Part shown: positions 1-64,000 of the stretch, piece after piece
How positions within the stretch are numbered: position 1 is the first letter of the stretch
Layout of the letters: every line of letters starts with the position of its first letter
NCBI GenBank assembly: GCA_945860165.1
Contig: CAMAPL010000003.1
Span: 122,495-186,494 of the forward strand
Source of the DNA: Rhizobium sp. Q54
Lineage (GTDB): Bacteria; Pseudomonadota; Alphaproteobacteria; Micropepsales; Micropepsaceae
Length of the DNA: 64,000 nucleotides
Reading direction: 5' to 3'
Notes under the pieces: model-generated
Seen by the model: only the letters and a program-made list of their open reading frames with translations
What the model was told of the DNA's origin: nothing
The model's database searches: none
Made by a program: the position numbers and the translations under genes

Positions 1-383
1 GGACTGCGAAACGCCAGATCGAAGCCGGTGTCTGTTTCGGTGACATGCAGATCAGCCGGCGCCTTCAGCACCAGTGCGAGGCGGCGGCGGAGTGCCTGCA
101 CCAGCCCGAACAGGCCGGGCGTCAGGACCAGGCATTCGCGCATGTCCACGATGGTATTGCTTTGGGCGGCATGGAAACCGATCTCGCTGCCGGAAATCTT
201 GAACACGGCGCGGCGGCGGGACCGCGGCGGCACGCTGACCGTGTCCAGAACCTCGCACCTGACACCGGCCTTCATCAGCGCCGCCTGCACCATCGCGCGC
301 TTGCCGGCGCGATAGTCGTCAGGCGTCAGGTCCTGCAGCGAGCAGCCGCCGCAGACGCCGAAATGGCGGCAGATTTGGTTCAG
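1..383 (-). CDS. TrmA/RlmC/RlmD-type SAM-dependent RNA uracil-C5 methyltransferase (partial)
   Basis: The gene runs off the left edge, so only the first ~127 residues are visible. They open with the [4Fe-4S] motif of this family, [13 protein letters not shown], with cysteines at residues 5, 11 and 14 of the model. The family methylates C5 of uridine in rRNA or tRNA. The reading frame has a TGA at 392-390, and no ATG, GTG or TTG lies between it and the first cysteine. The best start is a CTG at 383 that overlaps the dxs stop in a CTGA arrangement, preceded by a weak GGTGAG. No N-terminal TRAM domain fits here, so the architecture is RlmC-like rather than RlmD-like. The family is clear from the motif; the exact target and the start codon are inferred. 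Confidence 0.75.
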
Positions 384-2317
384 GCCAGCTCACCGGCAGC
401 AACGCGGATAGCTTCCTCGCCGCGTCCCAGCGCACGCAGCGCCATCGAGACGATGCCATCAGCATCCAGACCGGCCTTGGCATACATCTTCTCGGGCGTG
501 TCATGGTCCTGGAACACGTCCGGCAAGGTCATGGGACGCACCTTGATGCCTTTGTCGAGCAGGCCGTCATGGGCCATGAAATGCATCACATGGGCGCCAA
601 ACCCGCCCGCGGCACCTTCCTCAATGGTGATAAGAACTTCGTGCTCCTTGACCAGACGCCGGATCAGGTCGGTGTCCAGCGGCTTGGCGAAGCGCGCATC
701 GGCGATGGTGGGCGACAGGCCGCAACCGGCCATGCGTTCCGCCGCCAGCAGCACCTGGGTCATGCGGGTGCCGAAATTCAAAATGGCGATCCCGGAACCC
801 TCTTTGACAATACGCCCCTTGCCGATTTCCAGCGGAATGCCTTCGGCGGGACGCGCGACGCCCGTGCCTTCGCCGCGCGGGTAACGCAGGGCGCTGGGCC
901 GGTCGTCGATCTGGGCGGCGGTGGCCACCATATGGGTCAATTCCGCCTCGTCCGACGGCGCCATGATGACGAAGTTTGGCAGTGCGGCAAGATAGGCGAT
1001 GTCGAACGAGCCGGCATGGGTGCAGCCGTCGGCGCCCACCAGGCCGGCGCGGTCCATCGCGAAGCGTACCGGCAGCGACTGGATCGCCACGTCATGTACA
1101 ACCTGGTCATAGGCGCGCTGCAGGAAGGTGGAATAGATAGCGCAGAAAGGCTTCATGCCCTCGGTCGCCATGCCCGCCGCGAAGGTCACTCCATGCTGCT
1201 CGGCGATACCGACGTCGAAGGTGCGGTTCGGGAAAGCCTTTTCGAACAGATCGATGCCGGTGCCCGAGGGCATGGCGGCGGTGATGGCGACGATGCGGTC
1301 GTCCTTTTTCGCTTCCGCGATCAGGGCTTCGCCGAACACTTTCTGGTACTGCGGCGACTTGGGCGTCGACTTGGACTGCTCGCCGGTCAGAACCATGAAC
1401 TTGGTGACAGCGTGATACTTGTCGGCGGCGGCCTCGGCGGGGGCATAGCCATACCCCTTCTTGGTCACCACATGCACCAGCACCGGACCGCGCATCGTGT
1501 CGCGCACATTTTCCAGCACCGGAACCAGATGATCGAGATTGTGGCCGTCGATCGGTCCGACATAGAAGAAGCCCATCTCCTCAAACAGCGTGCCGCCCAT
1601 GGCCATGCCGCGGGCATACTCCTCGGTGCGCTGCGCGACCTTGAACAGGCCGCGCGGCAGCAGCTTGCGCGCCAGGTGCTTGGCGACATTGCGCAGGCCG
1701 GTATAGGGGCGCGACGACACCAAACGGGCGAGATAGGCGCTCATCGCGCCGACGGGCGGGGCGATGGACATGTCATTGTCGTTGAGGATGACGATCAGCC
1801 GGTTCTTGTGGGCGCCGGCATTGTTCATGGCTTCATAGGCCATGCCCGCGCTCATCGAGCCGTCACCGATCACGGCGATCACATTGTTGTCGCCGCCCTT
1901 GAGGTCGCGCGCCACCGCCATGCCCAGGCCGGCGGAAATCGAGGTCGAGGAATGGGCCGCGCCGAACGGATCATATTCGCTCTCGCTGCGCTTGGTGAAA
2001 CCGGACAGCCCGCCGCCCTGCCGCAGGGTGCGCATGCGGCTGCGGCGGCCAGTGAGGATCTTGTGCGGATAGGCCTGGTGGCCGACGTCCCAGATGATGC
2101 GGTCGTCCGGCGTCTTGAACACATAGTGCAGCGCCGTGGTGAGCTCGACCACGCCGAGCCCCGCGCCGAAATGGCCGCCAGTGACCGAGACGATGTCGAT
2201 CAGATCGGTGCGTAGCTCGTCGGCGAACTGGCGCAGCTGCCACTTCTTCAGCTTGCGCAGATCTTCCGGCAGGTCCACCTGGTCCAGCAGCGGCGTCTTG
2301 GTGTTCGGGATATTCAT
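380..2317 (-). CDS. dxs: 1-deoxy-D-xylulose-5-phosphate synthase
   Basis: This thiamine-diphosphate enzyme condenses pyruvate with glyceraldehyde 3-phosphate, the first step of the MEP isoprenoid pathway in the cytoplasm. The 645-residue length is normal. Seen in the sequence are the early catalytic His region ([11 protein letters not shown]), the TPP-binding stretch that runs from GDGSMSAG to NDNDMSI near residues 150-185, the transketolase-like GIAEQH block and a normal C-terminus ending in LGRGEE. It starts 37 bases after xseB ends and overlaps the next methyltransferase by 4 bases, so xseB, dxs and the methyltransferase look like one transcript. The xseB-dxs order is common in alphaproteobacteria; the tlyA gene often found after dxs is not present here. 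Confidence 0.97.
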
Positions 2318-2354
2318 CGGCAGTAATTCTCTTTATTGGCGCAGCAAAGCAACG

Positions 2355-2606
2355 TCACGCAGTTTCAATGGGTTCGCCGACTTCAGGACCGGCGGCACCC
2401 ATGACAATCTTTTCAAGCCGGCCCTCAGCGGATTTCAGCTTCTTCTCGCAATGGGCCTTCAACATCTGTCCGCGCTCGTAAAGCGCGATGGAATCCTCAA
2501 GATCCACTTCGCCCTGCTCCAGCCGGGAAACGATGGCTTCCAATTCCTTGAGCGCGCCCTCGAACGGCAGTTCGTCGATAGCGGCGGATTTAGCAGCAGG
2601 GGATAT
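2355..2606 (-). CDS. xseB: Exodeoxyribonuclease VII small subunit, apparent ATA start
   Basis: This is the small helical subunit that, with XseA, degrades single-stranded DNA. The family signature LPFEGALKELE followed by IVSRLEQGEVDLEDSIALYERG is intact. The only standard start in frame is a TTG at 2543, which would delete half of that signature. Reading upstream, an ATA at 2606 gives an 83-residue protein beginning MSPAAKSAAIDELPFE. This has the usual length and N-terminal style of XseB, and a GGAG lies 7 bases ahead of it. I therefore model ATA as the start; a sequencing error near the 5' end is the alternative. The gene precedes dxs in the same direction. Confidence 0.85.
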   Translation of the reverse strand: MSPAAKSAAIDELPFEGALKELEAIVSRLEQGEVDLEDSIALYERGQMLKAHCEKKLKSAEGRLEKIVMGAAGPEVGEPIETA

Positions 2607-2786
2607 GGCTCGTCTCCAGCAGGCGTCACGGTTTTGTGAAATGCCGCAAAACCCGCCCGCGCCATAATCGCAATTATGGTGCTCCCGAGCCAGTTTCGTG
2701 CCCCCGCACGTTGGGAATTATAGTTTAATGACCTGCTGGGACAAGCAGTTTCGTTGCAATTGCGAAACGCAGATGTGGTCGCTTTG

Positions 2787-4568
2787 TCACGGTTCGGGCA
2801 GTTGAGCCGCTTTGAGGATTACCCCGCCGCCCGGGCCGCCCGCCGGCAGTTCCGATATCCCGCCCAGCAGGGCCTGCAGGGCGGGCAGATTCAGCAGTGA
2901 TTCGATCCTGCCCAAAAGGCCGAAACTGGCATCCATGCCACCCATCAGGCGCGACAGGCTGCCCCACAGGCCGGTGCGGCGGGGATAAATCTTGAACGCC
3001 ATCTCGCCGACGGGAACTTTGGCCAAGGCTGCCGCCTCGCCTGCCGCAGTCCAGAAGCCGCCCAGCCGGTCCACCAGCCCATGGGTCTGGGCGTCCGTCC
3101 CGGACCATACCCGCCCCCTTGCCACCGCGCGCACCTTGTCCAGCGGCAGCTTGCGTCCCGCCGCCACCTTGGCGGTGAAGTCGTCATAGATCACATCGGC
3201 ATGGCGATTGAGGATCACCAACTGCTCGGGCGTGTAGGGCGAAAGCGGCGAACCCATCAGCGTGTTGCTGCCGACCGACACCTGTTCGGAATTGGCGCCG
3301 ATCAGGCCCAGCGTCTTGTTGAAGGAAATCTTTCCGGTCAGGACGCCGATCGAGCCGGTGATGGTGCCGGGCTGGGCAACAATCCTGTTGGCGGTGACGG
3401 AGATGAAATAGCCGCCCGACGCCACCACGCCGCCCATACTCACCACCACCGGTTTGCCGGCTTTCTGCGCAGCCTTTACCTCATGGAGAATCTGGTCGGA
3501 CGCGGTGACCGACCCGCCGGGCGAATCCACCCGCAACACGATGGCTTTGATAGCCTTGTCGCGCGCCGCCTGGCGGATGGCCTGGGAAAGATCGTCGCTG
3601 GCGATGCCGGCGTTGGCGCCCAGCAGCGAATCCTTGGCGGTGCCATCGCGGATTTCACCCGCCGCTTCCACGATGGCGATATTGGCATCGCCTAATGGCT
3701 TGGCCGCATCGCGCGCATAGCTCATGAACTTCACCGTCTTGGCCCCGGCGCCGGCGCGGGCGTTGGCGGCGGCGGCGGCTTCATCGTCATAGCCGATGCG
3801 GTCGATCAGGCGCGCCTTGAGCGCGTCCTCGCTGAATTGCGGGCTGGCCTCGAGGGCCGCCACAATTTGCGGCTTCGCCAATTTGCGGGCAGCCGCCATC
3901 TGCGTCACAGCCGAATCATAAACCGACTGCATCAGCCGCGTGAGCTGCTCGCGGTCCGCAGCTGACATTTGCTTTTCCATGAACATGTCGGCGGCGCTTT
4001 TATATTCGGCGCGCTTGACGATCTGCGGCTCGGCCTCGATCTTGTCGAACACGCCGCGCAGGTAAAGCCCGCCACCGCCCGTACCGGATGGCGTGAAGGG
4101 GCTTTTGGGCTGCATCCAGATTTCATTGGCGGCGCTGGCGGCGACATAGTCGCCCAGGCCGGCACCGAAGAATGCCGTCGTCTGGGCAATGACGAACTTG
4201 TCCTTGGCCTTGAACCGCTGGATGGCACCGGCGATCTCCTGCCCTTCGGCGATGGAGAGGGCGCCATTGCCCAGCCGCATCACCATGCCCTTGACCCGCT
4301 TGTCGCGGCCGGCCGTTTCCATTCCCAGAACGATTTCCATCACCGTGACCCGGCGCGGCGTGAAGACGGTGCCGGGAGATGCGGCGGAGTCGGCGATCGG
4401 TTCGCGCAGATCCAGCGCCAGCACCATGTTCTTCGGCTGGCCGTCGCCCCAGGCCAGGGAAAAGATCAGCAACGCCACCAGCAGGAGAATGAGCACCAGC
4501 ACTGCTCGCGCGATGCCATTGACCACCGACATCACGATGGAGCGGCCCCAGCCGAGAAAACGGATCAT
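2787..4568 (-). CDS. sppA: Signal peptide peptidase SppA, 67 kDa type
   Basis: SppA is a membrane-anchored serine protease that cleaves leftover signal peptides on the periplasmic side. The 593 residues form the duplicated long version of the family. A membrane segment at about residues 15-40 anchors the protein. The general-base lysine is in AEYKSAADMF (K190), and the nucleophile serine is in VVASGGYFIS (S384), preceded by the oxyanion block RVDSPGGSVTASDQI. It stands alone on the minus strand, about 180 bases upstream of xseB. Membership and the catalytic dyad are read directly; the substrate role is family knowledge. Confidence 0.95.
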   Translation of the reverse strand: MIRFLGWGRSIVMSVVNGIARAVLVLILLLVALLIFSLAWGDGQPKNMVLALDLREPIADSAASPGTVFTPRRVTVMEIVLGMETAGRDKRVKGMVMRLGNGALSIAEGQEIAGAIQRFKAKDKFVIAQTTAFFGAGLGDYVAASAANEIWMQPKSPFTPSGTGGGGLYLRGVFDKIEAEPQIVKRAEYKSAADMFMEKQMSAADREQLTRLMQSVYDSAVTQMAAARKLAKPQIVAALEASPQFSEDALKARLIDRIGYDDEAAAAANARAGAGAKTVKFMSYARDAAKPLGDANIAIVEAAGEIRDGTAKDSLLGANAGIASDDLSQAIRQAARDKAIKAIVLRVDSPGGSVTASDQILHEVKAAQKAGKPVVVSMGGVVASGGYFISVTANRIVAQPGTITGSIGVLTGKISFNKTLGLIGANSEQVSVGSNTLMGSPLSPYTPEQLVILNRHADVIYDDFTAKVAAGRKLPLDKVRAVARGRVWSGTDAQTHGLVDRLGGFWTAAGEAAALAKVPVGEMAFKIYPRRTGLWGSLSRLMGGMDASFGLLGRIESLLNLPALQALLGGISELPAGGPGGGVILKAAQLPEP

Positions 4569-4608
4569 GAAAATTCCTTAACGGAAGAAAACGGAGCGCA
4601 ATGTAACG

Positions 4609-4640
4609 AAAAAGCCCGGCACCCAACAGGGTACCGGGCT
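4609..4640 (-). terminator. Rho-independent terminator after the csbD-like gene
   Basis: On the minus strand an AGCCCGGTACCC arm pairs with GGGTGCCGGGCT and is followed by a run of T. It sits 22 bases past the csbD-like stop and ahead of sppA, so it should stop the short stress transcript. Confidence 0.8.
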
Positions 4641-4661
4641 CGCCCGCCATTCTGGGATGAA

Positions 4662-4841
4662 TTACTTCAGCGCGTCACGTACCGCATCCTTGGCGCCGCC
4701 GATGGCGTTCTGGGCCTTGCCGGTTGCCTTGTCGGTAGCGCCTTCCGCCTTCAGCTTGGCGTCGCCGGTGATCTTGCCGACCGCTTCCTTGACCGCGCCC
4801 TTGGCCTGGGTGGCGGAACCTTCGTTTCTGTCTTTATCCAT
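4662..4841 (-). CDS. CsbD family stress-response protein
   Basis: This 59-residue, hydrophilic, alanine- and lysine-rich protein begins MDKDRNEG and carries the CsbD pattern of repeated KGAVKEAVGKITGD and KATGKAQN segments. CsbD proteins are small, abundant, stress-induced proteins of unknown biochemical role. The open frame extends further upstream to 5045, but that part overlaps msrB on the other strand and has no family match, so the ATG at 4841 is chosen. A hairpin terminator follows directly, suggesting a monocistronic transcript. Confidence 0.88.
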   Translation of the reverse strand: MDKDRNEGSATQAKGAVKEAVGKITGDAKLKAEGATDKATGKAQNAIGGAKDAVRDALK

Positions 4842-4965
4842 AAAAATGCTCCTGAACTGGGATTTTCGCGTACGGGGAAACGTCGGTGATATAACGGGCG
4901 TCATCGGCGCGGGTTCCCTGAACCGGCGAGCGCCCAATGCCGTATAGGTACAAATGGAGACCGCC

Positions 4966-5421
4966 ATGCAGAGACGCATTTTCCTGGCCGGCCTGCTGGG
5001 CAGCGCCACCTTCGCCGCGCCGGCCGTGGGGTTTGAAGTCGCCAAAAGCGATGCGGAGTGGAAGAAGCTGCTGTCGCCCGCCGCCTACAAGGTGTTGCGC
5101 CATGAAGATACCGAGGCGCCCTACACCTCGCCGCTGAACAAGGAACATCGCAAGGGCGTCTTCGCCTGCGCCGGCTGCGCCCTGGACCTCTATGCCTCGG
5201 ACACCAAATTCGAGAGCAGCACCGGCTGGCCCAGCTTCTGGAAGCCTCTGCCGAACGCGGTGGAAACGTCCACCGACAGAAAACTCGGCGTGCCGCGCAC
5301 CGAAGTCCATTGCCGCCGCTGCGGCGGGCATCTCGGCCATGTCTTTGAGGACGGGCCAAGGCCGACCGGACTGCGTTACTGCATGAACGGCGCGGCCATG
5401 ACGTTTAAGCCGAAAGCCTGA
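4966..5421 (+). CDS. msrB: Exported peptide-methionine (R)-S-oxide reductase MsrB
   Basis: MsrB reduces the R-epimer of methionine sulfoxide in damaged proteins. The fold is complete: zinc cysteines C68, C71, C116 and C119 (CAGC and CRRC), the GWPSFW block, GGHLGHVF, and the catalytic cysteine C139 in RYCMNG. A short N-terminus with MQRR and a hydrophobic stretch looks like a signal peptide, so it probably acts in the periplasm. An ATG at 4954 is also in frame, but the GGAG within that segment is correctly spaced for the ATG at 4966. MsrA, also with a signal peptide, lies 1.5 kb away on the other strand, and two IalB-like genes stand between them. Confidence 0.95.
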   Translation: MQRRIFLAGLLGSATFAAPAVGFEVAKSDAEWKKLLSPAAYKVLRHEDTEAPYTSPLNKEHRKGVFACAGCALDLYASDTKFESSTGWPSFWKPLPNAVETSTDRKLGVPRTEVHCRRCGGHLGHVFEDGPRPTGLRYCMNGAAMTFKPKA

Positions 5422-5498
5422 TGGCCTGCGTTCCAGGCCTCGCGGCGCGTTGCACACGCGCCGCGTCCGCACGCTGCCGCTACGGATCGTTCGGGCGG

Positions 5499-5523
5499 GC
5501 AAAAGGTCCACTGGACCTTTTGC
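5499..5523. repeat. Perfect 12-bp-arm palindrome downstream of msrB
   Basis: GCAAAAGGTCCA and its exact reverse complement flank a single central C. A second, GC-only hairpin (GCGGCGCG with CGCGCCGC) lies just upstream near 5450-5473. There is no T-run, so it is not a classical terminator. It resembles a dispersed intergenic palindrome, but I see only one copy in this window. Confidence 0.6.
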
Positions 5524-5541
5524 AATCCCGCCCTCACCCAT

Positions 5542-5575
5542 AAAAGAAGGCCGGCGTTTCCGCCGGCCTTCTTTC
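5542..5575. terminator. Bidirectional terminator between msrB and the IalB pair
   Basis: AAAGAAGGCCGGC and GCCGGCCTTCTTT form a long GC-rich stem with A and T tracts on both sides. It sits between two converging genes, so it can end transcription from either direction. Confidence 0.85.
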
Positions 5576-5592
5576 GTTCTGTCTGTGCTGTT

Positions 5593-6207
5593 CTACGGCG
5601 TCGCGGCGGGCGCGGCCGGGGCAGTCGGAGCACCAGCCACCGGCACGCTCTTGGCCTTGGCCCGGGCCTGTTCGACCATCGAGTCATGCGCCGCGGAAAA
5701 ACCCTTGAGCGAGAATTTCAGCTCGTAGGCCTTGCCGCTGTCGGCGAAGATGCGGACCTTGGCGTCCGCCCCGGACTTGGCGATGGAGCTGATGGCCGAA
5801 TTGTCGATCGGCATCTGCACAAAGCAGCCATTGCGGTCGCACATGCGGTACTTCATCTGCCCCGACTTGAAGGCGCTGGTCTCCAGGATCAGGCCACGCG
5901 GGATCGAAACTTCCAGCGGCACGGTAATCTGGATGCCGTGCCTGTCCAGGCTGGGAACATAGGCGATGGAGAAGGACAGCACGCGCTGCTGCGTCCGCTG
6001 ATCGTTCAGCTCCTGGTAAATGTCACAGGGGCTCGGGCTGGCAATCGGGAAGCAGCGCACCACCCAGTCACCGACCGCCTTCACCTCAGGACGACCCTGC
6101 GCAGCAGGGGCGGCGGCGGCAGGCGCGGCAGCGTCCTGGGCTAGGGCGGAGCCGGTAGCCATAAGGATGGCAAGGCCAGCACCCATCAAGGAATGCGAAA
6201 ACGTCAT
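5593..6207 (-). CDS. Invasion-associated locus B (IalB) family protein
   Basis: The model is 204 residues. The start at 6207 gives MTFSHSLMG followed by a clear signal peptide ending near ALAQDA. The upstream gene's stop overlaps it as ATGA, which supports both this start and translational coupling. The mature part has the IalB features: a GDWVVRC opening, a cysteine near residue 76 (SPCDIYQ), RGLILE, and a YRMCDRNGC motif, with a proline/alanine-rich tail. IalB proteins are periplasmic or surface proteins, originally linked to erythrocyte invasion in Bartonella but widespread in free-living alphaproteobacteria with unknown activity. It forms a tandem pair with the next gene. Confidence 0.85.
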   Translation of the reverse strand: MTFSHSLMGAGLAILMATGSALAQDAAAPAAAAPAAQGRPEVKAVGDWVVRCFPIASPSPCDIYQELNDQRTQQRVLSFSIAYVPSLDRHGIQITVPLEVSIPRGLILETSAFKSGQMKYRMCDRNGCFVQMPIDNSAISSIAKSGADAKVRIFADSGKAYELKFSLKGFSAAHDSMVEQARAKAKSVPVAGAPTAPAAPAATP

Positions 6208-6770
6208 GACCAGAGTCTCCAGAACCAGGATTTGCGTTTTGCGTCGCCGCTGCGCCAAGCCCTTGCGCCGGCGTCATAGCCCTTGAAGGTCACGTTCACC
6301 GCGATGGGCTTTCCTTCCAGGGTGGCGAACATCAGACGGGCTTCGGTGGCGCCCTTGAGCGCCGCAGCGAACTTGTCGTCGAACGGCGCGGTGGCGAGGC
6401 AGCCGACCGCGTTGCAGGTGCGGTAGGGATAAACCTTCACCGGATCCTTGCCGATGGTCATCCCCATGCCCGCTTCCAGCGCCACACCCAGCGGCATGTG
6501 AAAGCCGATCACGTGCTTGCCTTGCGGATCGGCAGTGATGGTGATGCGCGCAACCGGCTGGGGCTGGCTCTTGTCCATGATCTCGCTGGAGAGCTCGCAC
6601 GAACCCTCTTTCACGGTGGCGGCGGGACAGGTGACACGCCACTCGTCATAAGATGCCAGAAGGGCAGCGTTGGTTTTGTAGGTCGCCACGCCGCGCACCA
6701 TCCAGCCCAGAAGCAGGCCGACCAGCAGCGCGACACCGCCCACAACAAGACGTTCAGTCAGGTTTTTCAT
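6204..6770 (-). CDS. IalB-family paralogue with N-terminal membrane anchor
   Basis: This 188-residue protein has one N-terminal transmembrane helix (GGVALLVGLLLGWMV) instead of a cleaved signal. The domain that follows is related to the gene downstream: DEWRVTCP, a cysteine in GSCELSSE, and YRTCNAVGC matching the partner's YRMCDRNGC. Its stop overlaps the partner's ATG by 4 bases, so the two are made together. A membrane-anchored and an exported copy could form a complex; this is inference. The IalB assignment rests on the shared cysteine pattern and is weaker than for the partner. Confidence 0.78.
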   Translation of the reverse strand: MKNLTERLVVGGVALLVGLLLGWMVRGVATYKTNAALLASYDEWRVTCPAATVKEGSCELSSEIMDKSQPQPVARITITADPQGKHVIGFHMPLGVALEAGMGMTIGKDPVKVYPYRTCNAVGCLATAPFDDKFAAALKGATEARLMFATLEGKPIAVNVTFKGYDAGARAWRSGDAKRKSWFWRLWS

Positions 6771-6965
6771 CGGTTCGGATTCGCTTTTATTTCTTCGGAT
6801 GTGCCCGCAAAACCCGCCGTCTCGGCGGTCCCGGACCCTAGCCGGGCGGACGAACTACCAGATCGGGCGGACAAAGGAAACGCCCCAGGCCGCCCCCCCC
6901 CGGCCAGGGCACCGGGTTTAGCGCGGCTTGGTGAACGGCAGACCGGATGACGGGGTTTTAATGTT

Positions 6966-7667
6966 CTAGCTGCGGGCCAGAAGAACCGGGGTTTCGCGCC
7001 AGAACTGGGGCCAGACCCGCTTCAGGGCTTCGATCTTCGGCAGGTCATTGGCCCGGATGTATGACGCGTTGGGATTCTTGACCAGATAGTCCTGGTGCTC
7101 GGACTCCGCCCAATAAAATCCTTTCAACGGACCGGTCCTGGTGACGATGGGCGCGGCAAAGATCTTTGCTGCCTCGAGCTGGGCGATATAGGCCTTTGCT
7201 GTCTTCAGCTGCGCCGGGCTGGCGGCGAAGATTTCCGAGCGATAGCTGGCGCCCCGGTCTGGACCCTGGCGGTTGAACTGGGTGGGATCGTGCGCCACCG
7301 AGAAATATATCTGCAGCAGCTGGCCGAAACTGACCTGATTGGGATCGAAGGTGATCTCCACCGCCTCGGCATGATTGGACCGCTGATTGCCGACCGCATC
7401 GTAATTCGCTGTTTCCCTGGTCCCGCCCGAATAGCCCGCCACAACGCGCGTCACGCCTTTGACATGCTCGAACAAGCCCTGCTGGCCCCAGAAGCAGCCC
7501 CCGGCCAGAACAGCCGTTTCTGTCGCGTCGCGGCTGAACGGATCGGAGATCGGCGCGGGGATCGGCTTGTTCAGATCGCCGGCCACAACACGCGACGACA
7601 ACAACGCCGGAACGGCGATGATCGTGGCGACGGTGGCGGCAGCCAGGAAAAGGGCTTTGAGTTGCAT
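6966..7667 (-). CDS. msrA: Exported peptide-methionine (S)-S-oxide reductase MsrA
   Basis: MsrA reduces the S-epimer of methionine sulfoxide. The catalytic motif GGCFWG (C58), the YSGG and NYDAVGNQRSNHAEAVE blocks, and HQDYL near the C-terminus are all present. An N-terminal signal peptide (ALFLAAATVATIIAVPALL) indicates export. An in-frame ATG exists at 7682, but a GGAG 8 bases before the ATG at 7667 makes that the better start. Together with the exported MsrB nearby, it gives the periplasm repair capacity for both sulfoxide epimers. The gene stands alone, with a C-run at 6893-6901 downstream. Confidence 0.95.
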   Translation of the reverse strand: MQLKALFLAAATVATIIAVPALLSSRVVAGDLNKPIPAPISDPFSRDATETAVLAGGCFWGQQGLFEHVKGVTRVVAGYSGGTRETANYDAVGNQRSNHAEAVEITFDPNQVSFGQLLQIYFSVAHDPTQFNRQGPDRGASYRSEIFAASPAQLKTAKAYIAQLEAAKIFAAPIVTRTGPLKGFYWAESEHQDYLVKNPNASYIRANDLPKIEALKRVWPQFWRETPVLLARS

Positions 7668-7733
7668 GCAATGGCTCCTCATAATACTACCCAGAATACT
7701 ACGCAGACATAGTTCGTTTGGATCAGACGGCGG

Positions 7734-8981
7734 TTACATGCCGCCAAATCCCACAGCGGCCGCAGCGACGGCATCATAAACCAGATCGAGTTCCGCCGCC
7801 GTCACGCAATAAGGCGGCATGACATAAATGGTGTTGCCCAGCGGGCGCAGCAAGACGCCCCGGGCATGGAAAAACGCCGTGAGTTCCGGCCCCAGCCCGG
7901 CGAGATAGCCGGGATCAGGCACTTTCAGGTCCAGCGCCGCGATAGTGCCCAGGCGGCGGACATTTTCGAACCGGGTATCGCCGCGAAACTGCGCCAGGCG
8001 CTCCTCCTGCATCGCTCCCAGCGCCGCCACACGCTCGCGCACAGGTTCCTCGCACCAGATTTGCAGATTGGCGACGGCCGCGGCGCAGGCGATGGGATTG
8101 GCGGTGAAGGAGCTAGAATGAAAAAAGGTGCGGCTGCGGTCCGGCGAATAATGCGCCTGGAAAATCTCAGGGGTGCACAAGGTGGCGGCCAGCGGCAGGC
8201 TGCCGCCGGTCAGCCCCTTGGCCAGGCACAGTATGTCGGGCGTGATGCCCGCCTGTTCGCAGGCAAACAGCGTCCCGGTGCGGCCGAAACCGGTCATCAC
8301 TTCATCGGCGATGAACAAGGTGCCGTGGCGTTCGCACAAGGCTTTCATCTTGCACAGCAGTTCGGCGCTGTAGAGCCGCATGCCGCCCGCGCCCAGAACA
8401 AGCGGCTCGACGATCAGAGCGGCGGCTCCCTTTGCCAACTCCTCCAGCGCCGCAAGCGTGTCGCAACCACGCCCTTCCGGAAACGGCAGGCGCGCGACAT
8501 CGAACAGCAGCGGTTCGTAAGCGGCGTTGAACACGCCGCGCGCACCCGCCGACATCGTGCCCACCGTATCGCCATGATAGGCGTGTTCCAGCGCGATGAT
8601 GCGGCTGCGCGGCTTATCCTGATTGCGCCAGAAGCCTAGCGCCATCTTCAGCGCCACTTCCACCGAGGTCGAGCCGCTGTCGGAATAAAACACATGCGCC
8701 AGCCTGGCCGGCGCGATTGCGATCAGTCCGCGCGCCAAGTCTTCGGCTGGCTGGTGGGTAAAGCCGGCGAAGATGACCTGGTCGAGTTTGTCGGCCTGCG
8801 CCTTGATCGCTTCGACGATCTTGGGGTGGCGATGGCCATGGGTGATCACCCACCAGGAGGAAATCGCATCCAGCAGTCGGCCATGCTCGGTCTCAAGCCA
8901 GGCGCCGTCGCTGCGATCCACGCGCGGCATGGCCCCGGCCAGCGCGTGCTGGGTGAAGGGATGCCAGACCGGGGACGTCAC
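7734..8981 (-). CDS. bioA: Adenosylmethionine--8-amino-7-oxononanoate aminotransferase
   Basis: BioA transfers the amino group of S-adenosylmethionine to KAPA to make DAPA in biotin synthesis. This is a class III PLP aminotransferase of normal length (415 residues). The PLP lysine is K255 in [10 protein letters not shown], with D226 in [12 protein letters not shown]. The N-terminal WHPFTQH and [10 protein letters not shown] blocks mark BioA rather than other class III enzymes. Its ATG overlaps the bioD stop by 4 bases, making it the last gene of bioF-bioD-bioA. Confidence 0.96.
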
Positions 8982-9577
8982 GCGAAATCCGACAGAGTGA
9001 AGGTCTTGGCAAAAACGCCAGACAAGCGTCCCCGCACCAGGGGTTCGATCGGCGGCAGGCGGCCCAGGCGTTTCACCCTACCCTTTTCCACGATGATGCT
9101 TTCGCTCTCCTCATTGGCGTCGCCGATAAAGGCCACGCCGTGTAGCGGGATATCGCGGGCGCGGATGGCTTCCAGCGACAGCAATGTGTGGTTGATGGTG
9201 CCCAGCCGTGTCGCGGCGCACAGGATCACCGGCAACCGCCAGCGGGCGAAGACATCTATAAAGAGTGTGTCGCGGGTCAGCGGCACCATCAGCCCGCCGG
9301 CGCCTTCGATCACCAGTGCACCGTCCGGGGGATTCAGGGAATCCGGATCAATCGTGACGCCCTCGTCCGCCGCCGCCTGGTGCGGCGAAGCTGCCAGCTT
9401 CAGGCGATAGGCTTCCGGCACGATCTCCACCCCGGCAAGCTCGGCCACCGTCTCGCTGTCGCCGGGTTCACCCGCCTGGACCGGTTTCCAGTAACGCGCA
9501 CCGATCATGCCGGCGAGACCGGCGGCGAACACCGTCTTACCGATATCGGTGTCGGTTCCAGTGACGACAAATCTCAT
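8978..9577 (-). CDS. bioD: ATP-dependent dethiobiotin synthetase
   Basis: BioD closes the ureido ring of dethiobiotin from DAPA, CO2 and ATP. The 199-residue protein opens with the P-loop variant GTDTDIGKT (K14) and has the WKPVQAG block and the switch-like [11 protein letters not shown] motif. It overlaps bioF upstream and bioA downstream by 4 bases each (ATGA), a strong sign of a coupled operon. Confidence 0.95.
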
Positions 9578-10716
9578 GCTTTTGCCATTTCCACCACCAG
9601 ATCGGCGAACAGCGCATCCAGATCGCCCGTCGTGACATGCAGGGTCAGCGCGATGCGCAGCCGCGCGGTATCTTCCGGCACGGTCGGCGGGCGGATGGCG
9701 CGAATGTCATGGCCGCGCGCCTGCAAGGCCGCTGCCAGAGCAACCGCCCTAGTATCAGCGCCCAGGATGACCGGCACGATCTGCGAACCGGAAAAGGAAA
9801 GCACGAGGTCTTTCATCAGCCCGCCGGCATGGCGCACCAGCCCCTGCAACTGGGTGCGCTCCTGCTCGGCGCCAGCGCAGATTTTCAGCGCCGCGCGCAC
9901 TACCGCCGCCATCAAGGGCGACGGCGCGGTTGAATAGATGAAGGCGCGGCCACGGTTGACCAGAAAGTCCCGATACATGCGCGGCAGGCAGACCAGCGCC
10001 CCCGACGCGCCCAGGCCTTTGCCGCAGGTGTGCAGGGAAATGATGTTGGGGGCGCCTTCATATTGCGCCCCCAGCCCGCGGCCCTGATCGCCATAGACGC
10101 CGGTGGCATGGGCTTCGTCCAAAATCAGCATCGCGTCATGGCGCACCGCCAGCGCCACCAGATCGGCCAGCGGCGCGCGGTCACCGTCCATCGAATAGAG
10201 CGTTTCCACCGCGATCCACACCCGCCCGGCACCGCCCTGTCCGCGCCATCGCGTGATGATGTCGTCCATCGCGGCCACATCATTGTGCGGGGCGGCCAGC
10301 GCCGGGATACGGGCCGGATCGAGCCCGTCGCGGATGCTGGCATGGATCAGCGCGTCATGGACAATCAGGTCGCCGGTTCGCGGCAAGGTGGCGATCAGGG
10401 CGGCATTGGCGGCAAAGCCGGTGGGAAAATACAGCGCCGTCTCACTGCCGAAGAAACTGGCGGCTTCCTCTTCCAGCATTTCATGCTCGGGATGATTGCC
10501 GCGCAGCAGGCGCGAGCCGCCGGCGCCTACCGGCACCCCGCGCGCCAGCGCATCGCGCGCCGCATCGCGCAGCCGCGTGGATTCAGCTAGCGCGAGGAAA
10601 TCATTGGAGGTGAAATCGCGACCGCTGCGCGGGACCAGTGCGCGCAGCCGACCTTTGGCCGCCAGCGCGTCCAGAACGTCTCTGTGTTCCTTGGCTTTAT
10701 GGGGATCGACGGTCAT
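9574..10716 (-). CDS. bioF: 8-amino-7-oxononanoate synthase
   Basis: BioF is a PLP enzyme of the alpha-oxoamine synthase family that condenses pimeloyl thioester with alanine. Seen are [27 protein letters not shown] (D200) and the PLP lysine in THTCGKG-like [12 protein letters not shown] (K233). A GTG at 10737 is also in frame and would add seven residues; the ATG at 10716 gives the more usual N-terminus. The gene begins 39 bases after glnK on the same strand, so it may share the amtB-glnK transcript. No bioB or bioC/bioZ is in the window. Confidence 0.94.
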
Positions 10717-10755
10717 GGGCAGGCATGGATTCCACACCCCTACCCAAAGGGCAAG

Positions 10756-11094
10756 TTAGAGGGCGTTGTCGCCGGTTTCGCCTGTGCGAACCCGCAGCGC
10801 CGCTTCCAGGTCCACGACAAAAATCTTGCCGTCGCCGATCTTGCCGGAGCGCGCGGCCCGAGTGATAGCGCCGACCACTTCTTCCACCCGGTCGTCGGCC
10901 AGTGCCACTTCCACTTTCAGCTTGGGGGTGAAGGAGATGGTGTATTCCGCCCCGCGATAGATTTCGGTATGGCCCTTCTGGCGGCCATAGCCACGCACCT
11001 CGGTCACCGTCATGCCGTTGATGCCCAGAGCGGTGAGCGCCTCGCGCACCGCGTCCAGGCGGTGCGGCTGAATGATCGCGGTGACCAGTTTCAT
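10756..11094 (-). CDS. glnK: PII nitrogen regulatory protein GlnK
   Basis: This 112-residue PII trimer subunit senses 2-oxoglutarate, ATP/ADP and uridylylation state and gates the ammonium channel. The uridylylation tyrosine is Y51 in RGAEYTISFTPK, within a normal T-loop, and GYGRQKGHTEIYRG and the C-terminal TGETGDNAL-type ending are intact. A TTG one codon upstream is possible, but an AGGAG is well placed for the ATG at 11094. It follows amtB by 9 bases; the usual order is glnK-amtB, so here the pair is reversed. Confidence 0.95.
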   Translation of the reverse strand: MKLVTAIIQPHRLDAVREALTALGINGMTVTEVRGYGRQKGHTEIYRGAEYTISFTPKLKVEVALADDRVEEVVGAITRAARSGKIGDGKIFVVDLEAALRVRTGETGDNAL

Positions 11095-11103
11095 CAAAAA
11101 CTC

Positions 11104-12345
11104 CTAGCGGTTGTTATGGTAGCCGGTTTCGCCATGGCTGGTGAAATCCAGGCCCTGGGTTTCATGCTCCGCGTCCACCCGCAGCCCGACCAGCATGTCG
11201 GCCAGCTTGGTGATAATCCAGGTGGCGACGGCCGAGAACAGCGCAACGGCGGCGACACCGATTGCCTGCACGCCGAACTGTTCCAGCGGCGCATGATTGA
11301 GCTTGCCTCCCGCGATTCCGATCAACGCGACAAAGGGCAGCGCCAAAGTACCGAGTGCGCCGCCCACGCCATGCACGCCCAGCACATCAAGGGCATCGTC
11401 CACCGCTATGACTTTCTTCACCAGCCAGACCGCGAAATAGCAGACGCAGGCAGACGCCGCACCCAGCGCCACCGCGCCCAGGGGTCCGGCGACACCGGCC
11501 GCCGGCGTGATGGTGGCCAGTCCCGCGATGGTGCCGGTGACCGCGCCCACCAGGCTAGGCTTGCCGAACTTGACCCATTCGATCGCCATCCACACGATGG
11601 TGGCGGTGGCGGCCGACAGATGCGTCGCCAGCATCGCCATACCGGCATCGCTGCCAGCCGTCAGGGCGCTGCCCGCATTGAAGCCGAACCAGCCGACCCA
11701 CAGCAGCGACGCGCCGACCATCACCATCCAGGGCGCGTGGGGCGGGCGGATACCGTGGGGAAATTCGTGGCGCGGCCCGATCATCCAGGCGATCACCAGC
11801 GCCGATACGCCCGCTGTGACATGCACCACGATGCCGCCTGCGTAATCCATCACCCCCATATCGGCCAGCCAGCCGCCGCCCCACACCCAGTGCGTCACCG
11901 GCGCATAGACGATCAGCATCCACAGCGCGGAAATCAGCAGCACGGCGGCAAAGCGGATGCGCTCGACATAGGCGCCGATAATCAGCGCCGGGGTGATGAC
12001 CGCGAAGGTCATCTGGAACATGACAAAGACGCTTTCGGGCAGATGGGTACCGGGATGCGCCCCGTCCCGCGTCAGGTTTTGCAGGAAAAACGCCGCGCCA
12101 TCGCCCAGCCAGGCGCCGTCGCCGGAAAAGGCAAGCGAATAACCGAAGGCAAACCACAGCACCGAACAGACGCAGGCGACAGCGAAACACTGCGCCAGCA
12201 CCGACAGGATGTTCTTGGCCTGGACCAGCCCGCCATAAAACAGCGCCAGGGCTGGCAGGGTCATCAACAGGACCAGGGCGGTCGCGGTGAGAATCCAGGC
12301 GGTATCAGCGGCGTTGATTGCTGCGTCGATCACTTTCTGCCCCAT
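11104..12345 (-). CDS. amtB: Ammonium transporter AmtB
   Basis: AmtB is a trimeric inner-membrane channel for ammonium. Key features are visible: the Phe gate in FVMFQMTFAVITPALI, the recruiting aspartate in MDYAGGIVVHVTAG, and the pore histidine pair (VVHVTAG and VLGVHGVGG). About eleven hydrophobic helices follow a start at MGQKVIDAA. The open frame extends 31 codons further upstream, but that part is not family-like and approaches the divergent mmsA, so the ATG at 12345 is used. GlnK directly follows and would block the channel when nitrogen is plentiful. Confidence 0.95.
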   Translation of the reverse strand: MGQKVIDAAINAADTAWILTATALVLLMTLPALALFYGGLVQAKNILSVLAQCFAVACVCSVLWFAFGYSLAFSGDGAWLGDGAAFFLQNLTRDGAHPGTHLPESVFVMFQMTFAVITPALIIGAYVERIRFAAVLLISALWMLIVYAPVTHWVWGGGWLADMGVMDYAGGIVVHVTAGVSALVIAWMIGPRHEFPHGIRPPHAPWMVMVGASLLWVGWFGFNAGSALTAGSDAGMAMLATHLSAATATIVWMAIEWVKFGKPSLVGAVTGTIAGLATITPAAGVAGPLGAVALGAASACVCYFAVWLVKKVIAVDDALDVLGVHGVGGALGTLALPFVALIGIAGGKLNHAPLEQFGVQAIGVAAVALFSAVATWIITKLADMLVGLRVDAEHETQGLDFTSHGETGYHNNR

Positions 12346-12455
12346 CCCAATGCAATGCCCGTTTTTCGAGCATATGTTCTTGCCTATTTGTCCATTAGAC
12401 TGGCGAAATTCAGGGCGGCTGACAAGCGGCTGTTTCACCTGTTAAAGACCCCAGT

Positions 12456-13943
12456 ATGAAGCTCATTCCCCACCTGATCGCGGGCTCCCTCCTCGCTGGC
12501 ACCGAGACTTCGCCCGTGTTCAACCCGGCCACGGGAGAACAGAGCGGGTCGGTTGCGTCGGGCGGAAAATCCGAAATCGACGCGGCGGTGACCGCGGCAC
12601 AGGCCGCCTTTCCGGGCTGGGCCGCCACCACACCCAGCAAGCGCGCCAAGGTGATGTATGAGATGCGGCGCCTGCTGGGGGCGCGCGGGGACGAGATCGC
12701 CCGCGCCATCAGCGCCGAGCACGGCAAGATGCACGCCGATGCCCTGGGCGAAGTCGCACGTGGCCAGGAAGTGGTGGAGTTCGCCTGCGGCATCCCGCAC
12801 CTGCTGAAAGGCAGCTTCAGCCCTAGTGTCTCGGCGGGGATGGATTCCTATGACCAGCGCCAGCCGCTGGGCGTGGTGGCGGGGATCACGCCCTTCAATT
12901 TCCCGGCCATGGTGCCACTCTGGATGATGCCGATGGCGCTGGCCTGCGGTAACGCTTTCATCCTCAAGCCATCAGAACGCGATCCGTCCGCCGCCAACCT
13001 GCTGCACAATCTGTGGCGTGAGGCCGGCCTGCCGGACGGCGTGCTGAATGTGGTGCATGGCGGCAAGGCGGCGGTGGACGCGATCCTCGATCACCCCGGC
13101 ATCGCCGCGGTGTCCTTTGTCGGCTCCACGCCCATCGCCGAATATGTCTACGCACGCGGCTGTGCAGCGGGAAAACGCGTGCAGGCCCTCGGCGGCGCCA
13201 AGAACCATCTGGTGGTGATGCCCGATGCCGATCTCGACCAGGCGGCGGATGCCCTGATGGGCGCGGCTTACGGTTCGGCCGGCGAACGCTGCATGGCGGT
13301 TTCGGTGGCGGTACCGGTGGGCGAGAAAACCGCCGACGCGCTGATCGCCAAACTCAAGCCACGCATCGCGGCGCTGAAGGTTGGTCCCGCCACCGACGCC
13401 AGCGCCGAGATGGGTCCGCTAGTGACGGCGGCGCACCGCGACAAGGTCATCTCCTATATCGATGCGGGCGCCCGCGAAGGCGCGCAGCTGTTGGTGGATG
13501 GCCGCGGGTTGATACTGCAGGGATATGAGCAGGGCTTCTGGCTGGGCGGCACCCTGCTGGACCGCGTCACGCCGGACATGACGGTCTATAAGGAAGAGAT
13601 CTTCGGCCCCGTGCTGTCGGTGGTGCGCGCGGAAAATTACGAAGGCGCGGTTGGCCTGGTCAACAGTCATCCCTTCGCCAACGGCACCGCTATCTTCACC
13701 CGCGACGGCGATGCTGCGCGCGACTTCACCGACCGGATCCAGGTCGGCATGGTCGGGGTCAACGTGCCGATCCCGGTGCCGGTGGGGTATCATTCATTCG
13801 GCGGCTGGAAATCCTCGATCTTCGGCAGCCATGGCGTCTATGGCCCGGAGGGCGTGCATTTCTACACCAGGCTGAAAACGGTGACGGCGCGCTGGCCCAC
13901 CGGCGTTCGCGCCGGCGCCCAGTTTCATTTCAGCGATCGGTAG
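12456..13943 (+). CDS. mmsA: CoA-acylating methylmalonate-semialdehyde dehydrogenase
   Basis: This enzyme oxidises methylmalonate semialdehyde to propionyl-CoA in valine and myo-inositol catabolism. Its 495 residues show the aldehyde dehydrogenase fold, with ITPFNFPAMVPLWMMPMA, FVGSTPIAEYVY, the LGGAKNHLVVMPDAD block (N250) and the nucleophile C279 in GSAGERCMAVS. The MMSDH subfamily is marked by GAKNH instead of the usual glutamate active-site motif. It is transcribed away from amtB. No other valine-degradation gene is next to it, so its metabolic partners lie elsewhere. Confidence 0.95.
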   Translation: MKLIPHLIAGSLLAGTETSPVFNPATGEQSGSVASGGKSEIDAAVTAAQAAFPGWAATTPSKRAKVMYEMRRLLGARGDEIARAISAEHGKMHADALGEVARGQEVVEFACGIPHLLKGSFSPSVSAGMDSYDQRQPLGVVAGITPFNFPAMVPLWMMPMALACGNAFILKPSERDPSAANLLHNLWREAGLPDGVLNVVHGGKAAVDAILDHPGIAAVSFVGSTPIAEYVYARGCAAGKRVQALGGAKNHLVVMPDADLDQAADALMGAAYGSAGERCMAVSVAVPVGEKTADALIAKLKPRIAALKVGPATDASAEMGPLVTAAHRDKVISYIDAGAREGAQLLVDGRGLILQGYEQGFWLGGTLLDRVTPDMTVYKEEIFGPVLSVVRAENYEGAVGLVNSHPFANGTAIFTRDGDAARDFTDRIQVGMVGVNVPIPVPVGYHSFGGWKSSIFGSHGVYGPEGVHFYTRLKTVTARWPTGVRAGAQFHFSDR

Positions 13944-14050
13944 TCGCGACGTTTCACGACCGTTTTTGCCTTGGGAGCGCCACATCCTTGGGCTAGTATC
14001 ACTGATGCTCCCATCGCCTCAAGAATGCCGGAGATCCCAGGGAGTTGTAT

Positions 14051-16045
14051 ATGCACGTGCTTAACCGACGTCTGATGCTGACCACCACCATCGGCGGACT
14101 TGCTGCGGCGGCGCTGCCCTTGCCGATCATGGCCCAGGCTCAGGCCCCGGCGAACACCGAATGGCGCAGCTATGGCGGCGACCTCGCCCATACCAGACAT
14201 GCACCGCTGGATCAGATCAATGGCGAGAATTTCAACAAGCTGGAAGTCGCCTGGGAATTCAGCACCAAGAATCTGGGCCCGCGCGCGGAAGTGATCCTTC
14301 AGGGCACGCCGCTGCTGATCAAGGGCAAGCTCTATTGCACGGCGGGCGCGCGGCGCGACGTGGTCTGCCTGGATGCCGCCACCGGCGAACTGCTCTGGCT
14401 CCACAAGAGCCCTGATGAAGGCGCGCGCACGCGCAATGCTCCGCGTCGTCTTTCCGGCCGCGGGGTCGGTTATTGGACCGACGGCAGCATCGAACGCATC
14501 ATGTATGTCACCATCGGCTATCAGATGGTGGCGCTAGACGCCCGCACCGGCCTGCTGGATCTCGAGTTCGGCGTGCACGGCATGGTCGATCTGAAGAAAG
14601 AAATCGACCAGGACTTGGATCCGGAAAAGGCTGATATCGGCTTGCACACCGCACCCACCATCGCCAACGATGTGATCATCATCGGCGCCGCCCATACTGC
14701 CGGCAACACACCCGCCGTGAAAAAGAATGCGCGCGGCTATGTGCGCGGCTTCGACGTTCGCACCGGCAAGCGCCTGTGGATTTTCCACACCATCCCGCAC
14801 AAGGGTGAGTTCGGCTACGACACCTGGGCATCGGGCACCGCCGAGGAAGCCGGCAACACCGGCGCCTGGGCGCAGATTTCCGCCGACGAGGAACTGGGCC
14901 TGGCCTATCTGGGCGTGGAGATGCCAACCGGCGACCAGATGGGTTTCTATCGCCCCGGCAACAACCTGTTCGCCGAAAGCATCGTCGCGGTCGACACCCG
15001 CACCGGCAAGCGCCGGTGGCATTACCAGATGGTGCATCACGGGCTGTGGGATTACGATGTGCCCTGTGCCGCCATCCTCTGCGACCTGCCGCACAATGGC
15101 CGCATCATCAAGGCGCTGGTGCAGCCGACCAAGCAGGCCTTCCTGTTTGTGCTCGACCGCGAGACCGGCAAGCCGGCCTGGCCGATACCTGAAAAGCGCG
15201 TGCCCGCCGGCGACGTGCCAGGCGAATGGTATGCCAAGACCCAGCCGCATCCCTCCAAGCCGCCGCCGTTCGACCGCCAGGGTTTCGGCGCGGACGACAT
15301 CGTGGACTTCACGCCCGAGATCAGAGAGCGGGCGCTGAAGATCGCAAGCTATTACAAGTGGGGCCCGGTCTATACCGCGCCGATCATGCCCAAGAAGGGC
15401 GGCCCCTACGGCGTGATCAACATGCCGGGCTATATCGGCGGCATCAACTGGCCGGGCGGCGCCTACGATCCCGACCAGCACACGGTCTATACCTATTCGC
15501 AGACCAACCTGCTGACCATCGGCAACGTGATCGAGAACCCCGACAAGAAGATGGGTGAATTCTCGATGGTGCATGTCAATCCGCCCGCCGACACGCCCGG
15601 CGTGCGCCCCGGCGATTTGACGGTGGACGGCATCCCGCTGGTCAAGCCGCCTTACGGGCGCATCACGGCCACCAATCTTGCCACCGGCACCCAGAGCTGG
15701 CAGGCCGTGCATGGCGAGACGCCGGACGCAATCCGCAACCACCCCCTGCTGAAGGGCGTGAAGCTTCCGCGCACCGGCATGATCGGCAAGGTCGGACCCC
15801 TTTCCACCAAGAGCCTCGTGATTTGCGGCGATCCCATGACCTATACCGACGAAACCGGACGGCTGGGTGCGCGGCTGCGCGCCTATGACAAGAAGACCGG
15901 CGAGGAACGCGGCGCGGTGTTCATTCCCGGCGAGCAGACCGGTTCGCCCATGAGCTACATGCTGGGCGGGCGGCAATATATCGTGCTGGCTATCGGTGGC
16001 CGGAGTTACAACGGCGCCTTCATCGCCTTTCGCCTGCCCGCTTAG
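14051..16045 (+). CDS. PQQ-dependent dehydrogenase (quinoprotein), exported
   Basis: This is an eight-bladed beta-propeller quinoprotein of the pyrroloquinoline-quinone glucose/alcohol dehydrogenase superfamily, oxidising an unknown sugar or alcohol in the periplasm. The N-terminus (MHVLNRRLMLTT plus a hydrophobic stretch ending AQAQA) is a Tat- or Sec-like signal. Family features are NTEWRSYGGDLAHTRHAPLDQIN, repeated blade-end motifs of the DAxTGxxLW type, HHGLWDYD and GSPMSYMLGGRQYIVLAIGG. No CXXCH heme motif is present, so electrons must go to a separate acceptor. GGGAG lies 6 bases before the ATG. It forms a tandem pair with the next gene; the substrate cannot be read from sequence. Confidence 0.9.
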   Translation: MHVLNRRLMLTTTIGGLAAAALPLPIMAQAQAPANTEWRSYGGDLAHTRHAPLDQINGENFNKLEVAWEFSTKNLGPRAEVILQGTPLLIKGKLYCTAGARRDVVCLDAATGELLWLHKSPDEGARTRNAPRRLSGRGVGYWTDGSIERIMYVTIGYQMVALDARTGLLDLEFGVHGMVDLKKEIDQDLDPEKADIGLHTAPTIANDVIIIGAAHTAGNTPAVKKNARGYVRGFDVRTGKRLWIFHTIPHKGEFGYDTWASGTAEEAGNTGAWAQISADEELGLAYLGVEMPTGDQMGFYRPGNNLFAESIVAVDTRTGKRRWHYQMVHHGLWDYDVPCAAILCDLPHNGRIIKALVQPTKQAFLFVLDRETGKPAWPIPEKRVPAGDVPGEWYAKTQPHPSKPPPFDRQGFGADDIVDFTPEIRERALKIASYYKWGPVYTAPIMPKKGGPYGVINMPGYIGGINWPGGAYDPDQHTVYTYSQTNLLTIGNVIENPDKKMGEFSMVHVNPPADTPGVRPGDLTVDGIPLVKPPYGRITATNLATGTQSWQAVHGETPDAIRNHPLLKGVKLPRTGMIGKVGPLSTKSLVICGDPMTYTDETGRLGARLRAYDKKTGEERGAVFIPGEQTGSPMSYMLGGRQYIVLAIGGRSYNGAFIAFRLPA

Positions 16046-16132
16046 GCCTCTGCCACGGGCGGTTGACCCGCGCCGCCCGGACCGTAAAGTCCGCTCCAAG
16101 GCTTGTCGAAAAGCCACTGGGGAAGGGTTTCC

Positions 16133-18181
16133 ATGTCATCGCCGTCACGCCGCAACGTGCTCCTGTCGGGCACCGCCATTCTTGCCGCCGCCTACCTGCC
16201 CGCCCTGGCGCAGGCCCCGGCCGATACCGAATGGCGCCATTATGCCGCCGACGCAGCCAACACCCGCTATGCGCCGCTGGACCAGATCGATGGCTCCAAC
16301 TTCAACACGTTGCAGGTGGCCTGGCGCTTCAAGACCGACAATCTGGGGCCGCGCCCCGAGTACCAGTATGAAGGCACGCCCCTCGTCATCCGGGGCCGGA
16401 TGTATGTCACAGCCGGCACCCGCCGCGCGGTGGTGTGCCTGGACGCCTCCACCGGTGAAATCCGCTGGATGCACAGCGAGGATGAAGGCACGCGCGGCCG
16501 CAATGCGCCGCGGCAATATTCCGGCCATGGCGTCTCCTACTGGAGCGACGGCAAGGACGAGCGCATACTTTACGTCACGCCGGGATACCGGCTGATCGCG
16601 CTGGACGCCGCCACCGGCTTGAAGATCAAAGGCTTCGGCGAAGACGGCGTGGTGGACCTCAAGAAGGACAATGACCAGGTCACCGACCTGGAAAAAGACT
16701 CTATCGGCCTGCACGCCACGCCGCTGGTGGCCAAGGACACCGTGATCGTCGGCGCGGCCTTTCTGGGCGGCAGCGTTCCGGCCAAGAAGGGCGGCACCAA
16801 GGGCTATGTCCGCGGCTTTGACGCGCGCACCGGCAAGCGCAAATGGATTTTCCACACCATCCCGCGCAAGGGCGAGGTCGGCTACGACACCTGGGCGCCC
16901 GGCGCGGCGGAACTGGCCGGCAACAATGGCATGTGGGCGCAGGCTAGCGCCGACGAGACGCTCAACCTCGCCTATCTGCCGATCGAAATGCCGACCGGCG
17001 ATGCGGTGGGCGTCACGCGCGGCGGCGACAATCTCTTCAGCGAGACCATCGTCGCGGTAGACATCGATAGCGGCAAGCGCAAGTGGCACTACCAGCTTGT
17101 ACGCCACGGATTGTGGGACCGTGACATCCCCTGCGCTCCCATCCTGTGCGACATGCCGCACGGCGGAAAGATCATCAAGGCGCTTGCCCAGCCCAGCAAG
17201 CAGAACTGGCTGTATGTGCTGAACCGCGAAACCGGCGAGCCAGTCTGGCCGATCCCGAACGTGGCGGTGCCCAAGGGCAGCGTGCCGGGCGAATGGTACG
17301 CGCCGACCCAGCCGATGCCGACCAGGCCCGCCGCCTATGGCGTGCAGCATGTCGGCCCCGACACCATTCTGGATTTTACCCCCGAGCTGCATGCCAGGGG
17401 CCTGGCGCTGATTAAGCGCTACAAGACCGGCGGACCGTTCGAACCGCCGAGCCTTTCGACACCCGAAGGCACCTGGGGCACGCTGCTGGCGCCGGGCTTC
17501 CAGGGCGGCACCAACTGGCCGGGTGGCTGCTACGATCCCGAGACCCATCGCGTCTTCGTCTTCACCCAGAATGTCGCCGAAGTGGTGGGCGTGGTGAAAG
17601 GTGATCCGCGCTACACCGAAAATGAATATGTGCGCGGTGTGGCCGGCGTGACCTCGCGTCCCGCCGCCGCAATGGGCGATGCCAGCGCCGGTCCCGGCAC
17701 CAACAGCGCGCAAGGGGTCACCGCCAATGACGGATTTCGTTCGGGCCAGAACACCATCGACGGCTTGCCGATCCTCAAGCCCCCTTATGGCACCATCACC
17801 GCCATCAACCTGGCCCGCGGCGAACATGAATGGCAGGTCGCCCATGGCGACACGCCCGACGCGATCAAGAACCATCCGGCGCTGAAGGGCCTGAAAATTC
17901 CGCGCACCGGGCGGGTCGGGCTTTTGGGACCGATGGTGACCAAGACGCTGGTGATCTGCGGCGAGGCCGGCATGAACACCACGCCGTCGGGCGCGCGCGG
18001 CGCGATGCTGCGCGCCTATGACAAGGCGACGGGCGAAGAGAAAGGCGCGGTCTACCTCCAGGCACCCCAGACCGGATCGCCCATGAGCTACATGCTGGGC
18101 GGCCGCCAGTACATTGTGCTGGCGATCGGCGGCGGCGGCCATGTGGGCGAACTGGTCGCCTTCAGGCTACCGCGCGCCTGA
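16133..18181 (+). CDS. PQQ-dependent dehydrogenase (quinoprotein), tandem paralogue
   Basis: This is a clear paralogue of the gene 87 bases upstream, with the same order of motifs: DTEWRHYAADAANTRYAPLDQID, blade repeats with DASTGEIRW, RHGLWDRD, and the closing GSPMSYMLGGRQYIVLAIGG. The start at 16133 follows a strong GGAAGGG and gives MSSPSRRNVLLSG, a twin-arginine style signal. At 682 residues it is slightly longer, with an extra segment near residues 500-550 rich in Gly, Ala and Ser. It has no heme motif. The two probably differ in substrate range; which substrates is unknown. Confidence 0.9.
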   Translation: MSSPSRRNVLLSGTAILAAAYLPALAQAPADTEWRHYAADAANTRYAPLDQIDGSNFNTLQVAWRFKTDNLGPRPEYQYEGTPLVIRGRMYVTAGTRRAVVCLDASTGEIRWMHSEDEGTRGRNAPRQYSGHGVSYWSDGKDERILYVTPGYRLIALDAATGLKIKGFGEDGVVDLKKDNDQVTDLEKDSIGLHATPLVAKDTVIVGAAFLGGSVPAKKGGTKGYVRGFDARTGKRKWIFHTIPRKGEVGYDTWAPGAAELAGNNGMWAQASADETLNLAYLPIEMPTGDAVGVTRGGDNLFSETIVAVDIDSGKRKWHYQLVRHGLWDRDIPCAPILCDMPHGGKIIKALAQPSKQNWLYVLNRETGEPVWPIPNVAVPKGSVPGEWYAPTQPMPTRPAAYGVQHVGPDTILDFTPELHARGLALIKRYKTGGPFEPPSLSTPEGTWGTLLAPGFQGGTNWPGGCYDPETHRVFVFTQNVAEVVGVVKGDPRYTENEYVRGVAGVTSRPAAAMGDASAGPGTNSAQGVTANDGFRSGQNTIDGLPILKPPYGTITAINLARGEHEWQVAHGDTPDAIKNHPALKGLKIPRTGRVGLLGPMVTKTLVICGEAGMNTTPSGARGAMLRAYDKATGEEKGAVYLQAPQTGSPMSYMLGGRQYIVLAIGGGGHVGELVAFRLPRA

Positions 18182-19543
18182 TTACCGGTTGGGCGTCAGC
18201 TTGAGCAACTGCCCAGTGGCGGGCGGGCTGACACTCATCGAGGTGCCGCCGCTGTCGGTCACGACATAGAGCGCACCATCATGGCCCATCCGCACATCAC
18301 GGATGCGCGCCTTGCGCTCGGTCAGAAGGATTTCCTCTTCCACCGCCTTGTTGTTCACCAGCTTCAGGCGGGATACGCCGCGCCCGTTCAACAACCCGAT
18401 GAAGACGCTGTCCTTCCAGGCGCGTGACTTGCCCTGGTAGAAGACCAGGCCTGCCACCGCGACCGAGGGCGACCAGTAATAGGCCGGCTGTTCCATCCCC
18501 GCCTTGGCCACCTCGCCGTCGCCGATCGGCGCACCGCGATAGTCGATGCCATGGCTGATGACGGGCCAGCCGTAATTCTTGCCCTTTTCGATGATGTTGA
18601 GTTCGTCGCCGCCGCGCGGGCCGTGTTCGGTCTGCCACAGCGTGCCGTTGGCGTCGAAGGTCAAGCCTTCCTGGCTGCGAAAGCCGATGGCCCAGATTTC
18701 CGGCAACGCGCCGGCAACGCCGATGAAGGGATTGCCGGGCGCGGGCGCGCCGTCCTTGGTGATGCGCACGATCTTGCCCAGATGGGTATCGTTAACCTGC
18801 GCCACTGCCCAAGGGCGGTTGCCGGCATTGTCGCGGTCGCCGATGCTGACATAGACAAAGCCATCCTTGCCGATGGCGATGCGCCCGCCGGTCTTGGTGC
18901 CCATCGCCAGGGTCTGGTCGTTGGGCCAGAAGGGATGGGTCTTGAGCAGCACCTTCACATCGCGGATGGCATTGGAGTTTACATCCAGCACGGCGCGGGC
19001 GATGGACGTGTTGCCGATAGTGCGGTCGTGATACTCGGTATAGGTGAAGAAGATGGTGCGGTTGGACGCGAAGTCCGGATCAGTCACCACATCCAAGAGC
19101 GCCAGCATCGGGGTGCCGATCTTCAAACCGTCCAGCCCGGTTAGCGGCGCGGACAGGTTGCCCTTGTCCAGAATACGGAACTGGCCCGGCAGGCGTTCGG
19201 TGATCAGGATTTTTCCATCGGGAAGCGGCGCCACGGCCCAGGCGGCCGAGAGCTTGTCGGTCAGCACTTCGACCTTGAAATCGGTGGCCTTGTGATAGGG
19301 GGCGCGGGTCTGCTGCGGGAACTGGCGGGTGTCGGCCTTCTTTTCAAACGGACGGGCGTCCACCGGCTGACCTTCGACGGTGCCATAGCTGGGGGTGCGC
19401 GGCAGGCCGCCGGCATTGTAGTCGGGCGCCGGGGCGGGAGCTGCCGCGGGCGCGGTGGGCGCCTTTGTCTGGGCCCATGCCATAAGGGTGGCGGCAGGCA
19501 GAGTGGAAGCCATTAGTGCGATAGCGAGCAGACGGCGTTTCAT
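18182..19543 (-). CDS. PQQ-dependent sugar dehydrogenase, soluble GDH/aldose dehydrogenase type
   Basis: This 453-residue exported protein belongs to the six-bladed soluble glucose dehydrogenase family (sGDH, Asd/YliI), structurally distinct from its eight-bladed neighbours. A signal peptide ends near MAWAQT and an alanine/proline-rich linker follows. Family motifs include LPDGKILITERLPGQ, GGRIAIGKDGFVYVSIGDR, AIGFRSQEGL, TEHGPRGGDELN and GKNYGWPVISHG. Members oxidise aldoses to lactones using PQQ and Ca2+. It ends one base after the convergent upstream gene, leaving no room for a terminator. Confidence 0.9.
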   Translation of the reverse strand: MKRRLLAIALMASTLPAATLMAWAQTKAPTAPAAAPAPAPDYNAGGLPRTPSYGTVEGQPVDARPFEKKADTRQFPQQTRAPYHKATDFKVEVLTDKLSAAWAVAPLPDGKILITERLPGQFRILDKGNLSAPLTGLDGLKIGTPMLALLDVVTDPDFASNRTIFFTYTEYHDRTIGNTSIARAVLDVNSNAIRDVKVLLKTHPFWPNDQTLAMGTKTGGRIAIGKDGFVYVSIGDRDNAGNRPWAVAQVNDTHLGKIVRITKDGAPAPGNPFIGVAGALPEIWAIGFRSQEGLTFDANGTLWQTEHGPRGGDELNIIEKGKNYGWPVISHGIDYRGAPIGDGEVAKAGMEQPAYYWSPSVAVAGLVFYQGKSRAWKDSVFIGLLNGRGVSRLKLVNNKAVEEEILLTERKARIRDVRMGHDGALYVVTDSGGTSMSVSPPATGQLLKLTPNR

Positions 19544-19660
19544 TGAATCCCCCGATTATTTGGTTATTTAACCCCTAGCCTGTAGGACTTGCCAAGAGCA
19601 GCCGGAACCCAAATGGCCGCCGGACTGTTCCAGATCACCGATATTAGATAGACTCAAACC

Positions 19661-19894
19661 ATGAAAATTCAAATCGCCGCCATCACCTTCGTCGCCCTGG
19701 CCCTCGGCGCCTGCATGGGCCCGCAGGGCAATCCCAACGGCTCGCCCTATGCGGACGAGCCCGGCGGCACCATTGCCGTGAAGCCTGAGATGCTTGGCAC
19801 CGAGACATACAATCCGGCCATGGCCGCGCCGCCCGTCCAAGGCATGCGGCCCGGGCTGTACAGCCCGACGCCGCAGACCCCCGCGCCGCGCTAG
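19661..19894 (+). CDS. Small putative lipoprotein
   Basis: This 77-residue protein has a short charged start (MKIQIAA), a hydrophobic core and a lipobox LGAC with the lipidated cysteine at residue 18. The mature part is rich in Pro, Gly and Ala with no recognised domain. It overlaps the convergent flavin oxidoreductase gene by 4 bases at the 3' ends. Export and lipidation are well supported; the function is unknown. Confidence 0.65.
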   Translation: MKIQIAAITFVALALGACMGPQGNPNGSPYADEPGGTIAVKPEMLGTETYNPAMAAPPVQGMRPGLYSPTPQTPAPR

Positions 19895-20859
19895 CCGCTG
19901 GGGGCGTGAACCTGGCTTAGCAGCTCAAAAGATTTCATCCGCGCCGCATGATCGTAGATCTGCGAGGTGACGATCACCTCGTCCGGCTTGTAGCGCGCGA
20001 TGAATTCCGAAAGGCCCCGGCCCACCGTGTCGGGCGAGCCGACGAAGGAATGGCGCATCACCTTGCGGATCAGCGCCAGCCGCTGCGGATCGATTGTCTG
20101 TTCATAACCCGGAATCGGCGGCGGCAGCGGACCGTCGCTGACCTGCATCGCCGATGAAAAGTGGAAGCGGGCTTCCTCGTCGGTGTCGGCACAGACCACC
20201 GCCACCGACAGCATAACATGCGGCCTGAAATTTTTCGCCGAAGGCGTGAAACGCCCGCGATAGGCGGCCAGCGCCACGTCCAGTTGATCGGGGGCGAAAT
20301 GCGAACCGAAAGCAAACGGCAGCCCCAGCCCCGCCGCCAGTTGCGCGCCCCCCAGGCTGGTGCCCAGGATCCAGACCGGGACATTGGAATTCTCGCCCGG
20401 GACGGCGCGCACCGGCTGGCCCGGCGCGGCAGCCCGCAGATAGAACAGCAGCTCCTGGACGTCGCGGGGGAATTCTTGCTGGTCGCCCGGAATGCGGCGC
20501 AGCGCCTGCATGGTGGCCGGATCGCTGTTGATGCCGCGCCCCAGGCCAAGATCGATGCGGCCGGGAAACAGCGCCGCCAGCGTGCCGAACTGTTCGGCCA
20601 CCATCAGCGGCGCATGATTGGGCAGCATGATGCCGCCTGCGCCAACCCGGATACTGCTGGTGCCCGCCGCGACATGGCCTATCACTACGGCGGTGGCCGA
20701 CCCGGCCACCCCGGCGGTATTGTGGTGTTCCACCAGCCAGTAGCGCTTATAGCCCAGGATTTCCGCGTAGCGGGCAAGCTCAAGGGCCTCACGGTAGGTC
20801 GTGGCCGCGTTGCCACCCTGCTTGATGGGGGTGAGATCATGAATGGAAAGTGGCGGCAC
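19891..20859 (-). CDS. LLM-class flavin-dependent oxidoreductase
   Basis: This 322-residue protein has a luciferase-like TIM-barrel fold, binding FMN or F420. Diagnostic blocks are LSIHDLTPIKQGG at the N-terminus, KRYWLVEHHNTAGVAGSATAVVIGHVAAGTS written in pieces across residues 38-70, GGIMLPNHAPLMVAEQFGTL, and GLGRGINSD. These match the MsnO8-type subgroup of the family. Such enzymes oxidise diverse small molecules with a reduced flavin; the substrate is not predictable. It stands alone. Confidence 0.88.
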   Translation of the reverse strand: MPPLSIHDLTPIKQGGNAATTYREALELARYAEILGYKRYWLVEHHNTAGVAGSATAVVIGHVAAGTSSIRVGAGGIMLPNHAPLMVAEQFGTLAALFPGRIDLGLGRGINSDPATMQALRRIPGDQQEFPRDVQELLFYLRAAAPGQPVRAVPGENSNVPVWILGTSLGGAQLAAGLGLPFAFGSHFAPDQLDVALAAYRGRFTPSAKNFRPHVMLSVAVVCADTDEEARFHFSSAMQVSDGPLPPPIPGYEQTIDPQRLALIRKVMRHSFVGSPDTVGRGLSEFIARYKPDEVIVTSQIYDHAARMKSFELLSQVHAPSG

Positions 20860-20974
20860 GCTGCGGGTCCGGGCGGTTGGTTCGCCCAGTCACTTAGCAG
20901 GAAGCCAGGCCGTGAAACACCCCGGAGCGGCCTTTATGGCGAGCGGCCATAATATCTACTGAGTATCTAAAATA

Positions 20975-21539
20975 ATGGTTTCGCTGGGCCAGTTCGAGCA
21001 GATCGTCCTCACCGCCTGCTGGCGCTGGGCGAAAATGCCTATGGCGTCACCATCCATGCCAAGGTCGAGGAACTGTCGCGGCCGAAAAAGGTCTCGCGCG
21101 GTGCGTGTATATGCCGCGCTGGACCGGATGGAAGACAAGAAACTGATCGCCTCCTGGCTGTCGAAGCCGACGGCGAAGCGCGGCGGGCGTTCCCGCCGCC
21201 ATTACCGGCTGGAAAATCCGGCCAGCAGGCGCTGCGGGAATCGGCCAGGGCCGCGCGCGTACTCTATGAAGCCATCGCACAAAGCCTTGGGGGGGCTGTC
21301 ATGGAAGCCGCCGCGCTGAACGCGCCGCCGCCCTGGCTGGAAGCAATCGTGCCTTGTATGTCCAGCTAGTCGAAATCTGGCTGACGGCGGGCAAGCTGAT
21401 CCTGGCGGTGTTCGGTAACGTCGCCGCGATGCTGCTGTGCTTCCTGATCGTTGCGCTCAACCGCGAATATGGCGGCCGGATGTGCGAACAGGTCAGTCTG
21501 CTGAACCGGATGCGCGAAAGACTGGCGTCCAGCCGTTAG
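20975..21539 (+). pseudogene. Decayed PadR-family regulator and remnant of the gene after it
   Basis: Joined across three frames, this reads as a PadR regulator: LGQFEQIVLTA, then GENAYGVTIHAKVEELSRPKK, then VYAALDRMEDKKLIASWLS with GGRSRRHYRLENP, then a normal PadR tail. At least three frameshifts (near 21017, 21095-21105 and 21220) break it. Next, NAPPPWLEAIV looks like the N-terminus of the membrane protein often encoded after such regulators. That is followed out of frame by one transmembrane segment and LNRMRERLASSR ending at 21539, so the second gene has lost its middle. The decay is seen directly; the identity of the second gene is inferred. Confidence 0.75.
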
Positions 21540-21615
21540 ACTGGCAATCCAAGCTGGCGCCACAACAACTTGATCTGGATCATCTCCAGTTCGACGGATG
21601 TTTCCAGTTCTTCGA

Positions 21616-21846
21616 TCAATACGGGCGCTTCTCCAGCCTGATGTCTCGCAAGAGCAAGCCATCAGAACCGAACAACACGCCAAAGTGATTATTAATCCTT
21701 GCCGTCTTGAGCGGCTCATCATCAATAGCGCTACCCGCAACGCCCGTTCCGATCACAGTAAAAATCTGACCGGCGGCGTGGGCACGAGAAGACAGCAAGC
21801 CGAGCCCTGCGCCTACGCCGACCATTGCGCGGCGCGTCAGCTTCAC
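21616..21846 (-). pseudogene. Truncated NHL/SMP-30-like exported protein
   Basis: A GTG at 21846 overlaps the TerB-like stop (GTGA) and starts a 76-residue frame: a twin-arginine signal (KLTRRAMVGVGAG) followed by the first NHL-type repeat, FTVIGTGVAGSAIDDEPL and INNHFGVLFGSDG. It then ends abruptly at 21616 after an unrelated tail. Normal NHL proteins carry several more repeats, so this is a 5' fragment left by a deletion. A coding-like stretch in another frame (21537-21660) runs on downstream and may be a different broken gene end. Confidence 0.6.
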
Positions 21847-22289
21847 AGTGTGCGCCCCAGACGCGTCAGCACCTGTTGTCGCGCCACTACGCGTTCGCGG
21901 TCGGTAACATGGATCAGGCCGGCAACACGGCGGATCAGCAGATCTTCCTCCGGGTCCAGCACGCCATCGGCATAGGCCACTTCCCACAGCATCTCGACCA
22001 TGCCGACGCGCTCCTCAGACGTCATCTGCTCGAACACCTCGCTGGTATGGCCATGCAGCTGCACCATCTGCGCCGCGCGCACCTCGCCCGCCTCGAGCAG
22101 AACGGAGCACTCGTCCGGCGTCAGGTCGAATTTGCGCGTCAGCAATTGCGCGATCACCGCGCGTTCGGCGGAATCGAACTGGTCGTCCTGACGCGCCGCT
22201 TCCAGCAGCAGGACTGCCACCGACAGGCGCAGATCGGACCGGCGCGAGGCTTCGGGCGATTTGAGCATGCGCATCAACTGGTCAAACAT
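21843..22289 (-). CDS. TerB-family (tellurite resistance B-like) protein
   Basis: This 148-residue, all-helical, acidic protein carries the two TerB half-motifs: AVLLLEAARQDDQFDSAERAVI in the first half and MVEMLWEVAYADGVLDPEED in the second, each with acidic residues that can bind a metal. A GGAG lies 6 bases before the ATG at 22289. TerB domains occur in stress and metal-response systems, but stand-alone alphaproteobacterial members have no proven function. It is followed with a 4-base overlap by a truncated exported protein, its former operon partner. Confidence 0.82.
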   Translation of the reverse strand: MFDQLMRMLKSPEASRRSDLRLSVAVLLLEAARQDDQFDSAERAVIAQLLTRKFDLTPDECSVLLEAGEVRAAQMVQLHGHTSEVFEQMTSEERVGMVEMLWEVAYADGVLDPEEDLLIRRVAGLIHVTDRERVVARQQVLTRLGRTL

Positions 22290-22424
22290 CGTCCGCTCCG
22301 CAAGCCATAACAAGCCGCTGTTTCTACAGGAATTTCATGCCTTTTGAAACTCCTTGCCGGGCTGCCCCCTTGGACGGGAACAGGTGATATAAGCTGAGCC
22401 GCAGCGTCCATACATGGCGGCCCG

Positions 22425-24258
22425 ATGAAACGCGTTCTTCCCCTTATGTCCCTGTTTTTGGCAATCCCGGGCCTGGCGACTGGAGCAGCGTCGGACGCGA
22501 TGTCGGTAGCCAGCGTTATTCCCCGCTGACCCAGATCACCCCCGGCAATATCGCAAAGCTGAAGGTGGTCTGGACCCATCACATGAACCCCAAATACGAT
22601 CCGTCGGCGCCGCCGTCGCCCCGAACGCCGGGTTCGGAGACCACGCCACTGGTGGTTGACGGGGTAATGTATTTCTCGACGCCCTATGCACGCGTGGTCG
22701 CGATGGACGTTGATAGCGGCAAGCAGGTCTGGTCCTACAGCCTGCCCAAAGGCGAACAGACGCCGATCCGCGGCATCGGTACTGGGCCCGCGACAGCACC
22801 CACGACGCGGCGGTCATCTTCGGCACCAGCAGGGGCCGGATCATATCCCTGTCGGCAATGACCGGCCACCCGACGGAGAAATTCGGCAACAACGGCATTC
22901 TCGAGACCAAGACGCCGGAAATCATGAACGGCTTTCCGAAGGCCGCGTACCGCTACAGCTCCGCGCCCAACATCTACAAGAACCTGATCATCATCGGTTC
23001 GGCTGTCGGTGAAGAGCCCCAGGGACCGGCCTGCGATGTCAGGGCTTGGGATGCGCGCGACGGACGCCTGGTCTGGCAGTTCCGCTCCGTCCCGCGCACG
23101 GGCGAATTGGGCAACGACACCTGGAAGAGCGACAGCTAGGCCCGGCGCTCCGGCGTCAATGTGTGGAATATCGTCACCGTCGATCCGGACCGAGGCATTG
23201 TCTACATGCCGTTCGGCGCGCCGGCCTTCGACCGCTATGGCGGCGACCGCCACGGCGCCAACCTCTTCGCCAATTCGTTGGTCGCCGCCGACGCCACCAC
23301 CGGAAAATATCTCTGGCATTTCCAACTCAATCTCCATGAGATCTGGGACTGGGACTTCAGCTCACCGCCAACGCTCTTGGAGGTGAAAAAGGATGGCAAG
23401 GCCATTCCCGCCATCGCCGCCATCACCAAGTCGGCGCTGCTGTTCATCTTGGACCGCGTCACAGGCAAGCCGATCCATGGCGTAACCGATGTGCCGGTGC
23501 CCCCCAGCCCGGTGGAAGGCGAGCAGGCCTGGCCGACACAGCCGATGCCGGCGGTCACACCACCCTTGGCGCGGTTGGATTTTTCCTTCGACGAGATCGC
23601 CACGGTGACGCCGGAACTCAATGCCTATTGCAAGGCCTGGATCGCCCGGGAAAATCTGCGGCCCAGCAAGCGCTTCGAACCCATCCCGTTCGACCGGCCG
23701 ATGATCCGCTTTCCCGGCGGTGAAGGCGGTGCGGAATGGGCAGGCGGCGGTTTTGACTCCGCGCTCGGCTATTACATCATCAGCACCAACAGCCTTGGCT
23801 ATGTGGAAAAACTGGTCAAGAACAAACAGGGCAAGTGGGGCTTCACCACCGCGCACTTCGCGGACAAGGATCAGAATCCCTGCCAGCAGCCACCCTGGGG
23901 TCACCTGACCGCCGTGGACGTGAACACCGGAAAGATCGCCTGGCGCGTCAATCTGGGCACCACCGACAAATTTCCGGAAGGCAAGCGCGATACTGGCCGG
24001 CCCAGCAATGGCGGCCCCACTCTGCCGGCATCGGGCCTGACCTTTATCGGTGGCACGGACGATGCCTGGTTCCGGGCGTTCGACAGCAAGACCGGCAAGC
24101 TACTCTGGTCGCACAAGCTCGACTTTGCCGCGATGGCGACACCGTCGACCTTCACCGGCAAAAGCGGCAAGCAGTATGTCGCGGTGATAGCGACGGGCGG
24201 GACAGCGATCTACGCCCCGCCCGGCGGCGACAGCCTGGTCGTGTTTTCCCTACCTTAA
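22425..24258 (+). pseudogene. PQQ-dependent dehydrogenase broken by two frameshifts and a nonsense codon
   Basis: The pieces form one quinoprotein. A signal peptide in frame 1 (MKRVLPLMSLFL) shifts near 22475 to GDWSSVGRDVGSQRYSPLTQ. A second shift near 22779 leads to YWARDSTHDAAVIFGTSRG. Finally, a TAG at 23137-23139 replaces an expected Trp before ARRSGVNVWN. The 3' part (from 23161) is open for 365 codons with intact blade motifs and a normal end, AVIATGGTAIYAPPGG. Apart from these three lesions, conservation is good, so inactivation is recent or partly due to sequence error. It is a more distant relative of the 14051 and 16133 quinoproteins. Confidence 0.85.
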
Positions 24259-24266
24259 ACTCGGGC

Positions 24267-26678
24267 CTAAGTCGGGGGCATCTTGAAGGGCTGGGGATCG
24301 GAGAACCGCCGGAGCACATTGGTGGTGATCCGGGCGATGTCGTTGTCGAAGCCGTTATGGTTCAGCGAACCGATATAGGCCATCGAGCCGACCGAAAAGA
24401 CCGCGCCGCCTGACTTGGTCTCGAAGAAGACGATGGAGGCGTATTGCCGGTCGTCATAGTCGGTGCGCAACTTGGCTGCCTGCTCAGCGTTGGCCCAGTG
24501 CGGAATGGGAAAGCCCTCCGACTTGGCCAGGTGCAGCGTGTGCTTGGGCGAGCCCGCCTTGAAATCCAGCCGGTCCACCTCGTCGCCCGCGGCGCCCGCG
24601 AAATGGGTACCGTAGTCACCAATGATCTCGTTCTTCACGCCTTCAAAAATGAATCGCGCGCGCGGGTTCTGCGACTCCGGCAGTACACGATAATAGCTAT
24701 TGCCCGACTGGAAGGTGGTGGCGACATACTGAAGGCCAAGGTTTCGCGCCGTCCAGCTATGGTCCCATTCCAGATTGTCGACGCCATCCAGTTCGTCGCG
24801 CCGCTCGCCTTCGAAATTCTGCGGCGTCCAGTAGGTCTCGTTCAGGCGCCGCAGTTCGACGGCGGGAATGCCGTCATTGCGCCAGGCGGTGGGATTGCGA
24901 AATCCATTGCCGCCCAGATACATCACCCGTCCGCCGCGGCCCAGATACTGTTCCATGGCCGTGAATATCTCCGGCGACTGATACTCCGGATGCTGGCCCG
25001 TCATCACCGTGCGGTAGCCGGAAAGAAGACCGATGCCATCCTTGTGCAGAAGGTCGTCGGTGATGATGTCGTAGGGCATCTTCTCATGTTCCAGCCAGTC
25101 CACGATCTGGGTGTCGGAATTTAGGATATGCAGCCAGCTCTTCAAGGTGACGGTCAACAGGGGACGCCGCCAGGACGAACGGGTGACCATCGAGCCATCG
25201 ATGTGCTGGTCATACAGGCTGCGCCCGAATTCGGGATGCTGCATCAGGAAATCGATATCGTCACCATTGAAGTGGAACGCCGGATAACGCTCCAGCTGGC
25301 AGAAGTTGCGCGTCCAGTTACTGTAGGCAAGATAGGTGGTGGTCGGCACCAGGAATGCCGTGGGCGCGGTGACGGTGCCCTTGGGCGGTGAGACGAAGAA
25401 CGGTACATAATGTTCAGACTTGCCATGCTGCAGATGCAGCGCATAGATGCCGCTGCGCAGGCCCTGCGGCACCGTATAGGTGAAGCTGGGCGTCCACTCC
25501 GCGTCCATAAGATCGTCTTCGCGAAAATACATCGCCGAGAATTCGACCGGCTGCAGGCGCCAGTCCTTGCTGGCCTTCCAGTGATAGCCTTTCAGCGCGC
25601 GCTGGGGCCAGTTGACGCTGCGCCCATGCCAGGCTTGGGCGGTGGTGTCATGCACGACAAAGTTACCGATGCCGCGCGAGAAATCCCAGAATCCGCGCAT
25701 ATCGTCGGCCACCGTGATGTCTTCGTATTTTGGTGTGCGCGCGATGCGGATCATATCAACCGCCGACAGGGCTTTTCCGGATATCCTGACCCCGTCGATG
25801 CGGCCGTTGAACAATGCGAAAGGCGCGGGCTGTCCGTTTGCCATGGTCTCGCCGCAGCCGGCGGCAAAGCGCATCGGCGTCCCGGCGGCGATGGTCCAGT
25901 CCGGCGCAAGCCTTCTGGTGCCAAAAATGTAGTGCAGCGGATCGGCGGGGTGGTCGAGCGGGAAATTGGGATCGGTCAGCAACACGTCATAGACCCGCCA
26001 TTCGCCGGTGAGCGCATCGAACGAGGCGCACAGCATGGTCCAGTGTCCCGGCTGGATGTAGCGCGAGGTGCGCAGCTTGAAGGACTTGCCGCCCCCCTGC
26101 CCGACCCACAGCGCACCTTCGCCGCGTTCATCGATGCCGATGGCCCAGCCGGTCTTGCCCGTCTGGTTCCATTGCGACGCGACAAACTGGATACCCTTGC
26201 CGGGCATGGTCGGCTTGATAAGCGCCATCACCGAAAAGCTTTGCCGGGTGCTGGCGATGGCGGACGGCGCGGTCTTGTCGAAGGTCACATAAGAGCCCGG
26301 CCAGGTCTTCTGCTCCGCGCCCTTGTAGGTGCGCGCGAAATCGGCGGCCTCGGGGTCCACCCGGAAACGGCCGGCGCCCGACAGCGTGTCGCCATTGATG
26401 ACCCGCACCAGTGAGGCCCGATAGTCGCCCGGCGCATAAGTGCTGGCGAAGAAAGTGATCTTCTCACCCGGCCGCACCGTGACCTGATCGCCATACCCGA
26501 CGATGGTTTTGTTGGACGCCGCCAGGGTCAGGGCGTGGCCCTTGTCTTCATTGGTGACGGGACGGCGGGGGCGCGCGGTCAGGCTGGTCAGCGCCTGGGC
26601 CGGAAGTCTTGCAAGCGCCGTCAGGGCGGATACCGCCGCCATCATCATCAAGGATGCGCGACGCGTAAGTTTCGACAT
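24267..26678 (-). CDS. Exported N,N-dimethylformamidase large-subunit-like protein
   Basis: This 803-residue protein starts with a twin-arginine signal (KLTRRASLMMMAA). A beta-rich segment follows, then a LamG/concanavalin-like domain at about residues 140-310. The C-terminal half (about 380-800) resembles the beta-subunit domain of N,N-dimethylformamidase: TAFLVPTTTYLAYSNW, DIITDDLLHKDG, QYLGRGGRVMYLGGNGF, and GAVFSVGSMAYIGSLNHNGFDNDIARITTNVL. The known enzyme hydrolyses DMF to dimethylamine and formate and needs a small subunit; I find none here, and the known enzyme is not exported through Tat as far as I know. The actual substrate is therefore open; other amides are possible. Confidence 0.8.
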   Translation of the reverse strand: MSKLTRRASLMMMAAVSALTALARLPAQALTSLTARPRRPVTNEDKGHALTLAASNKTIVGYGDQVTVRPGEKITFFASTYAPGDYRASLVRVINGDTLSGAGRFRVDPEAADFARTYKGAEQKTWPGSYVTFDKTAPSAIASTRQSFSVMALIKPTMPGKGIQFVASQWNQTGKTGWAIGIDERGEGALWVGQGGGKSFKLRTSRYIQPGHWTMLCASFDALTGEWRVYDVLLTDPNFPLDHPADPLHYIFGTRRLAPDWTIAAGTPMRFAAGCGETMANGQPAPFALFNGRIDGVRISGKALSAVDMIRIARTPKYEDITVADDMRGFWDFSRGIGNFVVHDTTAQAWHGRSVNWPQRALKGYHWKASKDWRLQPVEFSAMYFREDDLMDAEWTPSFTYTVPQGLRSGIYALHLQHGKSEHYVPFFVSPPKGTVTAPTAFLVPTTTYLAYSNWTRNFCQLERYPAFHFNGDDIDFLMQHPEFGRSLYDQHIDGSMVTRSSWRRPLLTVTLKSWLHILNSDTQIVDWLEHEKMPYDIITDDLLHKDGIGLLSGYRTVMTGQHPEYQSPEIFTAMEQYLGRGGRVMYLGGNGFRNPTAWRNDGIPAVELRRLNETYWTPQNFEGERRDELDGVDNLEWDHSWTARNLGLQYVATTFQSGNSYYRVLPESQNPRARFIFEGVKNEIIGDYGTHFAGAAGDEVDRLDFKAGSPKHTLHLAKSEGFPIPHWANAEQAAKLRTDYDDRQYASIVFFETKSGGAVFSVGSMAYIGSLNHNGFDNDIARITTNVLRRFSDPQPFKMPPT

Positions 26679-26842
26679 GGATCAATCCCCCGGAATTATT
26701 TTTCCGCGATGGTATCGCATTGGGGGAAATCGTCCAGTGCGGGGCAGGTCATGTGTGCATCCCGTTGATGCGACCAGAGAAACGGACCCCAGGTGCAAAA
26801 GTCCGCGCAGTTTTCACGATGGCGGCTACAGCAGGCGAACTG

Positions 26843-27811
26843 CTACTTCTTCGCCGCCCGCCCAGGTTTTTTGACGGGCTTGGGGTCGCTCTTCTTCGCG
26901 GGCGCCTTGGCCTTCACGACGGATTTGGATTTTGTCTTGGCCACCGCCTTGGTCTCCACCATGGCCTTTGGCGCTGCTACAGCCTTCCTGGGCCCAAGCA
27001 CAATCTTCGCTTTTGCCGGAACTACTTCCACGGCTGCTGTTTTTTCCGGCGCCTGCTCGACAGGCTTGCGCAGCGGCTTTTCAACCGTCTCCACGACAAC
27101 GCGCGGGGGCACGACACCGCCCACGACCAGCTGCAAAAGGCGCTCCGACAAGCCTTTCGGCTTGGCCACCACCCGGGTTTCACCGGACGAAACTGCTTCC
27201 AAAAAAGATTCAACCGACTCGGCAGAACGGCAAATGCTGGCCCTGGTCGCGGTGGCCACCACTGGCCCATGGATCAACGACGGGTGTTCATGGATCGCGC
27301 CCCAGAATTCCGTGTCGCTGATGAACCTGTCATCCAGCCGAAGTTCAAGGAAAAGCGGCTCGTACTTGCGCACGAGGCTCTGATTGCCATCGCGCAGGAG
27401 CATGGACAGGCGTCTGAGTTCCTCCCCCGTCGGTGGGGTGGCGATATAGTCCACCATATGGGGTTCATGCCCGGCATCGCGAAGTTCCGCGAGCACGTCA
27501 CTGGCCTCATCGCAATCAGGGTCCATATAGATTGTCAGGCCCGGCTTGGCCTGTTCCTTCACGGGCGCGGCCGGCGCTGTCTTTTCCACTCTCGGCGCAG
27601 GTGCGTCGGCCAGCACTTTCAGGTTGACGGCTTTGGGACCTTTCTTGTCCGGCTCGGTCTCGAAAGAAACCCGCTGACCTGCTTTCAGGCCCGATATGCT
27701 GGTTGCCGTGATGGAAGCAGCGGTAACAAACACATCCTTGCCCCCCTCATCCGCCGTAATAAAACCGAAGCCCTTAGCAACATTGAAGAATTTAACAGTG
27801 CCGTGTGCCAT
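26843..27811 (-). CDS. Cold-shock domain / ArsC-like domain / basic H1-like tail fusion protein
   Basis: The protein has 322 residues in three parts. Residues 1-66 are a cold-shock domain with RNP1 intact (KGFGFI) but RNP2 altered (DVFVTA, lacking the usual His and Phe). Residues 91-207 match the ArsC thioredoxin-like fold along its length: LTIYMDPDC with C100 at the catalytic position, TPPTGEELRRL, R148 and C194-R195. The third arsenate-binding arginine is Gly (G182), and the anion loop after C100 is acidic. Residues 208-322 form a Lys/Ala/Pro/Val-rich tail like histone H1 repeats. The ATG at 27811 starts a canonical MAHGTVKFF; the upstream extension is not conserved in style. It probably binds nucleic acid under redox or stress control (inference). 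Confidence 0.85.
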   Translation of the reverse strand: MAHGTVKFFNVAKGFGFITADEGGKDVFVTAASITATSISGLKAGQRVSFETEPDKKGPKAVNLKVLADAPAPRVEKTAPAAPVKEQAKPGLTIYMDPDCDEASDVLAELRDAGHEPHMVDYIATPPTGEELRRLSMLLRDGNQSLVRKYEPLFLELRLDDRFISDTEFWGAIHEHPSLIHGPVVATATRASICRSAESVESFLEAVSSGETRVVAKPKGLSERLLQLVVGGVVPPRVVVETVEKPLRKPVEQAPEKTAAVEVVPAKAKIVLGPRKAVAAPKAMVETKAVAKTKSKSVVKAKAPAKKSDPKPVKKPGRAAKK

Positions 27812-27989
27812 GAACTTCCTGATTGACGGCCAGCCCTCTTTCGAGCCGCTGACGTGACCTGCTGTGGTGGGTTGTTCCTGCTGCTTTAATTCGTGCAGGA
27901 CCGCAGCGCAAGCGACCAGTTCTGAAGCGGGAATTACAGCCCTGTGACTGATCGAACCTGATGCCTGACCTGTACGCACTTACGTCAAT

Positions 27990-28349
27990 ATGCCTTACGA
28001 AAATATGGCCGAATTCACCCATGCCGGTGCCCGGATTCGTCCACGCTCGGGCTTCGCAGTTATTGATTCGGTTACTATTAAATTTGTTTCCAATGGCCCC
28101 ATGCCGCTGCGCGAGCATTCTCACTGTCGCAAACCAACGGCGAAGGGTGGGGCGATGCTGCTGTTCGACCTTTACATGTTCGACGACGAAGGACGGGTGT
28201 TTCAGCAGATGCCGATCCAGGAGGGTGCGCGCGAAAAAGCGCGTTATCTCCAGAACGCGCAGCGGGCCGCCAAGCATGTGCTGATGCCCTTTGTGCGCTC
28301 CGGCTGCTTCAGGCCCAGGATCAATTTCGCCGCTAGGTGCATCCCATGA
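27990..28349 (+). CDS. Hypothetical protein, coupled to the next gene
   Basis: I do not recognise this 119-residue protein. It lacks a signal peptide. The middle, from MLLFDLYMFDDEGRVF to REKARYLQNAQRAAKH, looks globular and coding-like. Its TGA overlaps the next ATG as ATGA (28346-28349), which supports this strand and frame over the long antisense frames. No convincing ribosome site precedes the ATG at 27990; ATGs at 28005 and later are alternatives. Confidence 0.5.
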   Translation: MPYENMAEFTHAGARIRPRSGFAVIDSVTIKFVSNGPMPLREHSHCRKPTAKGGAMLLFDLYMFDDEGRVFQQMPIQEGAREKARYLQNAQRAAKHVLMPFVRSGCFRPRINFAARCIP

Positions 28350-28702
28350 CTCGTCCGCGCAAAATTATCGGGGCGCCCTGGTTCACGCCCGAATCGTACG
28401 GAAGTTGCCGTTTCCAGATGGCGGACAAAGAAACAATGCCGCTCGATTTCCGCGACTGGCGAGAAGACGCGCAAAGCAGAATTCAGGCAATCGAAGAGGC
28501 TGGCCAGAACGCACTCAAGGTTAAGATCGATCCCGGCCGCTTCCCGGCATGGTGCCGCGAACAGGGCCTGGCAGCAGATGCGCGCGCCCGGCAACGCTAT
28601 GCGAATTTTTATGCCTTCCGCTGGGCCATCGCCCGAGATCCTGACCGCGCGCCAACAACAGGCAGCTACAACTGGCTGATTTTATTCAGTATTTTATTTT
28701 GA
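28346..28702 (+). CDS. Hypothetical protein
   Basis: This unrecognised 118-residue protein begins MTRPRKIIGAPWFTPESY at an ATG that overlaps the previous stop by 4 bases. It is basic, with the motif LPDFRDW-like MPLDFRDWREDAQSRIQAIEE and RQRYANFYAFRWAIARDP in the second half, suggesting a small helical protein. It ends in a short hydrophobic tail (LILFSILF). The pair is divergent from the cold-shock fusion gene. Function unknown. Confidence 0.5.
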   Translation: MTRPRKIIGAPWFTPESYGSCRFQMADKETMPLDFRDWREDAQSRIQAIEEAGQNALKVKIDPGRFPAWCREQGLAADARARQRYANFYAFRWAIARDPDRAPTTGSYNWLILFSILF

Positions 28703-28772
28703 TCCACCGCGCGCGGCTTCAAAATTGCCTGCTACACTATCGCTGGAGAAGCGCAGCGCGATCAACAAACTC

Positions 28773-30272
28773 ATGACCAGAATCTTCCTCGCCGGAATCT
28801 TTCACGAGACCCACAGCTTCACGGATGATCGTACTGGCATCGCGGATTTCCTCATCCATCGCGGTCAGGCCTTGCTGGACCGGATTGGTGACGGCTCGCA
28901 GATCGATGGCTTCCTTACCACTGCCGCGCGGGAAGGCTGGGAGGTCGTGGCCGCCGCCAACTATCTGTGCGGTGCATCAGGCATGGTCGAACACGCCGTC
29001 TTCGAAAGTTTCTGGGACGACATAAAGCCCGTCCTGGTCACCGCGCTGGCTGATGGCCTGGACGGGATTTTTCTGTCGCTGCATGGCGCGATGGTGACGA
29101 CCGAGCTGGAAGATCCTGAAGGCGAGTTGCTCGCGCGCATCCGTGCCCTGCCGGGCGCCGCCCAATTGCCGATATTCGGGGTGTTCGATCTCCATGCCAC
29201 GCTGACGCAAAAAATGTGCGGTCTGTCCGACGGCCTGGTCTGCTATCGCGAATGCCCCCATGACGACACCTATGAAAGCGCCGTGCGCGCGACGGAGCTG
29301 CTGGCGCGGTGCCTCCGGACAGGTATACGCCCCCGCCAGCACGTGCTGGTGACACCCATTGTTTGGCCACCCACCGGCACCGGAACCCGGGACGGCGCCA
29401 TGCATGCTCTGGAAGCCGCGGCCCGCCGGATAGAACGCGAAATTCCGGGCGTCCTGGCGGTGAATGTGTCGGCTGGCTACGCCTATGCCGATGTCCATGA
29501 TGCCGGTGTTGCCTTCAGCATCGTGACGGAAGGCGACGCGGATGCGGCCAAGGCGGGGTTGCGCGTGCTGGCGAAGATCGCCTGGGAACTGCGCCAAGAG
29601 GGGATTCCCCCAGAGCATGACCTGGATCAGATTGTGCGCGATTTCATACCGCGCGGCGACGGCCCGGTGCTGCTGGTTGAACCCGCCGACAATATCGGCG
29701 GCGGTGGGCCGGGCGACTGCACCGATGTGATGCGCGCCCTGCTGAAGCATGATGTGGACGGCGCCGGCGTGGTGATGGCCGACCCCGAAGCGGTTGCGGC
29801 GCTCCAGGCCATCCCGGTCGGCGGACGCAAAACACTGAGCATTGGCGGCAAGGGCAGCCGGCTGGACCTTGGGCCGGTCACCCTGGATGTCGAACTTGTA
29901 TCCCGCAGCAATGGCCGTTTTGAACTGGAAGACCTGCAAAGCCAGATCGTGGTGCTGGGACACAGCATCAATATGGGTCCTTGCGCCGTTGTGCGGCATC
30001 GGGGCCTGACCATTTTGCTGACCAGCAAGCGGCTGGCACCGTTCGACCTGGGGCAATGGCGCAGCCAGGGCATCGATCCGGAAAAGCTGACCATGATCGG
30101 GGTCAAGGCCGCGGTGGGGCACCGCCGGGCCTATGAAAAAATCGCCTCTGCCAGTTTCACCGTCAGAACAAACGGCCCCTGCACGTCGGACCTCGGCCGC
30201 CTGCCCTACAAGCGGATCCGGCGGCCGGTATTTCCGCTCGACCAGATGCCCCTCGACAATATGGAAGGATAG
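28773..30272 (+). CDS. M81-family metallopeptidase (MlrC-like)
   Basis: MlrC-type proteins are zinc peptidases first described in microcystin degradation; relatives handle small linear or modified peptides. This 499-residue protein opens with IFLAGIFHETHSF and has the family blocks FLSLHGAMVT, FGVFDLHATLTQKM, CYRECPHDDTYE, DNIGGGGPGD and the C-terminal domain with VLGHSINMGPCAVVRHRG. The ATG at 28773 puts the conserved MTRIFLAG at the start; an upstream in-frame start would add 16 unlike residues. A peptide-binding protein gene follows 3 bases after its stop, so the two probably serve the same peptide substrate. Confidence 0.9.
   Translation: MTRIFLAGIFHETHSFTDDRTGIADFLIHRGQALLDRIGDGSQIDGFLTTAAREGWEVVAAANYLCGASGMVEHAVFESFWDDIKPVLVTALADGLDGIFLSLHGAMVTTELEDPEGELLARIRALPGAAQLPIFGVFDLHATLTQKMCGLSDGLVCYRECPHDDTYESAVRATELLARCLRTGIRPRQHVLVTPIVWPPTGTGTRDGAMHALEAAARRIEREIPGVLAVNVSAGYAYADVHDAGVAFSIVTEGDADAAKAGLRVLAKIAWELRQEGIPPEHDLDQIVRDFIPRGDGPVLLVEPADNIGGGGPGDCTDVMRALLKHDVDGAGVVMADPEAVAALQAIPVGGRKTLSIGGKGSRLDLGPVTLDVELVSRSNGRFELEDLQSQIVVLGHSINMGPCAVVRHRGLTILLTSKRLAPFDLGQWRSQGIDPEKLTMIGVKAAVGHRRAYEKIASASFTVRTNGPCTSDLGRLPYKRIRRPVFPLDQMPLDNMEG
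30263..30269 (+). promoter_or_regulatory. Strong ribosome binding site in front of a CTG start codon
   Basis: GGAAGGA lies inside the last codons of the M81 gene, 6 bases ahead of the CTG at 30276. It decides the start of the following gene, which has no ATG, GTG or TTG before its signal peptide. Confidence 0.7.
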
Positions 30273-30275
30273 ACT

Positions 30276-31853
30276 CTGGATCGCCGCGCGATATTAAGAG
30301 CCGCGGCAGCCGCGCCCCTCCTCGGCGTTCCGCGACAGGCATGGGCGCAAAATGGCCATGGCACCCTCAACGCCATGATGGCGTCCGAGCCGGCGACCCT
30401 GAACTATCCCTTATACAATTTCCGCCTGACGCAGCAGATCTGCAGCAACATAAACGAGTCCCTGCTGCTGCTGGACTGGACGTTCAAGCCGCGCCCGAAC
30501 CTGGCGAGGGGCTTCGAAATATCGCCTGACGGCCGGACATATACATTTCATCTGCAGCCCGGCGTGTTCTGGCATGACGGCGCACCTTTCACGTCGCGCG
30601 ACGTCGTGTTCAGCAGTGACGTCATGCTGCGCCAGCTCAACACCCGCAGCCGGGCGGCCCTCAGCCATTGCGAAAGAATCCGGGCGTTGGACTCTTTGAC
30701 CGTGGAATACCGGCTGAAAGAGCCGTTCAACGCGTTTTTGCTGTCGTTCATGGCCTCGTCCAGCCCCATGATGCCGGCGCATATATATGAAGGCACCGAC
30801 TTTCGAACCAACGTCTTCAACAACAAGCCGGTCGGCACCGGCCCGTTCAAGTTCAAGCAATGGTCGCGGGGGCAGTTCATCCATCTGGTGCGCAATGAAC
30901 GCTACTGGCGCCCTAACCGGCCGTTCCTCGATGAGATTTATTTCCGGATTGTGCCTGCGGCGGAGCAACGGATGGTGGCCCTGGAATCCGGCGCGATCGA
31001 CATCGGGTTTGGCGATGCCGTCGATACCGTGGTGATGTCGCGGCTGCGCATCCAGCCCGGCCTCAAGCACATTACAAACGCCTATGACGGCGATGGCGAA
31101 ATCGGACTGATGGAAATCAACCAGCGCCGCGCGCCCTTTCATGACCGGCGCTTCCGGGCCGCTATCATGCACGCTATCAACCGGGACTTCCTAGTCCAGG
31201 GCCTGAATTTTGGCTCCGGCAAGGTCGCCCATGGGCCCATTCCCTCGGCCGCGCCCTATTATGATGAAAAGGCCATCGTCAAATATCCGTTCGACCTGGC
31301 CCGCGCCCGCGCCCTGCTGGACGAGATGGGATTGAAACCCAAAGCCGGCGGTGTGCGGGCAAAGCTCGGCCTGATGATGCTGCCCGACGGCGGCGGCGCC
31401 TGGACCCGCTTCGCGCATTATACCAAGCAGGCCTTGGGCGAAGTGGGACTTGAGGTCGAACTGCAGTCCACCGACTGGGCCACCTTTACCCGGCGCAACG
31501 GCAACTGGGATTTCGATCTGTGCTGGATCAGCTATGGCATGTTCGGCGATCCCGCCATCGGCATGTCGCGCCTCTTCATGGCGTCCAATATCCGCAAGGG
31601 CGTTCCCTCGACCAACGTTCAAGGTTACGTCAATCCGGAAATAGACACCCTGTTCGCCCAGGCTTCGGCGGCCATCGATCATGGCGTGGCGCAGCGTCAT
31701 TATAGCCGCATCCAGACCATACTGACCCGCGATGTCGCGATGCTTTGGATGCTGGAGACCAAACCGCCGGTATTTCACAGCCAGCGGTTTCGCAACGTCA
31801 TCACCGGCCCAAATGGCCCCAGCGATGGCTTTGGCGAGGCATCTCTGGCCTGA
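30276..31853 (+). CDS. ABC-type peptide/solute-binding protein (family 5), CTG start
   Basis: This is a periplasmic extracytoplasmic binding protein of the DppA/OppA (SBP family 5) type. From the CTG at 30276 the frame gives a twin-arginine signal, LDRRAILRAAAAAPLLG, ending near AWAQ. The mature part begins GTLNAMMASEPATLNYP and shows the family pattern LARGFEISPDGRTYTFHLQPGVFWHDG written across residues 70-100, VGTGPFKFKQW and RHYSRIQTIL. The first ATG (30375) would cut off the whole signal, so CTG is preferred. No permease or ATPase gene is nearby, so it is an orphan binding protein, probably working with the adjacent peptidase. Confidence 0.85.
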   Translation: MDRRAILRAAAAAPLLGVPRQAWAQNGHGTLNAMMASEPATLNYPLYNFRLTQQICSNINESLLLLDWTFKPRPNLARGFEISPDGRTYTFHLQPGVFWHDGAPFTSRDVVFSSDVMLRQLNTRSRAALSHCERIRALDSLTVEYRLKEPFNAFLLSFMASSSPMMPAHIYEGTDFRTNVFNNKPVGTGPFKFKQWSRGQFIHLVRNERYWRPNRPFLDEIYFRIVPAAEQRMVALESGAIDIGFGDAVDTVVMSRLRIQPGLKHITNAYDGDGEIGLMEINQRRAPFHDRRFRAAIMHAINRDFLVQGLNFGSGKVAHGPIPSAAPYYDEKAIVKYPFDLARARALLDEMGLKPKAGGVRAKLGLMMLPDGGGAWTRFAHYTKQALGEVGLEVELQSTDWATFTRRNGNWDFDLCWISYGMFGDPAIGMSRLFMASNIRKGVPSTNVQGYVNPEIDTLFAQASAAIDHGVAQRHYSRIQTILTRDVAMLWMLETKPPVFHSQRFRNVITGPNGPSDGFGEASLA

Positions 31854-31935
31854 CAATAGGGCAAAGCCGCGCTTTCGCTCAGGTTGGCAGTGTGCGAGAT
31901 TGCGGGCGGGAAACATCAATCAGCCGCGGGGAAAC

Positions 31936-34272
31936 ATGCGGATTTTGTCGTTTATCGTGCTCGTGATTACGGGGCTTGGGCTGGCGCTGCCGGGACTATA
32001 TCTCGCAGTGCTGGGCGGCACATTCTATTACATAGTCACCGGCCTGCTGGTGCTGCTCAGCGCCTGGCTGGTTCTGCGACGCGACCGTGCCGGACCCCAA
32101 CTCTTGTGGCTGGTGCTTTTGGGAACGGCGGTGTGGTCGCTGTGGGAAGTGGGCCTCGACGGCTGGGCGCTGATGCCGCGCCTGATTTATCTGGCGATAC
32201 TGGCCCTGGTGGTGTGGTTGCTGTCGCGGATCGGCGGCGCGCAGCGCTCCACCTTGAAGCCCGTGATGGCGATGCTTGTCGTGATCTTCGCGGTCACGGC
32301 CACCGGCGCAGCCGTCTGGGCGGCGATCCAGCTGCCCGCTGCGCCTGCGCCAGCCCAACTGGCCACGGTGAAAGCCGCGGGCGACGGCGAATGGACCCAT
32401 TACGGTAAGACGCAAGCCGGCACGCGCTATTCCAGGCTGGCTCAGATCACCCCGGCCAATGCCGGCAATCTGGAACAGGCCTGGGTCTATCGTTCGGGCG
32501 TGCGTGAGCGGGGCAAACTGTCAGCGGACCTGCTGCAGGCCACGCCCCTGATGGTGGACGGCACGCTCTATGGTTGCACCGGCTACAATGCTGTGTTCGC
32601 GCTGGATCCGGTGACCGGCAAGGAAATCTGGCGGCATGATCCGAAGATCAATCCCGCCCTTGGCAATCGCGGCGTTTGCCGCGGCGTGTCTTTCTTCCGC
32701 GCGCCGGATACGGCGGGCGAATGCCCGACCCGGCTGCTGCTCGGCACCGCCGACAACCGGCTGATCGCGCTGGACGCCAAAACGGGGCGTCCCTGCACCA
32801 GCTTCGGCACCAATGGCGCCGCCGATCTGCGTCATGGTATGGGCGATTTCCTGCCGGGCTGGAGCAATCCCACCTCGCCGCCCACCATCGTGCGCGGAAC
32901 GGCGGTCATCGGCGCCTTTGTCGTCGACAACCAGTCAGTCGATGTGCCGCCGGGCGTCATTCGCGGCTATGACGCGGTAACCGGCCAGCAGAAATGGGCG
33001 TTCGATCCGGGCCGCCCCGACGATCAGACGCCTGCCGCGCCAGGCAAAAACTATACGCCATCCACGCCCAACAGCTGGACGGTGTTCAGCGGCGACGAAG
33101 CACTGGGCCTGGTCTATGTGCCGATGGGCAATGGCAGCCCGGATTACTATGGCGCCCATCGCACCCCCGAAACCGACCGCTTCACCAGCGCGGTTGTCGC
33201 GCTGGATTCGCAGACCGGCGCGGTGCGCTGGACCTTCCAGGCCATTCATCACGATCTGTGGGACTATGATCTTGGCGCCCAGCCGGTGCTGGTGAATTTC
33301 CCCACGGCGAATGGCAGCGTGCCAGCGCTGATCCTGCCCACCAAGACGGGACAGATATTCGTGCTCGACCGGCGCAGCGGCAAGCCGTTGACGCGGGTGG
33401 AAGAACGTCCCGTCCCGGCGTCCGATATTCCAGGCGAGCGGTCGGCCCCAACCCAGCCCTTTTCCACCGAATTTCCGGATTTTTCCGGCAAGAGACTGAC
33501 CGAAGCCGACATGTGGGGCATGACGCCTTTTGATCAGCTTTATTGCCGCATCCTGTTCCGCACCGCGCGCTATCAGGGGATGTACACACCGCTGAGAGAA
33601 GGCGTGTCGATCCGCACGCCGGGCGAGCTGGGCGGAATCGACTGGGGCAGCGTATCGGTGGACGAAGATCGCGGCATCATGATCGTCAATTCTAACCTGA
33701 TGGCCGACTGGGACGAACTGGTCCCCCGCGCCCAGGCCGAAAAGGAAAACATCTTTCCGCGGGCAACGCCGCGCGCTCTCGCCAATCCCTACAAGGGTTC
33801 AAACGCCGGAGCGATGGACGGCACGCCCTACGCCATCCGTTTCAAAGGTTTCATTACCCCCCATTTGGGCATTCCCTGCCAGCGGCCGCCTTACGGCTAT
33901 CTCACCGCGATTGAACTGAAGAGCCGCAAGGTGTTGTGGCAACACCCGTTCGGCGATGCGTCTAACAGCGGGCCGTTCAATAAAGCACTGGGCCTGCCCT
34001 TTACCCTGGGCGCGCCCAATATCGGGGGCTCCATCGTCACCGGTGGCGGCGTGATCTTTATCGGCGCCAGCCAGGACGGGCACTTCCGGGCGATTGACGA
34101 AGCCAGCGGCAGGGAATTGTGGAAGGTGAAACTTCCCGCCGGCGGCCATGCCACGCCCATGACCTATCTGGGCAAGGATGGACGGCAATACGTGCTGATT
34201 GCGGCCGGCGGCAGCGGCGGGTTCCGCACCGGCTCCAGCGACAGTTTCGTGGCCTACAGGCTCAAGCAATAG
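31936..34272 (+). CDS. gcd: Membrane-bound PQQ-dependent glucose dehydrogenase
   Basis: This enzyme oxidises glucose (or other aldoses) to the lactone on the outer face of the inner membrane and passes electrons to ubiquinone. The first ~135 residues hold about five transmembrane helices, then the eight-bladed PQQ domain begins at EWTHYGKTQAGTRYSRLAQI. Further blocks are GNRGVCRGVSFF, HHDLWDYDLGAQPVL, LPTKTGQIFVLDRR, GGIDWGSVSVDEDRGIMIVN and the C-terminal GHATPMTYLGKDGRQYVLIAAGG. The 778-residue length fits the family. The ATG at 31936 begins the first helix; the longer frame upstream overlaps the binding-protein gene. A downstream hydrolase follows closely. Confidence 0.93.
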   Translation: MRILSFIVLVITGLGLALPGLYLAVLGGTFYYIVTGLLVLLSAWLVLRRDRAGPQLLWLVLLGTAVWSLWEVGLDGWALMPRLIYLAILALVVWLLSRIGGAQRSTLKPVMAMLVVIFAVTATGAAVWAAIQLPAAPAPAQLATVKAAGDGEWTHYGKTQAGTRYSRLAQITPANAGNLEQAWVYRSGVRERGKLSADLLQATPLMVDGTLYGCTGYNAVFALDPVTGKEIWRHDPKINPALGNRGVCRGVSFFRAPDTAGECPTRLLLGTADNRLIALDAKTGRPCTSFGTNGAADLRHGMGDFLPGWSNPTSPPTIVRGTAVIGAFVVDNQSVDVPPGVIRGYDAVTGQQKWAFDPGRPDDQTPAAPGKNYTPSTPNSWTVFSGDEALGLVYVPMGNGSPDYYGAHRTPETDRFTSAVVALDSQTGAVRWTFQAIHHDLWDYDLGAQPVLVNFPTANGSVPALILPTKTGQIFVLDRRSGKPLTRVEERPVPASDIPGERSAPTQPFSTEFPDFSGKRLTEADMWGMTPFDQLYCRILFRTARYQGMYTPLREGVSIRTPGELGGIDWGSVSVDEDRGIMIVNSNLMADWDELVPRAQAEKENIFPRATPRALANPYKGSNAGAMDGTPYAIRFKGFITPHLGIPCQRPPYGYLTAIELKSRKVLWQHPFGDASNSGPFNKALGLPFTLGAPNIGGSIVTGGGVIFIGASQDGHFRAIDEASGRELWKVKLPAGGHATPMTYLGKDGRQYVLIAAGGSGGFRTGSSDSFVAYRLKQ

Positions 34273-34285
34273 AACGGAAGCGTTC

Positions 34286-35203
34286 ATGGACACCAATAAA
34301 CGCGCAAAAGCGGAACGCAAGAAGGCGTCCGATTTTCCGCAGGAGCTTCTGAACCTGCTGGATTCCTATGTCCATGGCGGCATCGGCCGGCGTGACTTCA
34401 TCGCCGGCGCGTCGAAATTCGCCACCGCCGCCGTCACCGCCACTGCCCTGGTGGAGATGCTAGCGCCCAATTACGCCTGGGCCATCCAGGTCCCGGAGGA
34501 TGACAAGCGCATCCGCACCGAGACTATCCGCGTCCCGTCACCCAATGGTACCGGCCATATCGACTGCTATCTGGTGCGGCCCGCCGCGGCCAAGGGCGAG
34601 ATGCCTGCGGTGATCGTGATTCATGAAAATCGCGGCCTCAACCCTTACGTCAAGGACGTGGCGCGGCGCTTCGCGACCGCCGGTTACATGGCGCTGGCGC
34701 CCGACGGTTTGTCCTCAGTCGGCGGCTATCCCGGTGATGATGAAAAGGGCGGGGCACTGTTCCGCACCGTCGATGGCGCCAAGATGCGTGAAGACCTTCA
34801 TGCCGCCGCGGTCTATGTGAAGAACCGTCCCGACAGCACGGGGAAACTGGGCGCGGTCGGCTTCTGTTTTGGCGGCGGTGTTGTCGGCTATCTGGCGGTG
34901 CGGATGGGATCGGACCTGGCGGCCGGGGTACCGTTCTATGGTTCGCAGCCTGCCGTGGAAGACGTACCGAGGATCAAAGCGCCGATCAATGCCCAGATGG
35001 GCGAGCTGGACACCCGCATCAATGCCGGATGGCCCGCATTTGATGCCGCCCTGACCCAGGCCGGGGTGCGGCATGAAGGGCACATCTATCCCAAGGCGAA
35101 CCACGGCTTTCACAACGACACCACACCCCGCTATGACGAAGCGGTGGCCAAGGAAGCCTGGCGGCGGACACTGGAGTGGTTCGACAAGTATGTGAAAGCC
35201 TGA
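34286..35203 (+). CDS. Dienelactone hydrolase family protein, Tat-exported
   Basis: This 305-residue alpha/beta-hydrolase has the triad C194 (GFCFGGG), D242 (LDTRI) and H273 (KANHGFHND), plus IHENRGLNPYVKDVARRFA. The cysteine nucleophile is typical of dienelactone hydrolases. The N-terminus is long and contains an internal twin-arginine signal (GIGRRDFIAGASKFA, residues 32-46) preceded by a soluble segment. It starts 13 bases after gcd, so it is probably co-transcribed. It could act on lactones or esters made by periplasmic oxidation; that link is inferred. Confidence 0.9.
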   Translation: MDTNKRAKAERKKASDFPQELLNLLDSYVHGGIGRRDFIAGASKFATAAVTATALVEMLAPNYAWAIQVPEDDKRIRTETIRVPSPNGTGHIDCYLVRPAAAKGEMPAVIVIHENRGLNPYVKDVARRFATAGYMALAPDGLSSVGGYPGDDEKGGALFRTVDGAKMREDLHAAAVYVKNRPDSTGKLGAVGFCFGGGVVGYLAVRMGSDLAAGVPFYGSQPAVEDVPRIKAPINAQMGELDTRINAGWPAFDAALTQAGVRHEGHIYPKANHGFHNDTTPRYDEAVAKEAWRRTLEWFDKYVKA

Positions 35204-35210
35204 CGGTCTG

Positions 35211-36548
35211 TTACCGCGCCGGTTGTATGACCGCGCTGTAGCTGGATTTGCGCAAGGCATATTCGATCGGGATCAGGATCGCGGCCGAGGCAAGTCCGAT
35301 GGCGGCCAGCACCGCGAAGATGCCGATATTGCCCAGCTCATTGGCATAGGCGCCCAGCAGGCCGGCCAGGAAGGCGCCGCCGCCCATGGTGAATATCCAC
35401 ACCCCCATCATGATCCCGATCACTTCCTTGGGTGAACGGCGACTGACTTCGACCAGGCCGGCTGGCAGTACACAAAGCTCGGCTGCGGTGATCAGCACAT
35501 AGAAAACCACCAGCACCAGCGGTGAAGCTGATTGGGGCACAAAATATTCAACCGCGATCAGGAAGAGAAAGGAACTGCTCATCAGCAGCAGTCCCATGGT
35601 GACCTTCTCGACAAAGACGATGCGGTGGGATTTCTCGGCCCGCTTGCGCCAAAGGTCCGCCACCGTCGAACCCAGCAGCACCACCAGCAGCGGGTTGAGC
35701 GCCATGAACCAGGTGGTGGGGATCAGCGTGCCGCCGACCATCCTTTCCACCCGTTCCTCGGCATACAGGTTCATCACGCCGCCATAGGTTTGCTGGCCGG
35801 CCATGTAGATCGTGGCGAAGACCGCCATCAGCACGATCAGGTGCACATGCTGGGATTCGATCAGCACCCGGCCGATAACGGCCTTGGGCGCTGCCGCTTC
35901 TTCGGGCGTGGCAACAACGGGCGGAAAGGCGCGGCGAGCCTGGAAGGCGAAGACCAGGAAGCCGATCACCATGCCGGCGCCCGCCAGCAGAAAGCCCCAG
36001 CCCCAGCCGACCCGCTCGCCGGCGGTCCCGGCGCCAAACGGCGCAAACAGCGCGCCCATGTTGATACCCATGTAGAAAAGGATGAAGCCGACCTCGCGGC
36101 GCGGATCGTTGGGACCGAACAATTGCCCCAGTAGCGCCGAGGCGTTCGACTTGAACAGGCCCGCGCCGGCGATCATCGTCACGATGCCGGTGACGAAGAA
36201 GACCATCGCGGTTTGCACCTCCCCGCCCCTGGCCGAAAAGCTCGACGCGGCCAGCAGGAAATTTCCGCCCGCCAGGCCGATGCAGCCCAGCAGCACCGCC
36301 AGGCGTGGTCCCAGGAATCTGTCAGCCAGCCAGCCGCCGAGCAGCGGCATGAACCACATGAAGCTGGAGAACAGGCCGAACAAGAACAGGGCGCGGCTGC
36401 GGTCATAGCCTAGCCCGCCCGCGACCGGATCGGCGACCATGAACAGGACCATAATCCCCATGAAGCCGTAATAGGAGAAACGCTCCCAGAACTCCGTCGC
36501 GAACATCACGAAGACGCCGCGCGGCTGACCCCTGAACTTGCCGAACAT
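35211..36548 (-). CDS. POT/PTR-family proton-dependent oligopeptide transporter
   Basis: This 445-residue, strongly hydrophobic protein has about 12-14 predicted helices. It shows the POT signature around residues 20-45 (EFWERFSYYGFMGIMVLF) and the second signature with FILFYMGINMGALFAPF. Members import di- and tripeptides with protons. A GAGGT site precedes the ATG, and its start is only 3 bases from the stop of the large amidohydrolase gene upstream. The two are probably co-expressed, consistent with peptide hydrolysis and uptake. Confidence 0.92.
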   Translation of the reverse strand: MFGKFRGQPRGVFVMFATEFWERFSYYGFMGIMVLFMVADPVAGGLGYDRSRALFLFGLFSSFMWFMPLLGGWLADRFLGPRLAVLLGCIGLAGGNFLLAASSFSARGGEVQTAMVFFVTGIVTMIAGAGLFKSNASALLGQLFGPNDPRREVGFILFYMGINMGALFAPFGAGTAGERVGWGWGFLLAGAGMVIGFLVFAFQARRAFPPVVATPEEAAAPKAVIGRVLIESQHVHLIVLMAVFATIYMAGQQTYGGVMNLYAEERVERMVGGTLIPTTWFMALNPLLVVLLGSTVADLWRKRAEKSHRIVFVEKVTMGLLLMSSSFLFLIAVEYFVPQSASPLVLVVFYVLITAAELCVLPAGLVEVSRRSPKEVIGIMMGVWIFTMGGGAFLAGLLGAYANELGNIGIFAVLAAIGLASAAILIPIEYALRKSSYSAVIQPAR

Positions 36549-36551
36549 CGA

Positions 36552-39500
36552 TTACCTCTTCACCGCGCCGTCGTAGCTGTCGCGCGACCAGGGACGGAAA
36601 CCCATCGGCACCTTCTGCGGCCAGACCTGGTCGAGGGTGGAACGCTGCAGCAGCCGCCCGTCCGTCATCACATAGGCGATGTCGGCGGTGTTGCGGATGT
36701 TGCGCATCGGATCGTTGTTGAGCACCACAAGGTCGGCGAGCTTGCCCGCCTTGAGCGAGCCGATCTGGTCCTGCGCCCCCAGGAAGTGCGCGCCCGCGAC
36801 GGTGGCGGTGTACAGCGCCTCGATCTCGGTCATCGCATCGGCAAACGTCCATACATCCCAGTGCGTGCCGATGCCCGGCTGCTCGCCATGCTCACCGGAC
36901 GTCACAAAACCGCCGGCGCGCTGGATGTCAGCCGAGGCTTCGGCATAGACCGGGTGCCAGAACCGCTCCTTGGGCTGCTCCACCATCGAGCGGGCATTGC
37001 GGCCGTCAATGAAGGATTTCGACGCGACATAACGGTACATCGGGTCATTCTGCAGTTGCGCGTAGGGCCGGAAGTAGGTCTGCGTCCCGTCCGGCCAGCC
37101 GATAATGGTCATGGTCGGGGAATGGGTGACACCGGTCTTGGCGAGAAAGATCGTCATGTCCTTGAACAGGGGCAGCGCCGCGATGGCGTGCTCCCATCCG
37201 GTCTGGCCGTCCATCGCAAAGCCCAGCGCCAGGATCGGCGACGCGCCTTCCGCCGTCACCGGCATATTGTGCTCGCGCGCCGCCTCGATCAGGAACTGGT
37301 GCTTCTTGCGGTTGGCGACCCGGAAGTTCTTGAGCGACTCCACCCCCACCGCCAGGCGGGCCGAGACGTGGTAGCGGGCATCCTCCATATTATTGATGTT
37401 CAGATGGTCGCCAAAGCCGATGAAGCCGCCCTCGGAGACCACCTGGCCCGTGCCATAGGTGCGCGGCCCCAAGGTGTAGCCGATCTCGGTCAGGTCCCGC
37501 AGCAGCGGATGATTGATATTGCTGCCCGACGGGTCGCGCACCGTCGTCACGCCAAAGGCGAGCGCAATGGACAGGCGCATGTTGCGGCGCATGGCGACGC
37601 CATCATCGGAACCGTCGCCGCGCACGATATGTGCGTGCATGTCGATCAGGCCGGGGATGATGGTCTTGCCATCCATATTCATGACGGTATCGCCAGCGGC
37701 AGGCTGACAGGCGCCGACGCAAAGCAGCTTGCCTTTCTCGACGATGATGTTGCCCTTCTCGATCACCTGGCTGCCTTCCATGGTGATGATCTTGGCGCCG
37801 ACCAGAGCGAGACGGCCGGGCGCCGGCGCGTTGGACACCGTAACCTGCAGCCCAGTTTCGGTCTTCTGGCCGGTGGCAGTGTTGACCAGCACGAAGCGGT
37901 TGCCCGAAATCAGCTGCACTTCCGTGGGGCTGAACGATGCCGCGCTGGAATGGCCATTGGGATCTAGACGGGTACGGCCCTTGACCAGGTCATTGGGATG
38001 AACCGGAATGATGGACCCCGCCTTCACTGCCGAGAGTTGCTGATGGAACAGGCGCAGGCCGCTCGCGAACAGCACACCGTCGCCATTGGGGCGCAGCATT
38101 GGACTGTTGCCCGAGCCGCTGCGCGGCGGGAACAGCGCATGCACGCGCTCGCCGCCGCCGCCCGGCGCGATCGAGACCACCTCGAAAACGCGCGAAGTCG
38201 TGTCATCGCCCGGGAACGGCTCCATCATCACCATCGGATTTTTGGACCGGCTCTGCCGGGTATAGGAGATGCGTCCATCGGTCATGATTTCGGCCGGCTG
38301 GCTGAACACCAACTGTGCGATCCGGGTTTCAGAACAGCCCGCGGGATTGACGCGGCGCAATTCCCACTCAGCGCCCTCCCAGGGCGAGCCATCGGTCGGC
38401 GCGACGCTGCGCGCGGTCACCACCAGGGTGCCGCCTTTTTCCCATTTGGGATGGATGAAGGCCGTGGCCCCGGCGCAGCTCTGCACCACCTTACCGCTGG
38501 CGACATCCAGGACATTCAGCGCCCCAAGCTTTTCGTCATGCCAGGTGGCGAAGGCGAGCTTGGTGCCGTCCGGCGACCAGGCCGGCGTGATCTCGGCCGG
38601 TCCCTTGCCGTCACTGGCGATCAGCGGGGTTGCCGCACCACCCGCCATGTCCTTGCGCCACAGCCGGCCGATGGCACCGAACACCAGGCTGCGCCTGTCG
38701 GGCGACAAAGCCGGCCACATATAGAGACGCGCGGTAAAATTGACGGCATTGGCGGCATCGAGATTGGGCTTCACCAGTTCGCTGACGGTGCGCTGATAGC
38801 GGGCGGTGAAGGGAATCTGGGTAACCGCATTGGTCGCCACATCAACCCTCCACAAATGACCTTCTCGCCAGAACAGCACCGACTTGCCGTCGGGCGTCCA
38901 GTCATGGCCGGGCATCTGGGTATCCACGTAATAGGCGTGCGAGCGCGAGACGTCGCGGGTGACCGGGTCAACCAGCACCTTTTCGGTGCGGGTCTGGGTA
39001 TCCAGCAGCACCAGTGCGGTTGTGCCCTTCAAATGGTGACGGCGCCAGAAATAATTGCCTTCCGGCATTTCCCTGGCATAGGCGATATAGCGCCCGGATG
39101 GATCGGGATGCGGCTCCATTTCGGCCGGCGAGCGGTCCGGAAGTTCGTGATAGGCCATGACCCAGGGCGATGCGATCTTGTCTTTTGTCGTATCGGGCAG
39201 CTCGGGGCTGGTCATGGTCTCGACCTTGCCGGTCGCCAGCTCGATGCGCTTCACCTTCTGGCGGTACTGGAAGATGGAAAGGCCCCGAAACGCCATAATG
39301 GCAGAGTGGAAATAGACGTAGCGGCCGTCGGGCGAGAAGGTCGGGGCGTAATACTGGTCGGACGTTCCGGCCAGCAATTCACGCGGCTTGCCGCCGCCGG
39401 CCGGTACCAGCGCCAGCGCCCAGGTGCGGCGATGCCAGCCGCGGCCCGGCGACGCCAAGTTGCGCACGGCGACAATGGTCTTGCCGTCCGGCGACCAGGC

Positions 39501-39980
39501 CGGATCGGTGAACCGCATGAAGGGATCGCTATAGAGAATGCGGGCATTCGAGCCGTCGGCATTCATCACCCACAAATTGTCCTGCCCGCCCCGATCGGAG
39601 ACGAACACGATCTTGCTGCCATCGCGCGAGAAGCGCGGATGGGCGTTGACGGCAATGCCGCTGGACTGGGTCAGCGATTCCGCGGCGCCGCCATTGATGG
39701 GAAGGCGGTAGATGTGACCAAGCAGATCGAAGACAACAGAATCGCCTTTGGGCGAGACGGAGAGGCCCGCCATGGTGGCCTCGTCGACCGTGAAATCAAG
39801 CCTGTTGGGATTCGCGCCCTTAGCGCGGATGAATTCCGCGTCGGCGCCCTGCCCGACTCCGCTGGCACTTCGGATTGGCGGAAGCGGGGACTGTGACGGG
39901 GACTGGGCGCTGGATTTCAGGATGGGCAGAACAAGACCCGCGCACAGCGCCGTGGCCAAGAAAAAATGTCGGTGTTTCAT
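36552..39980 (-). CDS. Exported TolB-like beta-propeller / amidohydrolase fusion
   Basis: This protein has 1142 residues from the ATG at 39980, which starts a clean signal peptide (MKHRHFFLATALCAGLVLP). The first ~700 residues contain WD40-like PD40/TolB repeats (patterns such as FSRDGSKIVFVSDR, WSPDGKTIVAV, FSPDGRYVYF). The last ~430 form a metal-dependent amidohydrolase with the ligand motif IDMHAHIVRG, a following GEHGEQPG block and LGAQDQIGSLKAGKLADLVVL. Amidohydrolases of this class cleave peptides or other amides. The fused propeller may bind the substrate (inference). It heads a transcript with the POT transporter. Confidence 0.9.
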   Translation of the reverse strand: MKHRHFFLATALCAGLVLPILKSSAQSPSQSPLPPIRSASGVGQGADAEFIRAKGANPNRLDFTVDEATMAGLSVSPKGDSVVFDLLGHIYRLPINGGAAESLTQSSGIAVNAHPRFSRDGSKIVFVSDRGGQDNLWVMNADGSNARILYSDPFMRFTDPAWSPDGKTIVAVRNLASPGRGWHRRTWALALVPAGGGKPRELLAGTSDQYYAPTFSPDGRYVYFHSAIMAFRGLSIFQYRQKVKRIELATGKVETMTSPELPDTTKDKIASPWVMAYHELPDRSPAEMEPHPDPSGRYIAYAREMPEGNYFWRRHHLKGTTALVLLDTQTRTEKVLVDPVTRDVSRSHAYYVDTQMPGHDWTPDGKSVLFWREGHLWRVDVATNAVTQIPFTARYQRTVSELVKPNLDAANAVNFTARLYMWPALSPDRRSLVFGAIGRLWRKDMAGGAATPLIASDGKGPAEITPAWSPDGTKLAFATWHDEKLGALNVLDVASGKVVQSCAGATAFIHPKWEKGGTLVVTARSVAPTDGSPWEGAEWELRRVNPAGCSETRIAQLVFSQPAEIMTDGRISYTRQSRSKNPMVMMEPFPGDDTTSRVFEVVSIAPGGGGERVHALFPPRSGSGNSPMLRPNGDGVLFASGLRLFHQQLSAVKAGSIIPVHPNDLVKGRTRLDPNGHSSAASFSPTEVQLISGNRFVLVNTATGQKTETGLQVTVSNAPAPGRLALVGAKIITMEGSQVIEKGNIIVEKGKLLCVGACQPAAGDTVMNMDGKTIIPGLIDMHAHIVRGDGSDDGVAMRRNMRLSIALAFGVTTVRDPSGSNINHPLLRDLTEIGYTLGPRTYGTGQVVSEGGFIGFGDHLNINNMEDARYHVSARLAVGVESLKNFRVANRKKHQFLIEAAREHNMPVTAEGASPILALGFAMDGQTGWEHAIAALPLFKDMTIFLAKTGVTHSPTMTIIGWPDGTQTYFRPYAQLQNDPMYRYVASKSFIDGRNARSMVEQPKERFWHPVYAEASADIQRAGGFVTSGEHGEQPGIGTHWDVWTFADAMTEIEALYTATVAGAHFLGAQDQIGSLKAGKLADLVVLNNDPMRNIRNTADIAYVMTDGRLLQRSTLDQVWPQKVPMGFRPWSRDSYDGAVKR

Positions 39981-40171
39981 GTCCCACATCCCCTTTTGCC
40001 CGCGTTTGAGCTGCGCGTTTGAGAAAGCCCGACCCACAATGGCCGGCGAGGCCCAGCCGTTTGCGTCACCTGTTTATGGAACTGCTGAAGAAGGCCCCGC
40101 CTATACCCAATAGGAAAGAGCGTGGGGGAATGCCCGCGACAAGTCAATCAGCCGCGCGGCGCCCTGCCGGA

Positions 40172-41191
40172 TCAGGCGCGCAGTTTTCCGGCCTTCACCT
40201 TCACCCGCATCAGATGTTTGTTGGCGGCGATATAGAGATAGCCATCGGCACCAAGCTCGCAATTGGCCGCCGGCCCGCTGATGCGGATGACGCCGATGCG
40301 CTTGCCTTGCGGATTAACGATGCTGATGCCGTCGCCCGACAGCCAGACATTGCCGGCTTGGTCAACCTTGAAGCCGTCGCCGCTGGTGGCTTTGAAACCC
40401 TGCTCGGTGCGGTCGATGAAGGCCCTCGAGGAGGTCGACCGCCCCTGCGCGTCCAGTTCATGAACCACCCAGCCGATGTCACGGTCGGTGTGATAGAGCC
40501 GGCGGCCGTCGGGCGAGACGCCGATGCCGTTAGGGGCATTGTATTTCCCGATCAGCGTGATGCTGTTGTCCGGCGCGATGCGGAACACGCCGGTGAAATC
40601 CAGTTCGCGGTCGGGCGACTTGTCGGTGCCCGTCAGGCCATAGGCCGGGTCGGTGAAAAAGATCGAGCCGTCAATCGGCGAAACACACAGGTCGTTGGGG
40701 CTGTTGAGGCGCTTGCCCTCGAACCTGTCGACAATGACGGACCTGGTCTTGGTTGGGATGTCGATCTGGCTGATGCAGCGGTTGCCGCTGTCAGCAATGA
40801 GCAATCCGCCACGTCCCAGGAACAGGCCGTTGGAGCCCGCTTCGCGCAGCCGCGGCGTCGGCGGGCCCTGATAGCCCGACGGCTGCAGCCAGACGCTACC
40901 GCCGGACTTGGGCGACCATTGGAAGATCACATTCTTGGGCGGATCGGAGGCGAGCAGGAAACCGTCGGCGCCGCCGATCCATACCGGGCCCTCGGCCCAT
41001 TGATAGCCGTCGATCACCGCTTCGACGGGAGCGTCGGCGTCGATCAGCGCATCCAGGCTGGGGTCCAGTCGCTCAATGCGCGCGGTCGGCGTGGCGCCAG
41101 GTGCCTGCGAAAAAACCGACCGCGAAAAGCTTGCCATGCCGGCCAGAGACAGTCCGGTCGTCAGCATCAGGCGGCGCGAAAAGTCGGTCAT
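40172..41191 (-). CDS. SMP-30/gluconolactonase-like protein, exported
   Basis: This 339-residue six-bladed propeller of the SMP-30/gluconolaconase/LRE family has a twin-arginine type signal (MTDFSRRLMLTTGLS) ending near FSRSVFSQA. Characteristic blocks are EGPVWIGGADGFLLASD, NGLFLGRGGLLIAD, RLNSPNDLCVSPIDGSIFFTDP and PNGIGVSPDGRRLYHTD. Members hydrolyse sugar lactones with a divalent metal. With gcd and the soluble GDH-type protein in the same window, it could open the lactones these enzymes make in the periplasm (inference). It lies 191 bases upstream of the amidohydrolase gene, on the same strand. Confidence 0.9.
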   Translation of the reverse strand: MTDFSRRLMLTTGLSLAGMASFSRSVFSQAPGATPTARIERLDPSLDALIDADAPVEAVIDGYQWAEGPVWIGGADGFLLASDPPKNVIFQWSPKSGGSVWLQPSGYQGPPTPRLREAGSNGLFLGRGGLLIADSGNRCISQIDIPTKTRSVIVDRFEGKRLNSPNDLCVSPIDGSIFFTDPAYGLTGTDKSPDRELDFTGVFRIAPDNSITLIGKYNAPNGIGVSPDGRRLYHTDRDIGWVVHELDAQGRSTSSRAFIDRTEQGFKATSGDGFKVDQAGNVWLSGDGISIVNPQGKRIGVIRISGPAANCELGADGYLYIAANKHLMRVKVKAGKLRA

Positions 41192-41803
41192 TTTCCAGTC
41201 TCCGGTTCAGGGGTCGGAAGAATTAAACAGGTCGCGCGGAGAGGCAAGCAACGGCCCAGCTAAAGTGCGCATGCCCCGCGACCGACGCGCTGGACCTGAT
41301 GAGCGTTACCAATGTCGCAGAACATATCCTGTTCGATTCGCAAGGGGTTGGCGCAAGCGGATCGAGTTTATCAAGATGAGCCTGGTCCGCGACGAAGTTG
41401 TCTATGAAATGACCCGCGCAGGACAGGCAGTCTCTGTGCGCTATGTCGGCATTGATCCGGGCAGATCCAGCCCACATAGCCAAGACATCGACCGGGCATA
41501 TTGGGATTCGGCGGCGATTGACGACAAGTTATTCGACCCTAAAATCGCGTCTTTACAGGGCCAGCGGGAACCGGCGTGGCGCCCGCGCAAATCTATGGAC
41601 GCGGCACGGCCCCGAAGCTGGATGTGCACCAGACATGGCCGCCCGCCAATGCCTTCCTGAAAGCGTGGATTTTGCTGTGCATCTTCTGCGTAAGGCTTCG
41701 ATACGGCCTTCCCGAGATATTGCGGGATAATCGAACGTTCGAGTGGTGCAAAGCCAGGACATGACGTTGCCCGTATGGGCGCCCGCCAACAACACAACGG
41801 CGA
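41192..41803 (+). pseudogene. 612-base stretch with an unrecognised, frameshifted gene remnant
   Basis: There is no intact gene here. Coding-like stretches on the plus strand read MSVTNVAEHILFDSQG near 41299-41346, then in another frame MSLVRDEVVYEMTRAG to IDDKLFDPKIASLQG (41376-41560). After a further shift comes APAQIYGRGTAPKLDVHQTW with AFLKAW (about 41577-41680). The last two parts join with one shift near 41565. I do not recognise the protein family. The rest of the stretch holds only the SMP-30 gene's promoter region. Confidence 0.45.
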
Positions 41804-42475
41804 TCAACCGTTTATGGCCGCCCAGATGATATGACGCAGACCGCGGCCCTTGTTGGCGCGCGCCTTGATCTCGTCCACGGTAAACCCCGCCCGGCCAAGC
41901 CGGCCGGCAAACTCGGCATTCGGTGCCGCCGACCAGATTGCCAGCAGGCCTTTCGGACGAAGGGCCTTGCGCGCGGCCTCCAGGCCCCGCAGGTCGTACA
42001 GCCGGTCATTTGCGCTGCTGCTGAGCCCATCGGGACCGTTGTCTACGTCCAGAAGTATTGCGTCGAATGATGCGCGCTCCGCGGCGATGACGTCACGGAC
42101 ATCACCCTCGCGGATGCTGACCCGCGGGTCGCTGAGGCAGCCGCCGGTCAGTTCGGCCATGGGACCACGCGCCCATGTCAGGACGGCCGGCACCAGCTCG
42201 GCGACAATGATACGGGCGCCAGCGCCAAGTCCGGCCAGGGCGGCCCGAAGCGTGAAGCCCATTCCATATCCGCCGATCAGGACACGGCAATTTTTGCGCC
42301 CGCGAAGGCGATCGCAAGCCAGCTGCGCCAGCGCGATCTCCGAACCGCTCATGCGGCTGTTCATCAGCGTGTTGGAACCGACCATGATAGAGAATTCCTG
42401 GTCCCGCCGCAGGAGCCTGAATTGGCCGTCACTGCCCGGCACCAAAGCTGTGTCCAAGTGAACCCATGGCTTCAT
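41804..42475 (-). CDS. Spermidine synthase-like SAM-fold protein
   Basis: This 223-residue protein has the Rossmann fold of polyamine aminopropyltransferases. It contains MVGSNTLMNSRMSGSEIALAQ (like the LMNSR region of SpeE relatives), CRVLIGGYGMGFTLRAAL as the cofactor loop, IIVAELVPAVLTWARG, and ILLDVDNGPDG in place of the catalytic DxxDP. It lacks the N-terminal domain of true spermidine synthases and probably has another activity. The ATG at 42475 gives MKPWVHLDTALVPG; the upstream extension overlaps an intergenic region. A Fur-type site lies about 220 bases upstream. Confidence 0.78.
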   Translation of the reverse strand: MKPWVHLDTALVPGSDGQFRLLRRDQEFSIMVGSNTLMNSRMSGSEIALAQLACDRLRGRKNCRVLIGGYGMGFTLRAALAGLGAGARIIVAELVPAVLTWARGPMAELTGGCLSDPRVSIREGDVRDVIAAERASFDAILLDVDNGPDGLSSSANDRLYDLRGLEAARKALRPKGLLAIWSAAPNAEFAGRLGRAGFTVDEIKARANKGRGLRHIIWAAING

Positions 42476-42797
42476 AGCAGCCCGCTTCCTATCGCCGTTA
42501 AGCAATCGTCTATACGCGCATTGCGCGTGTCGGCGCGACATGCGCCACAGCCGGAACGGGCCGTTCCATCAGGAGAACATGACCCGGGAAAATATAATAA
42601 CCATCTGTAATATATAACGTAAATATGATCGGGTTCATCGCGAAACGCTGCTAAACTTGATTTTTGGAGCAACGGCCGTGGAATTCGTACCCGAAATGAT
42701 AATCATTCTTAGTATGCGTCAAAATGACAACAAGATGGGGTTGCCGGGTATATTGTTGGCAGCATCACAAAGCCGATCCCGGCTTCGCGCACTTGCC
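42476..42797. other. 322-base non-coding stretch with an AT-rich core and a Fur-like site
   Basis: No gene is supported between the SpeE-like and tonB genes. The sequence is AT-rich around 42590-42660 and then carries the Fur-like palindrome at 42694-42711. The plus-strand frame at 42657-42917 overlaps tonB antisense and looks like a shadow. Confidence 0.55.
42694..42711. promoter_or_regulatory. Fur-box-like palindrome
   Basis: AATGATAATCATT at 42695-42707 is a 13-base palindrome identical to the core of the classical 19-base Fur box. It is downstream of tonB and about 220 bases upstream of the SpeE-like gene, both on the minus strand. Which gene it controls is unclear. Confidence 0.65.
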
Positions 42798-43502
42798 CTA
42801 GTGCTTGTCCAGGCTGAATTCGAGCGGAACGATCACCCACGCTTCAACCGAATTGCCGTTCCGTCTTGCCGGTTGGAATTTCCATTTCTGCATGGCCGCG
42901 CGCGCGGATGCGTCTAGCCGCTCATAACCCGATGACTTGAACAACTGGATTTCCAGCGGCTCGCCAGCAGCATTGACCCGCACACGCAGCTGCACGACGC
43001 CAATCTCGCGCAGACGGCGCGACGTATTAGGATAGACCGGCAAAGGATTGTTCAGATATGCGGGGTCAAAGCGCGGCGGTATCACAGCCGCCGCCTCCGC
43101 GCCCTTCATATCCGTCGGCATCTGTGCAGGCGGAGGCGCCGTCCGGATTGCGTTGGGTGACGGCGGCGCGGACGTTTCGATCTGCGGCAAATTTGGCTGC
43201 ACCACCTGTAGCACCGGCTGCAGCTTTGGCATCGGCGGCGGTTCGGGTTGGCTCACTTCCGCCGCGGCAATCGATACAGTGATGGTCTCCGTCTCCGCCT
43301 TCTTCGGCACAGCGAAGGACACGTAAAGAACCGCGTACAGGATCGCGGCATGCCCGGCCAGGGACATCGCCACGGACTTCCAGCGGTGCCGCGGCTCGGC
43401 CAGTTGGCGCGCGGTGAGATGCGCGGCCATACCCCTGCGAGCAGGCTGCTCCGCAGGCTCTTCATCAGCCCTAGGCAACCAGTCGAGATAGGCGACGCTC
43501 AT
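42798..43502 (-). CDS. tonB: Energy-transducing protein TonB
   Basis: TonB couples the inner-membrane proton motive force to outer-membrane receptors. The 234-residue protein has one transmembrane segment at about residues 43-65 (GHAAILYAVLYVSFAV) and a proline-rich linker (PPPMPKLQPVLQVVQPNLPQ). The C-terminal domain follows: NPLPVYPNTSRRLREIGVV, LRVRVNAAGEP and LDASARAAMQKWKFQPA. A TTG at 43541 would add 13 residues but falls inside a Fur-like site, so the ATG at 43502 is preferred. No exbB or exbD is adjacent. It can serve the two receptors at the right end of the window. Confidence 0.92.
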   Translation of the reverse strand: MSVAYLDWLPRADEEPAEQPARRGMAAHLTARQLAEPRHRWKSVAMSLAGHAAILYAVLYVSFAVPKKAETETITVSIAAAEVSQPEPPPMPKLQPVLQVVQPNLPQIETSAPPSPNAIRTAPPPAQMPTDMKGAEAAAVIPPRFDPAYLNNPLPVYPNTSRRLREIGVVQLRVRVNAAGEPLEIQLFKSSGYERLDASARAAMQKWKFQPARRNGNSVEAWVIVPLEFSLDKH

Positions 43503-43540
43503 GCGCTTTATGGCCTTCACCCACGGTTTAGATGAAAGCA

Positions 43541-43556
43541 ATAGTCATTCGCATTA
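43541..43556. promoter_or_regulatory. Fur-like operator upstream of tonB
   Basis: On the minus strand this reads GCGAATGACTATTG with flanking AAT, an imperfect match to GAATGATAATNATTC-type iron boxes. It lies 40 bases upstream of the tonB ATG, where an iron-repression site would be expected. Confidence 0.4.
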
Positions 43557-43636
43557 GTGCCGGCAAGGGATTTTTTGCCGCCTGTCGACTTTGAACCTAA
43601 GAAATTGAAAAATATGCGATTTTAGTGTGTCTAACG

Positions 43637-44083
43637 CTATTTTTCCGGGACGAAAACATAGCGCTCGAGACGCGCGACTTCATCCTTGTTCACATACTTG
43701 CCAATTTCATGCCGGAACTGGCCGATCGAACGATAAGGCCGGTACTCCCGGAATTCCCCCATCATTCTTCGGCTCATGCCCGGGATATGCATGATGTCGT
43801 CCGCTGTCGCCGTGTTCAGGTTCAGCGGCACGAACAGGCGGGTGTAAAGCTGCTGGCGCTGGGTTTCGTTCAGGCTGCCGACCAGCACCTTGTCCATGTC
43901 CGTAGGCGCCGCGAAGGGGCGCTTGGCGATGACGGCCTGGGCGAGCAGCGCATTGAAGTGCGGCATCAAATCAAGCTGCGCCTCTGTTGCCTTATTGGGA
44001 TTGAGCAGGCCGGGTCTGACCTGCGCGGCAGCCGGCACGGCAACGAGCAGGACGGCAGCACAAATCCAGTTTTTCCAGAACAT
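43637..44083 (-). CDS. Exported helix-hairpin-helix (ComEA-like) protein
   Basis: The model is 148 residues, starting at MFWKNWICAAVLLVAVP with a signal peptide ending near AAAQ. Two HhH-like segments follow: LLNPNKATEAQLDLMPHFNALLAQAVI and LNLNTATADDIMHIPGMSRRMMGEF. These resemble the DNA-binding repeats of ComEA-type competence proteins. Secreted HhH proteins of this sort may bind DNA in the periplasm, but a competence role is not shown here. The open frame upstream of 44083 overlaps the next gene and is not used. It lies next to a ferric-reductase-like pseudogene on the same strand. Confidence 0.8.
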   Translation of the reverse strand: MFWKNWICAAVLLVAVPAAAQVRPGLLNPNKATEAQLDLMPHFNALLAQAVIAKRPFAAPTDMDKVLVGSLNETQRQQLYTRLFVPLNLNTATADDIMHIPGMSRRMMGEFREYRPYRSIGQFRHEIGKYVNKDEVARLERYVFVPEK

Positions 44084-44108
44084 GGCTTTCCTCCTCAAAT
44101 GAAATGCG

Positions 44109-44690
44109 TCAGGCGGCAGAACCCTTCCATATCCGAAGCGCTTCCAGGGCGGCAAGAACAGCCAGCTGCAGACAGGCTGTCAAGGAATCAAAGGCACTGA
44201 GAACCCAGTGCGCGAACGTCAACAGCGCCGCGACATGAATCCAGCGATGCAATCCGCGCCACGACCTGCCCAGCCACCGGATCGACGCGTTGTTGCTGGT
44301 CACAGCCAGCAGAAGGAAAATGGCCAGGGCAAGCCATCCCGTCCAAAGTTCCGGACCAGCCGCCTCTTCCGCCACCAGCGCGAATGTTTCCTTCTTCATA
44401 AGGTAGGCAAGGACATGCGGCACGGCATAGGCGAATGCCGCCACGCCGAAGTAACGCTGGTTTTGGACCAGCCAGCGTGTTCATCCCTGCCCCGGAAACA
44501 TCAGCCGCAGCGGCGTTACGGCCATGGCCAGCAACAGCAACCACACGGAAAAACGACCCGTATGCTTGATATACTCACCGTAATAAATCGCCTCGAACTG
44601 ATACCAATAGGTCACGACAACCAATGGGAGGCCGAGGAGAAACCACATCACGTAAGGCGAGACAGCCGCCCAATGATTGCCAGCGGTCAA
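44109..44690 (-). pseudogene. MsrQ/YedZ-like ferric reductase transmembrane protein with internal TGA
   Basis: The frame from the ATG at 44690 encodes helices with the heme-binding pattern (WFLLGLPLVVV, GRFSVWLLLLAMAVTPLRLMFPG). It stops at a TGA at 44483-44481 and then continues in the same frame as TRWLVQNQRYFGVAAFAYAVPHVLAYL and SWRGLHRWIHVAALL. MsrQ normally has Arg or Trp at this point, so the TGA probably replaced a TGG or CGA. MsrQ is the quinone-linked heme partner of the periplasmic methionine sulfoxide reductase MsrP; no msrP gene is here. Without the stop, the protein would be about 193 residues, the normal length. Confidence 0.8.
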
Positions 44691-44846
44691 AGCGAGTTTC
44701 CATCCATGCCAACTCAGATATCAACAATCATGCCATCAAAAAACTGGTCCAGGCTGCGGTCGATGAACATGTGCCTGCGTATGGCGCGGGGCCGTGTTTA
44801 CCGGTATCTTCTCCCCCCACGTCCATGCAAGCTCTTGGGGGGCCTG

Positions 44847-46748
44847 ATGACCCGTATCCGGTGTGTTAAGCGGTGGCTGTTTGTAGTCGCGGTGCTGGCG
44901 GGAACTACGGTCCAGGCCCAGCAACCACCCCTCTCCACTTCGACCTGCAATTCCGCAAGCGCCAATCCCCCGGCCTGCACAGCTGTTCGCGGGGACCGCG
45001 CCGATGGCTGGATGGCGCAGGGGCGATCGGAAGTCATGGGGCGCAACGGCATCGTCGCAACCAGCCAGCCGCTGGCGACCGAGGCCGGTCTGGAAATCCT
45101 GCGCAAGGGCGGCAACGCGGTGGATGCTGCGGTCGCGGCCGCCGCCGTGCTCAATCTGCTGGAACCGATGAATATCGGGATCGGCGGCGATCTGTTCGCC
45201 ATTATCTACACCGCCAAGGACCACAAGCTGCATGTGCTGAATGCCAGCGGCATGGCGCCCGGTGGCGCGACGCTCGCCTTCATGAATTCCAAGGGCTATC
45301 GCACCGACCCGAAGAACTGGGGACCGGGATCTGGCATGCCGGCGCGCGGCATTCTCACCGTGACAGTGCCGGGAACGGTGTGGGGTTGGGACGATGCCCT
45401 TAAAAAGCACGGCACCATGACATTGAAGGAAGTGCTGGAGCCCGCCGCCGTTTATTCCACTGAAGGCGTACCCGTGCCGGAACGCGCCGCGTTTGACTGG
45501 AAACTTCCCGTTGCGATGAATGCCAATCCGTCCGACGCCACCAAGTGCTGCACGAAACTGGACCCGGATTCGATCAAGGCCTGGTACATCAACGGCCAAC
45601 CGCCGGAAGCGGGCCAGATTTTCCGTAATCCCGATCTGGCCAAGGCCTTCCGCCTGCTTCAGGCCCAGGGCGCCGACGCCTTCTATAAGGGCGATATCGC
45701 CAAGGCCATTGTCGCCAAGTCAAAAGCCCTGGGCGGCACCATGACGCTGGAGGACTTGGCCGCCTATCGCGGCGAATGGGTCGAGCCAGTGCTCAGCGAC
45801 TATAAGGGTTTCACCCTGGCGGAACTGCCGCCCCCCAGCCAGGGCTTCGCCGCCAACGCGATGCTCAATATTCTGGCCGCCTGTGTGGGCGTAGTTTATC
45901 CGGGCCAGACGCTTGCCTCGCTTGGTCCCAATGATCCGCGCTATTGGCATATGCTGGTGGAAGCCAAGAAGCTTGCCTATGACGACCTGATCGCCATCAA
46001 TGGCGATCCCAATTTCAATCCCGGCCTGACCGCGAAAGTGAAAGAAGTGACCTCGCCCGGATACGCCAAGAACCTGTGCGGCAAAATCAACCCCGCCAAA
46101 GCCGACACGCCCACGCCCGGCCGCGCCAGCGGCAATGGCGACACGATCGTGCTTTCGACCGCCGACCGCTGGGGCAACATGGTCTCTTGGGTGAACAGCA
46201 ATTACAACAATTTCGGCTCTGGCATCACGGTGCCGGGCTATGGCTTCTTCCTGCACAATCGCGGCGGACTGTTCAGCCTCGATCCCAAAAGCCCCAATGC
46301 CATCGCGCCGCAGAAGCGGCCCTTCAATACCCTGGCCGCAGGTTTTGTACTGCAGGGCGGGCGCACGGATGGCCAGATGATGACCTTGCTGCTGATGGGC
46401 GGCGACATGCAGGCGCAGGGCCACGCCCAGATGATGGTCAATATGGTGGATCTGGGCGCGAACCTTCAGGCGTCAACCGATATGGCGCGCTTCCGCCATG
46501 AGCAGCTCAGCAACCAGCTGTTCATGGAATCGCAGCTGGCGGCGCTGATGGGGCCAAGGCTTCAGGCGATGGGACACAAGGTCGTGCCGGTCAATGGCTC
46601 GATCGTCGGCGGGGTTCAGGCGATCCTGTTCACGCCGGACGCGAAGGAACCGCCGCCCGATCCTGCGCGCACATCGCGCAGGCCGATCAATGGCACCTAT
46701 CGCGCCGGCTCGGATCATCGCAAGGACGGCCAGGCTGGTGCCTGGTAG
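44847..46748 (+). CDS. Gamma-glutamyltransferase family protein
   Basis: This exported Ntn-hydrolase of 633 residues transfers or hydrolyses gamma-glutamyl bonds, as in glutathione, after self-cleavage into two subunits. The nucleophile of the small subunit is most likely T433 in GDTIVLSTADRWGNMVSWVNS. Before it lie ATSQPLATEAGLEILRKGGNAVDAAVAAA, GIGGDLFAIIY and GTMTLEDLAAYRGEWVEP. The signal peptide spans about residues 1-24. The ATG at 44847 follows a G-rich stretch and starts the signal; the open frame upstream is antisense to the MsrQ-like gene. A penicillin acylase gene follows 21 bases later. The cysteine-rich insert (CNSASANPPAC, TKCCTK) is unusual. Confidence 0.92.
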   Translation: MTRIRCVKRWLFVVAVLAGTTVQAQQPPLSTSTCNSASANPPACTAVRGDRADGWMAQGRSEVMGRNGIVATSQPLATEAGLEILRKGGNAVDAAVAAAAVLNLLEPMNIGIGGDLFAIIYTAKDHKLHVLNASGMAPGGATLAFMNSKGYRTDPKNWGPGSGMPARGILTVTVPGTVWGWDDALKKHGTMTLKEVLEPAAVYSTEGVPVPERAAFDWKLPVAMNANPSDATKCCTKLDPDSIKAWYINGQPPEAGQIFRNPDLAKAFRLLQAQGADAFYKGDIAKAIVAKSKALGGTMTLEDLAAYRGEWVEPVLSDYKGFTLAELPPPSQGFAANAMLNILAACVGVVYPGQTLASLGPNDPRYWHMLVEAKKLAYDDLIAINGDPNFNPGLTAKVKEVTSPGYAKNLCGKINPAKADTPTPGRASGNGDTIVLSTADRWGNMVSWVNSNYNNFGSGITVPGYGFFLHNRGGLFSLDPKSPNAIAPQKRPFNTLAAGFVLQGGRTDGQMMTLLLMGGDMQAQGHAQMMVNMVDLGANLQASTDMARFRHEQLSNQLFMESQLAALMGPRLQAMGHKVVPVNGSIVGGVQAILFTPDAKEPPPDPARTSRRPINGTYRAGSDHRKDGQAGAW

Positions 46749-46769
46749 AATAAATAAGTACGGGGTGAA

Positions 46770-49181
46770 ATGATGGGTATTACACGCCACTGCCGCCGCA
46801 TTCTGGCGGCTTTGTTGCTGATGCTACCACTTGCGGCCAGCGCCGCCGCGCCGTCGGAAACGCTGTCCCTGCCCGGCCTCACCCAACCGGTGGAGATCAT
46901 CAAGGACCACTGGGGCATCGCCCACATCTATGCCAAGAATGAATCGGACCTCTTCTTTGCCCAGGGATTTAATGCGGCGCGGGACAGGCTGTTTCAGCTT
47001 GAACTCTGGCGGCGCCAGGCCACCGGCACTATGTCGGAAATTCTCGGCCCCAAGGAACTGAAGCGGGACGTGGGAAACCGCCTGTTCCAATATCGCGGTG
47101 ACATGAAGCAGGAACTGGACTGGTATCACCCGGGCAGCGCCGCGATCATCGAGGCCTTTGCCAAAGGGGTGAACGCCTATATCAACCAGACAGAGCAAAA
47201 TCCTGCTTTGCTCACGCCGGAGTTCCGAATGCTGGGCATCAAGCCCGGAAAATGGACACCGGCAGTGGTGATCTCGCGCTTCAATGGCCTGATGCGCAAT
47301 CTGGACGAGGAAATGAATACCGCCCTGGCGGTACGCACCATCGGCGGCGACAAGGTCAAGTCGCTTTCACACTATCAGCCCGCCAACCCCAATCTGACTA
47401 TCGATCCGGCGATTGACGCATCGCTGCTGTCGAAGAATATCCTGGAATATTACAATGCCTTCCGCGCACCGTTGAAATTCACGCCCGACCAGTTGCTGGC
47501 CGGGTATCGCGCGCAAGACGCGCGCAAGCTGGCCAGCATCATACCCTCGCAGCAGGAAATGAGCGACCGGCGAGCCGATATGGGCAGCAACAATTGGGTT
47601 GTCAGCGGCCGGCTGACGGAGAGCGGTATGCCGATGGTGGTGGGCGACCCGCACCGCGTGCAGAAAGTGCCATCACTGCGTTACTGGGTGCATCTCAATG
47701 CGCCGGGCTGGAATGTGATCGGCGCGGGCGAGCCTGCCATTCCGGGCGTGTCCTATGGCCATAACGACCATGGCGCCTGGGGCTACACCATCTACAGCGC
47801 CGACACCGAAGACCTCTATGTCTATGAGATAAATCCGGCCAATCCGCTGCAATACAAATATGGCAATGGCTGGGAAACCATGAAGGTGGTACGCGAAGCC
47901 ATCCCGGTGAAGGGCCGGGCGGCGGAGAATGTCGCGCTGAAGTTCACCCGCCATGGCCCTGTCGTCTTTGAAGACAAGGCCAACCGCAAGGCTTATGCCG
48001 TGCGCGCGGCATGGCTTGAGCCGGGCGGCGCGCCCTATCTGGGCACCTTGCGAATAAATCAGGCCCGGAATTGGGAGCAGTTTTCCGACGCCATTAGCTA
48101 TGCCCGTATTCCCGCCCTGAACTGGGTCTGGGGCGACCGGTCCGGTACCATCGGGTACAACGCCGCCACCATTGCGCCGCGCCGCGAGAATTTCAGCGGG
48201 CTCGTGCCGGTGCCTGGCGATGGGCGTTATGAATGGAAAGGCTTCCTGCCCATCAAGGATCTTCCGCAGGTCCTGAATCCGGAGAAAGGCTTTCACAACA
48301 CCTCCAACGAGTATCAGGTGCCGCCCGGCTATCGGCACTGGGACGCGATTCAGTATGTCTGGACAGACCCCTATCGCGGACGCGCCGTGGCAGAGGTTCT
48401 GGGTTCGGGCAGGAAGTTCTCCGTCGCCGACATGACGGTCCTGCAAAGCAACAATCTCTCGATTCCAGCGCGCAGCATTGTGCCGCTGCTGCGCGACATT
48501 GCGATCCCCGGTCCAGTGAGCCGGCAGGCGGCCGACCGCCTGTTGCACTGGAATTTTTTTCTGGACAAGGATTCGGTTGAAGCTGGCATCTACGAACTGT
48601 TTCAGCGCAGTCTTATAGACAATGTCCGCCCCATTATTGTGCCGGCGGCGGCAAAGGATTTCATTTCGCCGCCCATGACGCGGATCATTGCAGCCCTGAT
48701 GGCGCCGGACGGCAGCTTCGGGGCCGATCCCATCGCCGGACGCAATGCGCTTCTGGTGAAAAGCCTGGACCAGACAGTCGCCGACCTAACCAAACGCTTT
48801 GGTCCCGACATGACGAAGTGGACGCTGGGAGCTTATCACTATGCCCGGATATTCCATCCCATGAGTGATGCGATGCGGCCCGAGCAGCAGGCAAAATTCG
48901 ATGTCGGCAGGCTGCCGCGGGGCGGCGATGCTTACACCATCACGGCGACCGGGGCTGCGGATGTCCAGACCGACGGCGCTTCGTTCAAGATCGTGTCAGA
49001 TACCTATGACTGGGACAATTCCGTCGGCCTGAACAATCCGGGCCAGTCCGGCGACGTCAACGATCCACACTATCGCGACCTCTACGAGATTTGGGCACGA
49101 GACCGGTATTTTCCGGTCTTCTTCTCCCGGCCGAAAGTAGAATCGGTCTCCGAAAAAGTGATCAACCTGACGCCCCGATAG
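46770..49181 (+). CDS. Penicillin acylase family protein
   Basis: This 803-residue exported Ntn-hydrolase is processed to alpha and beta chains. The beta-chain nucleophile is S273 in MGSNNWVVSG. The signal peptide ends near AASAAAP. Other family blocks are DHWGIAHIYAKNESDLFFAQGF, ARDRLFQLELWRRQ, VVGDPHRVQKVPSLRYWVHL (in pieces) and LNWVWGDRSGTIGYN. Relatives cleave penicillins, acyl-homoserine lactones or N-acyl amides; sequence does not decide between these. It forms a likely two-gene transcript with the gamma-glutamyltransferase. Confidence 0.93.
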   Translation: MMGITRHCRRILAALLLMLPLAASAAAPSETLSLPGLTQPVEIIKDHWGIAHIYAKNESDLFFAQGFNAARDRLFQLELWRRQATGTMSEILGPKELKRDVGNRLFQYRGDMKQELDWYHPGSAAIIEAFAKGVNAYINQTEQNPALLTPEFRMLGIKPGKWTPAVVISRFNGLMRNLDEEMNTALAVRTIGGDKVKSLSHYQPANPNLTIDPAIDASLLSKNILEYYNAFRAPLKFTPDQLLAGYRAQDARKLASIIPSQQEMSDRRADMGSNNWVVSGRLTESGMPMVVGDPHRVQKVPSLRYWVHLNAPGWNVIGAGEPAIPGVSYGHNDHGAWGYTIYSADTEDLYVYEINPANPLQYKYGNGWETMKVVREAIPVKGRAAENVALKFTRHGPVVFEDKANRKAYAVRAAWLEPGGAPYLGTLRINQARNWEQFSDAISYARIPALNWVWGDRSGTIGYNAATIAPRRENFSGLVPVPGDGRYEWKGFLPIKDLPQVLNPEKGFHNTSNEYQVPPGYRHWDAIQYVWTDPYRGRAVAEVLGSGRKFSVADMTVLQSNNLSIPARSIVPLLRDIAIPGPVSRQAADRLLHWNFFLDKDSVEAGIYELFQRSLIDNVRPIIVPAAAKDFISPPMTRIIAALMAPDGSFGADPIAGRNALLVKSLDQTVADLTKRFGPDMTKWTLGAYHYARIFHPMSDAMRPEQQAKFDVGRLPRGGDAYTITATGAADVQTDGASFKIVSDTYDWDNSVGLNNPGQSGDVNDPHYRDLYEIWARDRYFPVFFSRPKVESVSEKVINLTPR

Positions 49182-49187
49182 AACCGG

Positions 49188-49889
49188 CTAGCCACCGGCC
49201 TTGCGGAAATGCAGGAGATAGTTCTCCCGAAGGCCAGGCACATTGACCTGTTCGACCAGCCGGAATCCCGATTTCTCGATCTCCGCGATCACGACGTCCT
49301 TGGGCGCACGGACATGGGACGCCGATGCCCCGGTTTTCGCCAACTCCAGGACATAGAGACGGCCATTGGTCTTCAGGGCACGCCGAAGATCGGTGTTCAT
49401 CGTCATGGGAAATTCGAAGTGATGATAGACGTCGGAATGAAAAATCACATCGACCGACGTGTCCGGAAGATTGGTACTGCGGTCGCCGCCCAGCACGGTC
49501 TCCACGTTCTTCAAGCCGTCCTTAGCGGCACTCTGCGCGATGTAAGCAAGGAATTTCGGCGCAATATCGTTGGAATAAACCCTGCCGGTCAGACCGACGG
49601 CCTGCGCGAACAGCCGAGTATAGAGCCCCGTTCCCGCCCCGACATCAGCAACGCGATCGCCCGGCTTCAGCGCCAGCGCCTTTAACACGTCCATTCGCGC
49701 GTTAAAGGCCTCGCGGCTTTCTCCGGTAAACCGGGTCGCCCAACCTTCCACATCAAGTTCGGTACTCTTGAAGTTCTGATTTATGGCAGGCGCAACATTG
49801 GATTCCTGCGCCCAGGAGACGGAAGTAATGCCCGTCATCGCCATGCAGACGGTCAGAAAGAAGGCCGCAATTCTCAGGATCGTTCGCAT
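49188..49889 (-). CDS. Class I SAM-dependent methyltransferase with signal peptide
   Basis: This 233-residue protein starts with a clear signal peptide (MRTILRIAAFFLTVCMAM to VSWAQ). The SAM motif VADVGAGTGLYTRLF (motif I), YSNDIAPKFLAYI, and HSDVYHHFEFP follow. An AAGGATA lies before the ATG. Periplasmic methyltransferases are unusual because SAM is cytosolic, so either the signal is not cleaved, the protein is retained in the cytoplasm, or it binds another ligand. It is convergent with the penicillin acylase gene, 6 bases from its stop. Confidence 0.85.
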   Translation of the reverse strand: MRTILRIAAFFLTVCMAMTGITSVSWAQESNVAPAINQNFKSTELDVEGWATRFTGESREAFNARMDVLKALALKPGDRVADVGAGTGLYTRLFAQAVGLTGRVYSNDIAPKFLAYIAQSAAKDGLKNVETVLGGDRSTNLPDTSVDVIFHSDVYHHFEFPMTMNTDLRRALKTNGRLYVLELAKTGASASHVRAPKDVVIAEIEKSGFRLVEQVNVPGLRENYLLHFRKAGG

Positions 49890-50097
49890 AAACTTATCCT
49901 TGAAGTGATTGACGGTTCAAGCCATAGCACTGTGGCAACTCAATAATTCTCCACGCCAGCATCCGCTGGGGAGCGGGTGCGCAGCTAATGGTGGATTTTG
50001 CTGTAATCACACTATTCGCGCCAGTTGATTTCAGTCATTTATATACTAACAGACTGAGCATTTCATTACCGCTTCAGCGGTCATTTAGAGAATACCG

Positions 50098-50856
50098 TTG
50101 CACACCGACCTTATTTTTTACGCCATCGCTATCCCTGCCGTTGTTCTGATGGGGCTCGCCAAGGGCGGATTCTCGGGTGTCGGACAGATCTCTGTCCCGT
50201 TGCTCGCCACCGTAGTTTCGCCGGTGCAGGCTGCCGCCATCCTCCTGCCCATCCTGCTGGTACAAGATGCCGTAGGCGTCTGGGCTTTCCGGCGGGATTG
50301 GGACGCGCACATTCTCAAGGTCATGGTTCCTGGCGCCGCCGTGGGTATCCTCGCGGGCTACCTGCTGGCATCATGGGTTTCCGTCTCCGCCGTGTTGGCG
50401 ACACTGGGCGCAATATCGATTGTCTTTGCGCTGTACCAACTGTGGGCACGCCGCGCCGCCCGCGCCTTGGCAGCGCCACCTCGCTCGTCCACGATCATGG
50501 GGTTTACCTTAGGGATCGCGTCAGGCTTTACCTCGCAGCTCGCACATGCCGGGCTTCCCCCGTTCCAAATGTGGGTTCTGCGAAAAAGACTTCCCCCCGC
50601 CGCCTTCATAGGAACCGCGGCGCTTTTCTTTGCGATCATCAACTGGGTGAAAGTTCCTGCCTACGCCGCACTGGGCCAGTTCACGCGCGAGAACCTGTTT
50701 GCAGCCCTGACCTTGATGCCCGTGGCCATAGCGTCGACCATTGCAGGGGTCGCTCTGGTACGGCGCGTACCGGCAGAAGGATTTTATACCTTAATTTATC
50801 TTCTGATGATTGCCGTCGGCGTTCAACTAATCTGGAAGGCGATCGGCTTTGGCTAA
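50098..50856 (+). CDS. TauE/SafE family sulfite/sulfonate permease
   Basis: This 252-residue membrane protein has about seven helices and the TauE/SafE pattern: GLAKGGFSGVGQISVPLLA in the first repeat, LGIASGFTSQLAHAGLPPFQMWVL, and FIGTAALFFAIINWVKVPAY in the second. The start is a TTG at 50098, preceded by AGAGAATACC; no ATG is upstream in frame. Members export sulfite, sulfoacetate or related anions. No sulfonate-degradation gene is adjacent, so the substrate is open. Confidence 0.9.
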   Translation: MHTDLIFYAIAIPAVVLMGLAKGGFSGVGQISVPLLATVVSPVQAAAILLPILLVQDAVGVWAFRRDWDAHILKVMVPGAAVGILAGYLLASWVSVSAVLATLGAISIVFALYQLWARRAARALAAPPRSSTIMGFTLGIASGFTSQLAHAGLPPFQMWVLRKRLPPAAFIGTAALFFAIINWVKVPAYAALGQFTRENLFAALTLMPVAIASTIAGVALVRRVPAEGFYTLIYLLMIAVGVQLIWKAIGFG

Positions 50857-51125
50857 GCGGCGCAGACTTGGATCAGCTTTGTTGTTGTTGCGCTTGTTTT
50901 GGCGGAGTCCTGTGACAGTCCTGATGCTGAACCTGCGCGTAAAGATGTCATTGCCTGTCATCGTAAGATTATGAAAAGCCAACTGCACAGTGCCGATGCT
51001 ATTATTAAGGTAGCGGAACACCTCATGATGTTGGCTTGCATGGTGTCCCGAAAGGCACGCGGAGCGGCGAGATGCAGCGTTACAGCTATGGCGGACAGAA
51101 CAGCAAGTGAAATGGCGGACGCGGG

Positions 51126-53258
51126 CTAATCCCCTGGTGGCGGCGTTGTTGATGCGCGCGCCGGCGCGTTGACCACAGGCTTCTCGACCGGTTTGCTCGG
51201 TCCTGCTGATAATCTCAACCCGACGAGACGCCCCGGCATCGGGCCGGTGCAAGCGATGGCGATATATTGCTGACCATCGACGGTGTAGGTCATGGGAGAA
51301 CCTGAGGCGCGGCCGGGCAATGGGACTGCTCCGACCTCCTTTCCGGTTTGCTTGTCGTAAGCCCGCAGCCACCCCCCCAGCCTGCCATCCTTGTCGGTTG
51401 TGGCGGTGCCATCACCCGCAATAATGAGCGTTTTCGTCACAAGTATTCCCACCTTGCCCTGGCTTCCAGTGCGCGGAATTGCCAATCCCTTGAGCGCCGG
51501 ATGATTGCGCACCACATCGGGGGTCTCACCATGCGGGATCTGCCAGACGATCTCTCCCTCGTTCATGTCGTATGCGGTGATGCGGCCGTAAGGCGGCTTG
51601 AATATCGGCAGCCCCTGTACCGCAAGCCGGCCGCTGGGCGCGGGAGCCCTCGAAGCGGCATCCGGGTTTCTCGCCTGCCCTGACATCATCGGCGCGTCGG
51701 TCACGGACGGATCGGCCGGCACCGCACCACGCAGCCCAACCGAGAGGTTGGAGTACATGAACAGCATGTTGGTTTCCGGATCATAGGCGCCGCCAGGCCA
51801 CTGCCCGGCACCGTCACCGGTCGGCGACGAGATCATCGCCAGGGGACGCGGCCATTTGCTGAAAATTGGCGGCGCCCACAGGTTTCCTGTTCGATAGAAA
51901 GACATTATCTTCAGCCCTTCCGCATGCAGTTCGGGCGTGAAGTCCAACAGGCGCGAAGGATCGGACCCGCCTTCGTCGAATGGCGGCGGCTTTGTCGGGA
52001 TCGGCTGGGTGGGAGAATACCATTCCGTGGGCAAGTCGCCCTTGGGAACGCGAACTTCGGGGATCGGCCAGACCGGCTTTCCGGTCGCGCGATCCAGCAC
52101 GAACAGATAAGCGTGCTTGGTGGGTTGTGCGATCGCCTTGATCGCCCTGCCATCCACGGTGATATCGCACAGGATGGGCGCGCACGGGATATCACGATCC
52201 CATATATCGTGATGCACGGTCTGATAGTACCAGACCCGCTTTCCTGTTCTGATATCCAGCGCCGTTATGCAGTCGCCATAGAGATTGGCGCCGTGGCGCT
52301 TGCCGCCATACCAGTCATCGGTCGGCATTTCGGTGCCAATATAAACCAGCCCCAGTTCCGCATCGGCGCTGTTTTGCGACCAGTTGCCCATATTGCCGGC
52401 CACTTCCGCGGAACCGTTTAGCCAGGTGTCGTAGCCAGGCTCACCTTTCCCCGGCATCGGATGGTAGATCCAAAGACGCTTGCCCGTGCGAATGTCATAG
52501 GCGCTGATAAACCCCTTAACATGTCGCATACGCGGTGATGTGGACGGCAGGTGGGCAGCCCCGACCACGATGATGTCGCCGACAACCAGGGGGGTGGCAT
52601 TCAGCCCGATATCGTCGCCCCGACGCTTTCCCGTCACGTCGATGTCTTGCCGTGGATCGACCTTCATCTCCACAATGCCGCCCACGCCAAAGCCGGGGAC
52701 GGGGACGCCTGTTTTCGCGTCCAGGCAGACAAGCTGAAATCCTGGCGTGACATACAGGATGCGCTCCAGCGTCCCATCGGTCCAATAGCTCAGGCCACGC
52801 CCCAGCGGACGGGCCGCGTTTCTGCCCCGCTCGCCCTCGTCGAAATTGAACTTCCAGATCATCTCTCCGGTGCGGGCATTGAGCGCAACCGCGGCGCGGC
52901 GCGTGCCTGCCGTGAGATAAAGTACGCCTTTCACCATCAGTGGCGTGGACTGGAGATTGGGGTCCGGCATCGGACCCAGATTGTCCGGATAGAAATTCCA
53001 GACGGTGCTCAGAGAATTGAAATTCGCCGCGTTGATCTGGTCGAGGGCCGAATAGCGCCAGCTGGCAAGATTGCCGCCATAGGTCCGCCATTCGCCATGC
53101 GACGTATCATAAGGCTGGGTCGGCAGCGGCTCCAGTTTGTCCGCGACGGATTTCTGCATCGCGAGCGGCGTAAGGGCTTCACCGCGCAGAATTCCCAGAC
53201 CAAGCATGGCAGCCGTCCCGCCCATTAGAGTGCCGCGGCGCGTGAACTTTCCAGACAT
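51126..53258 (-). CDS. PQQ-dependent dehydrogenase (quinoprotein), exported
   Basis: This is the fifth eight-bladed quinoprotein of the window, 710 residues from the ATG at 53258. The signal is twin-arginine type (MSGKFTRRGTLMGGTAAM). The domain begins HGEWRTYGGNLASWRYSALDQINAANFN, in pieces, and includes HHDIWDRDIPCAPILCDI, QPTKHAYLFVLDRATGKP and GSPMTYTVDGQQYIAIA. It is closest in style to the tandem pair at 14051 and 16133. An extra Pro/Ala-rich tail (VVNAPARASTTPPPGD) follows the last blade. There is no CXXCH motif. It stands alone between a permease and an IclR regulator, so no direct link to a pathway is visible. Confidence 0.9.
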   Translation of the reverse strand: MSGKFTRRGTLMGGTAAMLGLGILRGEALTPLAMQKSVADKLEPLPTQPYDTSHGEWRTYGGNLASWRYSALDQINAANFNSLSTVWNFYPDNLGPMPDPNLQSTPLMVKGVLYLTAGTRRAAVALNARTGEMIWKFNFDEGERGRNAARPLGRGLSYWTDGTLERILYVTPGFQLVCLDAKTGVPVPGFGVGGIVEMKVDPRQDIDVTGKRRGDDIGLNATPLVVGDIIVVGAAHLPSTSPRMRHVKGFISAYDIRTGKRLWIYHPMPGKGEPGYDTWLNGSAEVAGNMGNWSQNSADAELGLVYIGTEMPTDDWYGGKRHGANLYGDCITALDIRTGKRVWYYQTVHHDIWDRDIPCAPILCDITVDGRAIKAIAQPTKHAYLFVLDRATGKPVWPIPEVRVPKGDLPTEWYSPTQPIPTKPPPFDEGGSDPSRLLDFTPELHAEGLKIMSFYRTGNLWAPPIFSKWPRPLAMISSPTGDGAGQWPGGAYDPETNMLFMYSNLSVGLRGAVPADPSVTDAPMMSGQARNPDAASRAPAPSGRLAVQGLPIFKPPYGRITAYDMNEGEIVWQIPHGETPDVVRNHPALKGLAIPRTGSQGKVGILVTKTLIIAGDGTATTDKDGRLGGWLRAYDKQTGKEVGAVPLPGRASGSPMTYTVDGQQYIAIACTGPMPGRLVGLRLSAGPSKPVEKPVVNAPARASTTPPPGD

Positions 53259-53546
53259 AACGAACCTTCTTGAGATGCCGTTGGCGTCTGCAAACCGCAG
53301 ACTTCTCGCCAATCTATTCAGCGCTGATGCGCGCGCCTAGAGGCAGGCCAGAACCATGCCGAAAAGTTGTGCGGTGAAAACTCATCAGGTGAGAAAACGC
53401 GCTTTGACGTCACTTTGAAAGCGGCATTACTTGGCCAAAAATCCTGGAAAGGGGCCGAAAGAAAGCGAAGATCTATTTCGGCGTCTCCCCTAGCTTCGGA
53501 ATGCATGCCGGGCTTCCTACTCCCCCTCTGGCGGAGCTCGGTTTTT

Positions 53547-54377
53547 CTAGCCATGCGCCTCGGACAGAATCGCGTGCGCCGCAGGCAGCCGCGGTGAGGT
53601 TTCCGGCACCACCGACAGGCTTGGCGGAAATAGCTTGTATTCCAGGGCGCGCGACGCCTCCTTCAAGGCGATTAGCACTTCCGTCTGCCGAAATTCGTCC
53701 ATGCGTTCGGCAGGATCGGTGGCGGACATGGCGGCAACGACGCGTCCATCGGCGTCATGGAGCGGTACCGCAAGGCAACGCATGTCCGCGCGGATCTCGC
53801 GGTCATCCATGGCATAGCCTTTTGCGCGCACCCTCTGCAATTCGTCCCGCAGGACAGTGCGGTCAGTGATCGTGTAAGGCGTCAACGCCACCAGATCGCC
53901 GTCCATTATGAAGCAATCAATCTGGTCTTGCGGCAGGGCAGCCAGAAGAACTTTGCCCAGACCCGAACAGTAAGCCTCCAGCTGCAAGCCGAGGCGCGTA
54001 TGCGGCGAAAGCGATGTGGGCGTGCAAACCTTGGCGATATAGGTGACCATGTTGTCTTCTAGGAGCCCGATGTGAATGGTCAGGTCGAGACGATGGGCGA
54101 GATCGGTAATGATCTTGTGGCTGGCTTCCCGGAGCAGATCACCGATCGCCACATTGTGGGACAGCGAAACTAGGAGCATGCCAGGACGATAACGGCCCTT
54201 GGATCCCCGAACAACCGCGCCAATCTGTTCCAAGGTCTGTATCAGGCGATAGCCTGAAGCCTCGGGAATATTTGCGCGGCGGCTTAGCTCACAACTTGTG
54301 AGCCATTCCAAGCGGTCATGAAACCCCTGCAACATCCGAAAAGCTTTTAAGACGGATTGGTTCTTAGGCGTAGCCAT
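53547..54377 (-). CDS. IclR-family transcriptional regulator
   Basis: This 276-residue protein has an N-terminal winged helix (SVLKAFRMLQGFHDRLEWLTSCELSRRANIPEASGYRLIQTLEQIGAV, in pieces) and the IclR ligand domain with YCSGLGKVLLAALPQ and GYAMDDREIRADMRCLAVPL. IclR regulators sense aromatic or organic-acid intermediates. It lies 25 bases downstream of the aldolase gene on the same strand, so it probably controls, and is co-transcribed with, that two-gene pathway end. Confidence 0.9.
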   Translation of the reverse strand: MATPKNQSVLKAFRMLQGFHDRLEWLTSCELSRRANIPEASGYRLIQTLEQIGAVVRGSKGRYRPGMLLVSLSHNVAIGDLLREASHKIITDLAHRLDLTIHIGLLEDNMVTYIAKVCTPTSLSPHTRLGLQLEAYCSGLGKVLLAALPQDQIDCFIMDGDLVALTPYTITDRTVLRDELQRVRAKGYAMDDREIRADMRCLAVPLHDADGRVVAAMSATDPAERMDEFRQTEVLIALKEASRALEYKLFPPSLSVVPETSPRLPAAHAILSEAHG

Positions 54378-54402
54378 AGATTACCCCCCACGTGTCTGAA
54401 TG

Positions 54403-55434
54403 CTAGTGCGCCCGGACCTTTCGGGCAATGTCGAGCGCGACATCAGTAATCATGTCTTCCTGACCGCCCACCATGCCCCGCCGGCCAAGTTCCACCAGAA
54501 TTTCCCGCGTATCGACCCCGTAGTCCCTGCTCGCCTTCTCAGCATGCCGCAGGAACGAGGAATAGACGCCGGCATATCCCAGGCTGAGCGTCTCGCGGTC
54601 GACCCTGACCGGACGGTCCTGCAGTGGCCGAACCAGGTCTTCTGCCGCATCCATCAACTTATAAAGGTCGCAGCCATGCTTCCACCCTTTGCGGGTTGCG
54701 GCGGCTATGAAGACTTCCAGCGGCGCGTTGCCCGCCCCGGCGCCCATTCCCGCCAGGCTGGCATCGACCCGCACTGCGCCTGTTTGCACTGCCACAATAG
54801 AGTTGGCGACCCCAAGCGAAAGATTGTGATGGGCATGCACGCCGCGCTGGGTCGAAGGCAGAAGGACACGGTCATAGGCTTCGAGGCGGGCCCGGTAGCC
54901 ATCCATGTCTAGGGCGCCGCCACTATCAGTGACATAGACACAATGTGCGCCATAATCCTCCATCAGCTTGGCTTGCTGCGCCAGGGGTTCCGGTTCCGCC
55001 ATGTGGCTCATCATCAGGAAGCCGGAAACGTCCATGCCGAGCTTGCGCGCAAAGGTGATGTGCTGCCTGGCGACGTCGGCTTCGGTACAATGGGTGGCCA
55101 CCCGCACCGACACGACACCCATATCGAACGCTCGGTGCAGATCTTCCACAGTGCCGATGCCGGGAAGCAGCAATGTCGTAAGCCGCGCTTTGCGGATCAC
55201 GCGCCCCGCTGCCTCGATCCAGTCCCAGTCCGTGTGGGCACCAAAACCGTAATTAAAGGATGAGCCGTTGAGGCCATCGCCATGTGCGACCTCAATGGCA
55301 TCGACGCCCGCTTCATCCAGCACCTTCGCGATCTTGGCCACATGGTCAACGCCATACTGATGACGGATCGCATGCATGCCGTCACGCAGTGTGACGTCCT
55401 GGATATACAATCCTGTTTCATGTACGGGCATCAT
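54403..55434 (-). CDS. mhpE: 4-hydroxy-2-oxovalerate aldolase
   Basis: This class II aldolase of 343 residues cleaves 4-hydroxy-2-oxovalerate to pyruvate and acetaldehyde, the penultimate step of meta-cleavage of catechols. The N-terminal [13 protein letters not shown] carries the metal and catalytic Arg, and [30 protein letters not shown] and [13 protein letters not shown] hold the other ligands. Its ATG overlaps the stop of the dehydrogenase by 4 bases. In family members the two proteins form a complex that channels acetaldehyde. Confidence 0.95.
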
Positions 55435-56375
55435 GCAGCCTGTTGCACCATTCTTCGCGCGGCAATCTTCTCGGCCGTGCGCAAACCCGCCGAGGTCATG
55501 ATGTCCAGATTTCCCGCGTAAGCTGGAAGATAGTGGGCGGCCCCTTCTACTTCCAGAAACACGCTGGTCTTTAGGCCTTCGAAGACGCCGACACCGGGAA
55601 TGGAAACAGGATTGTTCGATCCGAAGCGTTCGAACTGCACTTCCTGCTTCAAGCGGTAGCCCGGCACATAGGCTCTGACTTTCGCGACCATGCGATGAAT
55701 TGACTCCGTGATCTGCTGTTCGTCCGCGCCAGACGACAAAGTGAGCACCGTTCCGCGCATCAGAACCGGTGGTTCCGCCGGATTGAGAATGATGATAGCT
55801 TTTCCCTTCACGGCTCCGCCGACTTTTTCGATGCCCAGAGCGGTGGTCTGGGTGAATTCGTCGATATTGGCGCGCGTCCCCGGCCCGGCCGATTTGGAGG
55901 CGATGGAAGAAACGATCTCGCCATAATGCACGGTGGCGACCTGGCTTACCGCCGCAACGATGGGAATCGTAGCCTGCCCGCCACAGGTCACCATATTCAC
56001 ATTGAGCGCATCCAGATATGCATCGCCATTGACCTCGGGAATAACGTAGGGACCGATTGCAGCCGGCGTAAGATCGATCATCACCTTGTTATCGGCCAGG
56101 CAAATATCACTGTGATGCTTGTGGGTCGCGGCGCTGGTGGCATCAAAAACGATGCCGATCTCTTTCCATAGCGGCATCCGCACTAGCCCGGCTATGCCAT
56201 CGGCGGTAGCGGCAACGCCAAGCCGCTTGGCCCGGGCAAGGCCATCGGATTGCGGATCGACCCCGACCAGCGCCCCCATCTCCAGGATAGATGACGTGCG
56301 CATGATCTTGATCATGAGGTCAGTGCCGATATTCCCCGATCCGAGGATGGCGACTTTTATTTTTCTGTTGGACAT
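55431..56375 (-). CDS. mhpF: Acetaldehyde dehydrogenase (acetylating)
   Basis: This 314-residue enzyme converts acetaldehyde, NAD+ and CoA to acetyl-CoA. The N-terminus has the dinucleotide motif [12 protein letters not shown] and the nucleophile is C131 in [13 protein letters not shown]. It is the partner of the aldolase that follows. Upstream meta-cleavage genes (a ring-cleavage dioxygenase, hydrolase or hydratase) are missing here, so only the last two steps are encoded locally. Confidence 0.95.
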
Positions 56376-56879
56376 TTTTGCTTTCCCCCAAATACATTAT
56401 ATACAACTGCGCTGTATCAAAAGATGACGTACCGTCATCTCTCATTAATTGAGAGATATAGCTCAGGAGTAGTCTTCTGCTACGCAGCCAAGGCCGCGCC
56501 AGGCAACGAAATCACGCTTAGTAGCGTCACAGCGAGACTGAAAGCGCGCCCTATCCTGATCACGAAGAGTGCCTTTGAGGTTGCAGGAACGAAGGTTTGG
56601 AAATCGTTCCTGATCCGAAATCATGGCTGGAGGCTCGGCTAGGGCCGCTGACCCATTTCGAAGATTGATCCATCCAGCAGCTTCGCGGCATGTGACCCCG
56701 CCGCTGCCCCGCCACAGCCATTCACAGGCTCGCCCAGCCCCATTCGCCCTGCCCGGCTGGCAGGTATTCAGCCGGTGCGAATGGCATCTTTTGGCCCAAA
56801 GTGGACATTCGTGTCTGGCTTTCTAATAGGCTGAGCGCTTGCGGCCCGATCACTAGCATAAAAACCTAGAAAATGGATC
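56376..56879. other. 504-base stretch without a supported gene
   Basis: This region should hold the promoter of the mhpF-mhpE-iclR transcript and the 3' side of the PiuC-like gene. A plus-strand frame at 56424-56642 has no family resemblance. I see no clear terminator, repeat or RNA gene in it. Confidence 0.55.
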
Positions 56880-57560
56880 TTAGGTCTCGCTCCAGAGCCG
56901 CAGGAGGTTGTGATAGACCGCCATCATGTCCACAAGTGCTGGATGATCGGGATGGTCGTGACCCATCCGCTGCAAAGCGTTGTCCAACTTGAATAGCATA
57001 GCGCGCTGGGCATCCAGCCGCACCAGGCTTTGTAGCCAGAAAAAAGCGGCGAGGCGGGCGCCTCTTGTGACCGGGACGACGTGATGAACGGTGCTAGCCG
57101 AATAGAGGACAAGGTCGCCCGCCGCCAGCTTGATGCTGTCCGCGCCATCGAGTTTTTCGATGATCAGCTCGCCGCCGTCGTAACTTTCAGGCGGCGACAA
57201 AAACAGGGTTGCCGACAGGTCCGCCCGCACCCGGTGGCCTGTGCCGGGAATGTGACGTATCGCGCCATCGATGTGGCGACCATATTGCTCGTCATTGGCA
57301 TAGCGATTGAACAGCGGCGGGACCACTTTCAGTGGCAGCGCCGCCGACAGGAACATCTGGTCGGCATCCAGCGCATCAAGAATTCGCTGGCCCAGCCGGA
57401 TACAAAGCGGATGATCTTCGCGCAACTGGTGGTTCTGCTTGACCTGTTGCGAGAGATAACCCGCGGTCTGGCGGCCATCCTTCCAGTCGGCGCCATCCAG
57501 AAGCTGGCAAATCTCGGCGGCTTCCGAAGGCGCCAGCACGTTGGGGATGCGGATTAGCAT
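56880..57560 (-). CDS. PKHD-type Fe(II)/2-oxoglutarate hydroxylase (PiuC/YbiX family)
   Basis: This 226-residue oxygenase has the iron ligands H96 and D98 (GRHIDGAIR) and a distal histidine in STVHHVVPVTRG, followed by the 2-oxoglutarate Arg in TRGARLAAFFW. PiuC-type genes are often next to TonB-dependent siderophore receptors and are iron-repressed. Here the gene starts 3 bases after the stop of such a receptor on the same strand, which matches. Its substrate in any organism is not established. Confidence 0.92.
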   Translation of the reverse strand: MLIRIPNVLAPSEAAEICQLLDGADWKDGRQTAGYLSQQVKQNHQLREDHPLCIRLGQRILDALDADQMFLSAALPLKVVPPLFNRYANDEQYGRHIDGAIRHIPGTGHRVRADLSATLFLSPPESYDGGELIIEKLDGADSIKLAAGDLVLYSASTVHHVVPVTRGARLAAFFWLQSLVRLDAQRAMLFKLDNALQRMGHDHPDHPALVDMMAVYHNLLRLWSET

Positions 57561-57563
57561 GAT

Positions 57564-59768
57564 CTAGTAATCTACCGACAGAGTAAGCATGGCGCTGCGA
57601 CCCGCTCCCGGTACCGCCCGGAACGGATGGATCTCATTGATATAGTCGCGGCCCGTCAGGTTATAAAAATTCAACTGGATCATATAGTTGGCGTTGATGC
57701 GATAGGACGAGGAAGCGTCCAGCGTATAGTAAGGGGACGATACCAAATACGTGGTGGAGGTGTTCTGCGCCAGGCGCTGGGAGACATATTGCCCGCCCAG
57801 CCCGATCGTCCATTCCGGTAGCAGTTCGTAATTGCTCCAGAAGGTCGCGGCATCCTTGGGCGTATTGACGAGCGGCGCGCCAAGCAGCGAGCCGCCCGTC
57901 GCGGTCGCCACGGTATGGCTGTCGAGATATGAATACCCTGCCTGCACGCGCCACTCGGGCGTTATGTTGCCCCAGAGCGATAGCTCGAACCCGTCCACCT
58001 GCTGCGCCCCGCCCAGCACATTGACGCCCGCCACAGTGCCGGGAATGCGCGCATTCTCCTTTTCGAGGCGGAACAGCGCGGCGGTCGCTTCTAGACGCTT
58101 GGAAAACAGGCTCCACTTGGCCCCGACCTCGAAGGATTTGTTCTTTTCCGACGGCAGGAAGGCGTTCTGGGTGCCCAGGGCGCGAGCCGAGGTCAATTGC
58201 GACAGCGATTCCGCTGACGGGTTGAACGATGTGCCGTGCGCGAAATAGAAGCTGACATTAACCATCGGCTTGTAAACCACACCGAGGCGATAGGTGATGA
58301 TCGGATCAACATTTTTGACTTGGCTGTTGAACGGCGGATTGAGCACGGTCGGCGCCGCCTGCGGGTGGTTGGGCACCGTGGCATAGGTGGTGGACTTGAA
58401 GTGGCTGGTGAACTGATCCCAACGGAAACCGACGGTGAGCTCCCATTGCTCGTCCAGCTTGATCGTGTCCACGGCATAGGCGGCAAGACTGGCCGCCGGC
58501 GTCTCGGCATAAAGCCGAGGAAAGACGGAGCCGGTGAAGGCAAGATGCTGGGCCGGTGCCAACAGATTGAGGGTCGGCACGCCGGTGGTGTTCTGGAACA
58601 GCGGCGTGGAATTTTCCCATGAGGCTTCGACACCGCTCACTAAGGTGTGCGCGAAACCCCAGCTGTCGAACCTGGCGGTGATTTCCGCCTGTTCGGTGCC
58701 CAGGCTTTCGGTGCTTGTGCCCTGCCAGATGTTGCGCGCCACCTGAACCGAAGGCAGCGGTGTGGCGGCGGTGGTGCCCGGCGCCAGAAGACCCTCGGAA
58801 ATACGGAAGTCGCGGCCATACTGGCCGTAGCGCATAGTGTTGCGGAATTGCAGGTTGGCGCTGAAGTCGTGCTCAAGTTTGACGGTCAGCAGATTGACAT
58901 TAGTTTTTAAATAGTCGGAATCAAAGCCGTAGTAATTGCTGAAATCGACCGGGGCGCGGCGGCCAAAATACCAAGGGATACCGTAATCGGGAATGTCGTT
59001 GGCTTCCTGATGCAGATAGCTGACGGTGAGGCGGGTGGGTGTTCCCAGTCCCAGCGCCAGAGAAGGCGCCAGTCCCCAGCGGCGCTGCTTTCCCGTGTTG
59101 CGGTCCGCGACATTGGCAACATGAACCATGCCCACGACGCGCACCGCCGCGCCCAGCTCAGACAAGGGTTGATTGTAATCAACTGTCAGGCGCCTGGTAT
59201 TATCGGTGCCCAGCGAAGCGCTGGCATATATATCCTCGCGCAGGTGCGGTGTCTTGGAAACCTGGTTGATCACCCCGCCAGTCGAACCGCGCCCGAAATA
59301 AACTGAGGACGGGCCGGAGAGGACTTCCAGCTGCTCGTAGTTGAATGTGTCGCGGTAATAGCTGCCGAAGTCGCGGATGCCGTCCATGTACATGTCGTTG
59401 CGCGCCAGGAAACCGCGAATAGTCGGATTGTTGCCTTGCCAAGAAAATTCTCCCGCCCCCAGGCTGATGCCCGGCGTGTTACGCAGCGCATCGTTGAGAT
59501 TGCTGGTGCCGCGTTCGCGCAGCAGGTCGCTGGTAACGATCGTCACCGACTGCGGCGTGTCCTGAAGCGGCGCGGGGAGCTTGGACAGGGACAACTGGGC
59601 GGCACCATAGCGTTCGCTGGTGACGGTGACATGCTCGGCTACCCTGGGTTCGCTGGTCTGTGAATGAGCCACGGGCATAAAACCCAGCGTGGAAATGCTA
59701 GTTCCCAGAAAAAGCTTCGCGGCAAATCGGCTCCAGAAAGACCGCTGGGTGTCAGCAAGGCTATGCAC
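57564..59768 (-). CDS. TonB-dependent siderophore receptor
   Basis: This outer-membrane beta-barrel imports an iron-siderophore complex using TonB. The plug domain includes LQDTPQSVTIVTSDLLRERG, NLNDALRNTPGIS and VYFGRGSTGGVINQVSK. The barrel ends in a short beta strand with an aromatic residue near the C-terminus (MLTLSVDY). The longest frame (to 59894) starts at TTG, with an ATG at 59867. The GTG at 59768 follows a purine-rich site and gives a standard signal peptide (FAAKLFLGTSISTLGFMPVAHS), so I use it; the start is uncertain. It leads a two-gene unit with the PiuC-like hydroxylase. Confidence 0.9.
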   Translation of the reverse strand: MHSLADTQRSFWSRFAAKLFLGTSISTLGFMPVAHSQTSEPRVAEHVTVTSERYGAAQLSLSKLPAPLQDTPQSVTIVTSDLLRERGTSNLNDALRNTPGISLGAGEFSWQGNNPTIRGFLARNDMYMDGIRDFGSYYRDTFNYEQLEVLSGPSSVYFGRGSTGGVINQVSKTPHLREDIYASASLGTDNTRRLTVDYNQPLSELGAAVRVVGMVHVANVADRNTGKQRRWGLAPSLALGLGTPTRLTVSYLHQEANDIPDYGIPWYFGRRAPVDFSNYYGFDSDYLKTNVNLLTVKLEHDFSANLQFRNTMRYGQYGRDFRISEGLLAPGTTAATPLPSVQVARNIWQGTSTESLGTEQAEITARFDSWGFAHTLVSGVEASWENSTPLFQNTTGVPTLNLLAPAQHLAFTGSVFPRLYAETPAASLAAYAVDTIKLDEQWELTVGFRWDQFTSHFKSTTYATVPNHPQAAPTVLNPPFNSQVKNVDPIITYRLGVVYKPMVNVSFYFAHGTSFNPSAESLSQLTSARALGTQNAFLPSEKNKSFEVGAKWSLFSKRLEATAALFRLEKENARIPGTVAGVNVLGGAQQVDGFELSLWGNITPEWRVQAGYSYLDSHTVATATGGSLLGAPLVNTPKDAATFWSNYELLPEWTIGLGGQYVSQRLAQNTSTTYLVSSPYYTLDASSSYRINANYMIQLNFYNLTGRDYINEIHPFRAVPGAGRSAMLTLSVDY

Positions 59769-60038
59769 TGCTTCTCTCTTCTTCCAAAGTCTTGGCTGTC
59801 CGGAAATTCCGCAACTTGAGACCAGCCGCGCGGCCACAGTCTGTATATTATTCCCAAATAACAGCATTAATTTCAAGTACGGGGCGCAAAGCAATGACCA
59901 GGGATGAATGTCCGCTTTTGACCAATTGTGTTGATGTGCGACGTCAGAGCCTATGAGACAGAATTGGGGTTTTAGCCAAGGGAGGAATTTAGTCTCATCG
60001 CCCTGTGAAGAGCGAAAGTGGTCGAATTTAACTAATGG

Positions 60039-60626
60039 TCAGCGATAATCCGGCCCCGCTGCCCAAGCGACTAGGGATTTTCGTACTCCCCGGGTAATCG
60101 GCGTCACTCTGTGCAGCGCATTAGCACGAAAGGCTACCAATGTTCCGCGCTGGCGGGGCGCGACATCGATCAGATGAGCAGCGCGCACTTCTAATTCGCA
60201 GCCATCATAGGATTCCGCGTCAGACAATTGCAGGCTAAGTGTTATCTTGCGCGGCTCCTGCGCCGGATTGGCGCTGTCCCGGGCATAGTCAATATGCCAG
60301 TCAAAATAGCCAGCTTCAGTCTGACGATAAACAGCGTATTGCAAAGTGGTGAGACCGGACAGATCGCTACGAAAATATTCTGCATTGAGCCGCAGCACTA
60401 TTTTTTCCATCTTTAGGTACAGTGTCTCAGTGGCCTCAGTGTCGCGCTCTACCCAAGCAACTTTGGAAGTGCGGATAGAATTGTAACCGTCGCCCAGCAC
60501 CTGGGCCGACTCTAGTACTAATCCGTCGCAATAGCGTTCCAGGGTAATCAGTTCAACGTCGCTGAACAGATCATGCCAAACTATCGTACCACCCTTAAGC
60601 AGAAAAGGCGGACTATCGCTGCGCAT
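60039..60626 (-). CDS. 2OG-Fe(II) oxygenase
   Basis: This 195-residue oxygenase has the facial triad H111, D113 (FDWHIDYARD) and H172 (ALHRVTPITRG), with R182 as the 2-oxoglutarate anchor. It resembles prolyl-4-hydroxylase-like proteins and the PiuC family but shares little with its neighbour beyond the motif. The region has lower GC than the middle of the window. Its ATG overlaps the end of a small open frame on the same strand. The substrate is unknown. Confidence 0.85.
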   Translation of the reverse strand: MRSDSPPFLLKGGTIVWHDLFSDVELITLERYCDGLVLESAQVLGDGYNSIRTSKVAWVERDTEATETLYLKMEKIVLRLNAEYFRSDLSGLTTLQYAVYRQTEAGYFDWHIDYARDSANPAQEPRKITLSLQLSDAESYDGCELEVRAAHLIDVAPRQRGTLVAFRANALHRVTPITRGVRKSLVAWAAGPDYR

Positions 60627-60747
60627 CTAGATCCCGCAGGGCTTCCCACGCGCCCTCGTCAACAATGCGCTTTGCTGTTTTCAAACCTAGCCCAGAGATG
60701 CCAAGGGTGATGACGGGAGTTCTGTCGCAAAATCTATCTTGATACAT
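60613..60747 (-). CDS. Small possible protein with one helix-hairpin-helix-like motif
   Basis: This 44-residue frame starts at an ATG at 60747 and overlaps the start of the 2OG oxygenase by 14 bases. It reads TLGISGLGLKTAKRIVDEG and ends LRDLDAQR, which looks like one HhH DNA-binding hairpin. The overlap suggests coupling. It could also be the remnant of a longer gene or a chance frame. There is no strong ribosome site. Confidence 0.35.
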   Translation of the reverse strand: MYQDRFCDRTPVITLGISGLGLKTAKRIVDEGAWEALRDLDAQR

Positions 60748-60788
60748 GCGCTTTTCATTACCGCTAGCCTAGATGGCGCGAACTAAAA

Positions 60789-60830
60789 AAGAACCTCGTG
60801 CGATGCAAAAAGGGACCGCACGAGGTTCTT
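60789..60830 (-). terminator. Rho-independent terminator of the last TonB-dependent receptor gene
   Basis: AAGAACCTCGTGCG pairs exactly with CGCACGAGGTTCTT across a 14-base loop. On the minus strand it is followed by a T-run. It lies 27 bases past the receptor stop. Confidence 0.9.
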
Positions 60831-60856
60831 AAGAAAACTTTAGATTACAGAAATTC

Positions 60857-63800
60857 TTAATAGTTGAAGCGTACCCCTGCTCGAATCATACGGCCAAGCG
60901 GATCATAAACCGCAATTGATCCATCTGATGGGGGCGGGACGTTGGTTATATTATCAACTGCGCCATAGAGGGTTATATTCCCATTCCACTGATATGACAT
61001 AGCTAAATCGAGATACCCAACTGGGTTTACGATATTCGTATCCAGAAGGTTACCCTCACCAGCCCCTTGACTGATTACGCCTGTAGAAGAGATCGAGGCT
61101 CGTGCAACATTGCTGGGAAGGTTTTGGAGGCCATTGGTAAGCCTTGCTTCGCCATAACCGCGCGCCGTAACAGTTCCAGACCAAGGTCCCTCACTATATG
61201 TTGTGCTTAGCCTGGCGCGCGTCTGCGGCAGTCCGCTGCATGCATAAGAGACTGGGCTGCCCAAGCAGCCAGCCGAATTATAACTTATACCCAGCGCAGA
61301 TTGGCGAAGTAACGAGGTGTAATTTGCTGCTAACTCCCAGGCAAGAGAACCATCGAAAAAGTCCATAGAATAGTTGGCTACGACGTCAATACCAGTAGTT
61401 CGGATTGCAGCCGCGTTTGCGGCAAACTCATTGATCCGATATGGCTTAGTTCCCCCGTTTATTGCAGGGTCAAAAAGTAACAACGAACAAAAGGTTGCCT
61501 CCCCCAGCAAACAGCGATTGATGATGGTCTGCGCACCTGTCGAATAAATACCGCCATGGATATTTATCGTGTACCAGTCAGCCGATAGTGAGAAATTAGG
61601 AATAAATTGCGGGGTAAAAACGGCACCGAACGAGAGAGTAACAGCTTTCTCCGGTTGCAAGTTCCGATTGCCGCCCTGAGCAACCGTGGTCTGATAGCTG
61701 GGAGAACCCACAGGGTATTGGTTCTGGGATATCGCCACCACGCCGGGAGAAAATAGATCAGAAATCAGTGGCGCACGAATATCCATAGACCATGTAGATC
61801 TGAGCTTAATATTATCATCGAGACGGCTTGTAAGACCGAGCTTCCAGGTTTGGACGAGACCACTAGTCGAATAATCTGTGATACGACCAGATACGTTGAC
61901 ATTTAAATCCTGTACTATGACATCTTTCAGAACTGGAACTTCAGCCTCAATAAAACCTTCTTTCACGTTGTAAGCGCCAGAATAATTCCTGAAATTTCCT
62001 GCTGACCAAGGAACAGTTAGATTTACCGCCAATGCCTCATACTGACCAGCTTGCTCAAGGCGGTATTCAGCGCCGCCAACAACAGAAACCTTACCGGCCG
62101 GGAGTTCCCAAGGTAACTCGCCTTGCACCGTCCCAGAAAACACGGTCTGATTAAGTTTAATAACTTCTCTATTCAGCAGACCTAACGAAGGAATTCTGCC
62201 TGGATTGACGTACCTCATAGCAGCGTTAGATGCGACGCCGTTACCCATAATGTTGAGCGGTTGGCACCCTGCAGCGGCAGGATTACCCAAAAGAACAGCA
62301 CGGCACACGATGCTACCAAGTGGAAGATTAGATGTACCTCTATTAGTTGGTGTGACGTTTACAGCATCAATTGCAAAATTATAGTGTGGCGTGTAGGCCA
62401 CTTGTGCAGCGCTCTGAACCTCCCTCATCTGACTTTGCTGAGCATAGAGATTCCAAGACCAATCGTTTGCAAATCGACCCTCGAGAGTGAAGACAGCACG
62501 GCCCAGAGCTCTATTTAGCTTAAGGCATGGTACACCGACGGTGTTACATATTTTGTCGTAGGTAAGTTTCGAATTTAAATCGAAGTTATTAGTATTTATA
62601 GTTCCCAAAGATATGTTCTCGTTTGGCGACACAGATGTTCCACCCAGCCCGGTGGCACCATCAAACCCGTTGGATAAGACACCAAACTGAGACGCTATGC
62701 TTCTCGGTAAAAAAGCATTGTCAGCTCTTATATTAACATTCGACGTTCTTGTGCCGCCAGTACTGTGTGATGCAAAGGAACTGTAGTTCATCTGAACAGA
62801 CGCTTTAATATCGTTACTCAGGTCATAGCTCGCATAAGCGAATAACGTCGTATTGTGATAGGGAGTTGCAATCAAAGATCCGGATGCAGCAGGGGTAGTC
62901 CGGTACGAATTTGTGCAGCCCGCATAACATTGGTTTGGATTTATAGAACTGACTGTTCCAAAGTTAAATGGGACTGCCTGGCCATTGTTTACAAAATGTA
63001 ATCCGAACAAAGAGTCCTTAGTGATGCTACTTCCTACACCGCCGGCGGTATTCCCGCGTATCATTCCACCTTGTGTATATTGCCCTTGCCCAACGTTTCT
63101 TACGTGTTGGAATGCTGGGAGCCCATTTGAAGAAGTAGCTTTAGGATTGGGTACAATCGCTGCGTTACTCCACCATTTTGCATCGCCTAACCAGACAGGA
63201 TCCGAGCTCCAGATATGATCTCCACTCAATATCCAGTGAGCCCTACCCCCGGCAAAATCACCGCCAGCTGTGATAGAAGCCTTCATTTGACGTCTCTGAA
63301 GAGATGTGCCGTCCCCGTATTCAAGGTTTCCCTTTAAACCTGAAAATTTCTTATTCAAGACGATATTGACAACACCAGCTACGGCGTCGGAGCCATATGC
63401 TGCAGAGGCACCCCCGGTGACCACATCTATGCGCTGAACTAGCGCTGTGGGAATAGTGCTTAGATCAACGCCACCAGCAAAAAGATTAGATGACACGACG
63501 CGCTGACCATCAAACAAAACGAGGGTTCTTGCTATGCCTAGGTTGCGCAAATTAACAACGCTTAGTGCTGCATCTCCTTGGCTAAGATTACCTGAGTTTC
63601 TACCATTATCTGGTGTGTTTGAAATACCGACAGACGGCAGGCTAGTAATGGAATCAATAATATTCATCTTCGCATCTCGCTCAATTTGAGCGGCGCCGAT
63701 AACAGAGACTGGCGTTGGTGCTTCATAACCTCTGATAGAAAGTCGCGATCCTGAAACTATTACAGACTCAACACTGGTAGTGTCGTTTCTAGTGGTTTGG

Positions 63801-63889
63801 GCGATTGCTGGAAAAATACCCAGTAGGGACGACGCCCCGATTGCCGCAATTGAGCTACAACGCATCAAATTCTGATGTAGTTTAATCAT
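60857..63889 (-). CDS. TonB-dependent receptor, AT-rich
   Basis: This 1010-residue outer-membrane receptor has a signal peptide (IAAIGASSLLGIFPAIAQ) and a plug with VESVIVSGSRLSIRGYE, INIIDSITSLPSVG-like text, LRNLGIARTLVLFDGQRVV and VDVVTGGASAAYGSDAVAGVVNIVLN (in pieces). The last strand ends GVRFNY, with the terminal aromatic residue. It belongs to the large-barrel receptors common in Caulobacter and sphingomonads that import polysaccharide, peptide or flavonoid-type substrates; it is not siderophore-specific. GGGAG lies before the ATG. The gene is clearly richer in A and T than the rest of the window, and its codon use is different, suggesting transfer. Confidence 0.92.
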   Translation of the reverse strand: MIKLHQNLMRCSSIAAIGASSLLGIFPAIAQTTRNDTTSVESVIVSGSRLSIRGYEAPTPVSVIGAAQIERDAKMNIIDSITSLPSVGISNTPDNGRNSGNLSQGDAALSVVNLRNLGIARTLVLFDGQRVVSSNLFAGGVDLSTIPTALVQRIDVVTGGASAAYGSDAVAGVVNIVLNKKFSGLKGNLEYGDGTSLQRRQMKASITAGGDFAGGRAHWILSGDHIWSSDPVWLGDAKWWSNAAIVPNPKATSSNGLPAFQHVRNVGQGQYTQGGMIRGNTAGGVGSSITKDSLFGLHFVNNGQAVPFNFGTVSSINPNQCYAGCTNSYRTTPAASGSLIATPYHNTTLFAYASYDLSNDIKASVQMNYSSFASHSTGGTRTSNVNIRADNAFLPRSIASQFGVLSNGFDGATGLGGTSVSPNENISLGTINTNNFDLNSKLTYDKICNTVGVPCLKLNRALGRAVFTLEGRFANDWSWNLYAQQSQMREVQSAAQVAYTPHYNFAIDAVNVTPTNRGTSNLPLGSIVCRAVLLGNPAAAGCQPLNIMGNGVASNAAMRYVNPGRIPSLGLLNREVIKLNQTVFSGTVQGELPWELPAGKVSVVGGAEYRLEQAGQYEALAVNLTVPWSAGNFRNYSGAYNVKEGFIEAEVPVLKDVIVQDLNVNVSGRITDYSTSGLVQTWKLGLTSRLDDNIKLRSTWSMDIRAPLISDLFSPGVVAISQNQYPVGSPSYQTTVAQGGNRNLQPEKAVTLSFGAVFTPQFIPNFSLSADWYTINIHGGIYSTGAQTIINRCLLGEATFCSLLLFDPAINGGTKPYRINEFAANAAAIRTTGIDVVANYSMDFFDGSLAWELAANYTSLLRQSALGISYNSAGCLGSPVSYACSGLPQTRARLSTTYSEGPWSGTVTARGYGEARLTNGLQNLPSNVARASISSTGVISQGAGEGNLLDTNIVNPVGYLDLAMSYQWNGNITLYGAVDNITNVPPPSDGSIAVYDPLGRMIRAGVRFNY

Positions 63890-64000
63890 AGCGAAACTCC
63901 CTAAATTTTTTTAATTAATGGCATTTTTGTTAGGTATAATCTCTTACATAAAATATAGATTTAGTAGTTTAATTTTCTCTCGCCAGATAAATTATCTCAT

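Follow-up and report, generated by a model that had tools for sequence, protein, structure and literature searches.

A cold-shock domain fused to a putative ArsC-derived pseudoenzyme and a basic tail in one bacterial lineage of the Micropepsales

What does a protein do that begins as a cold-shock protein, continues as an arsenate reductase-like domain and ends in a tail resembling histone H1? A gene for such a protein lies in the 64-kb stretch of DNA analysed here (64,000 nucleotides; hereafter, the window), on the minus strand at positions 26843..27811, and encodes 322 amino acids plus a stop codon, arranged as a cold-shock domain (CSD), an ArsC-like domain and a basic tail. These coordinates were given exactly by the first-pass annotation, which left the strand unstated; an ORF check placed the ATG start at 27811 and the end of the stop codon at 26843. 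The Met start was invariant across an alignment of 60 homologous sequences, and the 378-aa GTG-started ORF is thus an upstream extension past the true start. A TCAGGA motif 5' of the ATG (27817..27822, minus strand) is a possible ribosome-binding site, as read by eye in 13/19 upstream stretches (19 of 22 loci were read, both for this and for dN/dS; the start pattern missed G069, G043 and G072, and the truncated G060 copy was not given).

All parts of the protein are encoded on the minus strand. The CSD (residues 1-66, 27614..27811) matched Csp structures in fold and Pfam PF00313 at residues 3-65 (E-value 2.9e-18, 65.9 bits vs a cut-off of 27). It is followed by a linker (residues 67-90, 27542..27613; pLDDT <50 at 70-89) and by the ArsC-like domain (residues 91-209, 27185..27541, net charge -12), which was recognized by its fold and by Pfam PF03960 at residues 95-203 (E-value 4.7e-8, above the Pfam cut-off). 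The remainder is a Lys/Ala/Pro-rich basic tail (residues 210-322, 26846..27184, net charge +19), in which one short helix is predicted at residues 223-229. Both Pfam domains were matched by 60/60 aligned homologues when each sequence was searched alone (E-value ≤ 0.01), and the predicted structure, a check suggested by the first-pass annotation, has two confident domains (blockwise pLDDT ~82 and ~91) and a tail that is below 50 over most of its length. The three modules described earlier from the letters alone are therefore a real and conserved fusion: it recurs in homologues and its ArsC similarity persisted in profile searches, the two points on which that annotation had staked it. The retron Se72 effector model of NCBIfam, itself a CSD protein, scored 54 bits at residues 4-65, below its cut-off of 82 bits; this was read as CSD similarity only.

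To profile conservation we used two collections. The search returned 465 homologues at an E-value ≤ 1e-3 among 7997 scored candidates, from which a set of 121 sequences (the query and the best 120 of the 465) was taken that leans to close relatives; the copies from 23 genomes are more even and less uniform. These 23 genomes are among 69 of the window's genus, and the fusion was found in 0/27 genomes from the six other genera of the order (96 genomes of the order searched). All but one of the 23 copies cover at least 307 of the 317 profile positions, the G060 copy being cut by a contig end. No full-length fusion was found outside the window's genus in 385 genomes of the class, and in 398 genomes of the phylum searched at an E-value ≤ 1e-45 it was found only in the window's own genome (at most five candidates per genome scored in both searches). 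Among named contigs, a scan gave three relatives of the fusion, along with 12 loci that match in the CSD part alone. Because a relative in the database bears the name Rhizomicrobium sp. (order Micropepsales), the carrier lineage is probably Rhizomicrobium.

The distribution within the genus follows the identity of GlnD to that of the window genome. Among genomes with a full-length GlnD at least 75% identical, 17/19 carry the fusion (the exceptions are G082 and G018), and it was found in no genome whose full-length GlnD is <75% identical. The other six carriers have a partial GlnD (G036, 76%; G060, 86%; G071, 80%; G043, 72%) or no match (G058 and G077), and two genomes with a partial match of at least 75% (G053 and G034) have no fusion. 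Such a distribution fits a single gain followed by vertical descent. Some members are annotated at JGI as 'cold shock CspA family protein/arsenate reductase-like glutaredoxin family protein', and our search of the open-access literature found no paper on the architecture of CSD, ArsC-like domain and basic tail. The architecture is thus real, confined to one lineage as far as sampled, and undescribed in the open-access literature searched.

Where might it have come from? Of 77 free arsC matches in the order, 75 were surveyed as loci (two partial ones omitted) and 74 were used in trees and residue counts (L109 omitted). A free csp gene lies within ~3 kb of a free arsC at 29/75 loci, 20 of them with the csp upstream on the opposite strand, and within 1.5 kb at 27/75 loci, vs 0/30 loci of the class (the best-scoring class ones). 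Many of the pairs share one block, glnD - Cu/Zn SOD-like - csp - arsC - GreA/B-like - uvrB (the two outer genes are presumably glnD and uvrB, named from sequence without a family search), and are thus not independent events. The window genome has a free pair of its own, a csp and a canonical arsC (C4, locus L188; arsC at 308-652, minus strand, csp at 1115-1318, plus strand). Near the fusions, other csp genes are rare, with one in the 252,889 bases around 20 copies. A full-length free arsC over the family cut-off is retained by 19/23 carriers and a csp-arsC pair by 14/23, indicating that the fusion is an addition and not a replacement for arsenate reductase.

The habit of csp and arsC of adjoining makes an accidental join easy to imagine, be it a chance fusion, a frameshift or an assembly artefact, but the two domains are in frame in 23 separate genomes and in most of 120 database clusters (among the matches listed), and a separate pair persists in many of the same carriers. 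The phylogeny proposed by the first-pass annotation adds to this: in an unrooted tree, a single branch with a support of 100/100 separates the 23 fused ArsC-like domains from the 74 free ArsC, so the fused ones form a clade of their own. On the strength of the genomes, the clusters and this clade we rejected the artefact, which is almost certainly wrong. The fusion may plausibly have arisen from neighboring csp and arsC genes; the tree without YffB shows only the split of fused from free, and the YffB-rooted tree had a branch of length ~10 and no usable root.

The surroundings of the fusion gave no operon partner, as no neighbor family recurred at 20 loci and the window when the longest ORFs were picked; at 5/21 loci (L088, L093, L095, L096 and L103) this picking took an ORF on the wrong strand where the fusion itself lies, so neighbors could be missed. 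In the window, the gene is flanked by genes for a DMFase-beta-like protein (24267-26678, minus strand), an M81 (MlrC-like) peptidase look-alike (28725-30272, plus strand), a peptide-type solute-binding protein look-alike (30375-31853, plus strand) and an intact PQQ dehydrogenase look-alike (31732-34272, plus strand), four genes with no evident link to the fusion. A PQQ-dependent dehydrogenase-like gene at 22565-24258 (plus strand) is broken into three segments that differ in frame (22565-22861, 22858-23139 and 23161-24258), and is either a disrupted gene or a sequence error. No Rfam family matched the 64-kb window at gathering score, and a promoter and terminator scan found 1 and 4, respectively, vs 0.5 and 2.5 in shuffled sequences; these hits were set aside.

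What could the first domain do? RNP1 (K13-I18, KGFGFI; 27758..27775, minus strand) is intact, with K13-F17 kept in 121/121 sequences (the query and the best 120 of 465) and I18 in 119/121. RNP2 (V27-A31, VFVTA; 27719..27733, minus strand) has its Phe28 and a replaced His, in agreement with the earlier description of an intact RNP1 and an altered RNP2. Across the same set, the His position (residue 30) is Pro in 116 sequences, Thr in four, including the window copy, and Ala in one; the three aromatic residues F15, F17 and F28 are kept in 121/121. The RNP2 His is present in 36/36 free csp copies caught by a sequence pattern near arsC genes of the order, and the residue after this position is small in the fusion, as it likewise is (Ala or Val) in the order's free csp genes. 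Members of PF00313 bind RNA or single-stranded DNA, on whose bases the RNP1 and RNP2 aromatic residues stack, and some members are induced by cold. The nucleic-acid binding claimed by the first-pass annotation is accordingly what a CSD would be expected to provide, and the loss of the RNP2 His may make it weaker. The fusion shares with CspA/CspE-type cold-shock proteins (PF00313) the CSD fold, the intact RNP1 and the RNP2 Phe. It differs from them in its length (322 aa vs about 70), in the two further parts after the CSD, and in the change of the RNP2 His to Pro in 116/121 of the set or to Thr in the window copy.

The middle domain belongs to the ArsC family and appears to have lost its chemistry. 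Its fold and its PF03960 score place it in the broad family, and it was nearer in sequence to ArsC than to Spx (PDB profile E-values of 3e-23 to 3e-18 vs 2e-5 and weaker), but its 70.2 bits did not reach the cut-off of 106.05 of the ArsC equivalog model TIGR00014. We take the four catalytic positions of ArsC to be Cys12, Arg60, Arg94 and Arg107. All four residues occur together in 73/74 free ArsC of the order, vs 0/121 fusions (the query and the best 120 of 465) and 0/23 genome copies. The place of the catalytic Cys, kept in 74/74 free ArsC, is C100 in the window protein (27512..27514, minus strand) and is not conserved among fusions, being Cys in 13, Ser in 70 and Asp in 22 of the 121. The Arg of the LINRP motif, present in 73/74 free ArsC, is absent in 121/121 fusions, with Gly (G182 here; 27266..27268, minus strand) in 120/121. 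The His-Asn of the HNP motif was also not kept in this set.

Other positions have become newly fixed. F154, W170, E175 and a fusion-specific signature, L159-D-D-R-F163 (27323..27337, minus strand), are present in 121/121 of the same set, the signature in 23/23 genome copies as well, and E175 is Gln in 2/23. In total, 16 domain positions show no variation across the 121 sequences, including LDDRF and W170. The dN/dS of ten close pairs (the 10 of 171 with at least 70% identity, dS being high in some) spanned 0.046-0.201 in the ArsC-like domain, 0-0.146 in the CSD and 0.16-0.69 in the tail. From its sequence, the domain appears to be a pseudoenzyme whose catalytic residues were lost while the domain itself was kept by selection, and the earlier judgment that arsenate reduction is unlikely holds up well against the counts of the full catalytic set. 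The residues named in the first-pass annotation (C100, R148, the C194-R195 pair, Gly182 replacing the ArsC Arg, and the acidic residues after C100) were all found. The window copy retains three of the four catalytic residues (C100, R148 and R195), so with one Cys and two Arg it may still have some chemistry; it is without the Arg of LINRP and without the His-Asn and the Arg that, respectively, precede and follow the loop. Compared with glutaredoxin-coupled ArsC (TIGR00014, PF03960), its nearest sequence relatives, the fusion shares the fold, R148 and C194, and differs in the incomplete catalytic set (121/121 of the set above), the acidic body, the fused state and the TIGR00014 score below cut-off.

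A remodelled pocket could still bind an oxyanion or glutathione, and by sensing such a ligand adjust the activity of the CSD. The retention of R148 in 118/121 sequences (the query and the best 120 of 465) and of Arg (86) or His (30) at position 195 would agree with such a role, which we consider quite improbable given that the LINRP Arg is gone throughout this set, that the HNP His-Asn is not kept, and that R148 is Lys in 6/23 genome copies.

The first-pass annotation had compared the protein to Spx combined with Csp, with a thiol switch. A disulfide between a loop Cys and C194 would then gate DNA or RNA binding, and the window copy does have both residues. Position 194 (27230..27232, minus strand) is Cys in 119/121 of the set (the query and the best 120 of 465) and in 22/23 genome copies, of which 14 contain at least one Cys in the loop. 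The loop Cys shifts among positions 96, 100, 103 and 104, however, and C194 is as common in the ordinary free ArsC of the order (71/74) and thus marks no switch. A single Cys in the whole protein was found in 71/121 of the homologue set and Cys100 in only 13/121, which does not support a family-wide switch at C100, and a loop CXXC in 0/121 and in 0/23 genome copies. We consider a thiol-switched nucleic-acid binder very doubtful for the family as a whole. With a loop Cys in 14/23 genome copies, part of it may have redox roles. Two loop Cys, aligned to 96 and 103, are found in six copies (G033, G036, G074, G058, G073 and G077) but not in that of the window, and a thiol or redox role specific to this subclade is possible from the sequences. 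The ArsC-like domain of G072 has zero Cys.

The likeness to Spx could also be one of binding without redox sensing, in which the pseudo-ArsC body would bind the RNA polymerase alpha-CTD and thereby carry the CSD, together with the tail, to promoter DNA or to nascent transcripts. To our knowledge, a CXXC is not required in all members of the wider Spx/MgsR group. Spx is marked by a CXXC, Gly52 and an RPI motif (PMC4180751). In the window protein the place of the RPI motif is GPV, and its Gly182 is found in 120/121 of the set (the query and the best 120 of 465). The fusion thus differs from the Spx/MgsR RNA-polymerase-binding regulators in having no CXXC and no RPI motif and in a sequence match that is weaker than to ArsC, and the shared fold is common to enzymes and hence no sign of binding. 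We regard a transcription factor of this type as unlikely.

The body and the tail of the protein are of opposite charge. In 121/121 sequences (the query and the best 120 of 465) the ArsC-like body has a negative net charge (median -8), and the tail has a positive one (median +19) in 120/120 with at least 70 tail residues. The free ArsC of the order have a mean charge of +0.46 (range -6 to +8), vs -6.2 (range -12 to -1) for the 23 fused domains, a comparison that counts related sequences as independent. The window tail has 28 K/R vs 9 D/E, and over 120 tails of the same set the composition is 22% A, 22% K and 14% P. No Pfam family, histone-like ones included, matched the tail at an E-value ≤ 1, although family models of this kind perform poorly on tails of biased composition. 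Hc1 and AlgP are bacterial histone-H1-like proteins rich in Lys, Ala and Pro; the fusion tail shares this composition with them, and its pLDDT is mostly <50, but in the fusion the basic part is an appendage and is without a Pfam match. P0004 (314 aa), a database copy nearly identical to P0002, is without eight residues that P0002 has at the tail start, so even sequences this close can differ in the length of their tails. The opposite charges of body and tail support a possible contact of the body with the tail or with a basic partner.

Taken together, the protein may be a chaperone of RNA or single-stranded DNA, with a pseudo-ArsC body that does no redox chemistry and serves to mask the tail or as a docking site for a partner protein, a reading to which we give about an even chance. 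The CSD would bind RNA or single-stranded DNA via the retained RNP aromatic residues, and the lysine-rich tail would add a general affinity for nucleic acids. The acidic ArsC-like body could moderate the tail in cis or hold a protein partner; by analogy with Spx, the alpha subunit of RNA polymerase is a candidate. We infer the docking or masking from charge and conservation. A bolder version, which we hold to be rather unlikely, is a lineage-born bacterial counterpart of the Y-box proteins: a self-masking RNA chaperone, whose dead arsenate reductase would be an acidic docking module that grips the basic tail and lets it go when RNA polymerase or another partner binds, so that RNA chaperoning would be coupled to transcription. 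We know of no ArsC-fold body between the parts of the eukaryotic Y-box protein YB-1; the fusion has such a body, and the lineages are different.

The fusion is a new variant of the cold-shock proteins that uses a pseudo-ArsC, and is not categorically new. It seems to be a clear example from nature of an enzyme domain without chemistry that is kept under selection in a predicted nucleic-acid-binding protein. In the lineage that carries it, ordinary csp and arsC genes often adjoin, and because living genomes contain the free pair, the fusion and the remodelled pocket side by side, one could follow stage by stage how a pseudoenzyme arises. If the docking or masking model is true, cold-shock proteins would gain a regulated middle domain.
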